From contig JAGTXO010000013.1 in NCBI GenBank assembly GCA_019448385.1, positions 806,001-870,000 of the forward strand: a stretch of 64,000 nucleotides of DNA. Direction: 5' to 3'. The stretch comes from Diacronema lutheri (Eukaryota > Haptophyta > Pavlovophyceae > Pavlovales > Pavlovaceae). The notes beneath the pieces are model-generated. The model made no database searches. It worked only from the letters and a program-made list of their open reading frames with translations, and was not told the DNA's origin. The position numbers and the translations under genes were made by a program. Of this stretch, positions 1-64,000 are shown piece by piece. Position 1 is the stretch's first letter. Every line of letters begins with the position of its first letter.

Positions 1-2
1 GG

Positions 3-416
3 CTCAGCGCGGGCGCGCTTGAGCTCAAGCGGCTCGTGCGCGCACAGGCGGCCAAGTGGGAGGAGGCCGCCGACGGGCGCAGCGCGCTCCCTTCCGGCGC
101 CGTCAGCCTCGCCGCGACGTGCGCCGCGGCCGCTGATGCGCTCGCGCGCGCGCCGCTCGTCCAGGCCGCGGCCGCGGCCGGCACGCGCGCGCGCGCGGAG
201 GACATCGCCAACGGCGCAACACACGCGTTCAACTCATCTCTGGCCGGCGCGTACCCGGCCGACGCGTACACGCTCGAGATCCCCCTGTCGCATGGCCGCT
301 CGACGGGTGGCGGTGGCGCAATGCACGCAGAGATGCAGCTCTTCAACCTGGCGGAACGCGCGTACGGCTCGCTTACCGACGCTCTCGAGGCTGAGGCCGG
401 GTGCCCACTCTTTTGA
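3..416 (+). CDS. 3' end of an unidentified protein-coding gene (partial)
   Basis: An open frame runs in from the left edge and stops at a TGA at 414-416. The visible 137 residues are alanine-rich and end in a region containing HAEMQLFNLAERAYGS. I recognise no domain. Codon third positions are almost all G or C, as in neighbouring genes. The true start and any upstream exons lie outside the window. The stop lies only 14 bp from the stop of the small minus-strand ORF that follows, giving a convergent arrangement. Confidence 0.4.
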   Translation, partial: LSAGALELKRLVRAQAAKWEEAADGRSALPSGAVSLAATCAAAADALARAPLVQAAAAAGTRARAEDIANGATHAFNSSLAGAYPADAYTLEIPLSHGRSTGGGGAMHAEMQLFNLAERAYGSLTDALEAEAGCPLF

Positions 417-430
417 GTGCTACGAAGCCA

Positions 431-910
431 TCAATCTTGTGCGCGCGGGAGCTGATCGGCGCCGGCCGAGCCCGTTGAACACGCGGGCGGCGAAAGCGGC
501 TCGGTTTCGGCCGGGTCGGGCGCAGTCTCAGCGGTAGCCGCGCCGTCCGCGCCAGCAGAGCCGGTCGCACTGCCGTTGGCGAGGTCGCTCTCGTCGTAAT
601 CGGCGTCGTATTCGATGATGGCGGCCACGGGCGCGGATGTCGACTCCTCGTCATCCTCGCCGGCGGCCTCGAAGGGCAAGCGGTCCGCGCCGGCCGAGCC
701 CGTGACCGGCGCCATCCCGTCGAACGCGGCGTGCGGGCCACACCCCGTCGCGCCGTCCGCGCCAGAGTGCTTGGCGCGCAGCGGCGCGCTCGCCGCACTG
801 CGTACGCGCACAAAGCGTCGCGCGAGCACTGACGTCGGGTGCGCGGGCGCACACGCCCAACCGAGGCCTGTCGAGCGCGCCGCGCACGCAAACGCCACGA
901 GCGCGCGCAT
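431..910 (-). CDS. Small secreted-like hypothetical protein with TGSAGAD repeats
   Basis: This 159-aa frame begins at an ATG (908-910) whose first ~22 residues (MRALVAFACAARSTGLGWAC) resemble a signal peptide. The rest is acidic and Ala/Ser/Gly-rich, with three TGSAGAD motifs and an acidic patch (AIIEYDADYDES). No known domain is visible. It is divergent to the glycerate kinase gene, 55 bp start to start, and convergent with the gene at the left edge. The tidy spacing and non-random repeats support a gene, but in DNA this GC-rich a chance ORF is possible. Confidence 0.4.
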   Translation of the reverse strand: MRALVAFACAARSTGLGWACAPAHPTSVLARRFVRVRSAASAPLRAKHSGADGATGCGPHAAFDGMAPVTGSAGADRLPFEAAGEDDEESTSAPVAAIIEYDADYDESDLANGSATGSAGADGAATAETAPDPAETEPLSPPACSTGSAGADQLPRAQD

Positions 911-965
911 CGAAACGGACGGGAAAGGTCCAGGCTCGGGCGAATGGCCGCCGTGCGATGACGGG

Positions 966-2181
966 ATGGTGTTGATGAAACTGGTGGTCGTCGCAGTCAT
1001 CGCACACGTGACCATGCCGGCGCCCCGGCTCGACCCAGCCTTCATCGTCGGCGGGCCTCTCGCCGCCAAGTGTGGCATTGTGACCGCCGCGGACATCCCC
1101 AGCGAGCGCTGGGCGGCGCTCGCCGGGCGGCTCTTTGAGCGCTTTGGCTCGGCGCCGTCGCCGCACGATACGCGCGTGCACCGGTATTACCTGCCCGTCT
1201 ACTTTTGGCTGCGCCAGCAGCTCGACGCGCGCCCCGCAGATTCGCCGCCGCTCTGCGTCGGTCTGCAGTGCGTGCAGGGCGGCGGCAAGTCGACGCTCGT
1301 AGGCGCTCTCGAGGCGCTCTTTGACGCGGACGGCGGGAAGCGGTGCGTCGTCGCGAGCCTTGACGACTTTTACCTGCCGCGCGAGGGCCTCGACCGCGTC
1401 GCGCGCGAGCATCGGCACAACCGCCTCCTGCAGGTGCGGTCGCGCTGCACTCGGCCGGCAACAGCAGCGCGCGCGCGGCCGCGCCGCCCGCGCGTACGGC
1501 CCCGCCGCCCGAGCGCGCCGCGCCAGCCCTGCGCGCGCGCGCGCGCGTGCCCGTCCGCAGGTGCGCGGCAACCCGCAGACGCACGACATCGAGCTGTGCG
1601 CGAGCACGCTGCAGCAGCTGCGCGCGCAGCGGCAGAGCGCGCAGCCCGCGTCCGTACGCGTGCCCCGCTTTGACAAGGAGGCGTTCAGCGGACGCGGCGA
1701 CCGGCTGCCTGCCGAGCGGTGGGCAGAGGTGCGTGCGCCCGCCGACGTCGTGCTGCTCGAGGGCTGGTGCCTCGGCTTCCGCGCTGTGCGGCCCAAAGGC
1801 GAGTCGGAGCTCGCCACACCCGAGCTCGCGCCCGTCGACGAGGCGCTGTGCGCGTTCGAGCACGTGTACGCGCTGCTCGACGCGCTCGTGGTGATCCAGG
1901 TCGCGAGCGCGGCCGTCGTCTTCCGCTGGCGCGAGGAGGCGGAGGCGCGTGCGCGGCGCGACGGGCGTGGCGCGATGAGCGAGGCGGAGGTGCGCGCCTT
2001 TGTCGAGTGCTACATGCCCGCGTATACGCAGTACCTCGCGCCACTCTATGGCGAGGGCGAGGGCGGCAGCGGCGTGTGCGCGGGCAGGCCGCAGCTGCGC
2101 TTCTTCATCGACGAGGCGCGCGAGCCGTGCTCCGATGCGACGCGCGCCGCAGGCAACGAGCTCTTGCTCGGTCGAGGCTAG
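966..2181 (+). CDS. GLYK: D-glycerate 3-kinase (plant-type)
   Basis: Join 966-1433 and 1561-2181, 362 aa. It phosphorylates D-glycerate to 3-phosphoglycerate, the last step of photorespiration. Visible family motifs are the P-loop QCVQGGGKSTL (about residues 101-111), SLDDFYLPR, GNPQTHDIE directly after the splice junction, and the LLEGWCLGFR block near the middle of exon 2. The intron (GTGCGG...GCAG, phase 0) joins LLQ to VRGNPQTHD, which matches the family. The first ~16 residues are hydrophobic (MKLVVVAVIAHV) and may be an organelle-targeting signal. An ATG at 1014 is an alternative start, and the frame stays open upstream to 615. Identification is firm; the N-terminus is not. Confidence 0.86.
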
Positions 2182-2212
2182 CGTAACGCTAAAAGCGGAA
2201 ATCCTGTCACCC

Positions 2213-4303
2213 TCACGGCGCCCTTGTCTCCAGCTCCGTCCCTCCGAACCCGTCCTCACGCCCGTCGTCGTCATACGGACCAGCCGCGCCGTCCGACTCG
2301 GCGCGCAGCTGCAGCGCGCAGCGGCAGAGCAGCCTGTACGTGACAGTACCGTCGGGGCTCGTCAGTTCGAAGCAGCGCACGCCCGGCCCGATTGCCGGCA
2401 GCCATGCGGTGAAGGAGACACGCAACCTCTGCGCCTCTCGCAGCTCAAGGCGGAGGAACGCGAGCTCGGCGACGGGCGACGTGAGCGTCAGCCGCTCGCC
2501 CCAGTGGTGCGCGCCGCGCGGCCCGGCGCCGCGGCTCTCCGTCGCCTGCTGCTCGAAGCCGCCGTACCCCGTGAGCACGCTCGCTCGAAGCAACAGCTCA
2601 CGGCCATGCCGCCAGCCGAGCGCGCGGGCGCCGCGCGTGGGCGCCGCGCCGCGGGCGCCGCGAGCAGACGCGGCGACGGGGAAGGCGGAGAAGACCGTGA
2701 GCGTGAGCCGGGCTCGATGCGGCCGCGCCGACTTCTGGTTGAGCGCGAGCACGTCCGCAATCGACAGCGCCGCCTTTGAAAAGAAGGCGGACGCGGCGTG
2801 CCGCGGCCGGAGGAAGGGGTTGGCGCCGCCCGGCGTCTCACACATGTACGCGGGCTTCGCCACGTAGCCTTGCCCGCCGTTCCGCGCGAACATGGCGCGG
2901 TTGAGGTCGGCGGCAAGCCCCGGCGCGCTTGTGAGCACCGCCGCGCACTGCGCGCCCAACTCCCAGGCGCGCAGCGGGTCGAGCGCGCCGGCGGCGGAGA
3001 GGTCGGCACCGGAGTGCGTCCGGACTGCGCGTGCCGCCGTGTACCGGAGCGCATCGACGGCGCTCTCGAGCGAGACGGCGTGGCGCATGAGCGGCGGCGG
3101 CGCGGCGGCGCGTTCGTCCGCGCCACCGCCGCTGCCGTCGCCCGTCCGTCCGCCCGCCCGTGCGGGCAGCGCGAGCTCGGCGTGCGGGCCGTCGCTCGCT
3201 CGGAGGGACGAGCCGGGAGTCACGTCGACGCGCTCGCCGTTGTCCGCCGGCTTGCTCGCGGAGAGCACCAGCCCAAAGAGGCCGGCGGTGGTGCCACCCA
3301 CGCCACCACTCCCGCCGCCGGCGCGCGCTGGCGCTGCCGGCCCGCCGTAGTACACCGGCACGAGCAGCCGTGAGACGGCGCCCGCGGGCAGATCTGCCGA
3401 ATCGAGCGCAGACGTGCCATCGAGAGCATTGCCCCGGAAAGGGGCGGTGCGCAGCGCGACGAGGCGCTCGAGCTCGACGTTGCCGAGCGTGCGGCACCGC
3501 AGCAGCACGCGGCCGCGCAGCTCCGAGACGAGCGGCAGCCGCTGCCGCGCCGGCCGGCCGAATCGGTCGACGTCCGGGACGAAGAGCCGACCACGCAGCT
3601 CCTCGCGCGAGACGGACGCAAAGCCGCGGATCGAAATGGGCGCGCTCATGTGGTGCTCGATGGAGAGGATGAGCGGTAGGTGCCATTCAGGGAGCACGCC
3701 AACGATCGCGCGGAGCAGCGCGCGCAGGCTGAGCGCGGCGCCGCCCGCCGCTGCCGGCCTGCGGACGAGCGGCTCGAACGGAGCGTCCGGCGCTCCGTCG
3801 TACGCGTGCACCTCGACGCAGCGGACGCCGTCGACGATGGCGCGTGCGTATGCGGCGATCACTTCGGCGGGCGACGCGGGGCTCTGCGCGTTCAGCGGGC
3901 CCGCCGTCGCGAGCGACGAATTGACGAAAAAGTGCGCGAGCGGCCGGTCGAGCGCGTGCGGCTCAGCCAGCACCGGCAGCCACTCGGCCTTGAACTGGAG
4001 CGCGGGGCCGTCCAGGAGCATCGTGCGGAACTCATGAAACGAGAGCGACGCGCCCGCTGTCCGCCGGGAGAAGCGCGACACCAGCTCACGCGCCGCCGCG
4101 AGCTCGAGCAGCGACGACTGCTCGCGCGAGCAGAAGAGCATGAGCGCCTGCGCCGTCATCTCGCCGCGCTCAGCGTACTGCGCAAAGATGCGGCGCAGGG
4201 CGAACGCGCCGGCTCTGCGCCGGCCGGCCGGAGCGGTGTCGTCGTCCCCATCATCCTCCTCCTCCGCGTGCCGCGCCGCGCACGTGCTCGCCGCGCCGCC
4301 CAT
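2213..4303 (-). CDS. PI-PLC-like protein lacking catalytic histidines (EF-like, X, Y, C2)
   Basis: Single exon, 696 aa from ATG 4303; an upstream in-frame ATG exists at 4396. Order of domains: acidic N-terminus, EF-hand-like helices (~35-100), PLC X box (~117-230), an A/G-rich linker, Y box with NGGQGYVAKP, then a C2-like region starting LTLTVFSAFP. The X box keeps PLAHFFVNSS and LPLILSIEHHMS, counterparts of PLSHYxxxSS and PVILSLENHCS of PLC-delta. Where active PLCs have SHNTY this protein has SSLATAG, and the YHGxT histidine is absent (PFEPLVRRP). The first glutamate (VEVHAYDG) and the ILSIE glutamate remain. Both catalytic histidines are therefore missing, so it probably binds lipid or calcium without hydrolysing PIP2, like animal PRIP proteins. 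No PH domain is seen. Confidence 0.72.
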   Translation of the reverse strand: MGGAASTCAARHAEEEDDGDDDTAPAGRRRAGAFALRRIFAQYAERGEMTAQALMLFCSREQSSLLELAAARELVSRFSRRTAGASLSFHEFRTMLLDGPALQFKAEWLPVLAEPHALDRPLAHFFVNSSLATAGPLNAQSPASPAEVIAAYARAIVDGVRCVEVHAYDGAPDAPFEPLVRRPAAAGGAALSLRALLRAIVGVLPEWHLPLILSIEHHMSAPISIRGFASVSREELRGRLFVPDVDRFGRPARQRLPLVSELRGRVLLRCRTLGNVELERLVALRTAPFRGNALDGTSALDSADLPAGAVSRLLVPVYYGGPAAPARAGGGSGGVGGTTAGLFGLVLSASKPADNGERVDVTPGSSLRASDGPHAELALPARAGGRTGDGSGGGADERAAAPPPLMRHAVSLESAVDALRYTAARAVRTHSGADLSAAGALDPLRAWELGAQCAAVLTSAPGLAADLNRAMFARNGGQGYVAKPAYMCETPGGANPFLRPRHAASAFFSKAALSIADVLALNQKSARPHRARLTLTVFSAFPVAASARGARGAAPTRGARALGWRHGRELLLRASVLTGYGGFEQQATESRGAGPRGAHHWGERLTLTSPVAELAFLRLELREAQRLRVSFTAWLPAIGPGVRCFELTSPDGTVTYRLLCRCALQLRAESDGAAGPYDDDGREDGFGGTELETRAP

Positions 4304-4433
4304 GCGGGGACGCGCCTTGAAGTGGCACCTCCAAGACAGTCCGCCTGATGACAGTCCTTCTTCCTTTTGAAACGTGAGACGTGAACGTGCCGCCATCGCT
4401 GCGACAGTGTCTTCTGCCGATCGCGGGCGCGCG
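4304..4433. promoter_or_regulatory. Putative divergent promoter between the PLC-like and SQD2-like genes
   Basis: Only 130 bp separate the two divergent start codons. The stretch is locally AT-richer than its surroundings (TTCTTCCTTTTGAAACG) and has repeated ACGTGA/ACGTGC cores around 4373-4390 (ACGTGAGACGTGAACGTGCC), which resemble ACGT-type elements. No clear TATA box is seen. Both genes act in membrane-lipid metabolism or signalling, so shared control is possible but inferred. Confidence 0.3.
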
Positions 4434-7400
4434 ATGGCGCTCCCGGCGTGGGCGCGCAAGTGGCAGGCGGAGCTGCACGCGCTGGGCAACATCCCGGTGG
4501 TTCTCATCATCTACCTGCCACGCCTTTTCATCACTTCGCTCGTCGTCGCCGTCGCGCAGTTCTGCCGGCTCGGCGCGTGGATGCTCGATGAGACGTCCGA
4601 CATTGTGCGCCAGCCCAAGATCAACAAGCGGATCCTGATCGTGACCGATTACTTGCCGCCGCAGACGCACGGCATCGCGATCCGCTTTCAGCAGTACATC
4701 ACGCACATGCGCAAACTCGGCCACGAGGTCCACGTCTTCGCGACAACGCAGCGGCGCGAGCTCGAGACGTCGTTCGACCACCCGCGCCTCCCGTCCGTCA
4801 TCAACCCGTGGAACGTGAAGAACCGGATGGCGTACAACCCGGGCGTGCGGCTCGCGTGGACACTCGGCGCGCGCCAGTGGGACGTCGTGCACGTCGTCTA
4901 CCCCTCGCTCATCGGCGCGTTTGTGATTGCGGTCTGCGCGTGGCGGCGAATCCCAGTCTACTGCTCGCACCACGTCGACATCGACTTTTACGCGACCCGG
5001 TGCGGTGCACGCTGCGCGCGCCTGCAGCGCACGCGGCGATAACGCGATACTCCGGCGCGCCGCCAATCCTGCAGTTCGGCCGGGCGAGCCGGCCGAGCGC
5101 GCCGCGCGGAGAGCTCGGCGGCCCGTGCGACGCCGGCGCGAGCGATAGCGGCGAGGCGCGTCGCGTGCATGCGAGAGCTCACGCTCGGACGCGCGCTCGC
5201 GCGTTCCCGCGCGCGCCAGGTACACGCGCTTTAAGGTGCTGCGCAGATTCGGCCTGCTGCTTTACGACCTGATCGCGCGTTGGCCGTGCGCATTTGCAAC
5301 GGTCAATGCGGCGCCCACCCTGCACTTCCTGCACGCGCACATGCGCACGGCGCCGGGGAAGGTGGAGCGGATCCCGACGGGTGTCGCGCTCGCCGCCTTC
5401 AGCCCCACCGGCCCAACGCACCGCACAGCCGACCGGCGCGCGCTGCTCGAGCGCATCGGTGTGCCGGACGCAGCCGCCAAAGCCGCAGACCCTTCCTCGC
5501 CAGCGATTTGGCTCCTCGTCCAAAGGCTCGCGCCAGAGAAGGACACGGGCCTCGTCTACGGCGCGCTGCAGCTCGCGCTCGAACGCGTCGGCGCGCTCCC
5601 ACCCGCGCCCGCCGACCCGCCTGCCGGCGCGCGTCGCGGGCGCGCGAGCGGCGCGGCCGGGCGCGGGGCGAGCGGCGCTGCCGGCGCGGGCATGGCGACA
5701 GGCAGCATGCCAATCCAAGTGGTGATCGCTGGCGACGGCCCTTCGATGGGCGCGCTGCAAGCGGAGGCGAAGGAGCGCAACTTGCCCGTCACCTTCCTCG
5801 GCTCAGTCGAGCACGAGCACCTTCCCGCCCTTTACCGCGCAGCCTCCGCTTTTGTAACGTGCTCAACTTCTGAAACGTACGGTCTCACTGTCGTCGAGGC
5901 GCTCGCGAGCGGCACGCCCGTTGTCATGCCGCACTGCGAGGTGCGCGGCGCGCGTGATCTCGCGCGCGCACGCCGCGTGGCGCGCAGCGAGAAGGGGTGG
6001 GCAGGGGCAGGGGGGGCAGGGGGGGAAGGTGGGCGGTAGGAAGGTGGGGAGCGCAGCGAGAAGGGGTGGGCAGGGGCAGGGGGGGCAGGGGGGGAAAGTG
6101 GGCGGTAGGAAGGTGGAAAGCGCGGCGAGAAGGGGCGGGCAGGGGCAGGGGGGGGCAGGGGGGAAAGTGGGCGGTAGGAAGGTGGGGAGCGCAGCGAGAA
6201 GGGGTGGGCAGGGGCAGGGGGGGCAGGGGGGGAAAGTGGGCGGTAGGAAGGTGGAAAGCGCGGCGAGAAGGGGCGGGCAGGGGCAGGGGGGGGGCAGGGG
6301 GGAAAGTGGGCGGTAGGAAGGTGGGGAGCGCAGCGAGAAGGGGTGGGCAGGGGCAGGGGGGGAAAGTGGGCGGTAGGAAGGTGGAAAGCGCGGCGAGAAG
6401 GGGCGGGCAGGGGCAGGGGGGGGCAGGGGGGAAAGTGGGCGGTAGGAAGGTGGGGAGCGCAGCGAGAAGGGGTGGGCAGGGGCAGGGGGGGCAGGGGGGG
6501 AAAGTGGGCGGTAGGAAGGTGGAAAGCGCGGCGAGAAGGGGCGGGCAGGGGCAGGGGGGGGCAGGGGGGAAAGTGGGCGGTAGGAAGGTGGGGAGCGCAG
6601 CGAGAAGGGGTGGGCAGGGGCAGGGGGGGAAAGTGGGCGGTAGGAAGGTGGAAAGCGCAGCGAGAAGGGGTGGGCAGGGGCAGGGGGGGCAGGGGGGGAA
6701 AGTGGGCGGTAGGAAGGTGGAAAGCGCGGCGAGAAGGGGTGGGCAGGGGCAGGGGGGGCAGGGGGGGAAAGTGGGCGGTAGGAAGGTGGGGAGCGCAGCG
6801 AGAAGGGGTGGGCAGGGGCAGGGGGGGAAAGTGGGCGGTAGGAAGGTGGGGAGCGCAGCGAGAAGGGGTGGGCAGGGGCAGGGGGGGCAGGGGGGGAAAG
6901 TGGGCGGTAGGAAGGTGGAAAGCGCGGCGAGAAGGGGTGGGCAGGGGCAGGGGGGGAAAGTGGGCGGTAGGAAGGTGGAAAGCGCAGCGAGAAGGGGTGG
7001 GCAGGGGCAGGGGGGGCAGGGGGGGAAAGTGGGCGGTAGGAAGGTGGGGAGCGCGGCGAGAAGGGGTGGGCAGGGGCAGGGGGGGGGGCAGGGGGGGAAA
7101 GTGGGCGGTAGGAAGGTGGGGAGCGCGGCGAGAAGGGGTGGGCAGGGGCAGGGGGGGGGCAGGGGGGGAAAGTGGGCGGTAGGAAGGTGGGGAGCGCGGC
7201 GAGAAGCGCCACGCCGCGCGCTGATCGTCGTCGCCGCGTTGCGACCGCGCGCGCGACACGTCGTGTCCCGGCGCGCCAACCACGCAGGTGTTTGACGAGC
7301 TGTGGAAATCGCAGCTGCCTTCTGAGTGGATGTACGACCCACACCCCGCTGCCGGCGCGCCGTCGTCTGCCGCCGCGTCCGCCGCCGCGTCGCACAAGCT

Positions 7401-7812
7401 GCTCGAGTCGCTCACCGTCGCGTCGGGCGCTGCGGCTGCGGCATGGCTCGCGCACAACCCGGTGGACATGTCGTGGGAGGGTGCAACTGACGAGCTGCTC
7501 CGCCACTACGATCGCGCTATTGAGGCCAACATGCCATACAGGCGCGAGAAATCGTCAAACAAGGCGAGCGAGCGCGCACACGCCCAACGCCACCTTTCCG
7601 CCCGCGCAGCCCTCGCTCGCCTCGCCACGAGGGTGCTCACGCGCCGCGCTCGCGCGCCGCGCCGCGCCGACCTGCGACAGCTCGCGGTGCTGCACAGCCT
7701 GCTCGCGCTTCTGTGGTCAGTTGGCCTCTGGTGGCTGATGCGCGCCTACTCGCGCTACTTGATCGTGCTCTTCGCGCGACTGATGCTCCTCGATATCCAC
7801 ATACGCAACTGA
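4434..7812 (+). CDS. SQD2: GT4 glycosyltransferase, SQD2-like (sulfoquinovosyl transferase)
   Basis: Join 4434-4999, 5220-5940 and 7288-7812, 603 aa. SQD2 moves sulfoquinovose from UDP onto diacylglycerol to make the thylakoid lipid SQDG. Seen here: an N-terminal hydrophobic segment, the GT4 start KRILIVTDYLPPQTHGIAIR, the acceptor-side SHHVDIDFYA (SQD2 has SYHTHVPVY), IPTGVALAAFSP, the donor-site block VQRLAPEKDTG, VVIAGDGP, and the E-x7-E motif region SETYGLTVVEALASGTPVV. A further hydrophobic segment ends the protein. Intron phases (2, 0) restore ATR-YTRFKV and HCE-VFDELW. A long Ala/Gly insert precedes the donor site. A different GT4 family is possible, since the AxAGG stretch after GTPVV is absent. 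Confidence 0.65.
5985..7206 (+). repeat. G-rich intronic minisatellite, about 18 units of 60-72 bp
   Basis: Intron 2 of the SQD2-like gene (5941-7287) is nearly filled by a tandem array. Each unit carries GCGAGAAGGGGTGGGCAGGG, one or two blocks of GGGGCAGGGGGG, then AAAGTGGGCGGTAGGAAGGTGG. Units alternate between a long form with two CAGG blocks and a short form with one, and between two spacer endings (GTGGGGAGC and GTGGAAAGC). Guanine runs of 6-9 sit on the sense strand, so G-quadruplexes are likely in the DNA or transcript. Long open frames across it on both strands are repeat artefacts. Confidence 0.9.
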
Positions 7813-8164
7813 CTCCTCGCGCTACCCGTCTTCACCTTAAACCGTCCTCACCTCCCTCGCGACGCGCGCGAAGGCGGCACGGAGCATGCTGCATGTTTGC
7901 GCGCCATGCAACTTGAACTTGAACTTCCCTCGCTGGAGCATGCTGCATGCTTGAGCGCCAGAGCGCACTGCGGTGTGGCTTTGCCAGCGCGCAGGCTGAG
8001 CGTTGACTTCAATCTTGGGGGTCCTCACTCCTCAGGGGAGGGCGGACCCCGGACCTGTGGGCTGTGAGACGCCCAGCGGGTGTCACCTTGATTACGGTAA
8101 TTGACAACCACTGGGCAGTGGGCAGTACGGCCGCCGGTCCCGTCTCCGTCTCCTCCGCGCCCAA
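7813..8164. other. Intergenic region with a duplicated 26-bp motif
   Basis: No gene is seen. Two copies of a 26-bp motif starting GGAGCATGCTGCATG lie at 7881-7906 and 7935-7960 (two mismatches), 54 bp apart, each holding a GCATGC core. Between them is ACTTGAACTTGAACTT. This is the 5' flank of the membrane-protein gene and the 3' flank of the SQD2-like gene. The repeats may be transcription-factor sites or a local duplication. Confidence 0.5.
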
Positions 8165-9315
8165 ATGGGCAAAGCATCCAAGTCGCCCGCAAGGCCGGGC
8201 CCTCGGCCCTCCTCGCCGCCGCTCAACCTGTACGGCAAGGCGCTGCAGGCAGCCGAGCTCGTCCGTCCGCACGTGCTCGCCGCCGTCCACCTGCTCCTCG
8301 TTGCGCGCGCCAAGGTCGCGCCGTACGCGTCGGACGACGAGCTTGCAAAGCTCGTGTGCGGCGTCGTCGTCACCTTCTTCGGCGCGCGCTACATGGCCAC
8401 GATCGCCGCCTTTGAGGCGTTTCGGATGGTGGGCTGGAGCGCGAGCAAGCGTTCAGCCCTCCGCTTGTACGACAACTATCTCAAGGCCGTCGAGGCCTCG
8501 AGCAAGGACGACGCGCTCGACGCGGACGCGGACGGCGTGCCCGACGTCTCGCAGATGCCGCTTGAGCAGCTTCTTGCGCGCAAGATGCCGATCGTGCTCA
8601 AGTCGATTGACCCGGAGGGCTTGAGCGAGGCTCTCTCCGGCCTCTACGCCGGCCTCGCCGCCGTCGTCGCCACGCTGCGCGTTCGCTTCGCCGCGACGCT
8701 CACACTGTGCGCGCCGCCGCGCCACCTGCGCCGCGCGGAGCGTGCATGAGGGCACAGCGCGCGCGCACGCCGCGCACGCCGTGCGCTTGCCGTCCACCAT
8801 GTTTGCCGCGCGCCCTACTGCAGCCCAGGCGTCCTTGCTCACGCTCGCGCCGCATTCCCGCATCGCTGCATCGCCCACGCCCTGCGCACGCCAGCGGCGC
8901 GACGCTCGGCGACGTCGCCGCCGACGCAGTGCACGAGCACGCGCGCACTCTCGCCGCGCGCGTGCTGCCCGCCGAGCACGCCAAGTTTGTGCCACTGCTC
9001 GTGCAGTACGGCACGAGGGCCGCGGGCGTCTCCGTCGCCTTCGTGCTGCAGCGCTTCGCCGCCGCCGCGCACTCGGCGCTCCGCGGCTCGCAGCTTCTGA
9101 CGGACGGTGCGATTGCAATCGCCGTGCGCACTGGCCACGTGTCCGCGGCAGGCGCCGCGGAGCCGCAGCTGAGGACTGCGCTGCAGCTAGGCCTTGCCGC
9201 GCTCGGCGTCGCGTGGCAATGGCGCAACTCGTTTGGCGTACCCTTCCCGCTCAACGTGCTGCTCCTGCCCCTCTCGATGTTTGAGGCGATCCTGATCGCA
9301 GCCGTTGGCCTCTGA
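8165..9315 (+). CDS. Multi-pass membrane protein of unknown function
   Basis: Join 8165-8706 and 8895-9315, 320 aa. The intron (GTGCGC...CCAG, phase 2) fuses FAATLTL to GATLGDVAAD. I do not recognise the family. Hydrophobic segments occur around LAKLVCGVVVTFFGARYMAT, GLAAVVATLRVRFAATLTL, LLVQYGTRAAGVSVAFVL, LRTALQLGLAALGVAW and the C-terminal PLNVLLLPLSMFEAILIAAV. A polar, acidic loop (DDALDADADGVPD) lies between the first and second. The N-terminus is Pro/Ser-rich without a clear signal peptide. The exon 1 frame continues 43 bp past the donor before its stop, so a retained-intron form would be truncated. Confidence 0.65.
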
Positions 9316-9429
9316 CTCAACTGACAGGCTGACTCGCACTTTGAGCGTAAGTTGGACGCGGCGTGCAGCAACGCCCACGGCCGTGCAGGGCAGACTGAGC
9401 AGACACCAACACCGCCGCTCTGCGCACCC

Positions 9430-12365
9430 TCATCTTCTGATGGCGCGCGGCCGCTCCAGGCTACCAGTGCGAGGCGACGGCTCGGGGCTCATCGGCAGCG
9501 TGCGCGGAACGATGTGGCGGGCAGGGCTGGCCGCATTCCGCAGCACCCTCGACGTGCTCGCCGGCGTGCCACAATGGCCAAGCTGCGGCGGATCGGCGGA
9601 CGAGGCGGAGAGTGCGCTGCCGCTCGCCGACGCCGGCAGCACACCCGCTCTGCTGGTCGGCGAGCGCGCTTGCAATGGCGGCGATGATGGTGCGTCGCTT
9701 TCGCTGCCGCGCAAGCTCGCGGGCGGCGTGGCGGCGTGCGCCCATCCATGCAACGCATCGCCATCGGGCGCGCGCAGGCACGCGCTCGTCGCGCTGGGCG
9801 CGACGGGCGCGGAGGGCAGCGGTGTGTCGGAGGGCGAGCGCGTTGGCCCGCCGTGCACGTCGGCGGGCGACGGCGAGCGGCGCGGGCTGCCAGGCAGCGC
9901 CGCGCGTGCGCTCGCCGCAGCCGCGGCGGCGACCGCCGCTCGCGAGCCGCGCGCCGCGCCGTACGCGCCTGCGCCGTCGGCGCCGACGGAGGGCAGCATG
10001 GCCGAACTCGACGCGGGTCTCCTCGCACCGCGCCACGTGGGCGCGACGCCAATCCCGTCGGCCGGAGCCATGGGCGGGAGCAGCTTGCTCGGCTGCCGCA
10101 GGCCGCCGCCGCTGCCGCCGCCGTCGCCGCCTCCGCCGCTGGCAGAGCGGAGGCCCTGCGCCGTGCCGCCGCGCACGGCCGCATGCTGCAGCAGCATGGC
10201 GGCGGCCATGCCGTCGCTCGGCGCCACTGAGCCCTGCATTGCCGCGCGCATCGCGGCGCGTGCGCGCGTCGCCGCCAGCACCGCCGCCTGCGGCGTGCGC
10301 GCGCGCGCCCCCGCGGCGCGCGCGGCCGCGATCGCGGCGGCCGCAGTTGGGTGCGGCCCCTGCGGCGGCTGCGAGCGGAGCGCGCCGAGCTTGTCAAGGT
10401 GGGCGATGAGCTCGGCGGTGATCGGCGCCTTGGCCGCCGTGCGTAGCGCGTCGCCCTTGCCCACGCCGTCGCCTCGTCCTCGCTCGTCTCGCGCGCCCGC
10501 CAGCATGCCGAGCCCGCCAAAGACGCCGCCACCCGCGCCAACGCGCCGCCCGCGCGCGGCTGCGCTCGCGCCGAGCGCGGCGTCGGGCTGCGCGGCGGGC
10601 GCGTAGCGCATCGCGACCTGTAGCGTGTGCGAGAGCTGGTGCACGCGCCACTTGTGCGTCGGGAAGTGGTCGAAAAGCGCAGCAGCGTGCACGACAGCTG
10701 ACTCGGCATGCGCGAGTGCAACCAGATCGATATGCGCCATACTCTTGAGCGCGGCGGCGAGCGCGCCGTGGTGGATACCATCGTCGACGTAGCCGGTGAC
10801 GAGCTCGCCGAATGAATCTTCCAGCGCGCGCAGCCGGCGCAGCGCGAGGCGGAGCACCTCCTGCACGAGGCCGCCCGTCGCGTCGCGGTGCTCGAGCGCG
10901 TCGCCCATCACGCGCATCTGTGTTTGCACGGAGCCCTGCAGCTGCGAGAGCTCGCCGGCCATCGTGCGCAGCTCGGTCATCGCGCTGTCGAGCGCGAGCT
11001 CCGACTCGATGCGCGCCGTCTCCACGTCCTGCAGCTTATGCGCCGTCGCCTTTTGCTTCTGCGCGACCATCGCCACCGTCGTCGCAAGCGCGGTCGCCTG
11101 CTCGGTGGCGAGCGCTTTCTTCGCCTCGAGCTCGGCGACGCGCGCGTCGGCCTCCTTGAGGCGGAGCTCGGCCTCGGCGTGCGCCGCGGTCAGCAGCGCC
11201 TCCACGTCCGTCCACGCCGCGCGCTCCTTCTCAAGCTCGCCAACGCGGCCGCGCAGCGTGTCGGCGGTCGCCTTGGCGCGCACAACCTGCAAGGCTCGCC
11301 GGAATGGCGGGCGGCGGCGCGTGGCGGCGGCGCGTGTGGCGGCGCGGCGGCGCGTGGCGGCGCGGCAGGCACGGCTCAGCGTCGGCGCGGGATAGACGGC
11401 GCGTCGCCCGCGGTGAGGACAGCGATGGCGCGAGCGATGGGCGATGGGGCGACGGCGGGCGAGGGCGCGGCGGGCACCTGCTGCGCGCAGAGCGTCGAGA
11501 AGACGAATGCAGCCTTCCGTCGCTTCTCGATCTCCTCGCGGTGCTTCTCCTTGAGCTCGTTCATCGTCACCTTCGCCGTGTCGATCTGCTTGGCTGCCTG
11601 CTTCTCCGAGAGCGCGGCGAGGCCAAGGGCGTTGGCTTGGCGTAGCGAGAGCTTGCGCAAGCCCTCTGCACGCGCCTCGACCGCCTCGACGCGCTGCTGC
11701 AGGCGCGCCTGGATCTCGGCGGCCTCGCGCTTCACTTTCTCCGCCGTCTGCTCGAGCTCCGCCGCCGCGCTTCGCCACGTCACGTCGACCGCGTCCGCGC
11801 GCTTCTTGGCCTGCAGGTCCTGGATCTTGGCGTCCTTCTCGGCGAGGAGCGGCTCCAAGTCGCGGATCGTGCCGAGCAGCGCGCTCACGTCGACGGCGCG
11901 CTCATTGATGCGATTGCGCTCGCGCGCGCGCTTCTCTTTCAGGTTGTCCACCTCCCGCTCGCGCACCGCGAGCTGCATCTTCAGCGCGGCGATCTTGGTC
12001 GACGACTCGGCGATCGCGACGCCGTGCGCGTGCGCCTCCTCCGTCAGCGCGACGCGCAGCGCCGAAGCCTCTGAATCGGCCTCGGGAGATTGGCGCGCCA
12101 CCGCATCCGTCGCGTCCGACTTGCGCTGCACCTGCTGCGTCAACTGCGAGATCTGCATCTTGAGTGTCGCGACCTCCTGCTTGAGGTTGTTGACCATCGT
12201 CCGCTCGACGCGGCGCATCTCCTTGCAGTTCGGGTTCTCGCAGGTCTCGTCGGGCTTGGCAAAGATGCCAACCGGCGAGCGGCCTTTGGGCGAGCGTGGG
12301 GCTGAGCGCATGCCGACCTCGCCCCCGCTGCCGGCCGCATCGACGGCCGGCGGGGCCGGCAGCAT
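9430..12365 (-). CDS. Long coiled-coil protein with Ala/Gly/Pro-rich tail
   Basis: Complement of join 9430-11286 and 11478-12365, about 914 aa; an upstream in-frame ATG at 12536 is an alternative. The intron (phase 0) joins TLCAQQ to VVRAKATAD. Residues ~35-460 are heptad-rich coiled coil (QEVATLKMQISQLTQQVQ, RVGELEKERAAW, DARVAELEAKKALATEQAT). Upstream lies a short Cys pair (ETCENPNCKEM). A predicted helical region follows (about DSFGELVTGYVDDGIHHG to TLQVAMRYAP), then a ~370-residue low-complexity tail rich in Ala, Gly, Ser and Pro. No motor or nucleotide-binding motif is visible. A cytoskeletal, centrosomal or vesicle-tethering role would fit, but none is shown. Confidence 0.7.
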
Positions 12366-12478
12366 GCCCGCGCACCCCCGCTCGCGCCCGGCACGATGGC
12401 GCTCAAAAGAGAAACGGAAAGCGGAAAAGCTTTTTCCAGTTTTGACTTTTTGGGGGGAATGGCGGCTGCGCGCTGCAC

Positions 12479-12583
12479 GCTCGTCGTCAACTGCCTCGTG
12501 ATCGCCTCCGCACCACTCACGTGGCCTCGTGTTCATGCGCGCTCGTCGTCAACTGCTTCGTAATCGCCTCCAAACCAATCACG
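12479..12583. repeat. Imperfect 43-bp direct repeat between two minus-strand genes
   Basis: Copies at 12479-12521 and 12541-12583 share GCTCGTCGTCAACTGC and the rest of the unit with about five mismatches. They lie upstream of the coiled-coil gene and just downstream of the TIR-SAM stop codon. The duplication may hold promoter elements for the coiled-coil gene. The intergenic stretch 12366-12609 holds nothing else I can name. Confidence 0.6.
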
Positions 12584-12609
12584 CGTCACGGTCTTCTGGA
12601 GTCTGGATC

Positions 12610-13695
12610 TCACGCGCCGCCACCTCCGCTTGCGACCGGATCGAGCAGCGCGGCGGGCACGCCGCTCTCGTTGAACCTTTCGAGCCTTCCGAGCAGGTTG
12701 CGCCTGTGAATTTGGCCCATGCCAAGCGCCTCAAGCCCCGCCTCGTCCATCTGCGCAAGCCGCGTGCCGCTCACCTTCGCCTTCACGACCTGCGGCGCGT
12801 ACTTGGCGAGGCCGATGCCACAAAAGAGCTTGCGCACATCGGTGACGCTCAGCTGTGACAGCTCGAGCGTCGTGTCGGTAAGGCGACGCGGGAGCGTCAT
12901 GCTTGGCAGGCCGAGCGCCGACGTGCCGGCCGCCGCCTTGGCCGCCACCATCGCCTTCACCTCGGAAGGGCGCGTGATGCCCTCCAACTTCTCCTCGGCG
13001 GCGAGCGCCGCCGCGCGCGCGGCGGCCGGCGTCAGTGTGGAGGGCGACGCGGGCGGCGGCGGTACGGCACGCCTGGCCGGCGATGAGGTGGGCGAAGCGC
13101 CAGCCGAAGCCGCGGCAGCCTGCACCGCGGCCACTTTCGCCTTCACCTCGGACGGCTTGCGCGCGCGCAGCACGGCGCCTTCGGTCTCGACGATTTCCTC
13201 AGGGACCGCGGTCTCGGAGAAGCACTGTCGCGCAGCTGCGGCTGAGTTGCCGACGACGGACGGCTGCAGGTTCGTCATGAGCACGTCCGCCACCAGGTCC
13301 TGCACGCCCTCATCGAACAAGGCGCCGTCGGCCGAGAGATCGATCGGTCGGCTCGAGCCGAGCGCGGCGCCGAGCGCGGTGTTCGCGAACGCATCGCTGA
13401 ACGGCTTGGTGCAGCGCGGCTCCATAGCCACCGCAATGAGGCGCCCTTTCCCGAGCACGCGCAGCACCGCCGCGATCTCGAGCCGGGCCGCGTCGTCGGT
13501 GTGCTGCATGAGCGGCACGGTGAGGCACGCGATTGCGACATCGCACGCGGCCACGTTTGCGCCAGCCGTGCCGCCAACGGTGGGCGCAAGGCCGGCGGCG
13601 GTGAGCGCGGCGGCCAGCCGTTCGACGCGTGGCCGCACGTCGCGCCCAAGTTCGTCCGCTCCGGCCACGTTGAGCAAAAAGCATGAGCGCCCCAT
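12610..13695 (-). CDS. TIR-like and SAM domain protein
   Basis: Single exon, 361 aa. Residues ~1-140 match a TIR fold: a hydrophobic first strand (CFLLNVAGADE), strand B near CDVAIACLTVPLMQ, helix ARLEIAAVLRVLGKG, and strand LIAVAMEPRCTKP, which resembles the IPVVMEPR segment of protist TIR-SAM proteins. Glu73 in ARLEIAAVL falls where SARM1 has its catalytic glutamate (WVHKEIV). A low-complexity middle carries two PSEVKAxVAA repeats. A SAM domain occupies ~292-345 (LSVTDVRKLFCGIGLAKYA, LEALGMGQIHRRNLLGRL). SAM domains oligomerise, so a SAM-assembled NAD-cleaving TIR is plausible. The order is TIR-SAM, opposite to SARM1 (SAM-SAM-TIR). The TIR call rests on pattern similarity; the SAM call is firmer. 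The start codon is 7 bp from a candidate mobile element. Confidence 0.6.
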   Translation of the reverse strand: MGRSCFLLNVAGADELGRDVRPRVERLAAALTAAGLAPTVGGTAGANVAACDVAIACLTVPLMQHTDDAARLEIAAVLRVLGKGRLIAVAMEPRCTKPFSDAFANTALGAALGSSRPIDLSADGALFDEGVQDLVADVLMTNLQPSVVGNSAAAARQCFSETAVPEEIVETEGAVLRARKPSEVKAKVAAVQAAAASAGASPTSSPARRAVPPPPASPSTLTPAAARAAALAAEEKLEGITRPSEVKAMVAAKAAAGTSALGLPSMTLPRRLTDTTLELSQLSVTDVRKLFCGIGLAKYAPQVVKAKVSGTRLAQMDEAGLEALGMGQIHRRNLLGRLERFNESGVPAALLDPVASGGGGA

Positions 13696-13702
13696 CGGGG
13701 TC

Positions 13703-15036
13703 CAAGGGGATACAAAGTAGTATTTATACTAACGACGCTTTCCGACGGGTCAACAGATGGGGTCAGGAAGTGCGCAGCGAGGCGCCAGGCGGAGCAGGCC
13801 CAAAGGCCCACACGCGCCTAGCCACCGCGCGCCGCCGCCCGCGCGCCGCCGCACCGGTGGCCGCCGTCAATCACACCACCGGCCGACGCGCACGCGCACG
13901 CCGAGGCCCGAAGATCGTCGGCGACGACCGCCACCCCCGAGCCGCCGCCTGCCACGTCGCCAAGCCGCCCGCCGCCGCTGCAGAGCGCGACGCCCGCCGC
14001 CAGCGAGCCGCCGCCCTCCCCGCCGCGTCGCAGCCCCCTGCCGCCGCCGCGAAGCGCACCGCCACCCGCCGCCAGCGTGGCAAGCGCCGCGATGCTGGCC
14101 GCGTGGCCGCGCACGCGCGCCCCGCCACCCCCAAACCCACCGACCGGGGCGAAAAGTACGTTGTTCGCGGTGCCGGCGCAGTCGATGGGCAGGGGCGGCG
14201 GGGCGCGCGGAGCGCGGCCAGCAGAGCGCGAGGGCGCAGCCGTCGCAAGCGAAGATTTCGTCGTAGAGAAGGCCACGCCGCCGTCGCTCGTGCGGCCGTG
14301 CGCGCGCGCCCCGCCATCTCCAAACCCACCGACCGGGGCGAAAAGTACGTTGTTCGCGGTGCCGGCGCAGACGATGGGCAGGGGCGGCGGGGCGCGCGGA
14401 ACGCGGCCATCAGAGCGCGAGGGCGCAGCCGTCGCAAGCGAAGGTTTCGTCGTAGAGAAGGCCACGCCGCCGTCGCTCGTGCGGCCGTGCGCGCGCGCCC
14501 CGCCACCCCCAAACCCACCGACCGGGGCGAAAAGTACGTTGTTCGCGGTGCCGGCGCAGTCGATGGGCAGGGGCGGCGGGGCGCGCGGAGCGCGGCCAGC
14601 AGAGCGCGAGGGCGCAGCCGTCGCAAGCGAAGGTTTCGTCGTAGAGAAGGCCACGCCGCCGTCGCTCGTGCGGCCGTGCGCGCGCGCCCCGCCACCCCCA
14701 AACCCACCGACCGGGGCGAAAAGTACGTTGTTCGCGGTGCCGGCGCAGTCGATGGGCAGGGGCGGCGGGGCGCGCGGAGCGCGGCCAGCAGAGCGCGAGG
14801 GCGCAGCCTGGATGGCAAAGGCAGGCGTCGTCAAGGCAGCCGGCGTTTCGAAGCTGCCGGCCGGCACGGCCGCGCCGGCGCGCGCCGCGCCGACGGGGAC
14901 CACGGTGCCTCGCAGCTGTTCAAAAGCCTTTGGATTTATACTAACGACGCTTCCGACGGGTCAGGAAGTGCGGGGTCAGGAAGTGCGCAGCGAGGCGCCA
15001 GGCGAAGCAGGCCCGAAGTATTTTAGATCCCCTTGG
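13703..15036. mobile_element. Candidate non-autonomous DNA element with terminal repeats
   Basis: The left end reads CCAAGGGGATACAAAGTA; the right end carries the inverted ATCCCCTTGG (10 bp perfect, about 15 of 18 imperfect). Just inside each end is a direct repeat of about 80 bp (13722-13801 and 14934-15013) holding ATTTATACTAACGACGCT, TCCGACGGGTCA and GGTCAGGAAGTGCGCAGCGA. A 189-bp tandem repeat fills the centre. No transposase is seen. No clean target-site duplication is visible, although GGGT flanks both ends in some form. The ends are AT-richer than any nearby sequence. An alternative is a local duplication around a repeat-rich gene. Confidence 0.45.
14113..14808. repeat. 189-bp tandem repeat, about 3.6 copies
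   Basis: Units start with AAACCCACCGACCGGGGCGA at 14133, 14322, 14511 and 14700, exactly 189 bp apart, and are about 97% identical. Since 189 is 63 codons, long frames stay open on both strands: plus strand 14077-15123 with PTGAKSTLFAVPAQ repeats, and minus strand 13818-14903 with NNVLFAPVGGFGGGG repeats. Either might encode a repeat protein, but neither resembles a known family. The exact multiple of three hints at coding selection or at chance. Confidence 0.8.
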
Positions 15037-15178
15037 GTGGGTGGGTGGGTGCCCAGTTCTTCGATTGACTACTTACCAGTAGAAACGACGTGGAACTTTC
15101 CGCTAGGCGGACGAGGACGGTGACAGGATGAGAGTGAGCCCACCCCGCATGCCGCTCAACCGTTGCTCACGCGCGCTT

Positions 15179-15679
15179 CTACTGGCCGCCGCCGTCCTGC
15201 CGCAGCCAGTGCGGCAGCGGCATCGACCGCGCCTGCTCCGGCGCGCCGTACCCGCAGCCGCCGCCGCCGTCATCGCACGCGCCGGCCGCGCCGCCGGCCG
15301 CGGCGGGGTGTGGCGCGCAGCCGTAGGGCGCGCCATGGCAGCCGAGCGCGAGCTGCGCGTGCCCGCCAAGCACGCCCAATGTGCCGCAGCCGTGGCCGTG
15401 AGCGCAGCCGCGAACGCAGGCGCCTCCGGCCACACCCATGCCGAGCTTGCCATCGCCGGCGCCGCAGCCGATGTGCGCGAGCGGCACGCCTGGGCCATGC
15501 GCGTGCGTCAGCGCGTGAGGCTGCGGCTGCTGCGGCGAGCGCGCGTGGTGGCTCGCATGGCGTGAGAGCGATGGGGAAGATTCGGATTCAAAGACGACGG
15601 CCGCGAGCATGGAGTTGACGGTCGCCTGCGAGCCCGCGTTGTACAGGTCGTCGCCCCCGCCCCCGCCACCGCCACCACT

Positions 15680-15710
<31 letters not shown>

Positions 15711-17595
15711 CCGCTCGCCTGCTGTGTGAGGTCGCAGCCGGCGCAGCCGCCGCTGCCGGCGCACGCGCCGCCAGCGCCGCCGCTGAGAAGGCCAGCGGTG
15801 CGCGGGCCCGCGGGGGCAAACGCGCCAAGGCCACCACCCACCGCGCCCCACGAGCCACCGGCGCCGCCCGCGCCCGCGCCCGGAGCCGCCCAGCAGCCGC
15901 CATCGCTGCTGCCGCCCCACGAGATGGCACCCCACAACGAGCCGCCAGTGCCACCGCCGCCACCACCACAAGTCGCGCGGCCGCCCGGCGCGCCGCCGCC
16001 ACCCAGCGCGCCGCCGGCTGCGCTGCCGCCAGCGAGCGGCGCACAGCGCGCGGGCACGGCGAGCGGCTGCGTCACCGGCACCGCGGGCTGCGCGCCAACC
16101 GGTGCAGTGAACGGCTTGGCAGTTGGGTTGCAACCGACGCTCTTGCGCAGCGCCGCAACTGCCCTCTGCTCCTCGACGCCACCGGCGCAGCAGCCGCCGT
16201 TGCGGCCGGTGTAACCGCCATGCACGCCGTTACCGCCGCACGCGCTCGTCGACGCCAGCCGCGGCTGCGCGGCCAGCGGCTGCGCGCACGGCGCAGCCGA
16301 CTCGCATCGCGCGGCTTGCGCGGCGAGCATGCCGTGCGCACCGCTCAGGTGCGCGTCGGCTGCGGCGAGCAGCGCGGCGGCGGGCGGAGGCGCGGACGCC
16401 CACTTGGGCAGCTGCGCGCCGCAGCCGGCGGCGGCGAGGCTGGTAAGGGACAGGGGCGGCGGCGGCGGCGTCTGCTGCGTCATGCGCGCCGTGCCCGCGG
16501 CGGCAAACGCGGCGGAGGTGCGTGCGAGGTGCGTGCAGCTCGAGGTTGGCGGTGCGAATGGCATGAAGGAAGGCGGCTGCATCTGCTGCGGCGGCTGGTG
16601 CGAAAGGGTCTGCCCTGTGCTCCAGTCCCCATCGTGAGCTGCACGTGAGAGGGGCGCGGGGGGGAGGCAGAAGGGGAGCGAAGGGGGGGGGGGGGGGGGG
16701 GGGAGGGGGGAGGAAGGCACGCTCGCGTCAAGTCGCGCAGCGCGGGCGTGGCACGCTCGCGCCGCGCAGTGCGGCAGGGCAATGGCGGGTGGCAATTGCA
16801 CCAGCTGCGCAGCATGGCGAGCGAGCACAAGCGCGCAATGCGGCGATCGGCACGCGAGTCGCTCAAGGGAGGCAGCAGCGCGCACCGGCCATGTTCATCT
16901 GCGCGTGAGCCGTCTGCCGCTGCGCGTAGCCCTGCGCGGCATACGGTGGCGCAGCGTTCTGTGGCAGCGGGCACGAGGCAGCACCGCCAGTGCAGCAGCC
17001 GGCATGGTTCGCGATGCGCTCTGTAACCGAAGAATGCAGCTGTGGCGCGCTGCCAACGGCGCCGACGCCCATCCCACCAAGTGCGCCGGGCGGAGCGCCG
17101 AGCTGCAGCTGCTGCAATTGCTGCAGCTGCAGCTGCTGCTGTGCCGGCTGCGACTGAGCGGGCGCCGGTGACAGGCGCACGCCGCTGTCGGCGGCACCGC
17201 TGACGCACGCGTTTGTGGGGGCGCGCGGCTGCTGCTGCACACCATGCGCTGCCTGCTGCGCCTGCTGCTGCGCCTGCTGCTGCGCCTGCTGCTGCGCCTG
17301 CTGCTGCTGTGTCGACCAGCCGCTCTTCTGCACGGGCTGCGCGCCCAGCCCGTGCGCTGCGCCTTGCGCGGCGGCACACGCGCCGCCTGCCGCCGTCGCG
17401 GCCGCCGCAGCCGCGCGCGCCGCATTCCGGTCGGCGCGCAGCTGCGTCCGCGTGGGCGCTGCGCCGCCGGCGCCCGGCACGGCGCCAGCAGCGGCGCCGA
17501 CCGAGACCGTCGGCGCGGCACATCTGCTGCTCGCGCTCGGCGCGCCGGCGCCGCGCGCATTGGCCGCGCAGCTCGCGGCGTGCGCCTGCGCCTGC

Positions 17596-17637
<42 letters not shown>

Positions 17638-17847
17638 GCCGCGCCACGACCGCCCGCTCGCGCGCTTGAGCTCAACGCGGCCGCCGCCTGCGCCTTGCCG
17701 CTCGCACCGGGCGCGTGCTGGGGCGGCGGGGACGCATGCGGGCTGGGCGCGGATGAGTGCACCGGCGAGAGCTGAGCGATGCACAATGGCGGCGGGACTT
17801 GACCAAAGACGCCGCCGCCGCCGCCGCCGTCAGCGGTAGCAGCGTGC

Positions 17848-17878
<31 letters not shown>

Positions 17879-20800
17879 GCGCGCCGCGCGCGCCGCGCGC
17901 GCCACCGCTGCCTGCAGCCGAGGCGACCGCTTGCTGCCCTGGCAGCCCGCCAACTGCGCTGGCGCCACCCGCAGCTGCGCACGCACGCGTCGGCGTCACT
18001 GGCTCGCTCCGCGCGCCGCCGCCGCCGCCGCCGCCACCGCCGCCACCGCCGCCGCCGCCGCCCGCGGGCAAAGGCGACAACTGGTGAGAGTGCGTGGCAA
18101 CCGCCGGCTGCGCGCCGCCCCGCGCGCCGCCGCCCGCACCGCCTCCTCCACCGCCATGCTGTTGGCCCTTGGGCGACGGGCTGCCCACGCAGCCGGCGGC
18201 AGCTGCGACCGCACCGCCAGCGCGCGGTGAGTTGGGCTGCTGCACGGCAGGCGGGGCATTGGCGGCGGCGGCGGAGCCGCGGCGGGAGACCGGGCCGGCG
18301 GGCGTCGCCGCCGCCGCCGCCGCGGCGGCGGCGCACGCGGCGGCGCGGGCAGGCGCGCGCGCGCCTGCGGCTTGCGGCTGCGCGGGCAGCTTCAATGCAC
18401 CGGGTGGCTGCCGTCGCGCCGCGGCTGCGCCCGGCTGCGGCACGGGCGGCGGCGGCGTGCTGGCGGGCGGGAGCGGCGAGACGGGCGCGCTGCGCGCGAG
18501 CTGCAGCGGCTGCGACTGCCCTTTGTTGGCGCGCGCGCCGGCGCCAGCGACCACAGCGCCGCTCGGCGCGTCCCCGCCGCCCTCGACCTCGGCAGCGGCA
18601 GCGGCGGCTCGCGCGCGCCGGCCGCGGCGGGTCGCGCGGCCCTCGGCCTGCCCGCCCGCCGCCGCAGCAGCGGCTGATGCCGGCGCAGTCGCGACGGCTG
18701 CGATCGGCGCAGCCGCGGGCTCGGACGCGCGCGCGCACGCGCCGCCGCCGCCGCCTGCCGGCTGCGCGCCGGTGGCGGCGCCGGCGCGCACCACCGCACC
18801 AGGTGGCACGGGCGAGCGCGCATGCTGTTGCACCGGCTGCGGCGGCCCCTGCTGCCCGCCACCGCTGCTGGCCGCCGAGCCTGCGCTCGGCTGCGCGTGC
18901 TGCGGCGGCGGCTGCTGCAGTTTCACTGTGGCGGCGGGCGGCGGTTGCGCGCTGCCTCCGCACGATGGCACGTGCGGCGGCGCGGGCGCGTGCGCCAATT
19001 GCGCGCCAAGCGTGTGGGCAAGGCCCTTGCTCGCCTGCTGGCGCTGGCAGAGGCGAAGGATGAGTGCATCCTCGTCGTCGCTCGACCCGTCCGCGCGCTC
19101 CGAGCTCGACGAGTGCCGCTCGTCCGAGCCGCTCAACTCGCCGCCGCCGCCGCTCATGATGCTGCCGCCGCGCCCGGCGCCACCCTTGCCCGCCGCCGCC
19201 GCGCCCGGCGTGGCGGGCGCGCGCGGCTCGGCGGCGACGTCGCCAGCGGTACCCGGAGCGGCTGCCGCCGCCTTGGCCGCGCCCGCCTGCGCGCGCGTTC
19301 GCTGCCTCTGCCGCGCCTTCTTCGCCGCCTTTCGAGCGGTCCGCTCAGCAGCGCCAGCGGCCTCCTTCGCCTCGTCCGCGAGCAGCGAGTCGGCGATGGC
19401 CTGAAGCGCCGCGCACGCGCGTGCGGCCGGTACGCAGAGCGCGCGTGTCAGGTTATTGTACGCCGGCGCGCGAGCGGCCGCGCGGCCGTGGCCGCGCGCG
19501 CCGCCTGCATAGCCCGTGCACACGCGCGCACACGGCGGCGCGCACCTGAGCGGCCGCTTCCTGCCGCAGCGCGAGCACACGCTGCCAGCCCGCGCGCAGC
19601 TTGCTGAGCAGCACATGCGACAGCAGCCCGGCGAAGAGGGTGTTGCCCACGGCGAGAAGCCTGCGGTGCACGCGCGCGCGCGCGGCGCGTGTGGCGGTGC
19701 GGTTGCACAGGGCGCGCGCACGCATGCTCGCGTGGTGAAGGCGGCGCGCGCGCGCCCGGCGGCGGTGTGGGCCGCAACTCGGCGGTCTTGCAAGCACCAC
19801 TTTGCCTCCGCCGCGCGACGCAACGCGCCACGTGCAGCTCATCACACGCCTCGTGCGCGCGCGCGCGCCCATAGGTGTCCATCGCGCGGGTGTCCATCGC
19901 GCGGGTGTCCATCGCGCGGGTGTCCATCGCGCGGGTGTCCATCGCGCGGGTGTCCATCGCGCGCACGCGCGCGCGCACCGTGCGATGCGGCGTACACTCT
20001 CAAAGTTGCACACCTCGCTGATGGCGCGCGCGAGCAGCGGCGCGCACGACGGCATCGCCGCGTCCACATCGCTGTCGAGCGCGGGCAGGCCCCTGCCGCT
20101 CGCAAGGCAATCGACGAAACGCAGGATGGCTGCCGAGCCGACGATGTGCGACGCGGCGCATGGCGGCGAGCCGTGGAGCTGCGAGCAGCGGACGCCGCCG
20201 GCGAGGAGCTCGTCCTCGGCGGCCGCCATCAGCTCGAGCAGCGGCAGGATCGGCCCGACCTCAGCCGACGCGCCGCGGCCGCCGTCCGCGTCCGCTTCGT
20301 CCGACGTCGCCGACGCAGGCCGCGGTGGCGCGAGCCGGAAGCCGCCGCCTGACCCATCGTTGGGCGTCGCGCACTCGAGCAGCGCGCTCGCAGCCCGCAC
20401 GGCCGGCGCGTGCCGCGTGTCGGCGAGCAGCGCGTACGCAATGTCCGACGCGGCGAGCCGCCGCAGCAGCCGCGCGAGGCCGAGGGAAGGAGCGTTGAGC
20501 GCACTCGCGCCTGCGAGCGCCATCAATACGCCAGAGTCGTAGACGGGCCAGCACGGCTCGCGCGCGGCGACGAGGCGCGCCTGCGCGTCCGCGACCTCCG
20601 CGTCGGCGGCGAGCAGGCAGCGCGCCTGCGCGGAACGCGCGCGCGCGCGCGCGTGCGGCGCGGCGCGCGCGTCGCCATCGTGTCAGGCGTGACCTCCGCG
20701 TCGCCATCGTGTCAGGCGTGACCTCCGCGTCGCCATCGTGTCAGGCGTGACCTCCGCGTCGCCATCGTGTCAGCCGATGCGCGGAGGTCACCGATGCGTG

Positions 20801-21680
20801 TGGCGTTGAGGCGCGCGCGCGTTTCGCGCAGGCGCGGCAGACGCACCTTCTCCTCGGGCGCGCAGCCCTCAAACCACGCGGCGAGCTCGGAAAGCGGCGG
20901 GATGGAACCGCCCACGCCGTGGCCGCCGCCGTCCGCGCCGCGCGCACCGCCGCCGGCGCCGCGGCGCGCGCCGCCGTGCGCGACGCGCTCGGCGCGCTCG
21001 GCCGCGCGCTCGGCCGCGCCGCCCACGACGCTGCCGTCCGCCGCGCCCCGCCAATCGCCCTCGAGCAGGATCTGCAGCGACGAGACCGCCGACAGTTCGG
21101 AGAGGGCGGCCGTGCCGCCAAGCGCCGCCGCACACTCCGATGCCGCCGCCGTCACCGCTGCCGACGGGCCGCCGGCCGAGACCGCCGCGCCGCCGCCGTC
21201 GGCGTCGGCGTCTGCGGGCGGCGCGCCACCGTCGGGCCCGCTGTGCAGCTCGACGAGGACGCCGAGCAGCGCCCATGGCCGCACGGCCGCGGCGAGCGCC
21301 TCGCCGCCGCCTCCGTCGGGGCCATCGAGGTCGTCGTCGTCGTCGTCGGGGAGGAGGGGCACAATGGCGTCGGAGAGGAGCTGCGGCACGAGCGAAGAAT
21401 CGTCAGCGGCGACGCAGATGAGCACGAGGTCGATGACGGGCACGGCGCCGAGCTTCACAGGGAGCGCCGCGCCGAGCGAGACCGACACGTTCTCGACGTC
21501 GCGCAGCGCGAGATCGAACGCGCCCGCCGCCGCGTGCGTGCGCGCGCGCTGCAGGTAGAGGCGGGCGTCGTCGGGCACGACGAGCAGCGCCTCGTCGAGC
21601 AGCGCGCGCGCGCGCTGCCGCGCGTCCGCGCCGCGCGCGCGAGCCTCAAAGACGTCGGCGGCGACGACGGACTCGGCAAT

Positions 21681-21744
<64 letters not shown>

Positions 21745-24700
21745 GCGTCGACGTCGACGTCGGCGTCCTCGCGCGCGGACGCGGCCGTGTCGCCGTCGGC
21801 GGCCCACGAGCGTGCGGCGTGGCAGCGCCGCGGCGGTTGCAGCGGCGGCGTGGCCGAGTCCGCGGCGTCGGCCTCCGCGTCGGCGTCCATCGCAGCGGTG
21901 AGCTCGGCGGCGGTGGTGCGCACAACGGCAGCGACGAGCTGCTCGCGCCCGCGCGCCGTCTGGACGACCGACTCCTTGGCGTGCGGCGGGTGGCAGCCAA
22001 GAAGGCCGGCCTCGGAGAGGCGCAGCGCGTCCTCCGCTGCACCCGCGGAAGGCGCATCAACCCACGCCCAAGCGCTCGCACGCAGCAGCGCGCACGGCGT
22101 CGGGCGCGCGCGCTCGCGCGCCGCGCGTCTCGCCGCGTCGAGCGCGGCGCCGAGCACGGCGGGCGTGAGGCCTGAAGCAGGCACGTCCCACAGCGCGCTC
22201 GCGCCGCCGGGCGGCAACGAGCCGCTCGACAGCGGCAACGTCGTCGGCGGTTCGGACGGCGGCGCACCCGCCCCGCCTGCGCGCTCGCCGCCCGCGCGCG
22301 CGAGCGCGGCAACGGGCGACGCAGGGTCGACGGGCGGCGCGCGCTCGGGGAAGCGCGCCTCGTCGAAAAGCGCGCCAAACAGCCGATCGCACGCGGCGCA
22401 TACGTCGGCGAGCGCGCGCGCGCCCGCGCCGACACCGAGCGCATCGCCGCCATGGATCGGCTCAGCCGTTGAGTGAACGTTGCTGGGCGCAGCGGGCGGC
22501 GTGCCGTGCGCGCCGCCGGCCGGCTCGCGCTGCGCCGCGCGCGTTGCGCGCACGGCGCGCTGCACGCGCGCGCCCGCGCGGTGCCCGCGCGGCCGCTTGG
22601 CGCCGCCCTCGCCGCCGCTGCCGGCAGCGCGCGCCTCGCCGCCGCCAGCGACGGCCGCGCTCGCGCCGCCGGGCGCGCCGCCGGCGTGGAGGCCACGAAG
22701 CGCGCCGGCAGCGGACGTGGCGTGCCTCGACACAGCGACGCACAGGTCAGCGTCATCAACGAGCGAGTCAGTGAGCGCCATCGCGTCGGCGAGTACGCCG
22801 CCGATGTCGCGACTCGTGAGCGGCACGCCGGCGGCGGCCGCGAACGCGCGCCGCGCCGCGCGGCCTTCGCGCCCCGAGCCTCCGAGCGCGTCTGCGTACA
22901 CGCGCCACTGCCGCGCGCCCGGCGCGCCGCGCGCGCGCGCCGCGCCGTCGGCGGCGCGCAGCGCGGCGCACAGCGCGGCGTGCACGGCGAGCACGTTCGC
23001 CTCGATCAGCGCGGCGGCGAGCACGCGCGGCAGGTGCGCGTGCGAGTGAGGCTGCAGCGCGCGCAGCCGCGGCCAGACGGCGTCGGCGACACCGCCGGCG
23101 CGCGCCCACATGGCCGGCGTGCAGATGCGGCCGGCCGAGCCGTGCAGCCGACCGACAGCAGCGTGAATCTCGCGCCGGGCCGCTGAGCGCACAGCCTCGC
23201 CCGCGAGCGCATCGACGAGCTCGGACGGCACGTGCGACGCGCCGCGCGCGTGCAGCGTGCGTAGCGCCGCCTTCTCGACCGCCTCGGCCGGGCCCGGGTC
23301 GGCGGGCGCTGACGCGAGCGCCGTTACGCGCTCGAGCTCGAAACGGTCAAAGCGGAGGATTGCGCCGTGGATGAGCGACGCGGCGGACGCGGCGGACGCC
23401 GACGCGCGCGCGCCGTCCGCGCCCTCGTCATCCGCGCCCGCGAGCAGTGCGACACCGCTCTCGACCTCGGCGCCGAGCACGCGACCACTCGCGCCGCTCG
23501 CGCGCGCGCCGCCGCCGCCACCGCCGCCGGCCGCGTGAGCGCCGAGCGCGTCGCAGAGCTGCGCGAGAAGCATGCCAACGAGAGGCGCGAGCGCGAGCGC
23601 GCGGCTGGTCAGACGCAGCCACCACGCGCAGCGCGCAACGCGACGCAGCACGAAGCGCAGCCGCGCGTCCGACAGAGCGAGCGAGAAGGCGTCAGCCATG
23701 GCACCGGCCGACAAGGCGACGCCGACACGCGCCTCGAGCAGCCCGGCGGCGGACGGCGAGGCGAGGAGCGACGCGGAGAGCCAGCGGCCAGCGAAGACCG
23801 TGCCGAGCACCGAGCGGATGGCCGCCGCGTTGTGCTCGAGCAGCGCGTTGGTCCACAACTCGTCGACCTACGCGGAGGTGATTAGGCGACGCGATGCGGC
23901 GGGGGCGGGCGGGTGGGCGGGCGGGCGGGCGGGCAAAGGCGAGGGGGGGGGGGGTGGCGCGCGCAGCCGACGGCCAAGCAAGGCGCGTGCACGCATCGCA
24001 CGATGCGCGCGCGCCCGCCGCTCGGCGCGCCGCTGCTCGACACGTCACCGCACGCCGCACGCCTCGCCGCGCACCTGGTGGTGCTCGTGAAGGAGAAGCA
24101 CGTCGACAACCTGCTTCCACGAGAGGAGCGTCAGATCGTCGCAGCCGGCGGAGGGCGCGGCGTGGCCCTGCGTGATATTGTTGACGCACGCGCGCACGAG
24201 CCGTACAGCCTCCTCCCACCACGTGTGCCACCGCACAGCCGACCCGATGAACGGCGCGTCGCTCTCGACCGCGCCGCCGCCGACGCCCTCGCGCGCCGGC
24301 GCGCTCGCGTGCGCGCCGGCGGCGAGTGCGATGGCGTCGAGCTCGTGCCGAGCGGCAGCCGATCGGATGGCGTCGGAGCACAGCTGCTCGCGCAACGCGA
24401 CGCGCAGCAGCCGGCAGACGGACCAGAGGTTGTGCTTCTCCGTCGCAGCGCAGATGGCGGCACCCAGCGTCACAGATGGCGATGGTGATGCGGTCGCGCC
24501 CGCGCCGCCCGTCGCGCCCGCGGCCGCGACGGCGAGCATGACCGACGCGGCGTGCGTCGCGCCGCGCCCACCGCCGCCATCGTCAACGCCAACGGGCGGC
24601 GCGCTCGGCACGAGCGCGCCGGCGCACGCGCGCGACACCATGGCGTCGAGCGCGGCGGCCCGCTCGCGCGCGACGGCCACGTCCCAGACCTGCGCGACCT

Positions 24701-26812
24701 CGTCCGAGTCAAGACCGACGCCAAGCGCGTTGCGCAGGCCCGCGTCGCCGCCCCAGACGCGCGCCGCGCGCGCCAGCTCGAGGCTCTCGCTCGCGCGCAG
24801 CTCGATCACGCCGTCGCGCTCGGCGGCGGCGATCGCGCGCGCGCTGCCGCCGCCGCCGCCGTTCGCGACGAGATCGGCCGAGATCGCCTCGGTGGCCGCG
24901 GCGGCGGCGCCGTCCTCGGAGGCGCCCGCCTTGAGCGCGCGCGCGGCGGCGGAGGCGGCGGAGGCGGCCGCGTCGACGAGCGCCGCCGCCGTGCGCGGCG
25001 GAGACACGAGCCGCCCCTCGGCGCGCAGCTGCGCGAGCGACGCCTGCACGCACTCGGCATTGTACGCGCGCAGCGTCAGCGCGAGCGGCATCTCGAGCGC
25101 GCCGCCGTCGTCGAAGCCGGCGGACTCAAAGAGCGAGAGCAAACGATCGCGCAACGCCGATTCCCACAGCGAGTGACTGACGAGCCGACCGCCGAGCACA
25201 ACCTGCAACGCTGATCGCACGCACGCCGCGTACCGCGCCACCTCGAGGTCGTCCGTCGCGACCGCCGCGAGCGGCGAATGGAGCGGCCATGCGAGCAGAA
25301 GCTGCAGATGGGTCAATGCGGGCGCGCGTCCTCCGCCCGCCGCGCCGCTGGCGCTGCTGCTGCCCGCGGCGGCGGCGCCGAGGGGGCCAGGACAGAGCTC
25401 AGTCTGAAAGTCCGGGAACTCGCCAACCACGTCAATCACGTCCTCAACCGCCTGCCAGAGCTCGTCGACCTCGCGGCACACCGACGCGACGGTCGAAGCG
25501 ATCGCCGACGCATCGGCTGAGACGGCAGCGCCGCCATCGCCGCCATCGCCGCAACCGCCCGAGCCCGAGCCGCCGCCGCCGGAGCCGCTGGTGCTACCGC
25601 CGCCGTCGGCGCCGCCGCCGGCGGCGGCGCGCGCGGCCGACGCGCTCGAGCCGCTCGGCGCGCCCGCACCGCCGCTCGCGCCGCCGCCGCCGTCGGCCGC
25701 TCCTCCGCCACGCGAGGCGCCGCGCACGCCCGCGCCGCCTTTTGCCACCTTGCCGCTGCCGCCGGCGCACGCAGTGGCGGGCAGCAGCAGCGTTGTGTAC
25801 GCGCATTCGGCGCCCGAGACGCTCTCGTGCTCGGTCGCGTGCGCGCTGCCGCCCTCGCTCGAGCCGCCGCCGCCGCCACTGCCGCCCCGGGCCGAGGCGG
25901 CCGCGGCCGTGCAGCCGCAGCCGCCCGTTTTGAGCGCATGGGCGACGGACTGTGCGGCGGAGATGACGGACTGCAGCTCGGCGCCAGAGATCTGCAGGTC
26001 AGTGAGCTGCTCGGAGAGCGTGATGTCCAGCTCGCTCAGCCCGAGGACCGTCGCTGACGACGACGACGACGGCCCGCCGCGCGACGAGCCGCCACCGCTC
26101 CGAGCGCTCAGGCCGCCGCCCGCCGAGCCGCCGACGGGCACGTGCAGGGGGCCGGAGCTCGCGGCTGAGACGGCGGCGCGCAGGTTCTGCAGCAGCGCGC
26201 ACGTCGCCTCGGAGACGAGCACACGACAGTCGGCGGTGGCAAACTCGCCCGCGCCGCCAAAGCTGCCGCCACCACCGCCGCCGCCGCCGCCACCGCGGCT
26301 GAGCGCGACCGGGTCAGCGCGCGCGGCTTTTGTGGACGCGCCGCTCGCGCATGCCGAGGAACCGGCGGCGCCGGCGTTCGAGCCGAGCGTGCCACTCGAC
26401 GCAGTCGGGTGCGCCCCGCTGTGCTGCTGCATGTGCTGCATGTTGTGCGCGACGCGCAGGAGCGCGGCTTGCAGCAGGTCCTGCAGCTCTGCCGCGCTCC
26501 GATCGGGGAGGCCGCCGCTGCCTGCGCGCGCGCAAGCGCGCGCGCGCGCGCGCACGCGGGGCGCGGGCAGGTAGGACAGATGAGGCGCTGCACGATGCCC
26601 TGACCGCCCACGAGTGCGCGCGCTGCGTGCGCGCACCCACGCGCCGGCCGCGCGCGGCGCAAAGGGCGCGCGCGTGGCGCGGCATGCGCGACATGCCGCG
26701 CGAGCGCGCGCGCCGGAGGCGTGGTGCGACACGCGAGCGGCCGTGGCGTACGCGTAGCGCGGATCAGCGCGCGCCCTGCGCGCCGCGCCGCACCATCTCG
26801 CCGTGCCGACAT
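15179..26812 (-). CDS. Giant low-complexity protein (about 3,400 aa), unknown function
   Basis: Exons on the minus strand: 24075-26521, 20847-23867, 19979-20625, 19546-19660, 16886-19400 and 15179-16638, plus unresolved 5' exon(s), perhaps from ATG 26812. All five internal junctions agree in phase (0, 0, 2, 0, 1) and all donors begin GTGCG, which argues for one gene. Recognisable parts are few: a TPR-like pair (RALLDEALLVVPDDARLYL...AFDLALRDVENV), a run of 21 Asp just before it, helical segments in exon 24075-26521, polyglutamine (13 Gln near 17598-17636, then AQQQ repeats), and a C-terminal Gly/Ala/Pro/Gln-rich half ending in His/Gly-rich sequence. It could be a scaffold or condensate-forming regulator. 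The second half is disordered. A split into two or more genes is possible where low-complexity exons were joined only by phase. Confidence 0.5.
16685..16712. repeat. Intronic G homopolymer (C on sense strand)
   Basis: A near-continuous G run on the plus strand lies in intron 16639-16885 of the giant minus-strand gene, so it reads as C on the sense strand. It belongs to a window-wide class of homopolymer tracts confined to introns. Confidence 0.85.
17598..17636 (-). repeat. (CAG)13 polyglutamine-coding repeat
   Basis: Thirteen pure CTG triplets on the plus strand encode 13 glutamines in the giant protein. Near 17245-17312 further CTG/CGC triplets encode AQQQ repeats. Pure triplets are prone to length change. 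Confidence 0.9.
19876..19963. repeat. 15-bp tandem repeat, about 5.8 copies, in an intron
   Basis: The unit TGTCCATCGCGCGGG is repeated without mismatch inside intron 19661-19978 of the giant gene. The period is a multiple of three, so the minus frame reads MDTRA repeatedly, but splice phases place it in an intron. Confidence 0.85.
20671..20774. repeat. 29-bp tandem repeat, about 3.5 copies, in an intron
   Basis: Units contain CGTCGCCATCGTGTCAGGCG followed by TGACCTCCG. The array lies in intron 20626-20846 of the giant gene. Each unit holds an AG/GTCACG potential donor on the minus strand. Confidence 0.85.
21681..21743 (-). repeat. (GAC)21 polyaspartate-coding repeat
   Basis: Twenty-one pure GTC triplets on the plus strand encode 21 aspartates in the giant protein, followed by mixed Asp/Val codons. 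It sits between two folded-looking segments and is probably an acidic linker. Confidence 0.9.
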
Positions 26813-26859
26813 AGCACTTCGCTCTTGACAGCTGCTTTCACTCCCCGCTCGCGAGCGCC

Positions 26860-29310
26860 ATGCCCCTAGCGCGACGCAGAGGCTGTCCGGCTAAAAAAGG
26901 AGTCCAGCTGGAATTCGACCGCCCACGGCCGCGTGGGAGACCGCGTCGCCGCGAGCCGCGGCGCCATGTCCGTCCTCTCGGCACGCGCGCGCGCGTGCGT
27001 GCGCCGCGCGGCCCGAGCGCCGCGCGCATGGGCGCCGCGCCAGCGCGCACCCCGCCGTGCGCGCTCGCCGCGCGCACCGAGCGTGCGCTGATGCGGCCGG
27101 GAGCCGTTCGACGCCGTCGCGTCGCGCCGCGCTCGCGATCGCCTCGCGCCGCGCAGGTGAGCGGCGGCAATCTGGCAAAGCACCGGGCGGCGTTCTCGGC
27201 GGACGGCTCGCTTTTCATGTGCCCGTCCGCCTCGCACGTCAAGCTCTTCTCCGCGCGCACGGGCGAGGAGCTCGGCACGCTCTCTGGGCACTCGGCCGAG
27301 GTCACCGCCGTCGTCGCCTCGCCCGTCTCGTCGCAGCAGGCGCTGACCGCGTCGCTCGATGGGACGCTGGGCGCATGGGATCTCTCCGACGGCGCGATGC
27401 TCCAACGCTTCGACCTCGGCGCGCCCATCCACGCGCTGCACGTGCAGCACGGCCGGACGGACTCGGCCCTCGTCGTCGTTGCGTCGTCGGCTGACGCGGG
27501 CGGCGGCGGAGACAGTGCGCATCTCGAGCTCAAGCTGCGCACCGCGTCGCTCGAGAGCCGCGGTGGTCGGCTCATCGGCGTGACGCTCGCGCCGCCTCCG
27601 ACCAAGAAGCGCCTCGCCAAGCTGAGGCGCGCGCACACGGCAGCGGGCGCAGCGGCTGGCGGTGGGGCGGCCGAGGGCGGCGGCGCGTCGCTGCTCACGA
27701 AGCGCCTCGGCGCCGACGCGCCTATCGCCTCAGCGACCATTGGCGGCGTGCCCGTGTACGCGGCGCGCGCGACGTCCGACGACCGCTCCGTGCGCGTGTG
27801 CAACGGCGCCACCGGCGAGACCGTAACGGTCAGCGCGGAGGCGAGCGTGCACTGCGTCGCGCTGCACCCGACGGAGCTCGCGGTCGCGCTGGGCGATGGC
27901 GATGGCGTCGTCACCGTGTGGACGCTCGGCAGCAGCGCAGCCTCCACTGACGCGGCGGCAGCGGCGAGCGGCGCGCCGCCCGTCGCAAGCGGGGCGGGCG
28001 GCAGGGACGGCGGCGGTGTCAGAAGCGGCAGCGATGGCGGGACACTCTCGCTGCGCGGGCGGCCGGTTCGGACGCTCAAGCACTGGCACGCGTCTGCGGT
28101 GGGCGCGCTCGCGTACACGCCCGATGGCCTCAACCTCCTCTCCGCCGGCGCCGAGTGCGCGCTCGTCGTGTGGAGCGCGCGCGGCGGCCCCGCCGAGCGG
28201 CGGATCGTGCCGAGGCTCGGCGCGCCGATTGTATCCATCGCCGTCGCGGCGGACGGCTCGTCGTACGCGCTCTCGTGCGCGGACAACTGCGTGCGCGTCG
28301 TCTCGGCCGCCTCGCTCGAGCTCGTCTGCGCGGGCCGCGGCCTCCAGCCCGCCGCGCCCGCCGGCCGAGCGCTCGCGCTCGACGGCCGTCGCGCGGAACT
28401 TGTCCTGCCCGTCCGGAGCGCGCCGGGTACCTTGCAGTTTTGGGCGCTGGGCGAGGCTCGGCACGCGCGTACGCTGTGCGTCGCCGAAGCCAACGCTGGC
28501 GCGCTCCTGCCCATGCAGGAGAGCTCAGTCGCGCGCGCGCAGCGCGCGGCGCGGCGCGCGGGCGCGCGCGCAGCAGCGGGCGGCGCACCCGCCGGCGCAG
28601 GCGCAGGCGTCGGCGGAGGGAGGGCGCCCGTGTGCGCTGTGGTTTTTGTCGGCTTTACCGCCGACTGCAACGCGCTCGTCACCGTCGAGCTCCGGCCGGA
28701 CGCCGAGCTCGCAATGGCGACGGCGCTCAAATTCTGGACTGCAACTGACAGTCGCGAGGCGGGCGGGAGCGGCAGCACAAGCGGCGGAGGCGGAGGCGGC
28801 GGCGGTGGCGGCGCGGGCGCGGCGGCGGCGGCTGTCGCTTCGGCGCGCGGCGCCGTGGCTGCGGCGAGCTCGGGCTGGCTGCTGCACACGCGCGTCGACA
28901 GCCCGCACGAGCGCGAGGTGACGGCGCTTGCGTGCTCGCCCTACGGCGGCGCGCGGCTCGCAGCGACGACCGGACGGGACGGTGCCCTCAAGCTGTGGCA
29001 GTGGAGCGCGGGCGCGGCGGGCGCGGCGGGCGCGGGCGGACCAGCCGGTGCCAGCAATGGCGGGCGCTGGTCATGTCTCGCCGTCGGCGGCTATCGGCAG
29101 CAGGAGCTTCTCGACGCGGCCTTCTCGGCAGACGGGTCCGTGCTCGCTGTGCTCTGCGCGACGTGCGTCACGCTCTGGGAGCCGCACAGCTGCGAGCTAC
29201 TGCGCGTGCTCGCGGGCAGCGGCGGGTCGGGCGGCGCGCTCGGCCGCTCGGGCTTCACCGCTCTGCTCCTCGGCGGTGCGGCGGCTGTTGCTCCGCGCAC
29301 GCGCGCGGCG

Positions 29311-29341
<31 letters not shown>

Positions 29342-31735
29342 GCGGCGGCGACGGCTTCGGCGCGCTCGGTAGCGCGGCCGGGTCGTTGGCCGGCTTTGCG
29401 GAGGTGTCGATCGCGCTGGCATACGGCGCGCACGGCGTGACCGTCTGGGACCTCTCAACTGGCCTCGTCCTCGAGGAGTTTGAGCTGAGTGTCGTAACGG
29501 CTGCGGCCGATTCGTCTACTGGTGAGGTGCTCGTGTGCGCCGCGCTGCGCACAGACGCGGAGGACGAGCAGCAGCCCGCGCGGCTGGACGCGGCGGCGGG
29601 CGTTGTGACGGCCATGGGCCAGGGCGTGCCAAGCGCGGCGGCCGCAGCTGGCGGTTACGCAGCGGTGATGGGCGGCGCGCGCGGCGGCAAAGGCGGCGGG
29701 TCGAGTGTGAAGGCCGTGCCGGCGGCTCGGCGCGTGACCGCGCTCTTGAGGCTGCGCGCGATGCCGAGCGGTGCCTTGGGCGCGAGCGGCGTGCACGCCG
29801 CCGGCGCGCACGCTTTGGCCGACAGCGGCGCGGGCGGGCGGCCGCTCGTGCTTCCTGTCGGTGCATGGGCGCTGCCCCCTGGCCTCGTGCCCGCGGCGCT
29901 CACCTTCCAGCCCGAGGGCGGCGTTCGCGACGGCGCGGACGGCGGCGTGGGTGTGCTTCTCCTCTCCACCGCTGGCGAGCTCTGGCAGCTGCAACTGCAG
30001 CAGCACGGCGTAACCGCTGAGGGCGCGGGCGGAGGCGGCGCCACGGGCGAGCGCGCGGGCGCGGGCACGCTGGGCAAGAAGGGCAGGCGGTTGCTGCTGC
30101 CGCCGCGCGCGCGCGGCGGCAGCGGGAGCGTGGCGGCGCGCCAGCTCGCCAGCGGCGCGCAGTCCGGCCAGTCCGGCCCCGTCTCCGCGTTTGCGCGCGC
30201 GTTTCGCGCGGCTGACAGCGCAGGCGCCGCGGCTGGCGATCCGGCGCGCGCCGCCGCGATGGAAGCGGGCAAAAGCGACGGCAATGGCGCGGGCTCGAGC
30301 GGCGTGGCGCGCTGGATCGCGCGCACGTTTGGAGAAGCACCCGCGCATTCGTTGCCGCCTCTCACCAGAGTGCGCTGCACTGTCGGCCCAACGCACGCGC
30401 CCGCCTGCGCTGGCCGTGCGCGCGCGCGCGACGCCCGTGACGCCGTGCGATGCCCCGCGCAACCTACCCCGCCCCCCCCCGCCCTTGCCGCCCCCTGCCG
30501 CGCAGCTCTTCGAGTCCTTCGCCCAGATCGCGTGCAGCCCGGCCGCGAGCGCGCCGCCACCGGTTGGGGCTGGCGGCGCAGGGCGGCCGGACGACAAAGG
30601 CGGCGGCATCGCCGCGCGTGCCGCCGCGGCAGCCGCGCGCGCGCGCACCCCCGACAGTACGTCGCGTGCGATAGAGATGGATGCGTTTGAGGATGGCGTC
30701 GTCGGCGCGCAGCACAAGCGTTCCCGACCCGCGGCCACAGCCGACGACGAGATTGGCGGCTGGGCGCGCTGGGCGAAGGCCGCGCCCACTCCACCACCGG
30801 ACGACTGGGCCGCGGTCTGCGCCATTGTCGGAGATGTCCGAGATGGCGTGCCGGACGGCGAGGCAGCGCTGTCGGACGATGAGGCCGATGCGCGCGCGCG
30901 AGAGGGCGATGGCGGTGCGCGCCAGTCCGCGAAGCGAGCCAAGGTTGGTGGCGCGCGGCGCGGCGCAGCAGCCGACGCGGCTGGCGAGCAGACACTCGCA
31001 GCTTGGCGGTGGTGGGATGCAAGCGCGGCGCTGCCAACGGCCGCATCGGACGCCCTTGCTGCGCTTGAGCCTGCCGTGCCGATGCCGATGCCGATTCCCG
31101 CGGACCAGCCGGCGGCGGTGTCGCCGGCGGCACCAGCGCATCGCGTGGCGAGCGCCGCGGCACTCACGCCGGCCACTACAGGCGCCGCCCGCGCTCGCGC
31201 GCCGAACGGACGGGCAGCGCCCGAGGCGGTGGCGTCCGCTGAGCCCGAGCCGCCGCACAGCGCACCCGCGCCTGCGCTCGCGCCCGCTGACGCCGCACCC
31301 GACGCTGCGCCCATCGCTGCGAGTGATGGCTCGGACACGACCGGTGGAGGGGACGTGCCGAGCCCGGCGATTGCAAACGGCGTCACAGCGAGCGGCGGAG
31401 GGCGGCGCAGCCGCTCAAATGGCAAGCCGGCCGCCGTCGATACATCGGCTGCGCTCGCGCCGGCCTCTATCCCACGGCTCCCCGCGTCGGCGAGACGCGG
31501 CGGCACGGCCGCGAGTTCTGCGCCCGAGGCGCCTGCAACCCGCGAAACGGCAAAGTCCGCGGCGAGGGGAGCGGCCGCCATCGTTGCTGCGGCTGCAAAC
31601 GCGACACCCGCCGCGAAGCCGGCGCCACCTACCGCGACGCCGTCGCAGGCCGAGACGCCGGCTCAGAACGGCCCATCGCCGCCGGGCGTCAAGACGCGCG
31701 CAACGCGCGCGGCGCGCACGCCGCGCGCGGCGTGA
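26860..31735 (+). CDS. WDR75: WDR75/Utp17-like WD40 protein of the SSU processome
   Basis: Join 26860-26994, 27157-30369 and 30506-31735, about 1,525 aa. WDR75 (yeast Nan1/Utp17) belongs to the t-UTP subcomplex, which links rDNA transcription to early pre-18S processing in the nucleolus. The N-terminal repeats match: HRAAFSADGSLFMC, VKLFSARTGEELGTLSGH, ASLDGTLGAWDLSDG, VHCVALHPTELAVALGDGDG, HWHASAVGALAYTPDGLNLL, and RLGAPIVSIAVAADGSSY. A second propeller follows (VTALACSPYGGARLAATTGR, AAFSADGSVLAVLC). The exon 3 junction gives LPPLTR-LFESFAQ, matching the family's LPPxxxL...F ending, then an acidic Ala-rich tail of ~370 residues. Large Gly/Ala inserts make it nearly twice animal length. The first exon (45 basic residues) is the least certain part. 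Confidence 0.8.
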
Positions 31736-32145
31736 GCTCATGGCAGTCTCGTCCGAATAGAGACGGTCGAGTGTCGCGCAGCTGGCCGAGCGCCGCGAAC
31801 GCCCGGGCCGCACGCGCCGCGAACGCCGGCCGCACGGCCAACGTCGTGGCGACCCGCGACCGCTTGCGCGCGCGCCCATGCCAGTTTCGCCATCGCCCCT
31901 GCGGTCCTGCCGCACTCCGACGAGCGCGCCACCTGCGAGCGCGCCGCCCTCACGGGAATGGCGTGCCCTTGTGCACGCATGGCGTTGATGAGCGCTGTCC
32001 GCATGGCGTTGATGAGCGGAGATAAAACGTGCCAAGCGCTTGTCGACTGAACAAACACTGACTGAGCAAAACGACGTACAAACGGCGGCCGTGGGCGCGA
32101 GATCGGACGAACGAGCCGGCGCGAGTGGCCGCCGCGCGCTTGGCC
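31736..32145. other. Intergenic region with a short direct repeat
   Basis: No gene is supported. CGCATGGCGTTGATGAGCG occurs twice, at 31976-31994 and 32000-32018. The sequence around 32019-32080 (GATAAAACG, AACAAACACTGACTGAGC) is AT-richer and likely carries the promoter of the JmjC gene; no clear TATA box. Confidence 0.4.
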
Positions 32146-33384
32146 ATGGGGTTGAAGCCGCACAGCTACGACCGGCGAGGCTCGCGGCGGCGACGAATGG
32201 CGCGGCTCGCGCTCGTGTGCGCGCTACCCGTCCTCGCGTTCGGCTCAGCGCTCGTGCAGTTCACGACCTCGCGCTGCGGCGCGATCGACTGGGCCTCGCC
32301 GGAGGTCGAGGAGGCGTGGTGGAGAGCAATGCCGCGCGTCGCTCTGCCGCTCGCACCGGCCGAGTTTGACCGATCGTTTGGCGCGCGACACGCGCGCACG
32401 CCCGCCGTGCTCCTCGGCCTGATGGATGCGTGGCCCGCGCTGCGCACGTGGAGCCCGGCCTTCTTCCGCGAGCACTACGGCGATAAGCAGGTGGAGGTCT
32501 TCTTCTGGGGGCGCTCGGGCCTCGATTGGAACGCGCGCACGCGCATCGAGTCGATGAGCATCCGCCGCTTTGTTGACGACATCGTGCTTTCGACGTCGCG
32601 AGGAGCGCAGCCCGGCTACGTGCAGGAGAGCTCGTTCCTCGAGGACGAGGACGAGGATGACGGCGCCGACGGCGAGGGTAGTGGTGGCGGTGCGAGCGAC
32701 GCGCGATTGCCGGCGCCCGATGCGGAGCCCGCGGCCGCGCACTCGGCCGCGGTGCGCGCGGCGCGAGCACGAGTGTCGCGCCTCGTCGCCTCGTCCAAGG
32801 CGCGCGCGTGGGCCGACGTGCTCTGGTTCCCGCACGCGCCGCTGCCCGCTGTCGACACCGCGGTGATCGAGACGGCCTTTTGGCTGGGCGGAGCGGGCGT
32901 CGGCACGGGCATCCACTACGACGCGAGCCCTGCCTTCCTGCACCAAGTGCATGGTGTCAAGCGCGTCGTGCTCTGGCCGCCGAGCGCGCGCGCGCGGCTG
33001 GCGCCGAGCGCAAAATACAACTACGGTGCCGAGCTGAGTGAGATTGACCCTCGTGCCTTCCTTGTGGGCCATCCGCTCGCCGACGAGCCCAGCGACGCGG
33101 CCGCGCGCGCGCGCGTCGAGGCGGAGTGGCCGCGCTTCGGCGCACTGCCCAACGTAACTGTCGACTTGCAGCCGGGTGAGACGCTCGCCGTCCCGCCGGG
33201 TTGGTGGCACGCGACGCTCACGATGTCGCCGAGCATCTCGGTCGCGGTGCGCGTACAATCGGCGTGCCAGAAGCGCGCAGAGTGGTTTGACGACCTGCTG
33301 CTCGCGCTGCACAATGCGGGGCTGTACAAGCGCGGGCAGTGCGTTTGCCACAGCGACGCCGCTGCGCGCGGGACGGGCAGATGA
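32146..33384 (+). CDS. JmjC/cupin_8 oxygenase with N-terminal membrane anchor
   Basis: Single exon, 412 aa from ATG 32146; ATG 32197 is an alternative. These proteins are Fe(II)/2-oxoglutarate dioxygenases. Early on there is a hydrophobic segment (RMARLALVCALPVLAFGSAL), so it probably enters the ER or secretory path. The JmjC core follows: TPAVLLGLMDAWPALRTWS, FWLGGAGVGTGIHYDAS with the HxD iron pair, FLHQVHGVKRVVLWPP, and PGETLAVPPGWWHATLTM with the distal iron histidine. All three iron ligands are visible. An acidic insert (DEDEDDGADGEG) splits the domain. The architecture suits small cupin_8-type protein hydroxylases or Golgi/ER JmjC proteins rather than a histone demethylase, as there are no chromatin-reader domains. 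Confidence 0.8.
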   Translation: MGLKPHSYDRRGSRRRRMARLALVCALPVLAFGSALVQFTTSRCGAIDWASPEVEEAWWRAMPRVALPLAPAEFDRSFGARHARTPAVLLGLMDAWPALRTWSPAFFREHYGDKQVEVFFWGRSGLDWNARTRIESMSIRRFVDDIVLSTSRGAQPGYVQESSFLEDEDEDDGADGEGSGGGASDARLPAPDAEPAAAHSAAVRAARARVSRLVASSKARAWADVLWFPHAPLPAVDTAVIETAFWLGGAGVGTGIHYDASPAFLHQVHGVKRVVLWPPSARARLAPSAKYNYGAELSEIDPRAFLVGHPLADEPSDAAARARVEAEWPRFGALPNVTVDLQPGETLAVPPGWWHATLTMSPSISVAVRVQSACQKRAEWFDDLLLALHNAGLYKRGQCVCHSDAAARGTGR

Positions 33385-33438
33385 CTGCGCGTGTGCATCG
33401 GTGCATGCATCCGGGCTGAATGGCGGGCTGACGGCGAG

Positions 33439-34761
33439 CTATGTCATTGGCGAGGATGGCGCCTTGTCGAGAACGTGGCGGCGTTCGGCGTCCCCCGCGG
33501 TTGCAGCGCGAGCGACGAGCACCAGCGGAGAACGCGGCACATCACCGCCACCGTGTGACGGCGAAGCACCGAGTTCGACGTCGTCAGTCGCAGCGCGCGC
33601 AGGGCCAAGCCGCTGGAACGGGAACTCCTCCGACTCCGCCTCCGCCTGTGCACTGTTTGTCGCCTCCCACTCCAGCCTCCAAAGGCGGTTCGCTCGGACC
33701 TGCACATGGAGCAGCGGCACGCCAAGCATCAGCATGACGATCGCGAGAGTAGCCCAGATTGGCACCTCGCTGAGGATCAGCACTCCCGTGAGCACAAACG
33801 CCGCCCACACGAAGCACAAGGTGCTGATGTGCGTCGCACAGAACATGCAGCGGCCTTGGTCAACGCCGAAGCGGGCAGCGCACGGCGACCAGGGAAATGC
33901 CAAAGGGAAGGACGCGACCACGCACGCTGCAAGGAACGCGACGACGCTGGCACTGTGCTCGTCGAGTCGCGCATCCGCCAAAAGATGGCGGCGAATCGCC
34001 TGCGCGAGCGCCAAGCTCAGCAGGGCCATGCTTGCAAGCGCGGCGCCAGCGGCGCAGAGGCGCCACAGCCACGTGGACAGCGCGACGATCGCGCTGGCGC
34101 GGTGCGGTCGCCACGCGGCGCTGCTCGCCGTGCTCCACTGCGCATGCAGCTCGCCATCGCGAAGGACACCGTCCCACGAGGGCCAGTGCTCGATCGAGTG
34201 TGAGAACCAGCCGCATCTCGGGCAGCTGTTGTTGATGAACGAATCTCCGCGCTGCACGCTGCTTGGCATCACCGCGGCGCGCCCGTCGTGCACGAGCAAA
34301 TCGGCGCACGCTGCGTGCGTGATCGGCCCAAGCGAGCACCGCCCGCACTGCCGGGCGTCTGGGAAGAGCGCGACCAGGCTCGCCTGCAGCGAGTCGTGCT
34401 CGCGCAGCCGCTCGCGCGCGCGCAGATGCAGGGCAAAGGTCGAAGCCGGCGTGTGGCGCGCGAGCTCCGCGTCGTCGATCGGACTGCTCGCGCAGTCGCC
34501 ATGCACAGCGTAAGGGCAGATCAATCGCCCCGCGCGCGCCGCGAGCGTGCCGTGCTCCACATGCGAGCCGCTCGCAAGCATCGTCCATGCGACGAGGCAC
34601 TCATCGCAGAGGAAATGCGGCTCACCGTCGCTCCGCGCGCAGCGAATGCCGTGGTGAAGGCAGCAGGTCTCAGTGCAGATTGAGCACGTTGCAGTTGGCC
34701 CGGGCTCGAGCGAGCTTGCGTCGACGTCGCTTGGCGCGTTCAGATCAGGCTCCTGACCCAT
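33439..34761 (-). CDS. Membrane-anchored RING/IBR-like zinc protein
   Basis: Single exon, 440 aa from ATG 34761. An N-terminal C-x2-C block (CSICTETCCLHHGIRC then FLCDECLVAW) looks like a RING-type zinc module. It is followed by LICPYAVHGDC, a helical segment, CGRCSLGPITHAACADL and NNSCPRCGWFSHSIEHWPSW, an arrangement like RING-IBR E3 ligases of protists. Four hydrophobic segments follow (about AIVALSTWLWRLCAAGAALA, ASVVAFLAACVVASFPLAF, LCFVWAAFVLTGVLILSEV, IWATLAIVMLMLGVPLLH), then an acidic tail. A membrane-bound ubiquitin ligase is likely. The catalytic RING2 cysteine cannot be assigned, so the RBR mechanism is unproven. The 280 bp upstream (34762-35041) hold no further gene. Confidence 0.65.
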   Translation of the reverse strand: MGQEPDLNAPSDVDASSLEPGPTATCSICTETCCLHHGIRCARSDGEPHFLCDECLVAWTMLASGSHVEHGTLAARAGRLICPYAVHGDCASSPIDDAELARHTPASTFALHLRARERLREHDSLQASLVALFPDARQCGRCSLGPITHAACADLLVHDGRAAVMPSSVQRGDSFINNSCPRCGWFSHSIEHWPSWDGVLRDGELHAQWSTASSAAWRPHRASAIVALSTWLWRLCAAGAALASMALLSLALAQAIRRHLLADARLDEHSASVVAFLAACVVASFPLAFPWSPCAARFGVDQGRCMFCATHISTLCFVWAAFVLTGVLILSEVPIWATLAIVMLMLGVPLLHVQVRANRLWRLEWEATNSAQAEAESEEFPFQRLGPARAATDDVELGASPSHGGGDVPRSPLVLVARAATAGDAERRHVLDKAPSSPMT

Positions 34762-35041
34762 GCCGAAAGACTGGCGAGGGGTCCTTCCCCCTACCCAGCC
34801 AGCCGATTTGTGACACACGCCTATTTTCAGTGTTTTGACGCATGGCGAGCGGATTGCAGGCATCAGTCTGAAATGACTCCGAGTTCGTCGACCTCGCCAG
34901 CGCCCTCAATTTGCAGAATTACGCGAGAGGGCCTTGCTCACGCGCGCGCGCGAGCGCGTGCCACCGCCGCGCGTCCCGCCGCGCGGCGCGCGTGCGCCGC
35001 TCGAAGCGATGCCACGCCGAGGCTCGCCCGCGAGCGCCGTT

Positions 35042-36208
35042 TCAGACGCCCATCGCGCGTGGCGTCTCGTCGTGGTCGGCTGCGGCGCTCGGCACGGCGC
35101 GCGGCGCGCCGTTGTCGTTGCCCGAGACGGGCACCTCGTCAAAGTCCTTTGCGCGCCGCGAGAGCAGGTAGATGCCCGTCCAGACGAGCCAGATGGGCAT
35201 GAAGAAGAAGGAGACGAGGATTGCAATCGCGATGTCCAAAGCGGCTGCGGCCATGAACCAGCGCAGGCGGCCGACTTCGGCGAGGAAGCCGATGAAGGCG
35301 AGGAGCGCGATGACCACCGTCAGGAATGTCCACGAGCTGTACAGCATCTTCGTTCGACCGTTTAGGTAGCTGCGTGAGGGGGAGGGGAGGGGTGGGGGGT
35401 GGGGGGTGGGGGGGGGGGGGCGGGCATGCGTTGGCACAACGCGCAGGCGGCGCAGGATGGCAGGCGGCGCAGGATGGCAGGCGGCGCAGGATGGCAGGCG
35501 GCGCAGGATGGCAGGCGGCGCAGGATGGCAGGCGGCGCAGGATGGCAGGCGGCGCAGGATGGCAGGCGGCGCAGGATGGCAGGCGGCGCAGGATGGCAGG
35601 CGGCGCAGGATGGCAGGCGGCGCAGGATGGCAGGCGGCGCAGGATGGCAGGCGGCGCAGGATGGCAGGCGGCGCAGGATGGCAGGCGGCGCAGGATGGCA
35701 GGCGGCGCAGGATGGCAGGCGGCGCAGGATGGCAGGCGGCGCAGGATGGCAGGCGGCGCAGGATGGCAGGCGGCGCAGGATGGCAGGCGGCGCAGGAGCA
35801 GGCGGCGCAGGATGGCAGGCGGCGCAGGATGGCAGGCGGCGCAGGATGGCAGGCGGCGCAGGATGGCAGGCGGCGCAGGATGGCAGGCGGCGCAGGATGG
35901 GAGGCGGCGCAGGATGGCAGGCGGCGCAGGATGGCAGGCGGCGCAGGATGGCAGGCGGCGCAGGATGCCAGGCGGTGTGGCGGCGGTGCGTCGCGCCACG
36001 CGAGCAGCGGCCATGGCCGCCGACAGCGCACGGCGAGAGCCGCCCGACGATGGCGTGCGTGCGTGCGTGCGGGCGCGCATACGCGGCAGTTGCCATGCCG
36101 ATCATGGTGAACCACCAGACCATGCCAAGCATCCAAAATTCGCGCGAGTTTGTGAGCGCGTGCGAGATCTCGAGGTTCTTGAGCTGCTCGGGCAAAGCCG
36201 CAGGGGGG

Positions 36209-36248
<40 letters not shown>

Positions 36249-36285
36249 AGGGCCAGGGGGGGTGGGGGGGGGGGGGGGGGGGGAA

Positions 36286-36318
<33 letters not shown>

Positions 36319-36366
36319 TGAGAGGAGCGCGGCATGCGTGCGCGCTGCGCCCATGCGCATGGGCAT

Positions 36367-36423
<57 letters not shown>

Positions 36424-36898
36424 TGAGAGGAGCGCGGCATGCGTGCGCGCTGCGCCCATGCGGCTGTCCGCGAACAAGGCGGCGCGCTGCAGGGCGGCTG
36501 TCCGCGAACAGGGGGCGCGCTGCAGGGCGTGCGGGCTGGGCGAAGAGGCGGCGCGCGAGGAGCCGCGCGCGCGCACAGTCGAGTCGTCGATCTTCCATAT
36601 CGAGTAGATGAAGGAGGAGGTGGTCACCTGCCCGGCGTAGAAGGTGAGGTCGAGCACTTGCAACACGGTCGCAAAGAGGAAGGCCGGGATAAGCAGCGTC
36701 TTGGTCGCGCGATGGCCCGAGTGCTGCTCGAAGGCGTCTGCAAGCGAAAAAATCTGCGCGGGCGGCAGCACACGGGCAGAGCGCGCGTGATGAGCGCGCA
36801 GGGCGCGGCGGGCAGGGGGCGAGCGAGAGCCGCGCGAACGCGGCGCCAGTCCGTCTGCACGCTTGCGACGGAGAGTGCTGGTGAACCCCCCGCCCCTT

Positions 36899-36929
<31 letters not shown>

Positions 36930-37490
36930 GGAAAGCAACGCCATGCCCGGCTGCGCTGTGCGGGCGGGTCGCACGACGCTGCGCGCGCGCCACGCACGGC
37001 TGCGAGAAGGAGGAAGAAGGCGAGGGTGGTGACTGCCGCAGTCACGGCGGCCAAGTTCGCCGACTCGACGCGGTACGCCCACAGCTGCTTGAGCAGGTCG
37101 ACGTCGAGATCAAGGTACCTACGTTCACGCACAGGCGCGGCATATGCGCGGATTGAGCGCAGCGCCAGGCACGTGCTCGGAGGCCGGGGCGCGCAAAGAT
37201 GGAAAGCACGGTTGCGCGCGGCACAGCACGGCCACTGCGTGCATGCTGGGCGCGCACGGCGTGCGTCGCGCGGCGCGCGCGCACTTGCGGAAGGCCTTGG
37301 CCTGCATCGTCGCATCGATCGTGGTGCCGTTACGCTCAAAGGCGATCAGCGGGTTCTTCGTCTTGAACGCCGTGCCCGAGAGGAACGCCAGATTGAGCAG
37401 GCACGAGAGGAAGAAGGCGATGGCCGCCAGGATCGACGCGACACCCCCCCACCACAGGGGGCGCGACGAAATCGCCACAGCGGCCGCCAT
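35042..37490 (-). CDS. Six-span membrane protein, unknown function, repeat-filled introns
   Basis: Complement of join 35042-35369, 36083-36183, 36577-36753, 36998-37118 and 37285-37490, 310 aa. All junction phases agree (2, 0, 0, 2). Hydrophobic segments: WGGVASILAAIAFFLSCLLN, VTAAVTTLAFFLLLAA, TLLIPAFLFATVLQVLDL, EFWMLGMVWWFTMIGMATAA, SWTFLTVVIALLAFIGFLA and DIAIAILVSFFFMPIWLVW. The tail is short, acidic and hydrophilic. I do not recognise the family; the topology is like tetraspan or Sur7-type proteins but without their signature motifs. The coding part totals about 0.9 kb while introns take 1.5 kb, filled with a 17-bp minisatellite and G/C homopolymers. The gene is divergent to the SRPBCC gene, 78 bp apart. 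Confidence 0.7.
35443..35969. repeat. 17-bp minisatellite, about 31 copies, in an intron
   Basis: The unit GGCAGGCGGCGCAGGAT repeats almost perfectly through intron 35370-36082 of the six-span membrane-protein gene. One unit is shortened near 35796 and one has a G for C near 35900. Long ORFs on both strands across it are artefacts of a period not divisible by three. There are no spacers, so it is not CRISPR-like. Confidence 0.95.
36202..36422. repeat. Very long G homopolymers, longest 56 bp, in an intron
   Basis: Intron 36184-36576 of the six-span protein gene holds several G runs on the plus strand (C on the sense strand), including about 56 uninterrupted G at 36367-36422. A 42-bp block starting GGATGAGAGGAGCGCGGCAT is duplicated (36316-36357 and 36421-36462) on either side of the longest run, and a GGCTGTCCGCGAACA block is duplicated just downstream. 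Confidence 0.9.
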
Positions 37491-37568
37491 GTTGGAGGAA
37501 GGACTGATCAAGGGCGCGCACCTTCTGCAAAACTGTGAAAACTGCAACACGGTCCAAGTTTCGACACG
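37491..37568. promoter_or_regulatory. Compact divergent promoter (78 bp)
   Basis: The start codons of the six-span membrane protein (minus) and the SRPBCC protein (plus) are 78 bp apart. The spacer holds the near-repeated CTGCAAAACTGTGAAAACTG and is AT-richer than average. No TATA box is evident. Any 5' UTRs must be very short or overlap. Confidence 0.35.
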
Positions 37569-38198
37569 ATGTTGGCGCGCTTTGGCGCTCCCGTCGCGCT
37601 CCTCCTTTTGGCCGCGACCGCGCAGGCCAAGTGGCTGCGCACGAGCGCCTCGCAGCACATCCGCGCGCCTGTCGGTCAGACCTACCGCGCGTGGCGCGAC
37701 CTCGCGCGCATGCCCGAATGGTCGCCCGTCTCGCGCGTGGACGTGGATCCAAAGACGGGCGACTCGCTCTGGCACCTCGGCTACCGCGGCCTTGAGGTGA
37801 CGTGGGAAGCGCGCGTCGTCACCGAGGAGTACCCGACGCTCCTCTGCTGGGAGTCCACTCTCGGCGTGCCTAACCGCGGCGAGGTCCGGTTCGCGTCCGT
37901 GCCCGCGCTCGCGGGCGGAGCGGGTCCGGACACGAGCGCGGCGGACGAGTGGTGCACGATGGCGCTCACCATGTCGTACCAGATCCCCGAGCGCATCTCA
38001 CGGCTCGTCGAGTCGGGTGCGGTGCAGACGTTCATCGTCCGCGTCTGCCTCGAGCCGACGATGCGCCAGTTCTGCGACGCGATGGAGGCGGAAGCAGAGG
38101 CGGCACGCGCCCGTTCCGCAGCGCGCGCTAGTGGCCGCGCCCCCGCTGCTGTACACACACCACCTCGCGCATGTGGCGCACTGAATGCAAAAGACTAG
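37569..38198 (+). CDS. Secreted or lumenal SRPBCC (polyketide-cyclase/START-like) protein
   Basis: Single exon, 209 aa. MLARFGAPVALLLLAATAQA is a clear signal peptide ending at AQA. The mature part starts with HIRAPVGQTYRAWRDLARMP and continues EWSPVSRVDVD, typical of the first strand and helices of SRPBCC ligand-binding folds (polyketide_cyc/COQ10 type). It then has GLEVTWEARVVTEEYP and a long C-terminal helix. Such proteins bind hydrophobic ligands; no catalytic residue can be inferred. The leader could also be the first part of a plastid-targeting presequence. The C-terminus is Ala/Arg-rich and probably flexible. Confidence 0.7.
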   Translation: MLARFGAPVALLLLAATAQAKWLRTSASQHIRAPVGQTYRAWRDLARMPEWSPVSRVDVDPKTGDSLWHLGYRGLEVTWEARVVTEEYPTLLCWESTLGVPNRGEVRFASVPALAGGAGPDTSAADEWCTMALTMSYQIPERISRLVESGAVQTFIVRVCLEPTMRQFCDAMEAEAEAARARSAARASGRAPAAVHTPPRACGALNAKD

Positions 38199-38223
38199 AG
38201 CGCGTCACGCAAGCACCGGGCCA

Positions 38224-41200
38224 TCAATCGCTCTCGCCCTCGGCCTCGCCATCGGCACGGCGAGCACGTCGACCGCGCCGAGCGACCGTGCGCAGGGCGC
38301 GCGGCGCGACCGACGCGCCGCGCGCCGCGCGCCCCGCCTCGCTCTCGGCGCCGCGCCTCTTGGGCGGCGAGGCCGTCGCGCCGGCGGCGAGCGCGCGCCG
38401 GAACTCGCTGGGCTCGAGGGAGCGGAGCCAGCGATCGAAACGTGCCTGCGGCATCGTGACGAGCGCGTCTGCGCGCGGCCTGGCGCCGGGCGGCCTGTGC
38501 GGCAGCGCTGCGCGCACCATTCGCAGGCGGTCGAATGCCGCGTTTGACGAGAGCAACGTGCGGCCTAGCCGCTTCGACGCCATCAACGCCGCCCACTCCT
38601 CGGCGTGCAGCGCGGCGCGCGCGGCGGCGATGCGCGGCGCGAGCGTGCGCTCGATGTCGGACGTGAGGAGCGTCGGAATCTGCTCGGCGATGTGCGCGGG
38701 CTCAGCCTCGGGCAGCAGCTCGCACAGCCGGCGGAGGCGCGCAGGCACCGAGCGGAGGTTGAGAACGCGCGGCGCGTACAGCGCAATGCGCCACGCGCGC
38801 ACGCCCGGCGGGAGCGCGCTCTCGAGCGCGCGCAGCTTCTGGCGGAGCAAGCTTGGCTCGCGCAGCGCCCACGGCACGTGCGCGGCGAACGCGACGAGCT
38901 GCGCGTCCGAAGCACCAGGCAACGCGCCCCGCACCAAGTGCACCGCGCCGGGCAGCTGGCGCGACGGTTCGAGCAGCGCGAGCGTCGGCGCGCGCGCGAG
39001 CAGCGCGCGCGCGCACGAGCCGGGCAAGCCGCCCTCGATGGCAGTGCACACCGAGGACACGGCGGCACGCAGCAGCGCGGCACGCTGGCGTGGGTCGCGC
39101 GGCTCGGCGGCGAGCTCGGCGGCGAGCTCGCAGTGCCGAGCCGACAGCGGCGCGCCCGGCGCGGCGGCGGACGTGGCGGCCGCTGCGCGCGCGGCGGCGA
39201 GCGCCGCGCGCGCGGCGGCGGCGGCGGCGCTCGTGCCGCTCGCGTAGGTGAGGAAATGCGCGCTCCACAAAATCTCCGGTGCCGCGCGCACGATGGCGTC
39301 TGCCTCGGCCGCAGCCTCCGCGTCCACACCCGCGCCCGCGTCGGCTCGGGCGTCGGCTTGGGCGCCCACGCTCCGCTGCTCGTTCCCGCCATCCGCTGGC
39401 GCACCGCCTCCGATCAGCTCGCGCGCGCCCCACGCGTCCTCCTCGTCGTCGTCGCTCGCATCGTCGTCGTCGTCGTCGTTGTCGTCGTCGTCGTCGTCGT
39501 CGTCGCCATCGCCATCGCCGCTGGCGCGCTGCGCGCCGGCGCGCGCGGACACGGCCGCGCCGACCGATGCCCGCGCCGCCTCGGCGCCGGCCGCGCCGTT
39601 GCCACCGCCGCCGCCGCCCGCGCCGCCCACGCGCGCTGGCCGCTCGACGAGCGCGGCGCGCACCTCGCCGAGCGCCAGCCGCGCGTGGGCCGAGTGCGCG
39701 AGCACGTGCGCGATGGCCGCGGAAGCGCCGTGGAGTGGCGGAAGCGGTGGCGGGCAAATGGCGGCGGATACGTCGGATGATGCGCCGCCAGCGGCCGTGG
39801 CGATGGCGGACGGAGCGTCGGGCGACGCAGCCGAGAGCCACGCGGGCGGCCCGCCGGGCGAGCATACCGCGCGCCACTCCCATGCGCACGCGAGCGCGAG
39901 CGCATCCTCCGCGTCGGCGAGGGCGGACGCTGCCGCCATGCGCGCGGCACGCGCGGCTTGCGCGCTCTCGGCGGCTTGCGCGGTGCCGTTGCCATCCGCC
40001 GCCCCGCCGCTCGACGCGGCGGGCTGCTCGTCCGGGTCCGCCGCCTCATCGTCGTCGTCGCGCGCGGCCTCTGCGCGCGCAATCGCCTTTCGTCGACTGC
40101 GTGCGATACGCAGGAGCGCTGTCCATGCACGCCGCACACGCGCCGCCATTGTGCGGCCCCCAACTGAATGCGCGGTGGCGAGCAGGCGGTAGGGGTGCAC
40201 AGCGAGGAGCAGCTGGCCCACCGCGCGCGCGCTGAGCGGCTCGTCGACGTCCGCGCCGTCCGCGCTCGCCTCGGCGAGCGCCGCTGCCAACGCACCGACC
40301 TCGGCGCGCGCCGTGGCGTTGGCGAGCAGCGCGGGGGCACGCGCGCACAGCGCGCACGCGCTCGCCCAGACCAAGGTCGCGTCCGTGTCGCTCGAGACGC
40401 CCATGCCGCCCGCGTCCGCCTGCCCGTCCGCGCCGCTGCTCGAGCCGCGCGCGCACGCCGCGGCCGCACCGCCCGCGCGCGTGCGCCCCCCGTCGAGCAG
40501 CGGCGCATGCAGCAGCGCGCCAAGGTCAACGAGGCCCGACTGGAGGACGGGAAGGAGGTGCGCGAGGAGGAGCGACGGTGACGCGCCCATCGTCAGCTCG
40601 GGCAAGCTGAGCTCGTCCTCGCAGCTCGCCCATGCCGAGTCCGGCCCGCGCGCCGATGCGCGCCCGGCGCCTGCCGAGTCGGCGCGCGCGTTGGAGGGGC
40701 TGTCGAGGCTGCGCTCGATCGCTTCGTCGTCATCGTCGTCGTCGTCGTCGTTGCCACCGCCCCATGGCTGATCGTCGTCCTCCGCCGCCGCGCCGCCATC
40801 GTCCGCCCGGCTGCCTCCACCGTGTGCGGCGGCAGCGCGAGCCGCCCACCCGCCGCCTTTAGCAACGCCGCCGTCTGCGCCCGCGACGCGACCGCCGACG
40901 CCGCGCCCACCGCCATCATCAAAGAGCGCGGCGATGCGCGCGTCGGCCTGTGCGATGAACGCCTCCGCCTCCGCTCCGAGCGCTTCCGCCTCCGCCTCCG
41001 CCTCCTCAGCCGGCACGGCGGCGAAGATCGCGTCCGTCTGCGCGACGAATAGCGCGTGCTCCCACGCCGCGAGCTCGTCGACAAGCGCGCACAGCCGCGG
41101 CACGTCGAGCGGCGGGAAGGCGGCGCGCAGCTCGCCAATCTCGTCGAGCGTGCCGCTCCCCGCCACGCGCTCCCCCCAATCGGCGCGCAGCTCGCCGCCT

Positions 41201-41967
41201 TGGCCGTCGGGCGGCGGCGACCCGACGTCCAAATCACGACGATAAGCATCGGCGGAGGCGGCGGCGGCGGCGGCGGCCTCGTCCACGTCGTCGGAGGGCT
41301 GGCCGCGCGGCGCGACGGCGCGGCGACGTGCGCTTGCGCTCGTGACGCTCAGCTCCTCTTCCTCCTCCTCGTCGCCCCGCGCGCGCTCCGCCTCCGCCTC
41401 CGCCTCGAACGCGCTCGCGCCCGGGTCGTCCTCGAGCGACGCCTCAAACTGCGCGATCTCGTCGTCGGACATTCGGCGGATGCGCTTCTCGCGCACGATG
41501 CGCTCCTCGCCATCGGCGTCCTCGTCGATCCAGCGCACGACGAGCACGTCGCTCGCGCCCGCGCGCATCATCCGCGCCATCTGCTCGTGCCAGTGGAGCA
41601 CATACGCGGCGGTAGCTTCGGGAGGCACGCGCAGCGCGCCGCGGCCGTGCGCGTCAGCAGATGCCGGGCCGAGAGCGCGCAGCCTTTGCGCGAGCGCCTC
41701 CGCCTGCTGGGCCGACGGCTGCGCGCCGTGCAAGCGGAAGAAGGACGAGCTCAGAGTAAACTGGCGCGCGCTGTGCTCGGCGACGACGTCCGCCGCGGCG
41801 AGCTTGTGCGGCGCGAGCGGTGGCCGCTTCGGCGGCGACGCGGCGCGCGGCGGCTCAGCCGAGCGCTCTGGCCGGAACCAGCTCGCTGTCATCCGCGCGG
41901 CCGACGGTGCACGCGGTGGCCTGCCGGCCGCGCAGAGCGCCGTCAGTGCGAGCACGACGCGTGCCAT
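38224..41967 (-). CDS. Large acidic protein with C-terminal mTERF-like repeats
   Basis: Single exon, 1,247 aa. It starts with MARVVLALTALCAAGRPPR, a signal-like leader followed by an Arg/Ala-rich stretch, as in complex-plastid presequences. The N-terminal two thirds are rich in Glu, Asp and Ala, with several acid runs and predicted helices. In the last ~270 residues, helical repeats with Leu/Pro spacing (LARAPTLALLEPSR, VPWALREPSLLRQKLRALES, LYAPRVLNLRSVPARLRRLC, IPTLLTSDIERTLAPRI) resemble mTERF repeats, which bind organellar nucleic acids. The final segment is strongly basic. A role in organelle gene expression is plausible. The mTERF call is moderate; octotricopeptide-like or other helical repeats are alternatives. 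Confidence 0.55.
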   Translation of the reverse strand: MARVVLALTALCAAGRPPRAPSAARMTASWFRPERSAEPPRAASPPKRPPLAPHKLAAADVVAEHSARQFTLSSSFFRLHGAQPSAQQAEALAQRLRALGPASADAHGRGALRVPPEATAAYVLHWHEQMARMMRAGASDVLVVRWIDEDADGEERIVREKRIRRMSDDEIAQFEASLEDDPGASAFEAEAEAERARGDEEEEEELSVTSASARRRAVAPRGQPSDDVDEAAAAAAASADAYRRDLDVGSPPPDGQGGELRADWGERVAGSGTLDEIGELRAAFPPLDVPRLCALVDELAAWEHALFVAQTDAIFAAVPAEEAEAEAEALGAEAEAFIAQADARIAALFDDGGGRGVGGRVAGADGGVAKGGGWAARAAAAHGGGSRADDGGAAAEDDDQPWGGGNDDDDDDDDEAIERSLDSPSNARADSAGAGRASARGPDSAWASCEDELSLPELTMGASPSLLLAHLLPVLQSGLVDLGALLHAPLLDGGRTRAGGAAAACARGSSSGADGQADAGGMGVSSDTDATLVWASACALCARAPALLANATARAEVGALAAALAEASADGADVDEPLSARAVGQLLLAVHPYRLLATAHSVGGRTMAARVRRAWTALLRIARSRRKAIARAEAARDDDDEAADPDEQPAASSGGAADGNGTAQAAESAQAARAARMAAASALADAEDALALACAWEWRAVCSPGGPPAWLSAASPDAPSAIATAAGGASSDVSAAICPPPLPPLHGASAAIAHVLAHSAHARLALGEVRAALVERPARVGGAGGGGGGNGAAGAEAARASVGAAVSARAGAQRASGDGDGDDDDDDDDNDDDDDDASDDDEEDAWGARELIGGGAPADGGNEQRSVGAQADARADAGAGVDAEAAAEADAIVRAAPEILWSAHFLTYASGTSAAAAAARAALAAARAAAATSAAAPGAPLSARHCELAAELAAEPRDPRQRAALLRAAVSSVCTAIEGGLPGSCARALLARAPTLALLEPSRQLPGAVHLVRGALPGASDAQLVAFAAHVPWALREPSLLRQKLRALESALPPGVRAWRIALYAPRVLNLRSVPARLRRLCELLPEAEPAHIAEQIPTLLTSDIERTLAPRIAAARAALHAEEWAALMASKRLGRTLLSSNAAFDRLRMVRAALPHRPPGARPRADALVTMPQARFDRWLRSLEPSEFRRALAAGATASPPKRRGAESEAGRAARGASVAPRALRTVARRGRRARRADGEAEGESD

Positions 41968-42127
41968 TCGCGCGCAGACGTCCTCTCTGATGGGGTGAGC
42001 CAGTGTGGGCGTTTTCCAGCCAGTGAGTGCGCAGTGCCCTTGTGAGGCTCGCCGTCGGACACGGGCCGCCGGCTGCGCCTCGTGAGTGCGCTCACATGAT
42101 CGCGCCGGTAGACAGGCGGTGGAAAGT

Positions 42128-43003
42128 CTACGCCGAGCCCGATGGCGCTGGCGACGACGGGCGTGGCCGCACGGGCGCCTTCAGCTGCCTGCGCTCGATC
42201 TCGGGCCGGTGCGGCAGCCCGCCGCACGGCACGCCGTCGCCATCGCTGTCGAGCCGCGCGAGCCGCGCTGGCGCCGCGTCGTACGCCCTTTTCGCGTCCT
42301 CAAAAAAAACGTACTCGCCACATCGGTCGGCCGCGCGCGCGCGAGATACGGCAAACTGGCCGCGCAGCGCGGCCGGCGTGGACGCTGCAGTGCGCGGGGC
42401 GTCGCCCTCGCCGAGCGTGACATCGACCGGCTGCACCGCCGGCGCCGCGCGCACCTCCTCGTAGACCGCCTCGACAGGCGAATGCGACGCGTCGCACGCC
42501 ACCCACAGCCCGACGCGGCTCGCGCGCGCGGACGCCTGCGCGCGCTCAAGCGCCTCGGCAAGCGCGTCGTCGTCAACGCCGACGCGCGTGGCGCGCGCCC
42601 ACCCGCCGGTGACGAGCGCCTCGTTCACGCTCGGCGCGGCCGCGCCGCCCGCGCGGCCGTGCGGCGTGACGACCGCGAGGCGACGCGCCGAGTCGGTGAC
42701 GCGCACCTGCACGCGCGCGCCCTTTGGAAGAGCGCGACGCAGGTGAGCGCTCGGCGTGAAACGGAAGCATTCGGGCAGGCCGCCGACTGTCGGCGTGCTC
42801 GCGCCCGCGAGCCGCACGACGCCGCTCTTCTCGAGCTTGACCGCGTTTGCGTCGAGCACGCGCACGACGCGGTCCTCCGAGATGCGCGCGGGCACGGCGG
42901 CGCTCGCCAGCGGCGGGCGGAGCAGCAGCTGTGGCGCGTGCGCCGGGCTGGCGATGTGGTGCGCGAGCAGCCCGGCGGCGAGCAGCGCCGAGGCTGTGCG
43001 CAT
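42128..43003 (-). CDS. Secreted SNase-like protein with Excalibur domain
   Basis: Single exon, 291 aa. A signal peptide (MRTASALLAAGLLAHHIASP) precedes a thermonuclease-like domain (~45-175): DRVVRVLDANAVKLEKSG, VVRLAGASTPTVGG, SVNEALVTGGWARATR, ALERAQASARASRVGLWVA. Near the C-terminus (~222-265) is an Excalibur motif: a Cys, an aromatic-rich helix (EYVFFEDAKRAYDAA), then DSDGDGVPCGG, a calcium-binding DxDxDGxxC loop. In staphylococcal nuclease the block is RLLLVDTPE; here it is RLAGASTPT, so the arginine is kept but the metal Asp and catalytic Glu are Ser and Thr. SNase plus Excalibur is mostly a bacterial architecture, so an ancient transfer is possible. The start codon is 24 bp from the divergent DUS1L-like start. 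Confidence 0.7.
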   Translation of the reverse strand: MRTASALLAAGLLAHHIASPAHAPQLLLRPPLASAAVPARISEDRVVRVLDANAVKLEKSGVVRLAGASTPTVGGLPECFRFTPSAHLRRALPKGARVQVRVTDSARRLAVVTPHGRAGGAAAPSVNEALVTGGWARATRVGVDDDALAEALERAQASARASRVGLWVACDASHSPVEAVYEEVRAAPAVQPVDVTLGEGDAPRTAASTPAALRGQFAVSRARAADRCGEYVFFEDAKRAYDAAPARLARLDSDGDGVPCGGLPHRPEIERRQLKAPVRPRPSSPAPSGSA

Positions 43004-43027
43004 ATCAACGCGATCGCGCGATGCACG

Positions 43028-44687
43028 ATGGCCGGCGCGGCGAGTAGCCCCACTCGCACGTCGAGAAGAGCAGCGTCATCCGGCCACCTCCTCCTGCTCG
43101 CGCTCTGCTCGTTTGCGCCGCGCGCGCAGAGCTCTCCGATGCTCACCGGCCGCAGCTGGTGGGCCTCGCTCGGCTCGCCGCGCTGCGTGGCCGCGCCAAT
43201 GGTCGCACAGTCGGAGCTCGCGTTCCGCCTCCTCGCGCGCCGCTACGGCGCCGAGCTGTGCTACACGCCCATGCTACTCGCCAAGCTGTACGCGGCGGTG
43301 CCCGAGTACCGCGCAGACCACTTCTCCACCTGCGCCGCCGACCGCCCGCTCGTCGCTCAGCTCGCCGGCCACGACCCCGACACGATGGTGCGCGCGGCGC
43401 TCCTCCTTCAGCCTCACGTCGACGCGATCGACATCAACCTCGGCTGCCCGCAGGGCATCGCACGCAAGGGCAAGTACGGCGCGTACCTGCTGCCCGACGT
43501 CGAGCGCGTCTGCCAGATCGTGCGCGCGCTCTGCGCCGCGATTGACCTGCCCATCACGTGCAAGGTACGCGCCGGCGCGCGCGCGCGCGCGCCCGTGCAC
43601 GCCCAGGCCGCGCGCGGCCGGCGCGCGCGTGCGAGCGGCATCGCGCGGGCATGGCCTCCCGCCGAGGCCGCGGCCGTGCCTCCCTTCTCGATCGGCGTGC
43701 GCAGGTGCGGCTGCTCCCATCGCTTGGTGCGACGGTTGACGCGTGCCGTCGGTTTGAGGATGCGGGCGTATCTGCGCTCACTGTGCACGGGCGCACGCGC
43801 GAGCAGAACAAGCAGTTTGTGGGCAGCGCGGACTGGACGGCGATCGCGACGGTCACGCGTGCGCTTACCGTGCCGGTGATCGCCAACGGCGGCATCGCCA
43901 CAGCGGCGGATGTCGACGCGTGCCTGCGCGAGACGGGAGCTGCCGCGGTGATGTCATCTGAGGCGCTGCTGGGCAACCCCGCGCTTTTCGCAGCGAATCG
44001 CGACCCGGCGACGGGCGCGCACGTGACGCAGCGGCGGCTGGCGCGCGAGTACCTGCAGCTCGCGCGCGAGGTGGGCGCGCCGGACGCGAGCGCGCGTGCG
44101 CACGTCTTCAAGCTGCTGCACGGTGCGCTCTGCGCAAGGCCACAGCTGCGTGATCGACTGGCCGAAGCGTGCGCGCGCGCCGCGCCGAGCATTGCCGCGC
44201 CGCGCCGCGCCGCTGGCGCAGGGCGCCGTCGCCGCCGTGGCATGCGCCGCGGGAATCAGGCCGTGGGCCCGTCACGCCCCGTGACGCCCGTCACGACCTT
44301 CTGTGCCCGCCCCGCCCGGTCGGCCGCGCGCGCCTCCGCTTCGCCCGCAGCTACGGCCTCGACCAGTTCGAAGGCATCTTGGACGCCCTTGACGAGCTCG
44401 ATCCGACGCTGCTCCTCGAGCCGATGGCGCACACGGCGGAGGGCGAGCGCGCCGAGCGGCGCGTGCTGCAGTGGTATCTGCGGCACCAGTGTAGGGACGA
44501 GGCGCGCGCGCTCCTCGCGGACGGGCGACCGCCGGCCGGGGGTGAAGGGGAGCGGACGGCACGGCGCGTGCGTAGGGCGCAGCACAAGGCGGTGCTGCGA
44601 GAACGGCACGCGGCGCGCGTCGTCAAGCTCGCCAACGCGGCGGCGAGCGACGGCCAGTCTCGTGTGCGAGACGGGGCTGCGGCGTAG
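43028..44687 (+). CDS. DUS1L: tRNA-dihydrouridine synthase (Dus1 type)
   Basis: Join 43028-43564, 43705-44168 and 44351-44687, 445 aa. Dus1 reduces uridine 16/17 in the tRNA D-loop using FMN and NAD(P)H. Seen: the FMN barrel start CVAAPMVAQSELAFRLLARR, GAELCYTPMLLA, the active-site block DINLGCPQGIARKGKYGAYL with its cysteine, PITCKVRLLPS across junction 1, LTVHGRTREQN, PVIANGGIATAADVDAC and AVMSSEALLGNP. Phases are 0 and 2; junction 2 gives RDRLAEA-YGLDQFEG, matching the family's C-terminal helices. The tail is basic. An N-terminal hydrophobic stretch (SSGHLLLLALCSFAPRAQSS) may be a targeting signal; ATG 43140 is an alternative, cytosolic start. Confidence 0.86.
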
Positions 44688-44776
44688 GATCAACCTGTCG
44701 CTGCCTTCCATGTTGCTGCCATTTTCCATTTTTGCCACCAGTCCTTCAATTTTCGGGCGGTCATCGTCGGCCGGAG

Positions 44777-46514
44777 ATGACGCCACCGTCGCGCAGCTCG
44801 CCAGCCTTGGCCGCCAAGCGAGCGCGCCTCGCGGTCGCCGAGCTCAGCGCGCAGACGGATGACACGCGCATTCGCGCGATCACGCCCATGATCCCTCCGG
44901 CGTGCCTGATGGAGGAAGTCCCGTCGTCGGCCGAGCTGCAGGCGTCGGTCGCGGAGAGCCGCGCGGCGATCCGCGCGGTGCTCAACGGCGAGGATGACCG
45001 CGTGCTCGTCGTCGCTGGCCCGTGCACCGTGCACGACCCCGCGGCGACGCTCGAGTACGCCGCCAAGCTCGCGGACGTTGCGCGCAGGCACGCGCGCGAC
45101 GTGCTCGTCGTGATCAGGCTCAATTTCCGCAAGCCGAGCCACTCGTCCGAGTGGAAGGGCTTTCTGCATGACCCGCACCGCGACGGGTCGTTTGCGATCA
45201 ACCGCGGCCTGCAGCTCGCGCGCCAGCTGATGGTGGGAGGCGCGAGCACCGCCCCGCAAGGCCAAGCGCGCTCGCGCCGCCCGGCTCGACGCGCATCTTG
45301 ACTGTGCGCTCGGGAGTGCGCGCGTTTGCGGCGCGCAGGTGCGCGTCGCGTCGCTCGGCCTGGCGATTGGCACGTCGTTTCACGACACGCTGCAGCCGCA
45401 GTTCTTTGCCGACCTCGTCGCGTGGCTCTGGGTGTCGCCCCACGCGAGTGCCTCGCAGGTGCGCGCGACGGACGGGCGGCCCGCGTGCAACGGGTGTGCG
45501 TGCGTGCGTGCTGCGTCGTCTCCCGTCCCCTCCGTGTGCGTACGTGCGGTGCTGCGTGCCATTGCTGTCGTGCTCCTCTCCTACCCTCTCGCACACCACC
45601 CCCCTTCCCCCTTTCCCCCCTTCCTCTCTTCCCCCCTTCCCCCTTTCCCTTTCTTTCCCTTTCTTTCCCTTTCCCATCCACATACGCACAACAGGTGCAC
45701 CACGAACTTTCCTCCGGCCTCTCCATGCCCGTTGCCTACTGCGACCGCGGCGGCACGGGCGCAGACTTTGCGACGGCCGCGGCCGAGGAGGCGGCCGTGC
45801 TGCGCGCGCAGCGCACGTCACGGATGCGGCACGCCTTCTTGTCCGGTGTGCGCCAGTGCGAGGCGCAGGTGCGCTGCGTTGCGACAAATAGCATCCCATC
45901 CCATCCCATCCCATCCCATCCCATCCCATCCCATCCCATCCCATCCCATCCCGCCATGCAGTCTCTAAACAAGGCGTGGCGGGCATCGTGCACACGCACG
46001 GCAACAGCGACGTGCACACCGTGATCGGCGGCGCGGGCGGCGCGGCCGCGCTGCTGCAGCGTGCGCACGCCGCCGCCAACGAGCTCGGCCAGCTCAACTT
46101 GGGCATGCGCCTGCTCGTCGACTGCTCGGGTGGCGAGGGGATAGGGGCGCAGAGCGCAGCGTGCCGCGCGGTCGCGAGTGCGATTGGCGGAGGCGACGAA
46201 ACGCTATGCGGCGTTTGCCTCAAGTCCTTCCTTCTCTCCGGTCGGCAGGCGGCGTCCTTCGGCGGTGGCGCGCGCGCGAGCACTGGTGGTGCCATGAGCA
46301 ACGATGGCGGCGGTGTTCACGATGGCGGCGGTGTTCACGATGGCGGCGGTGGCGCTGGCGCGCAGTCTGCGAGTGGCGGTGCCCTTGCAGCGGAGGAGGA
46401 GGAGGAGGAGGGGGGCGTGCAGCACGAGCTGCCGCCTCCCCCGCCAGTGTATGGTCTCTCCATCACTGAGCCGTGCATTGATTGGTCGCAGGTGCGCCTA
46501 CCCTTCCGCCCCCC

Positions 46515-46545
<31 letters not shown>

Positions 46546-46597
46546 GCAAACACGCTCGAACGCTGAGCCGAGCCAACACACGCCACCAGCCCCCCCA

Positions 46598-46631
<34 letters not shown>

Positions 46632-49034
46632 CCCCCATCTTCCCCTGCCAGACAGTCGAGCTCCTTCAAGCCCTCGCAGACGCCTCGCGCCACCGCCGCT
46701 CGAACTTGCGCTCGCACGGCGGAGGGCCGCGCGGCGCGCGAGCTGCGGCCGCTGCGAGCGGAGGCGGCAGTGCGCAGCATGGCGGTGGGCAGCATGGCGA
46801 TGGGCAGCATGGCGGTGGGCAGCATGGCGGTGGGCAGCATGGCGGTGGGCAGCATGGCGGTGGGCAGCATGGCGGTGGGCAGCATGGCGGTGGGCAGCAT
46901 GGCGGACGGTGCGCGCGCCCACGCTCGCCACTTTGCGTCCCACGCCCCTTTTCGCCTGCGCGACACGCACAAACCGCGCGCATCTTGAGGGGTTCGCTCG
47001 TGGCTCGCTGTCAGATGCGCGCCGATGCCTTCCATTGCTCGCCTCCACCGCCAAGCTCCTGCCCCCCTCCCTCCCCCTCCCTTCCTTTCCCCATCCCCCC
47101 GCCAGCTTCACCGAGTCCGCGTCCGCGACGGACAACTTGCGCATCCGCGCGATCCAGCCGCTCCTCCCGCCCGCATGCCTCCTCAACGAGCTGCCGTGCC
47201 CGCCCGACGCGGCAGCCACCATCGCCGTGGCGCGCGAGCAGATCGGTGCCCTCCTCGCCGCGCCCTCCACGGACAGCGCGGCGCGCTCGGGCCGCGCCTG
47301 CCGCGCGGGTGCGGGCGCGGGCGCGGGCGCGGGCGCAGGCGCGGGCGCGGGCGCAGGCGCGGGCGCGGGCGCGGGCGTGGGCGTGGGCGCAGGCGCGGGC
47401 GCGGGCGTGCAAGGCAGCGCGGCGCGGCTGCTCGTCGTCGTGGGCCCGCCCGTTGTGCACGAGATGAGCGCGGCGCTCGAGTTTGGCGGGCGGCTGCGCG
47501 CGCTCGCCGCCGCACATTCGGACGCGCTCCTCATCGTGATGGCCGCGTCCTTTGAGAGACCGGGCGCGGGTGCGGGCTGGAAGGGCTTGATTCACGACCC
47601 GTGTCACGATGGTAGGGGGCATCGCGCGCGTGTGCGCCCCCCGACGGGCCTGCTTCGCCCCGGCGCGCTGCATCGTCGACCTGGTGCCGCACGGCACCTT
47701 GGTGGGCACGCGCTGCCCCTCACCCCCCCCCCCCCCCCCCTTCCCCCTTCCCCGCCCCTTTTCAAACTCCCTTTCCCCTCCGCCCTCCCCACCACGCACG
47801 CGCTGTCCATCCCGCGCGTGCGTGCGCACTTGCAGGCAGCTTCCAGATCAACAGCGGGCTGCGCCTTGCGCGCAAACTGCTCCTTTCCCTCGCCTCGCTC
47901 GGTGTGCCCACGTGCACAGAATTTGTCGATACGATCATGCCACAGGTGTGTGTGTGTGTTGGGGGGGGGGGGGGGGGGACACGCGAGCCATGCCAAGCGG
48001 CGGGGTCTGCGCGGCCCCGCCGCTTGGGCGCGCGCGCGGCCGTTTTGCTCAGCCTCGGCTCAGCCGCTGCCACCTGTCGCTGTCACCTTGTGCCTGTCAC
48101 CGTCATCGTCACCTGTCACCGTCTTCCCCCTTCCTGTCACTGTCACCGTCACCTCCCCTCCCTGTCACTCGCAGTACCTCGCGGACTTGACCTCGTACTC
48201 AGCGTCAGACTGCGCGGCGTCGTCATCCTACCTCATGACCGAGCTCGCGTCGGGCCTCTCCATGCCCGTCGGCATCAGAGTCTGCGCACAGCCGGCGCAC
48301 GCGCCCGCCGCGCCCGCCGCGCCCGCCGCCTCTGAGCCGATCGACGGCGTGGCCGCGTCCGAGAGCGACGTGACCGCGCAATGGACCGCACAGCGGCTCG
48401 TGCACGCGCTGCGCTCGGCGCGGGAGCCGCACGTCTTCCTCTCCGTCTCAAAGCACAACCTCGCCGGTGCGGTCGCGCGGCTCGCCTGCGCGCGCGACGC
48501 CGCCCCAACCCGCGCGCGCCGCGCGCGCCGCCCCCATCTCCGTGCGCACGCGCGCGCGTGCCGACGGCGTGGTGCCCACCCCGCGCCTCGCGCGCGCACG
48601 CGCGTCGGCCGTCAGGCATTGTGCACACGACCGGCAACGAGCACGCGCACGCGATCGTCGTCGCCGACGGCGCGCTCGGCGCGGCACACGGCGCGCTGCG
48701 CGCGCACGGCCTGCCCGCCTCGCCCGTCGTTGACTGCTGCCTGCCGACCGAGCCGCCCGCAGGCGCGGCCAACGGCGGCAACGCGGTCGCGTCGGTGCTC
48801 GACACGCAGCGCGAGCTCGTCTCGCGCGTCACGTCCGAGATCCGGCACGGACGCGCGCCGGTGCTTGGCGTGATGCTGCCCGCCTACCTGTGCGAGGGGC
48901 GGCAAGACGTGCTGCCCGGCCGCAAGCTCGCGTATGGCGTCAGCGTCGGCGGCGACTGTTTCGGCTGGGCCGAAACGGCCGCCATTCTTGAGCGCCTCGC
49001 CGACGCCGTGCGCGCGCGGAACGCCGCGGCGTGA
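44777..49034 (+). CDS. Two-domain fusion of class I DAHP-synthase-like modules, both degenerate
   Basis: Nine exons: 44777-45232, 45339-45458, 45695-45845, 45962-46491, 46652-46908, 47106-47611, 47836-47945, 48175-48466, 48616-49034; 946 aa. All phases agree. AroG-type DAHP synthases condense PEP and erythrose-4-phosphate at the shikimate entry. Module 1 (~28-500) has TDDTRIRAITPMIPPACL, VVAGPCTVHD, EWKGFLHDPHRDGSFAIN, VHHELSSGLSMPVA and YGLSITEPCIDW. Module 2 (~530-946) has NLRIRAIQPLLPPACLL, GWKGLIHDP, SFQINSGLRLARKLLL, GVPTCTEFVDTIMPQYLADL and EGRQDVLPGRKLAYG. Against E. coli AroG, module 1 keeps Cys61, Arg92 and Lys97 but loses Arg165, Lys186, Arg234, His268 (DCSGGE) and Glu302 (GVCLKSF). 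Module 2 loses Cys61 (GPPVVHE), Arg92, His268 (DCCLPTE) and Glu302 (GVMLPAY). The join between modules rests on phase 2/2 (GGR-FTESASATDN); two adjacent genes remain possible. Confidence 0.72.
45892..45952. repeat. (CATCC) pentanucleotide repeat, about 12 copies, in an intron
   Basis: A pure CATCC array fills most of the 116-bp intron 45846-45961 of the DAHP-synthase-like fusion gene, ending 9 bp before the 3' splice site. It supplies a pyrimidine-rich tract there. Confidence 0.95.
46509..46635. repeat. C homopolymers and a (CA) repeat in an intron
   Basis: Intron 46492-46651 of the fusion gene is made of two C runs (about 46509-46530 and 46599-46627) separated by a short (CA)n tract and unique sequence. 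The C runs are on the sense strand, upstream of the acceptor CCAG. Confidence 0.85.
46775..46905. repeat. 15-bp coding repeat in the linker between the two modules
   Basis: About eight copies of GGTGGGCAGCATGGC encode a GGQHG-type repeat directly after the last helix of module 1. The period is five codons and the array ends at the GTGCGC donor at 46909. The product is a flexible Gly/Gln/His-rich linker to module 2. Confidence 0.85.
47308..47410. repeat. GGGCGC hexanucleotide repeat coding an Ala-Gly linker
   Basis: About 16 hexamers encode alternating Ala-Gly between an early helix and the first core strand (RLLVVVGPP) of module 2 of the fusion protein. Some units carry GGGCGT or GGCGCA variants. 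Confidence 0.9.
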
Positions 49035-49869
49035 GAGCGGCACAGCCGTCCTCTCACCCGATTTGGCAGGCAGCGCTGCGCAACCGCGTCCTCGTCCTTC
49101 CGACTTGGCTCAAGACGACGGTCGCGGCTGAGACGCTGATAGTCGGAGCGATGGCGCGGCGCGGGAAGCCCATTCGAGCCTGAAGCGAAGCGCGGAGTAA
49201 TGCGGCAATCGCTGGGGCTGAGAGCACCGCCTGGCTAGCGGCCTGGCTAGCGGCCAACGCAAAAGGCGACGAGCCGTAGGCTGGCGCCTGGCTAACAACC
49301 GGGCATGTCGTCGTCGCCCTCGTCCGTGCCATTGACAAGCTGGCAGGCGTTCTAGTTGTCCTTGCTGCTCGACTCAGGCAGCGCACACGCCCACGCCAGC
49401 CACACCAAGCCAATCGAATGGCATGGCGGCTGCCAAGGCCGACCCAAAGTTCCGGGCAGCCGCGGTGGCGCGGGCCGTGGCGGCGGCGGTGGTCTTTTTT
49501 GAGAACCCGTTTGACTAAGCGGCAATTTCGGTCTTTTTTGAGAACCCGTTTGACTGAGCGGCAATTTCTCTGCAACTTCCCTCACGCAGCGGGGCTAGTG
49601 ATCACCGATGTCCGATCGGGCTTCGCCGATCAGACTCGGCCGGGCTCGGAGAGCCGCGAGAGAGTCCGCCAACGCGTTGTTTCACGCACATACGCCGAGT
49701 GCACAGCCGCCTCACGCGTCGCTCGGGACGGAGCAGTCTGATGTGGCGATGGAAAACGAACCGGATGACCGACAGGGTCGTTAGGGTCGCGTCGCGCCGG
49801 GCACGGCACGGCACGCGCTTAGCGTTGCGCGCGGGCCGTCGGCGCGCTCGACCGCCGCGCGCGACGCCA
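49035..49869. other. Gene-poor stretch between convergent genes
   Basis: I see no supported gene here. Features: a GGCCTGGCTAGC duplication near 49228-49252, the 39-bp tandem duplication listed separately, and lower GC than elsewhere in parts (49491-49700). ORFs on either strand are short and lack recognisable domains. It holds the 3' flanks of the DAHP-synthase-like fusion and the acidic minus-strand gene. Confidence 0.5.
49491..49568. repeat. 39-bp tandem duplication
   Basis: Copies at 49491-49529 and 49530-49568 differ at one base (TTGACTAAGC versus TTGACTGAGC). Each begins GGTCTTTTTTGAGAACCCG, so each has a T6 tract. It lies in the intergenic stretch; the role is unknown. I checked it for a tRNA-like fold and do not see one. 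Confidence 0.85.
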
Positions 49870-50457
49870 TCATCGCGCGGCCACGCCAAAGCAGCCGACC
49901 GCAGCACTTCGCTCGTACGCCGCCGCGTCGGCACCAAACCGGCCGTGCTTTGGCGGGCAGGCGAGAGCGGGTTGCGCGAGGTAGCGCTTGCGCAGCGGCG
50001 GTCGGATTACGTCGGTCACCTCCGGCGTCGTCTCCTCCGCCAGATCCGCCTCGCGTGTCACGTCGGGCTCGGCGTCGCTCTCGTAGTCGGCGAGCTCGTC
50101 GATCATGTCCCACAGGCTCACCTCGAGCGCCGGCTCGCCGCACGCGGCGGCGGCGAGGACGGGAGCGGCGGCGGCGTGCTGCAATGCGGTCGAGCTGCGC
50201 GGCGCAAACGCCACCGCGAACTCGCCCTTCTCCTCATCCTCGTCGACGTCGGTCGCGTCGTCCTCGTCGCGCTCCTCGTAGCCGGCCGGCGACCACGTCA
50301 GCCCCGTCGCGCACACGCAGATGGCGACGCACCGCGGGCTGCGGCAGTTGGGCGCCGGCAGCAGCGGCCGGCAGACGAGGGCGCCCACGTCGGGCACGTC
50401 GACCTCGCCCGCGCCGTCGATGAGTTGGCAGAAGCTCTCGTAGTCCTCGCTCGTCAT
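49870..50457 (-). CDS. Small acidic hypothetical protein
   Basis: Single exon, 195 aa from ATG 50457. It starts MTSEDYESFCQLIDGAGEVD, has a Cys-containing hydrophobic strand region (RCVAICVCATGLTWS), an acidic run (YEERDEDDATDVDEDEEKGE), a helix with SLWDMIDELADYESDAEPD, and a C-terminus with PPLRKRYLAQP. No known domain is visible. SxWDMIDELxDYE resembles short linear docking helices, but that is only an impression. A GTAAGTAAGTAA motif (minus strand) lies about 100 bp upstream of the start. Confidence 0.5.
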   Translation of the reverse strand: MTSEDYESFCQLIDGAGEVDVPDVGALVCRPLLPAPNCRSPRCVAICVCATGLTWSPAGYEERDEDDATDVDEDEEKGEFAVAFAPRSSTALQHAAAAPVLAAAACGEPALEVSLWDMIDELADYESDAEPDVTREADLAEETTPEVTDVIRPPLRKRYLAQPALACPPKHGRFGADAAAYERSAAVGCFGVAAR

Positions 50458-50553
50458 GATTGCGTGTCGGCCCGACCCAGCCGGTTCTCGTCTCAGCCGG
50501 GCGGTAAAAACGCGAGATGCGCGCCCCGTCTGGAGACCGCATTCCGTCATCTC

Positions 50554-50570
50554 ATTACTTACTTACTCAA
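50554..50570 (-). promoter_or_regulatory. TTACTTACTTACT motif upstream of the acidic hypothetical gene
   Basis: ATTACTTACTTACTCAA on the plus strand (AGTAAGTAAGTAAT on the minus strand) lies 97-113 bp upstream of the 50457 start codon. The same TTACTTACTTACTTA core occurs 77-96 bp upstream of the channel start codon. It is one of few AT-rich tracts in the window, so it may be a promoter element. Confidence 0.35.
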
Positions 50571-50624
50571 CCCGCCTTTCCCGCGCTTCGTCCGGCGCGG
50601 TGGGCTTCCCGCGCCGCGCCGCGA

Positions 50625-52934
50625 CTAGAAGCGCGTCAGGTCGCGGCCGAAGACCGCCGCCTTGAGCCAGTCGAACGTGACAAGGACGCGATTGCGCAGC
50701 GCCACCTGCTTCACCAGGTACACACTCCTCCAAAGGAGGAAGCCGACCGAGCCAGCCTCCTTGAGGAGCGTCACGTCGCCGAGCTGCACCTGCGCGAGCG
50801 CCTCGCCGCCGCCGATGAAGGCGAGGATGCCCAGGTTGAGGAAGGCAAACGGCGGTGCGCGCCCCACGCCGCGCGCAACGAGCCACCACCGCGCGCCGCC
50901 CGCTCCCGGCGCGCCGTCACCGCCCGCGCGCGCGTCCGCGAGCACGGGCGGCGTGCTCGCAAGGGTGTAGCCGCGGTTGATCATCCGCGCCGCGAACGCG
51001 CCCTGCTGCGCGGCAACCTGCGCGGTCTGCGGCAGCGGCGTGGGCTCGGCCGCGCCGCGCGCTCCGCCGCCGCCTTCCCGCTCGCCGTACGAGCGCGCGA
51101 GCGCGCTGCGCGCGGTCTGCGAATCGTCGGATGCAAACGTCTCGCACGCGGCGTCGCCGATTGCAAGGATCGAGCCGAGCAGCGGCGCCGCACCGCCGGG
51201 CGGCTCGGCGCGCGCATCCGCCGTGCCGCCGCCCATCCGCACGCGCAGCCATGAGTCAACATTCAGCCGACCGTCGCGGGAAGCGGCGGCTTCTGGCAGC
51301 TCCGCGAGCAGCGCGCGCACGAACGGCTGGGGCGTCGTTCCCGCGCACCACACGACGGCGCCGTACGGCAGCTCGCTGCGCTCGACGCCCTCCGCACCGT
51401 CAGCGCCACGCACGCGCGTGCGCACCGTCAGCGTCGTCTCGCCAACGCGCTCGACGCGAGAGTTCAAAACGAGTTGCACGCCACGCGCGCGCAGGCCGCT
51501 CGCCGCTGCCGCGCGCAGCGACGGTTCGAAGGGCGGGAGGAGCTCAGCGCCGCCGTGCACGAGCACCACTCGCGCGCGGCTGGCGAGCGCCGGGTACAGC
51601 CGGCGCGCGTCGGACGAGAGCAGGTCCGTCATCTGTGCACACACACACACACACACAAAACACACACATATACACACACACAACGCGTGCGCGCGCACGC
51701 CGGGCGCGCCCGCACCGCGCGCGGCGCGCGCGCGGCTCACAAACGCGGACGCGCACTGCAGTGCGCGCGCGCGCGCGCGCGCGCGCGAGACGCCGTGCCC
51801 GGCGCGTCCGCGCGCACCTCGCCGCTCAGCTCAACCCCGGTCGGGCCGCCCCCAACGACCACGAAGGTGAGCAGACGGCGCACCTCGCCGTCGGCTGTGC
51901 CCGTGCGCGCGGCGCGCGCAAAGGCCTCGGAGATGGCGCGGCGTAGCTCGCGCGCGTCCTCCACCTCCTTCAGCCGGTGGCAGCGCAGCGCCGCGCCCGG
52001 CACTGCGCTGAGCGAGACGCGCGCACCGCACGCGACGACGAGCGTGTCGTACGGCAACGAGATGATTTGGCGTTGGGCGCGCAGCTCGTCGCCGCGCGCG
52101 CCGTCCGCGACGTGCGCCTTCGCATCGAGCTCCAGCTCGTCGCGCGCGCGCGCCGGTGGGATGTCGAGGAGCGGCGAGAGGCTGACGGAAACGCGCTGGC
52201 CGCGGGGGTCGATGTCCGTCGCGACGCCCTCGACGAATTCGACGAGCGGATTCGACGCGCGCATCTGCGCGGCGTGGGGGATGGCGCCGCAGCGCACGCG
52301 CGAGCGCTTTTGAACTTGGCACTTCACCGCCGCGCGTTGGGCCAAGCGCAGCGCGCGCGCGCGGCGCGCACGCACCGACTCGACGATCGATCGATACTCG
52401 ACGGTCCCGACTGCTGTCGCGGCGAGCATTGGCGTGAAGAGGAAGTGGTCGCGCGGCGAGACGATGGTGACGCGAAAGGCACTCGCGTCGATCACCTTGA
52501 TCAGCGCGTGCGCCCCCCAACCGGCGCCAATCACAACGATGCGCCGCCGCCTGTCGCCATCGTCGTCGCGCAGGCCAACGGCCACGCTCGCCTCGGCGGG
52601 CACGGCGGCCATGCGGCGAAGGTGCAGGACCTGGCGCGCGCCGCGCGCGTAAGATGAGCAATCGCACGCGCGGTGCGCCGCGCGCGTCACCCAGCGCGCG
52701 CCCTGCGCGCACCGCATCCTCAAACGTGTCGAGGCCCTTGGCGGCGACGACGCCCGCCGTCGACGCAAGCGCGCGCGCGCTGTCGAGTAGATCGGCCTCG
52801 GCACGGACGGCGGCGCGCGACAAGGCAGCGCGGCCGGCAAGGCGACGCGATGAGGCGAGCGCGCCGGACGCACGATGGGCGTGGCACGCGTGCGCCGCGA
52901 TCATGAGCAACGTCAGCGTCCGGACGGCGAACAT
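50625..52934 (-). CDS. NDH2: Type II NAD(P)H dehydrogenase
   Basis: Complement of join 50625-51632, 51818-52630 and 52713-52934, about 680 aa. NDH-2 enzymes are FAD proteins that pass electrons from NAD(P)H to quinone without pumping protons. Seen: an N-terminal leader (MFAVRTLTLLMIAAHACHAH) followed by an A/S/R-rich stretch, the FAD motif RIVVIGAGWGAHALIKVID (~105-122), PRDHFLFTPMLAATAVGTVE, YDTLVVACGA, the NAD motif FVVVGGGPTGVELSGE, ILAIGDAA, and the family C-terminus PPFAFLNLGILAFIGGGEAL then LLWRSVYLVKQVALRNRVLV and FGRDLTRF. Introns are phase 0. No EF-hand is present, so it is not the external calcium-regulated type. The leader suits plastid or mitochondrion; NDC1-like targeting cannot be decided here. 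Ala/Gly inserts add length. Confidence 0.85.
51638..51682. repeat. (CA) dinucleotide repeat in an intron
   Basis: An imperfect (CA)n / (TG)n tract lies next to the 3' splice site of intron 51633-51817 of the NDH-2 gene, with a separate (GC)n tract at the far end of the same intron. Confidence 0.85.
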
Positions 52935-53057
52935 TGCAGCTGTTGCGCTTCGCGCCTCGCAGGGTCGAGGAAGTCAGAGAGCTCGCAGTAGTGTCACCAG
53001 TCAGTCACGCGCAGTTGGTCACGCGGCATCTCCTGTCTGCGCGCCGGACGCCGGGCC

Positions 53058-55471
53058 TCATCCCGCCGCGAGCGCGCCGGGCTGGCCCGGCGAGCGCGCG
53101 AGCGCGTGCTCAATCTGACTCTCCGCCTCCGCCAGACTGGCTTCCGCCTCGGCCCGCGCCTCCGGCTCGGCCGCGCCCGTGTCCGGCGCTCGCGCCCACG
53201 TCGAGTCTGGCGGCGGCGCGTGCGGCGGCAGCGCGAGCGTCAAAGTCGCGCCGGCAGTGCCATTCGCGCCACCATTGCCGCCGCTCGCCGGCGTGACTGT
53301 GAGTGAGGTGGGAGGGTAGGTGCGGCGCATCAGATTTAAAAGGATCGAAACAGACGCCGCCGCCCCACCGCCGCCCTTTGCCGAGGCCGCGCACATCGAT
53401 GAGCCCTTGCTCACAGGCGGCGGGCGCGTGCCTCTCGCCACCCCGTCGGGCAGCTGCGCGCTGCGCGGCGGCTCGTGCGCCTTCATCTCCTCGGGGACAA
53501 AGCTGCGGGTGCGGGTCGTAATGTGCGGCCGAGGCGCGACGAGGGGAGGTACGGGAGCGGGCAAGGGGGGGGGGGAGGGGGGGGGGGGGGGTAGGTGGGG
53601 ATGGGGGCAGCGAGGGGCAGGTGAGTTTTGTTTTCAAAGGCAGAGGTGCCAAAACATCGTGTGATTGGGGCAAGCGGCCGCGCGGGCGAGCGGTGACCGG
53701 CGCGTCGAGTGTCGGACGGCACCAACCGCCCAACCGCCCAACCGCCCAACCGCCGCGCTGCCCCCGCCGCGCGGCACTCCATGCTCCGCGCGCGCACTCT
53801 CGCAACGCCGGGTGGTGCCACAGGAGCGCTGCGAGCGTCACAAGCTCCTCCTGCGAGAGGCTGGCCAGGTGCTTTCGGTCGAGCGACTGCGCCAGCGGGG
53901 ACAAGCGCGCGGCACGGGGTGGATGGGAAAGGCGCGCGGCAAAGGGACGAGTGAGGGTCAAAGGGATTGGTGAGGGTCAAAGGGATTGGTGAGGGTGCGC
54001 GCGATGGCGCGCGCGCGCCGCGCGCCGCGCGCCGCGCGCCGCGCCGCGCGCCGCGCCGCGCGCCGCGCCGCGCCGCGCCTTCCGAGCGCGCGCGCGCGCG
54101 TGCGCGCACCTCAATGAGCATGGAGACGAGGTCGTCCTTCTCGAGCTTGCGCTCGCGCTGCCGCCCGCGCGACGAGACGGAGAGCGAGCCGTCATCGTAT
54201 GCGCTCTCGCCGTCATCCATCGCGCTGCCGCCATCGCCCGTCTGCGAGGTGCGTCTCGCGCGCCTGCGCGCCATCCGGACGGCCCTCTCCTTGACGCGCG
54301 CCTCCTGCGCGTCGGCGGTGGCCGTGAGGTACTTCTCGAGCAAGATCGCGACGACCACGTTGGTCATGACGATGCCCGCGATGAAGGTGAAGGATATGAA
54401 GAAGGGAGCGGCGACAGTGAGGCCATCGTCATAGAGCAATGGGCGGGCGAGATTCGATGCCCAACCGTCCATCGTCATGACCTGCCACATGGTGAACATG
54501 GCCTTGAGGAAGTTGCCAAACTCATCGTCCGCGTACTCGCTGAAGAATTCGACGCCGATGATCGCCCAAATCCCCATCAGAAGGCCGAGGAGGACAAAGG
54601 CGTTGCCGACGCCCGGCAGGGACGCACCGACGCCTTCGATAATGATGCGCAGGCTTTCGACGCGCTTGAAGAGGCGGAAGACGCGGAAGGCGCGGAAGAG
54701 GCGCAAAACCGTCACGCCCGGCAGGTTCGGGTTGCCCATCGAAACGAACGTCACCGTCACGATCACAACGTCAAATACATTCCACGCGCTGCGGCGCGGC
54801 GTGCGCGCGGGCGGCGGGCGCGCGCAGGCGCACGGCGCGCGCATGAGCGGACGCACGAGCAGCGCTGCGTGCCGCGCTTCGGGTCAAAGCCGGCTGCGGC
54901 CGAGCGCGGCAGGCAGCGCCGCACGCGCACGCGCACAGCGCAGCCACGCTCGACGCCAGCGGGGCCGGCACCGGCGTGGACCGACGCTCCACGCCGCGCG
55001 CCCAGCCGCGCGCTCCGGCGCTCAGCTGCGTGCGACGCTGCGCGCGCGCGCGCACGATTTCCAGAAGTAGGTGAACCAGTTTGCGTACAGGTTGATCACA
55101 AGCTCGAGCCCGAACACGACGGCGAAGAAAATCTCAAAGGCGCTGATCACAACGGCGGCGCGCGTGCCCGCCTCAGGATTGATCTGCTTCTCCACCGCCG
55201 AGATGACAAAGTTTGCAAAGATGAAAAGCGCGACGGCGATCGTGCTCGCCTGCTGCTCGTAGTGCTCGCGCACCACCGCCTGGAATGGCAGCGTGTCCTG
55301 CACAGGCGCGACGGTGGCGTCGTCGTCGACAGCCGTCGAGGTGCGTTCGCGCTCGCGCCGGGCGGCCGCCGCGTTGGCGCCGTCGGCGCCGCCAGCGCCT
55401 CCGGCCGCTGCGCCGTGCGCGCTCGCCGAGGCGCGCGCCTGCGAGATGGCCGCGGCGCTCGCCGCGGACAT
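53058..55471 (-). CDS. Single-domain voltage-gated cation channel (EukCat/CatSper-like)
   Basis: Complement of join 53058-53502, 53798-53886, 54110-54788 and 55056-55471, 542 aa; all phases agree (2, 0, 2). One six-helix domain is present: S1 (~76-95), S2 (~105-129), S3 (~142-156), S4 (~166-182) with basic residues every third position (R168, R171, R174, R177, K180), S5 (~200-219), a pore loop with T244-x-D246-G-W248, and S6 (~265-290, FIAGIVMTNVVVAILLEKYL). The TxDxW filter matches the pattern of CatSper and other single-domain channels and suggests Na+/Ca2+ permeation. A charged coiled-coil-like segment after S6 fits tetramer assembly. Single-domain channels of this kind (EukCats) are known from several algal groups; the exact clade needs a tree. 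Confidence 0.82.
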
Positions 55472-55547
55472 GGAGGCTCGCGCCTACCCGATCCCCCACC
55501 CACCGCTTGTTCCCTGCGCACCTGCGGACTCCCTCCCACTTTACTAG

Positions 55548-55567
55548 TTTACTTACTTACTTAAAAC
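55548..55567. promoter_or_regulatory. TTACTTACTTACTTA motif between divergent genes
   Basis: TTTACTTACTTACTTAAAAC sits 77-96 bp upstream of the channel start codon (minus) and 31-50 bp upstream of the coiled-coil start codon (plus). It shares a 12-bp core with the motif at 50554-50570. In such GC-rich DNA this stands out and may act as a promoter element for one or both genes. Confidence 0.4.
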
Positions 55568-55597
55568 TTCCCCAGTCGTTTCGGCGATCGTTTCGCG

Positions 55598-56278
55598 ATG
55601 GCGCAGCCCGCGGACGTCGCGCTCGCCATCTACCGCCAGCACGACATGTCGCAGTCCGTCGGCCGCCTACGCGCGATGCAACAGGTCGCCGCGATGTACG
55701 ACGTGCATTCGCGCGAGCTCGGCGCGCGTGCCAAGCTCCTCGAGACAACGGCGACGCGCGCCGTGCGCGCAGCCGATGAGGCGGGGCGCCAGAGCGTCGC
55801 GCTGAGCGACAAGGCATTCGAGCAGGCGGAGAGAGCCGCCGCGCTCGAGGCGGCGCTCGCCGCCGAGCACGCCGTCTCCGCGCGCCTGCGCGAGCAGCTC
55901 GCGCGCGCGGAGGCGCAGCTCGCCATCGAGCGCGACGAGGGCGCAGCACGCGACGCGCGATACGACGCTGAGGTGGCGCGCCTTGCTGGACTTCTCGAGG
56001 AGCGTCGACCGCTCGAGTCGCGCGCGGCGCGGCTCGACGACCTCGTCGGCGAGTTGAGTGATCAGCTCGTCGACGCCGAGCGCCGGTTGCGCGCCGAGCG
56101 CGCCGACAAGACGCTGCTCGCGCGCGCGGTGCTGCGCGGGCGAGACGCGGAGGAGCTCGGCGCGGCTGAGGGCTTCGACGTGCAGACGATCGTGCACGTG
56201 ACGCCGCGCGGCGGCGTTCTCGCCACGCACTTGCGCCCGGCGAGCGGCTCCACCACGCGCGAGCGCGAAGAGTGGTGA
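55598..56278 (+). CDS. Coiled-coil protein, unknown function
   Basis: Single exon, 226 aa. Residues ~18-180 form a near-continuous heptad pattern (LETTATRAVRAADEAG, AALEAALAAEHAVSARL, VGELSDQLVDAERRLRAER), followed by FDVQTIVHVTPRGGVLATHL and a short polar tail. No nucleotide-binding or membrane segment is visible. It resembles flagellar, basal-body or tethering coiled coils only in general composition. It is divergent to the channel gene, 126 bp apart, which may mean a shared promoter. Confidence 0.65.
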   Translation: MAQPADVALAIYRQHDMSQSVGRLRAMQQVAAMYDVHSRELGARAKLLETTATRAVRAADEAGRQSVALSDKAFEQAERAAALEAALAAEHAVSARLREQLARAEAQLAIERDEGAARDARYDAEVARLAGLLEERRPLESRAARLDDLVGELSDQLVDAERRLRAERADKTLLARAVLRGRDAEELGAAEGFDVQTIVHVTPRGGVLATHLRPASGSTTREREEW

Positions 56279-56332
56279 GCAGGCAGAGTCTTGTTGGCAG
56301 TTTCATGGTCGAATGACATCCCAGCGCCACGC

Positions 56333-57691
56333 TCAAGCAGTGGCCTCAACGCTTGGCGGGCCCGTGAAAGAGGGCGTTACGCACACACTCGGCAGCGCGC
56401 CCGCAGGCGCAGGCGGAGTGGCTGATCGTCCGACCGACTCTGCCGACGCTGCCACCGCCGGCGCGCCGAGGAGCGGCTCACGCAGCGAGGCCAGGCGGGA
56501 CGGCACGACCGACGGCGGCGCGGGCCCCGCCGCTCCACGCAGTTGGGCGCGCAGCCAGGCGAGCGGCGCGGCCGGTGCGTCGCGCGGGGCCACCGCCGGC
56601 GGCGACGTCGGCGATGGCGCGTCAGCACCGGACGTGGCGAGCGGGCTCGCGCGCAATGCGCCGACGCCCCGCGTCGGCATCGCGTGCGCGCCGCTCGCTT
56701 CAACGAGCAGGATGGCCGCGCACGAGATGATGACAATCGCGACCGCGCCCGCCTCGCGCGCGCTCAGCACCGCATCGCCGAAAGCGGCGTCAAAGGTCAG
56801 AGCGACGGGCGCTGCCATCGCAGACGCCGCGCTCACGCTGACGGGCGAGCAGCGCGCAATCGCAAGGTTGACGCACAAGTTTAAGCCAAGCGCAAACAGC
56901 GCGTTCAGTGCGAGCCGCGCGCATGCCGCCGGTGCCAAAGACTGGAGGACCTCGATGCCGGACGCGTGCAGCGCGAGCACCCCAGGCCACATCGTGAGCG
57001 CGTTCGCAAGGCCGAGGCTGGCGGTCGCGAGGTTCGAGTCGGCGACGCGCGGACCAAGCGCGGCAAGCGGCGATGCCTTGAAACCCACCTCGAAGAGCGC
57101 GTACGCGAGCGCGCTGCCCAGCGCCAGTGCGATGCCGAGCGCGCCGCCTTCGCGCTGCGCTGGTGGCGCGCGGATGCGCGCGCCCGTGGGCGCAGTGGCG
57201 AGAAGGAGCACGCCGCCCATTGCGCACGCCGTCGCGAGCCCGCTCGCCGCGAGCCGCTGCCGCGCGCGGCGCGCGCCCCGCGCGTGGGTTGAGCCGAGCG
57301 CCATCGTGAGGAGCCACGCCCAGCACAGCTGCGAGTTGAAGGCGGCCGAGGCGACGCCGACGCTCAGCTCGCCGCGGAGCGCGCGGTAGAAGCACCAATC
57401 GCTCACGACGAGAAGCGCATTCAGCGCGCAGCTCGCGCGCGCCAGCTCTCCGAGCGCGCGCGCCGAGCGCAGAGACGTGCGCGGCGCCAAGCACGGGAGG
57501 AGGACGAGTGATGCGCAGTGGTTGCAGAAGGTGAGCGCAAAGGGCGGGAAGGCGGCGAGCTCGACTTGCTGTGCAAGCTCGGACTGGAGGACCTGGAGCA
57601 CAACAAACGCGGGTAACACCCACAGGATGCCGCCTGGCGCGTTGCGGTGTGAGCGTCGGCAGTCATACCAAGCTCGGCGGCGGTCGCTCAT
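56333..57691 (-). CDS. DMT/EamA-type transporter (SLC35-like)
   Basis: Single exon, 452 aa. About ten hydrophobic segments occupy residues ~20-330, starting GGILWVLPAFVVLQVLQSEL and including FNSQLCWAWLLTMALG, GLATACAMGGVLLLATA, GIALALGSALAYALFEVGF, LALNALFALGLNLCVNLAIA, SASAMAAPVALTFDAAF and AVAIVIISCAAILLVEA. A hydrophilic Ala/Pro-rich tail of ~120 residues follows. The two-half repeat with a Pro/Ala break after TM5 is typical of drug/metabolite transporters, and the order recalls SLC35F members. Substrate cannot be told; nucleotide-sugar, thiamine or phosphate-ester exchange are all possible. Confidence 0.7.
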   Translation of the reverse strand: MSDRRRAWYDCRRSHRNAPGGILWVLPAFVVLQVLQSELAQQVELAAFPPFALTFCNHCASLVLLPCLAPRTSLRSARALGELARASCALNALLVVSDWCFYRALRGELSVGVASAAFNSQLCWAWLLTMALGSTHARGARRARQRLAASGLATACAMGGVLLLATAPTGARIRAPPAQREGGALGIALALGSALAYALFEVGFKASPLAALGPRVADSNLATASLGLANALTMWPGVLALHASGIEVLQSLAPAACARLALNALFALGLNLCVNLAIARCSPVSVSAASAMAAPVALTFDAAFGDAVLSAREAGAVAIVIISCAAILLVEASGAHAMPTRGVGALRASPLATSGADAPSPTSPPAVAPRDAPAAPLAWLRAQLRGAAGPAPPSVVPSRLASLREPLLGAPAVAASAESVGRSATPPAPAGALPSVCVTPSFTGPPSVEATA

Positions 57692-57808
57692 GAGACCGCC
57701 ATTCGTGAGAAGTCGAAGAGCATTTTTTTGCGTCCACTTGCAACCTGTGCGACAACAAGCGGTGGTCCGTGGAGGCCCGACGCGCGGCGCCGATGGGCGC
57801 GGTCAACA

Positions 57809-57850
57809 CGATCGAGGTGTTTGCACGCGCGATCGAGGTGTTTGCACGCG
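57809..57850. repeat. Tandem 21-bp repeat in the divergent DMT / GARP promoter region
   Basis: CGATCGAGGTGTTTGCACGCG occurs twice head to tail (57809-57829, 57830-57850) in the 410-bp region between the transporter start (57691, minus) and the GARP factor start (58102, plus). The rest of 57692-58101 shows no gene. The repeat may bind a regulator. Confidence 0.7.
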
Positions 57851-58101
57851 CTCACACGGCCGTGCGGTGCGCAGCGCGGCGGAGTGACACGCTGGGCGGC
57901 CGATGGCGGCGCGCCAGAGGACGCGGGCGCGTTCACTGACGCGCCGCGCCCAAACCCAGAAGACTTCCGTACGAAACAAGGCTCAGAAAGCTGCTCGCAA
58001 TCAGCGTGGCGGCGTCGCATGGCGTGAAGCCCCGCCGGACTGGGAACCACAGGAGAAGTCCTCCGGCGCCCGCACCACGAGCCCTCGGGAGCGGCGCCGG
58101 G

Positions 58102-60714
58102 ATGAGCATGACCGAGGAGCCTCAGCAGCCCTCCGACGCGGGAGGCGGCTCGTTCAAGCGCCCGCGCACCGCGTGGGACGTAGATGTCTCGCTCGAGAAG
58201 CTCATGTCGTGGGACGTGCTCGAGCAGTTCATGAAGGAGTTTCCCGATGAGAACTCGCTGCTCGGCGGCGGTGGCGATGGTGGCGAGAGTGGCGGCGCTG
58301 CGAACGCCGCCCTGACGGCCGGCCGCGCCGCGTCCGCCGCCGCCACCGCCTCGGGCAAGGCGGCGGGCGGCGCGGCCGCGCCTGGCGCGCTCGGCGGCTT
58401 CCCAAACATCCCGCTCGACAGCCCGTTCATGTGCCCCCCGTGGCCGCCGGGCGCGATGCCCGACTTTTTCGGCGGCTCGATGCCGCCCTTCCAGATGCCG
58501 CCGCAGATCTTCTCCGCCATGTCGGGCACGCCCTTCTTCGCGCAGCCGCCCCCCTTCTTCCAGCCGCCGCCGGGCGCGCCGCGCGGAGGCGGTTTCTCGC
58601 TCGGCGCGGCGGGCGGTGAGGCGGAGGCGGGTGAGGCGGGCGGCGGCCTGGGTGCGGCGGGCGTGCGCAAGGGCAAGGCGCCCAAGCGCGCGCGCTCGGG
58701 CGGCGCGAAGGGCGCGGCCGCGGCCGACGCGGACGCCGCGAGCGGCGCGGCGGGCGGCGGAAGCGGCGGCGGTGGCTGTGGCATGCGACGGGTCAACTCG
58801 ATAGAGAGCGGGCTGGGCGAGGACGCGGACGACGAGTGGGCGGGAGGCGAGGCGAGCGAGAAGAAGGCCGCGCACAAGCAACGCTTCGTCTGGACTGCCG
58901 AGCTACACAGGCGGTGCGTCTTGCGCCAGCCGACGGCATGCACGACGCGCCTCCCCCCCCGGCGCTGCCCGGCGTCCCAGCGCACAGCGCGGCGTGCTGA
59001 TTGCGGCCGGCCGCGGCGTGCCATGCTGTGCGGGCAAAGCTCCTTTTCTGCGGGCAAAGCCTCACCGCGCCGCTTGCCACCGCGCACCGCCGCGCGCGCC
59101 AACCCCCCCCCCCCCCCCCCCCCGCCCCCGCCGCCAACGGCGCGCGCGCGCCCCGCGCACCGCGCAGTTTCGAGGTGGCTGTCAACTCGCTGGGCATCGA
59201 GCACGCCAAGCCGCAGGCTATCTCGCAGCTGATGGACGTTGAGGGCTGCAACGCGCCCACTCGACAAAACATCAAATCGCACCTCCAAAAATACAGGCTG
59301 CTCCTGCAGAAACGCTCAAAGTCTGCAGCGGCAGGCGCCGCCGCGGCAGGCGCCGCCGGCGCTGGCGCCGCCGCGGCGGGTGCGGCGAGCGCCGGCACCG
59401 CCACCGCCGCCGCGGCTGCCGGCGCGACGCTGCCGCCGCCACATGCCGAGGCCGGCACGGCCGCAAACGCTTCGGCCGAGCACTCGACGGCTGCAGGCAC
59501 GTCGGCGCGTGCATGCGGTGGCGAGGGAGAGGCGGGAGCGAGTGTTGCTGGGCAGAGCGGTGGTGCGGTGTCCGGCAGCGGCTCGGACAGATGCGGCGAC
59601 GGCGCCGCGTCGACGAGCGGCGACGACAGCCGCGTCGCCGAAAGCCACGCGCAGCTCGAGGGGCGGCTCAAGAAGCAAGAGCTCAATTTAAAAGTGCGCG
59701 CCGTGCGCTCCGTGGGCGCGCGCGAATGGCCGCGCGGCGTGGGCGGGCGCGCGCGGCCGCTCGGCAGTGCAGGCGCCAGCCGGCGATTGCGTCACTTCAG
59801 CCTGGCGCTCTGTCGAACGTGCGACGTGGCTGGTTGCGCCCTGCACGTCCGCGCGCGCGCCCCGACTCGCACCGCTCGGCTTTGCCCGCCCGCCCCTCCG
59901 CCGCCGGCCGCGCGCGCCTGCGCGCGGCCGCCCCTCTGTCCGTGCGAGCGCAGGTGCAGCTCCAGCTGCAGGCCAAGTTGCACAGGCATTTGCTCATGCA
60001 GCGGCAGTTGCAGCACCAGCTTGAAGTCATCTGCCACGGGCGCGATACCGACGAGGAGCCTTCGACGCACCTCGACACGGTGCGCGCGCGCGCGCGCGGC
60101 ACGCAACGCGCGCGGCCAACCACCCCTTGCCACCCCCCCCCCCCGGCCGGCTGCGCGGTCGTGGCCGCACTGCGCTGCGCGGCGAGCGTTTAAAATCCCG
60201 CGCTCACGCGCCGCGCGCGTGGTTCGCGCAGGACATCGTCGACACGCCGCGCGGGCAGGCGACGCTTGCGCTGCGCAACGACTTGAGGCAGCAGCTCTCC
60301 AAGGCAGTGTCGATGCAGCAGGAGATGCTCACGCACCTTGACTCTCTCGTGCACACGGACGGATCGCCCGCGGCCGTCGCGGGGGGCGGCGGCCTCGTCG
60401 GCGGCGGCGGCGCGTCGGTGGGCGGCGCGAGCGCTGGTGGCAGGCGGGCGGGCGGAGTTGCTGCAGACAGCTTCGCCACGCTCGCGCACGCGGGCGTCGG
60501 GCTCGGTGACGCGGACGACCTCCTCTTCGCAGAACACGTCGGCGGCGAGCTCGGGCAGGAGGCGGGCAGCGAAGCTCGTGGCGGCGGCGGCGGTGACGGC
60601 GGTGGCGTCAGCGTGGACGCGGACGCGGACGCGGATGCGTTGGAGAACTTCAGTATCGGCGACATGCTCAACGAGAATGCCACGGGCTGCGCAGACGGCG
60701 ACGGCGAGAGCTAG
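58102..60714 (+). CDS. GARP/MYB-CC transcription factor (PHR1/PSR1-like)
   Basis: Join 58102-58913, 59168-59693, 59954-60079 and 60232-60714, 648 aa; phases 2, 0, 0. The GARP DNA-binding domain spans junction 1: KQRFVWTAELHRR-FEVAVN, SLGIEHAKPQAISQLMDVEG and QNIKSHLQKYRLLLQKR (the SHLQKYR signature). Exon 3 (VQLQLQAKLHRHLLMQRQLQ then HQLEVI) matches the MYB-CC LHEQLE-type coiled coil used for dimerisation and SPX binding. Exon 1 carries SWDVLEQFMKEFPDEN and Met/Pro/Phe-rich stretches; the C-terminus is acidic (DALENFSIGDMLNEN), suitable for activation. MYB-CC GARP factors control phosphate-starvation responses in plants and green algae (PHR1, PSR1). The role here is by homology. The Ala/Gly-rich linkers are unusually long. 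Confidence 0.82.
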
Positions 60715-61012
60715 GGGCGCCGCGCACGCGATGCGGGCATCGCGAGCCACGGCGTCGCCACCCACCATGTTCCCTTTTCTACGCCGACCGCGCGGCCCAG
60801 CGCCGCTGCGGCACATTCCCAGCGCCGAGCGCGCGTCGTGCGCCACGCACGCTGCGCCCAAATCTAGCGCGCACGCCCGGCACAGTGCACAACCTCAGGA
60901 CCGACGACCGTTTCTGCGACCGTTTCACTTGACATTAGAGTTGAGGCCCGGTTGCTGCGCGCGCTCGACCTCGTGCGATGGGCGCGCAGCCACGCACGGC
61001 GCCGTGGCACGC

Positions 61013-61855
61013 TCAAGCCACGCCAAACAAATGCTTGGCGTGATTCGCGTCGACCAGCTCCTGCAGCACGTCCAAATCAATGAAGGAGAGGTCGTTGTAG
61101 ACGGCGTCGGCGAGCCTGAAGTCCTCGTCCTGCGTGTAGATCGACTTTGTGATCAGGCACGCCATCTTGGCGCCCTTGGCGGCGCGCAGGCCGATGTTGG
61201 TGTCCTCGACGACAAGGCAGCGGTTCGTGTTGACGCCGAGCTCCTTGGCCGCGAGCAGGTACACGTCGGGCGCCGGCTTCTTGGCCGCGACGACATCGCC
61301 GGCAAAGATGGTGATCTTGCTCGCGCGCGCTTCGCCCATCTTGGCTACGATCGCCTGCACAGCCTTCTCGTTGGAGGTGGAGCAGACGGCTACCGGAATG
61401 CCGTGCGTGATCGCGTCGTCGATCGTCGCGAGCACGCGCGGGCGGAAGGGCACGTCGCCATTGTTGATGCGGCTCATGAAGAGGTCCGTCTTCGTCGCGT
61501 GCAGCTCCTTGCACAGGCCCCAGCGCACGTCGTCGTCAGCGGCGGCGTACTCGCCCGGCCAGCCCACCTCGTCCCAGTGCCCCTTCATCCGCTCCTTGCC
61601 GCCGCCGATGTGCAACAGCTTGCCGTACGTCTCCACGTCCCACTCGGTGGGCAGGCCCCTCTGTTTGAACGCCTCGTTGAACGACGGCCTGTGCACGTCG
61701 CGCTCAGTCTCGGCGAGCACGCCGTCGCAGTCAAAGAGGAGAGCAAAATCGTAATCCGCCATGCGCGCCGCGCCGCGCGCGCGCGCCGGCGCGCGCGCCA
61801 ACCCCGAACGACCTGCCGTCACGCCCAAGGCCACGACGACGAGCGCGATCGCCAT
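61013..61855 (-). CDS. CBBY: CbbY-like HAD phosphatase (xylulose-1,5-bisphosphate phosphatase)
   Basis: Single exon, 280 aa. CbbY removes a phosphate from xylulose-1,5-bisphosphate, a misfire product that blocks Rubisco. Seen: a hydrophobic leader (MAIALVVVALGVTAG) plus A/R-rich stretch ending near ARM, then HAD motif I LLFDCDGVLAETERD, the cap segment GGGKERMKGHW, motif II AVCSTSNEKA, motif III KKPAPDVYLLAAKELG, and motif IV VVEDTNIGLRAAKGAGM-like (here GLRAAKGAKMACLITKS). The catalytic Asp pair and the motif III Lys are all present. The bipartite leader suits import into a plastid with extra membranes. Convergent with the GARP gene; the 298 bp between them show no feature. Confidence 0.82.
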   Translation of the reverse strand: MAIALVVVALGVTAGRSGLARAPARARGAARMADYDFALLFDCDGVLAETERDVHRPSFNEAFKQRGLPTEWDVETYGKLLHIGGGKERMKGHWDEVGWPGEYAAADDDVRWGLCKELHATKTDLFMSRINNGDVPFRPRVLATIDDAITHGIPVAVCSTSNEKAVQAIVAKMGEARASKITIFAGDVVAAKKPAPDVYLLAAKELGVNTNRCLVVEDTNIGLRAAKGAKMACLITKSIYTQDEDFRLADAVYNDLSFIDLDVLQELVDANHAKHLFGVA

Positions 61856-61888
61856 TTCTAATGACGGGTTCAGTGACGGAACGCGTGA

Positions 61889-62923
61889 TCACGGCGTCTC
61901 TTGCCTCGACAGGGCCCCGCCGTCCGTCGCCGCGGACGACGCGCCGGCCGGCGCCGGCTTCAGCTCGTGCCCGCGCTCTGCCCACTCGACGGCCGTGCGC
62001 ACCTGCGCGCGCGCGTGCAGGTTGCGCACAACAACGGGGCGGAAGGTGCGCACGTAGGCGTTCGCCTCCTCGAGGTCAAGGCGCAGCTCCGCCTCTCCGC
62101 GCGACGCGAGGTAGGTGACAGCGACTGAGCCCGCGCGCCCCACGCCCGCCTTGCAGTGCACGTAGACGCCGCGGCCGCGCGCGCGGTTAGCGTCGATGAA
62201 CGCGACGGCCTTGCGCAGGTTGAGCGCCGAAACGTCCATGTAATCGGTCGTGGGCAGGCGGAGCTGCTCAATGCCCAGGTTCTCGTACATGTCCGTCCAG
62301 CCCTGGAACTCGTCGCACATGTTGACGACCGCGCGCACGCCGGCGGCGCGCAGCTGCACGACGTGCCACGGCATCGGCAGCCCGCCGAGGAAGAGCGGCG
62401 CGTCGGCGGCGGGCGTGCCGGCCGAGCTGGTGGCCTCCTCGGGCATCGGGATGCGCTGGTAATAGGTGCGCACGCGCAGCAGGTCGAGCACGCAGTAGAT
62501 GAGCGGCGTGGGCACGAGGTTGAGCCGCGAGACGAGCCACAGGATCTTTGGCGACGTGTGCGCGCCGCCGCGGCGCTGCGACTTAAGCATGAGGCCCATA
62601 AGCACGCCGCAACCAAGGAGCGGCAGCTGCAGCCGTGCGCAGAGCGCGAGCGTGCCCCACCCGTCCTCCACCCACATCGCCGTCGGCAGCAGCACGTAGC
62701 CGAGCACCGAGCACGCGGACGCGACCGCGCCCGCCGCGATGGCGGCAAAGCCGACGGCGGGTGGGAGGCGCGGCGCGGGCACCACCGAAATCGAACCCAT
62801 CGCCGCGCGCGCGCGCGGCTGCGTCGTGCCGCGCTCGATCTTGGGCTTCGGCTTCGCGTCGACTTGCGAGGCGAGGACGACCAACCAGGGGACAAGGGTG
62901 GACCACATCGAGGGGCGACCCAT
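61889..62923 (-). CDS. PTPMT1: PTPMT1-like dual-specificity phosphatase (PGP phosphatase candidate)
   Basis: Single exon, 344 aa. A signal-like N-terminus (MWSTLVPWLVVLASQVDA) and two or three hydrophobic segments (VGFAAIAAGAVASACSVLGY, LQLPLLGCGVLMGLML) precede the phosphatase. That domain opens YYQRIPMP and APLFLGGLPMPWHVVQLRA, then VVNMCDEFQGW, LGIEQLRLPTTDY and the catalytic loop VHCKAGVGRAGSVAVTYL (HCx5R). PTPMT1 has the same layout: LLGALPL, NEEYE, GVEQLRLSTVD and HCKAGRSRS. That enzyme dephosphorylates phosphatidylglycerophosphate on the way to PG and cardiolipin. The predicted membrane anchor fits a lipid substrate. The RxG in place of RSRS leaves other DSP substrates open. Confidence 0.75.
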   Translation of the reverse strand: MGRPSMWSTLVPWLVVLASQVDAKPKPKIERGTTQPRARAAMGSISVVPAPRLPPAVGFAAIAAGAVASACSVLGYVLLPTAMWVEDGWGTLALCARLQLPLLGCGVLMGLMLKSQRRGGAHTSPKILWLVSRLNLVPTPLIYCVLDLLRVRTYYQRIPMPEEATSSAGTPAADAPLFLGGLPMPWHVVQLRAAGVRAVVNMCDEFQGWTDMYENLGIEQLRLPTTDYMDVSALNLRKAVAFIDANRARGRGVYVHCKAGVGRAGSVAVTYLASRGEAELRLDLEEANAYVRTFRPVVVRNLHARAQVRTAVEWAERGHELKPAPAGASSAATDGGALSRQETP

Positions 62924-62997
62924 ATTTAAACTCGCGCTCGACCGGGGTCGTAGTGCTCGTCGCCATCCAGCGCGTTGGATCGAGCGTCGCGGGCGCG
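62924..62997. promoter_or_regulatory. Compact divergent promoter with TATTTAAA
   Basis: Start codons of the PTPMT1-like gene (62923, minus) and the aldo/keto reductase (62998, plus) are 74 bp apart. ATATTTAAA (62922-62930) directly abuts the minus start and lies about 70 bp before the plus start. It resembles a TATA box, more plausibly for the plus gene. Confidence 0.35.
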
Positions 62998-63940
62998 ATG
63001 AAGTACTACACGCTCGGCGCTGGGCAGAACGCGCTGCACGTGTCGCAATGCTGCCTGGGCACCATGACGTGGGGCGAGCAGAACACCGAGGCCGAGGCGC
63101 ACGCGCAACTGTCGCTCGCTGTTGAAAGGGGCGTGAACCTCATTGACGTACGCGCGCACGCGGCGTCGAGCCCGCCGCGCTGCGCTGAGCGTTGTGCTCT
63201 GCCCGTCCCACGCGCGCAGGTTGCCGAGCTCTACCCTGTGCCGCCGAAGCAGAGCACGCAGGGCGAGACGGAGCGGATCGTCGGCAGCTGGCTTAAGGCT
63301 GACCCGTCGCGCCGCGCCAAGGTCGTGATCGCGACCAAAGTGGCGAGCCGCTCGCCCGGCCCTCGCCTTGCGCACATCGTGCACACGCGCACCTATCCGC
63401 CCGGCACGCCGCCGCAGACCGAGCTCGCGCTCACGCGCCCGCAAATCCTCGCCGCGTGTGAGGGCTCGCTCGAGCGTCTCGGCATCGATTGCATTGATCT
63501 GTATCAGCTGGTGCGCGGCGCGGCGCGGCGCGGCGCGACCTCGCGCGCCGCCGCGCCTGCCGCGCGCCCACCCACATGCCTGCTGGCGCGCGCGCCGCAC
63601 GCGGCGCGCAGCACTGGCCTGACCGCAGCACGAACATGTTTGACACGCGCGCGTACAAACGCAGCGCGGAGCGGCCGGCGTTCACGCCGTTCGACGAGAC
63701 GGTGGGCGCGATCGGCGAGCTGCTCGCCGCGGGCAAGGTGAAGCAGTGGGGCATCTCCAACGAGAACGCCGTCGGCGTGTGCAAATTGCTCGAGTCCTGC
63801 GCCAAGCTCGGCGTGCAGAGTCCGGTGACAATCCAGAACGACTTCTCCGTACTGCACCGGCGCGTCGAGGAGGATGGGACCGTCGAAGCGTGCTCGCCCG
63901 TCCATTCCGCCGTTACGCCAAACGGCATTCTCCTTCTCGC
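62998..63940 (+). CDS. Aldo/keto reductase, Tas-type (3' end outside window)
   Basis: Join 62998-63147, 63220-63510 and 63612-63940, with further exon(s) beyond the window; a GTGCGC donor at 63941 ends the visible part in phase 2. AKRs reduce carbonyls with NADPH. Visible motifs: SQCCLGTMTWGEQNTEAEAH, GVNLID-VAELYPVPP across junction 1 (catalytic Asp replaced by Val at IDTAE, but the Tyr of AELYP is present), VVIATKVASRS with its Lys, LERLGIDCIDLYQL-HWPDRS across junction 2 with the His, and KVKQWGISNENAVGVCKLL. These follow E. coli Tas, including PVPP. In most AKRs the Asp of the tetrad sits in IDTA; here the third position after ILE/LEU-ILE-ASP is V, so LID keeps the Asp and only the Thr is changed. 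The enzyme is therefore probably active. Substrate unknown. Confidence 0.8.
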
Positions 63941-64000
63941 GTGCGCCGCGCGCGCGCGCGCACCGCAAGTTGACGGCGGCGCCCGACGCGGCGGGCGGCG

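Follow-up and report, generated by a model that had tools for sequence, protein, structure and literature searches.

A two-module relative of DAHP synthase in the haptophyte Diacronema lutheri with lost catalytic residues and a retained feedback pocket

Introduction

Allosteric enzymes are natural candidates for turning into sensors, and to our knowledge there are few clear cases in which a catalytic site was erased with the allosteric site preserved. Among the closest described systems are the fungal repressors QutR/QutX, TanX and GaaX, in which a shikimate-pathway enzyme was apparently recycled as an inactive ligand-binding regulator; the hypothesis for QutR-type repressors is that they lack activity yet continue to bind the inducer (PMC10512348). 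As described in that source, they are kin of the last three AROM domains, not of DAHP synthase, and are tied to catabolic inducers. In Candida albicans, active-site substitutions kill the DHQase domain of Aro1, and a type II enzyme can cover the step (PMC9074039); that case is one inactive domain within a working multi-enzyme, whereas every module of the genes described here looks dead. The ochrophyte Leucomyxa plasmidifera has a TrpC-TrpF fusion that was inferred from lost catalytic residues to be a pseudoenzyme of aromatic amino-acid metabolism (PMC11528492). By that account it belongs to the tryptophan branch, fuses two different enzymes and sits in a host inferred to be auxotrophic.

The nearest working relatives of the gene described here are the type I-alpha DAHP synthases (E. 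coli AroG/AroF, yeast Aro3/Aro4; PF00793). Their feedback pocket is completed by the N-terminus of a second subunit, and the residue at AroG position 211, Ser or Gly, separates Phe- from Tyr-sensitive yeast enzymes (PMC10349828). Sequence similarity between DAHP synthases of types I and II is below 10% (PMC11843938). Two genes of Diacronema lutheri, each encoding two modules, have the same domain as the type I-alpha enzymes, with the N-terminal arm and barrel motifs at full length and the Phe/Tyr feedback pocket residues retained. They differ in having lost metal and substrate residues in all four modules, and in carrying two modules per chain; each of the 21 PDB sequences matched is a chain of 346-376 residues with a single module.

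Results

Gene structure and family

The DNA analysed, here called the window, is the 64-kb stretch at positions 806,001-870,000 of the forward strand of contig JAGTXO010000013.1 (assembly GCA_019448385.1); positions are those of the window. An earlier note on this DNA had described nine phase-consistent exons forming one frame, with two AroG-type modules joined by a Gly/Gln/His repeat linker, and rebuilding the gene from anchors gave the same model: nine exons at 44777-49034 on the plus strand encode 946 amino acids in one open frame. Splice sites were picked by homology; all eight introns are GT...AG with consistent phases, and none has a length divisible by three. The exons are as follows.

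44777..45232, plus strand: exon 1; holds the start, the N-terminal arm (DDTRIR) and the first third of module 1, with the C61, R92 and K97 equivalents retained
45339..45458, plus strand: exon 2; module 1 pocket block D146/P150/Q151 retained, R165 changed to H
45695..45845, plus strand: exon 3; module 1 pocket block L175/L179/S180/F209/S211 retained, K186 changed to C
45962..46491, plus strand: exon 4; K214 and V221 of module 1 retained, R234G, H268G, E302K and D326E all in this exon, Gly/Asp/Glu-rich insert
46652..46908, plus strand: exon 5; final helix of module 1 and Gly/Gln/His linker coded by a repeat (15-bp unit, 9.3 copies, 46766-46905)
47106..47611, plus strand: exon 6; module 2 begins here (TDNLRIR arm), Gly-Ala insert at 47303-47407 coded by a 6-bp repeat unit, C61P, R92A and K97R
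47836..47945, plus strand: exon 7; module 2 pocket block D146/P150/Q151 retained
48175..48466, plus strand: exon 8; module 2 pocket block L175/L179/S180/F209/S211/K214 retained, R165A and K186R
48616..49034, plus strand: exon 9; V221 of module 2 retained (codon 48621), R234V, loss of H268, E302P and D326G all in this exon, stop codon

Read onward in its own frame, exon 5 meets its first stop at 47467, already within module 2, and no ATG was found in the module 2 frame between 46567 and the conserved start of that module. A second two-module AroG-like gene, intronless and 755 amino acids long, lies on another contig of the same genome (C3) and reads in a single frame through both modules. Fusion of the two window modules into one product is supported by sequence, because no stop or start separates them and this paralogue has the same layout; on the same grounds, we reject a model with two separate genes. 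The C3 gene has also lost catalytic residues, and its module pair shares just 42-44% identity with window module 1. The existence of this second gene strengthens the case for a maintained two-module pseudo-DAHP synthase.

Both halves of the window protein match Pfam DAHP_synth_1 (PF00793) and are AroG-like along the entire barrel. Against solved DAHP synthases, module 1 matches with E 4.6e-65 and module 2 with E 1.3e-62; the C3 protein matches solved AroG-type enzymes with E 2e-65. A Pfam scan of the window protein at E up to 0.001 found no family besides DAHP_synth_1: the type II family PF01474 is absent, as are the shikimate kinase, DHQase and shikimate dehydrogenase-like domains that would mark a QutR-type protein. 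The lack of any further domain to carry an output step counts against a signalling receptor.

Loss of catalytic residues

In AroG numbering, the metal ligands are Cys61, His268, Glu302 and Asp326; the substrate-site residues we take, with roles drawn partly from the earlier note, to be Arg92, Lys97, Arg165, Lys186 and Arg234. Module 1 retains C61 and carries H268G, E302K and D326E, exactly the C, G, K and E read previously. For module 2 the P, P and G of the previous reading recur (C61P, E302P, D326G), and the L assigned to H268 depends on the alignment, being A in ours and L if no gap is placed. The reported changes at the substrate site are likewise present in our alignment: R165, K186 and R234 have become H, C and G in module 1 and A, R and V in module 2, and R92 and K97, retained in module 1, are A and R in module 2, where all nine catalytic residues are lost. 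Across the window and C3 genes, three modules retain one of the four metal ligands and window module 2 none, and R165, K186 and R234 are gone from all four. The H268, E302 and D326 places fall in one exon in each window module (exons 4 and 9), so splicing cannot restore these ligands; this placement, together with the one-frame read-through of the C3 gene, rules out splice errors behind their absence.

The bacterial comparison drew on at least 590 matched stretches, at least 588 of them relatives; the 80 that matched the C3 second module best were taken and all were used, so the sample leans to that module's nearest kin. A first tree held these 80 (the best of at least 588), AroG, the Neisseria enzyme and the four modules, with 19 viral rows left out; a second set held 34 of the 37 bacteria that remained once the sample was thinned at 72% identity. 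Viral contigs were scanned as well: patterns built on the C3 protein gave no match, those built on three modules hit 15 stretches with no relative among them, and those that included AroG hit 70 stretches, of which 19 are relatives. All nine catalytic residues are present in 80 of 80 bacterial relatives (the best 80 of at least 588), and the 19 viral-contig relatives keep them wherever a residue is aligned. By comparison, six of the nine are lost in all four algal modules, against 11 of 70 other invariant positions (p 0.0025). Taken alone, window module 1 retains 3/9 catalytic and 42/70 other invariant positions, which is no significant excess loss (Fisher p 0.16).

Retention of the feedback pocket

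As the pocket we took the 11 positions for which PMC9529685 reports either a change in E. coli AroG or an inhibitor contact. Positions 155 and 127, stabilising according to that source, and the equivalents of 211 and 212 from its list for the Corynebacterium enzyme were omitted, with 211 handled apart. The AroG residue is present in all four modules at D146, P150, Q151, L175, L179, S180, F209, K214 and V221; outside the list, D155 is likewise retained in all four, and position 212 is V throughout. Residues allowed in the family occupy 42 of 44 pocket cells, as opposed to 7 of 36 catalytic cells and 1003 of 1266 cells at all other positions. In the C3 modules, position 202 holds L and D, neither of them family-like, which we count against a receptor function.

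Every one of the eight pocket positions that are at least 90% conserved in bacteria (best 80 of at least 588) is retained in all four modules, compared with 49 of all 134 non-catalytic positions at that level (hypergeometric p 0.0002). Cut-offs of 95% and 100% give 7/7 (p 0.0012) and 5/5 (p 0.0098), and none of 204 shifted copies of the pocket pattern retains as many positions. The pocket residues lie in conserved core motifs and could be retained for folding. At position 211, both window modules have Ser and both C3 modules Gly; because this is the specificity residue, the window protein is predicted to prefer Phe and its paralogue Tyr.

Maintenance of the modules

Chance-corrected identity is higher at codon position 2 than at position 3, by at least 0.26, in all six module pairs, a gap reached in none of 600 neutral simulations. 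NG86 dN/dS between modules is high, about 0.58-0.91 (0.59-0.91 on core columns), where the neutral simulations have means of 1.09-1.24 and 5% points of 0.88-1.04; the pair of second modules, at 0.91, does not fall under every neutral range. Both tests reflect the entire history of the modules and are no measure of present-day selection. Random substitution of the window coding sequence left it free of stops in 9 of 500 runs at 0.1 per site and in 0 of 500 at each of 0.2, 0.3 and 0.45. The window modules have long branches and low-complexity inserts, which could reflect relaxed constraint.

The earlier note had judged the gene maintained rather than decayed, and codon-position conservation, the derived residues shared between modules and the second gene on C3 all bear this out; codon-position conservation in particular makes decay unlikely. 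It had also leaned on the open frame. The frame is indeed open, and on its own this is weak evidence of maintenance because long spurious open frames are common in this GC-rich genome, so that the weight shifts to codon-position conservation and the shared derived residues.

Other DAHP synthases in the genome

The genome encodes a type II DAHP synthase that has its catalytic motifs; the one locus found is on contig C75, the sole contig matched by PF01474, and this enzyme is most likely the organism's real DAHP synthase. No intact AroG-type gene was found in the genome with PF00793 (5 matches), with E. coli AroG (10 matches, one of them weak at E 0.31 on contig C13 and the others on C3 and C30) or with the C3 second module (10 matches, confined to C3 and C30); a gene split by many short introns could escape these searches, and the genome paper gives 80.8% complete BUSCOs. 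The strongest PF00793 match, also on C75, is ruled out as an AroG since it is not AroG-like; from its motifs it presumably resembles KDO8P synthase.

Discussion

The loss of catalytic residues, together with the retention of the feedback pocket, is best explained if the window gene encodes a tandem pair of barrels that descends from a type I-alpha DAHP synthase, is catalytically dead, works as an aromatic amino-acid receptor and signals through a partner. Judging from sequence, we put the probability of this reading at about 0.5. The metal and substrate site would have been erased and the Phe/Tyr-binding allosteric pocket kept; the two modules would pair, and the protein, once made, would bind an aromatic amino acid. 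Binding would alter the shape of the barrel pair, and a partner protein would read this change in place of the active site, much as is envisaged for the AROM-derived QutR-type fungal repressors. Catalysis would be redundant, as the separate type II enzyme carries the catalytic motifs, and we count this in favour of a receptor. Among the functions proposed earlier, aromatic amino-acid sensing gains sequence support because the feedback pocket is retained in all four modules, and sugar-phosphate binding loses support because none of the four has the original residue at the R165, K186 and R234 places. The third, regulation of the real enzyme, may apply to the type II DAHP synthase. As a tentative extension, the two paralogues may be dedicated intracellular receptors, the window gene for Phe (Ser/Ser) and the C3 gene for Tyr (Gly/Gly), that pass amino-acid status on to a partner, for instance a transcription regulator or the type II enzyme.

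It is also conceivable, if unlikely, that the proteins have become binders or enzymes of a new kind, with the barrel mouth rebuilt (E302K with D326E, G103E, A69T) for some other metal-independent ligand and the pocket serving as structure or as regulator of the new activity. These four changes are common to three of the four modules despite the 42-44% identity of window module 1 to the C3 pair, and the bacterial set (best 80 of at least 588) has only E, D and G at 302, 326 and 103 and only A or G at 69; new charged residues held at the old metal site suggest selection there. The rebuilt mouth is, however, not family-wide, because window module 2 has P and G at 302 and 326, with every catalytic residue lost, and no co-conserved new catalytic set can be identified.

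We regard as rather improbable that the tandem barrels bind no small molecule and serve as a structural or regulatory subunit that acts only through contact within a complex, with the type II DAHP synthase as one possible partner enzyme. The genome does have one type II locus, and the M. tuberculosis DAHP synthase is described as working in complex with chorismate mutase (PMC4281200); but such a role leaves unexplained why the ligand pocket is the best retained of the tested sites, and the two DAHP synthase types are very dissimilar (below 10%; PMC11843938).

That both genes are relics freed from selection and decaying is highly improbable. The missing catalytic residues, long branches, low-complexity inserts and high dN/dS of the modules would fit, but 946 and 755 codons run without stop or frameshift, the window gene has eight intact splice junctions and a frame that random substitution rarely leaves stop-free, the codon-position gap is absent from the neutral runs, and loss is focused on the active site. 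We give scarcely any credence to a DAHP synthase still working through an unusual active site, either metal-free or relocated: module 1 retains C61, R92, K97 and many core motifs, but every module lacks three of the four metal ligands as well as three substrate residues, and the genome encodes a type II enzyme that has its catalytic motifs.

An aromatic amino-acid receptor of the kind favoured here, if real, would be a eukaryotic amino-acid sensor family built from DAHP synthase. The dissociation of catalytic from allosteric site is repeated in four modules of two genes, with an enzyme of a different type free for the reaction, and it offers a sharp test, binding of Phe or Tyr without catalysis, with one predicted ligand per gene. 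Haptophyte algae are ecologically major phytoplankton, and these genes may provide an entry point to possible aromatic amino-acid sensing by them.

Loss of the catalytic site

Judged by its residues, the product of the two-module gene at 44777-49034 is very probably a pseudoenzyme without DAHP synthase activity. A paralogue with the same architecture lies elsewhere in the genome, and its modules were compared with those of the window gene and with E. coli AroG at nine places whose catalytic roles we take from the AroG literature and from their naming in the earlier note.

C3:139734-142001 (L007:2735-5002), + strand: second two-module pseudo-DAHP synthase gene, on contig C3; 755 aa, intronless

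Residues at the nine catalytic places of E. coli AroG, listed in turn for the C3 second module, the C3 first module, the window first module and the window second module
C61: C, C, C, P
R92: R, R, R, A
K97: A, A, K, R
R165: D, G, H, A
K186: E, E, C, R
R234: A, A, G, V
H268: A, T, G, A
E302: K, K, K, P
D326: E, E, E, G

All nine residues are present in each of the 80 bacterial enzymes of the comparison set, the best 80 of at least 588 relatives, and 19 viral relatives are intact at every place where a residue aligns. Six of the nine AroG residues are missing from all four modules, against 11 of the 70 other positions invariant in these bacteria (17 of 79 altogether; p 0.0025). Taken singly, three modules have lost catalytic residues in excess, and the window first module has not done so significantly.

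Invariant positions kept by each module, catalytic versus other
C3 second: 2/9 versus 44/70, p 0.030
C3 first: 2/9 versus 45/70, p 0.027
Window first: 3/9 versus 42/70, p 0.16
Window second: 0/9 versus 46/70, p 0.0002

The metal ligands described in the earlier note hold for module 1 (C, G, K and E) and for three places of module 2 (P, P and G), but its Leu at the H268 place of module 2 depends on the alignment, being Ala in ours and Leu in an ungapped reading. The reported changes at the PEP site recur in full: R165, K186 and R234 are H, C and G in module 1 and A, R and V in module 2, which also has R92A and K97R. A splice-model error hiding the metal ligands H268, E302 and D326 is ruled out; no splice model restores these three, because their places share one exon in each window module. 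The viral relatives, loci L091-L109 on IMG/VR contigs classed as viral, encode AroG-type DAHP synthases, L098 with an internal stop.

Gene model and fusion

The genome examined spans 43.49 Mb in 103 contigs, with the window in contig C30; the published assembly of Diacronema lutheri NIVA-4/92 is described as 43,502,671 bp in 103 contigs with 73.25% GC (PMC8379373). An independent rebuild of the window gene reproduced the nine-exon single frame, with 946 codons plus a stop, agreeing phases and GT-AG borders at all eight introns, none of which has a length that is a multiple of three. Introns fall at AroG positions of about 130, 170, 212 and 333 in module 1 and about 115, 151 and 219 in module 2, and the eighth is in the linker; since the seven intra-module introns map to different AroG positions, the modules have none in common. 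Read unspliced at 46908, the exon 5 frame meets its first stop at 47467, within the module 2 coding region, and the module 2 frame has no ATG from 46567 to the conserved module 2 start; module 1 therefore lacks a separate end and module 2 a separate start. The fusion proposed earlier is thus supported, short of certainty, by the absence of an in-frame stop or start between the modules and by the C3 paralogue. The upstream neighbor is a gene at 43546-44687 (+), with a tRNA dihydrouridine synthase (Pfam Dus) match in the frame 43546-44859. A further open frame reaches as far as 44687 and so stops some 90 bp short of the start codon at 44777; we guess that it is the last exon of the Dus gene.

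For D. lutheri itself the two-module architecture is firm, because the C3 gene holds both modules, joined by a short linker, in one intronless frame. Its two modules are 61% identical, compared with 40-44% for every other module pair. In front of the C3 gene, about 100 bp away and in the same orientation, lies a flavin-reductase-like frame. The motif K[KR]x[KR] occurs exactly once in each protein, at opposite ends: N-terminally in the window protein (aa 14-17, exon 1, AAKRARLA) and C-terminally in the C3 protein (aa 749-752, SAKKARRTR). We take these motifs to resemble a simple nuclear-import signal, a likeness that may be due to chance.

Tandem arrays noted elsewhere in the window:
5982-7206: large array of 18 copies of a 69-bp unit; GC skew is strong here (0.41 in the 6001-8000 bin)
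14105-14808: near-perfect array, 189-bp unit x 3.7, 97% matches
35443-35975: near-perfect array, 17-bp unit x 31.5, 98% matches

DAHP synthase elsewhere in the genome

Searches with PF00793, E. coli AroG and the C3 second module found no intact AroG-type gene in the genome. A type II enzyme is present, as are the chorismate synthase and EPSP synthase families.

C75:282657-284056 (L010): type II DAHP synthase, two exons
C75:1240771-1241508 (L006:2712-3542), - strand: top PF00793 match of the genome, 276-aa open frame

In alignment with bacterial type II enzymes of known structure, the type II translation retains QGGDCAE, IARIAGQYGKPRS, WIGDRTRQ, GVKVGPS, ITRYGS, an HGN motif, HLEVTG and CDPRLN, motifs that we take to carry the catalytic residues. 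Its exon 1 has about 11 gap places relative to the solved enzyme 5uxm, around 5uxm 209-235. The enzyme is possibly cytosolic, because it has no obvious long N-terminal leader. By its motifs, the 276-aa frame resembles KDO8P synthase and not DAHP synthase.

Maintenance and ancestry of the modules

The earlier note regarded the window gene as maintained rather than decayed, partly because its frame is open. An open frame alone is little proof, because long spurious frames occur on both strands, but for the history of the family the claim is supported by the codon-position gap. Base-composition-corrected identity across the six module pairs is 0.44-0.64 at codon position 2 and 0.12-0.34 at position 3, a gap of 0.26-0.37; a gap of 0.26 was reached in none of 600 neutral runs covering two base compositions and three divergences. 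NG86 dN/dS across module pairs is 0.58-0.91, high for a conserved enzyme; under neutrality the simulated mean was 1.09-1.24 and the 5% point 0.88-1.04. Five of the six pairs (at most 0.78 on core columns) lie below every one of these neutral values, and the remaining one (0.91) does not. Random substitution left the window coding sequence stop-free in 9 of 500 trials at 0.1 per site and in 0 of 500 at each of 0.2, 0.3 and 0.45. Finally, E302K, D326E, G103E and A69T are common to three modules, and A21C, T213S and A219G to all four, and these residues are absent at those places from the best 80 of at least 588 bacterial relatives. The codon-position gap, dN/dS, stop-free frames and shared new residues therefore support selection over the history of the module family, as distinct from selection at present.

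In the first tree the four modules group together to the exclusion of the bacteria (SH-aLRT 99). When the nine catalytic columns are removed, support is 99 for the four modules; it is 98 if window module 1 is dropped, 99 if window module 2 is dropped, and 94 if the two window modules are the only ones kept. Long branches were flagged, above all for the window modules, with a warning that long branches meet in the first tree and in the last run made without the catalytic columns; the residue composition of the C3 modules was flagged as well. Given these features, and since the trees covered the modules and bacterial enzymes, the common ancestry that they support applies within this set and no further.

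Precedent

Open-licence literature yielded no report of a DAHP synthase pseudoenzyme, which does not prove novelty, and, among the matches listed, none of an inactive DAHP synthase in algae, judged from titles and abstract openings. Two papers combine DAHP synthase with haptophytes and shikimate, a tropone review and an Emiliania huxleyi nitrogen-limitation transcriptome, and each names the enzyme once. The available portions of two DAHP synthase papers make no mention of haptophytes (PMC11439500, PMC11843938). Inactive domains of the shikimate or aromatic pathway are likewise described in Candida albicans Aro1 (PMC9074039) and in Leucomyxa (PMC11528492).

The retained feedback pocket

As pocket positions we used those of AroG at which a change relieves feedback or the inhibitor is contacted, drawn from PMC9529685: 146, 147, 150, 151, 175, 179, 180, 202, 209, 214 and 221. 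All four modules carry the AroG residue at nine of these 11 positions. Position 147 is Thr in all four, as in 17 of the best 80 of at least 588 bacteria; position 202 is family-like in the window modules (T and S) and not in the C3 modules (D and L). Family-allowed residues fill 42 of 44 pocket cells, 7 of 36 catalytic cells and 1003 of 1266 cells at all other positions. Among noncatalytic positions with 90% or more conservation across the 80 bacteria, 8 of 8 in the pocket are kept in all four modules versus 49 of 134 overall (p 0.0002), with 7 of 7 versus 43 of 107 at 95% or more (p 0.0012) and 5 of 5 versus 29 of 70 at 100% (p 0.0098), figures uncorrected for burial of pocket residues that sit in conserved core motifs. 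Copies of the pocket pattern shifted along the protein never kept as many or all positions (0 of 204 at 90%, 0 of 145 at 95%). Each of the four modules also retains an N-terminal arm with Arg9.

In yeast and related enzymes, Ser at the place of Aro3 Ser219 goes with Phe sensitivity and Gly with Tyr sensitivity, a rule borne out by plate assays for the enzymes of that study (PMC10349828). We take this place to be AroG 211, three residues ahead of the pocket Lys, with Aro3 K222 taken as AroG K214. Position 211 is Ser in both window modules and Gly in both C3 modules; among the best 80 of at least 588 bacteria it is Ser in 70, Gly in 5 and Ala in 5. The predicted ligand is accordingly Phe for the window protein and Tyr for its C3 paralogue. 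The yeast study also describes a pocket completed by the N-terminus of the second subunit (PMC10349828). Aromatic amino-acid sensing is the putative retained function best supported by the sequences, and the two modules of one chain would provide the pocket-completing subunit pair in cis.
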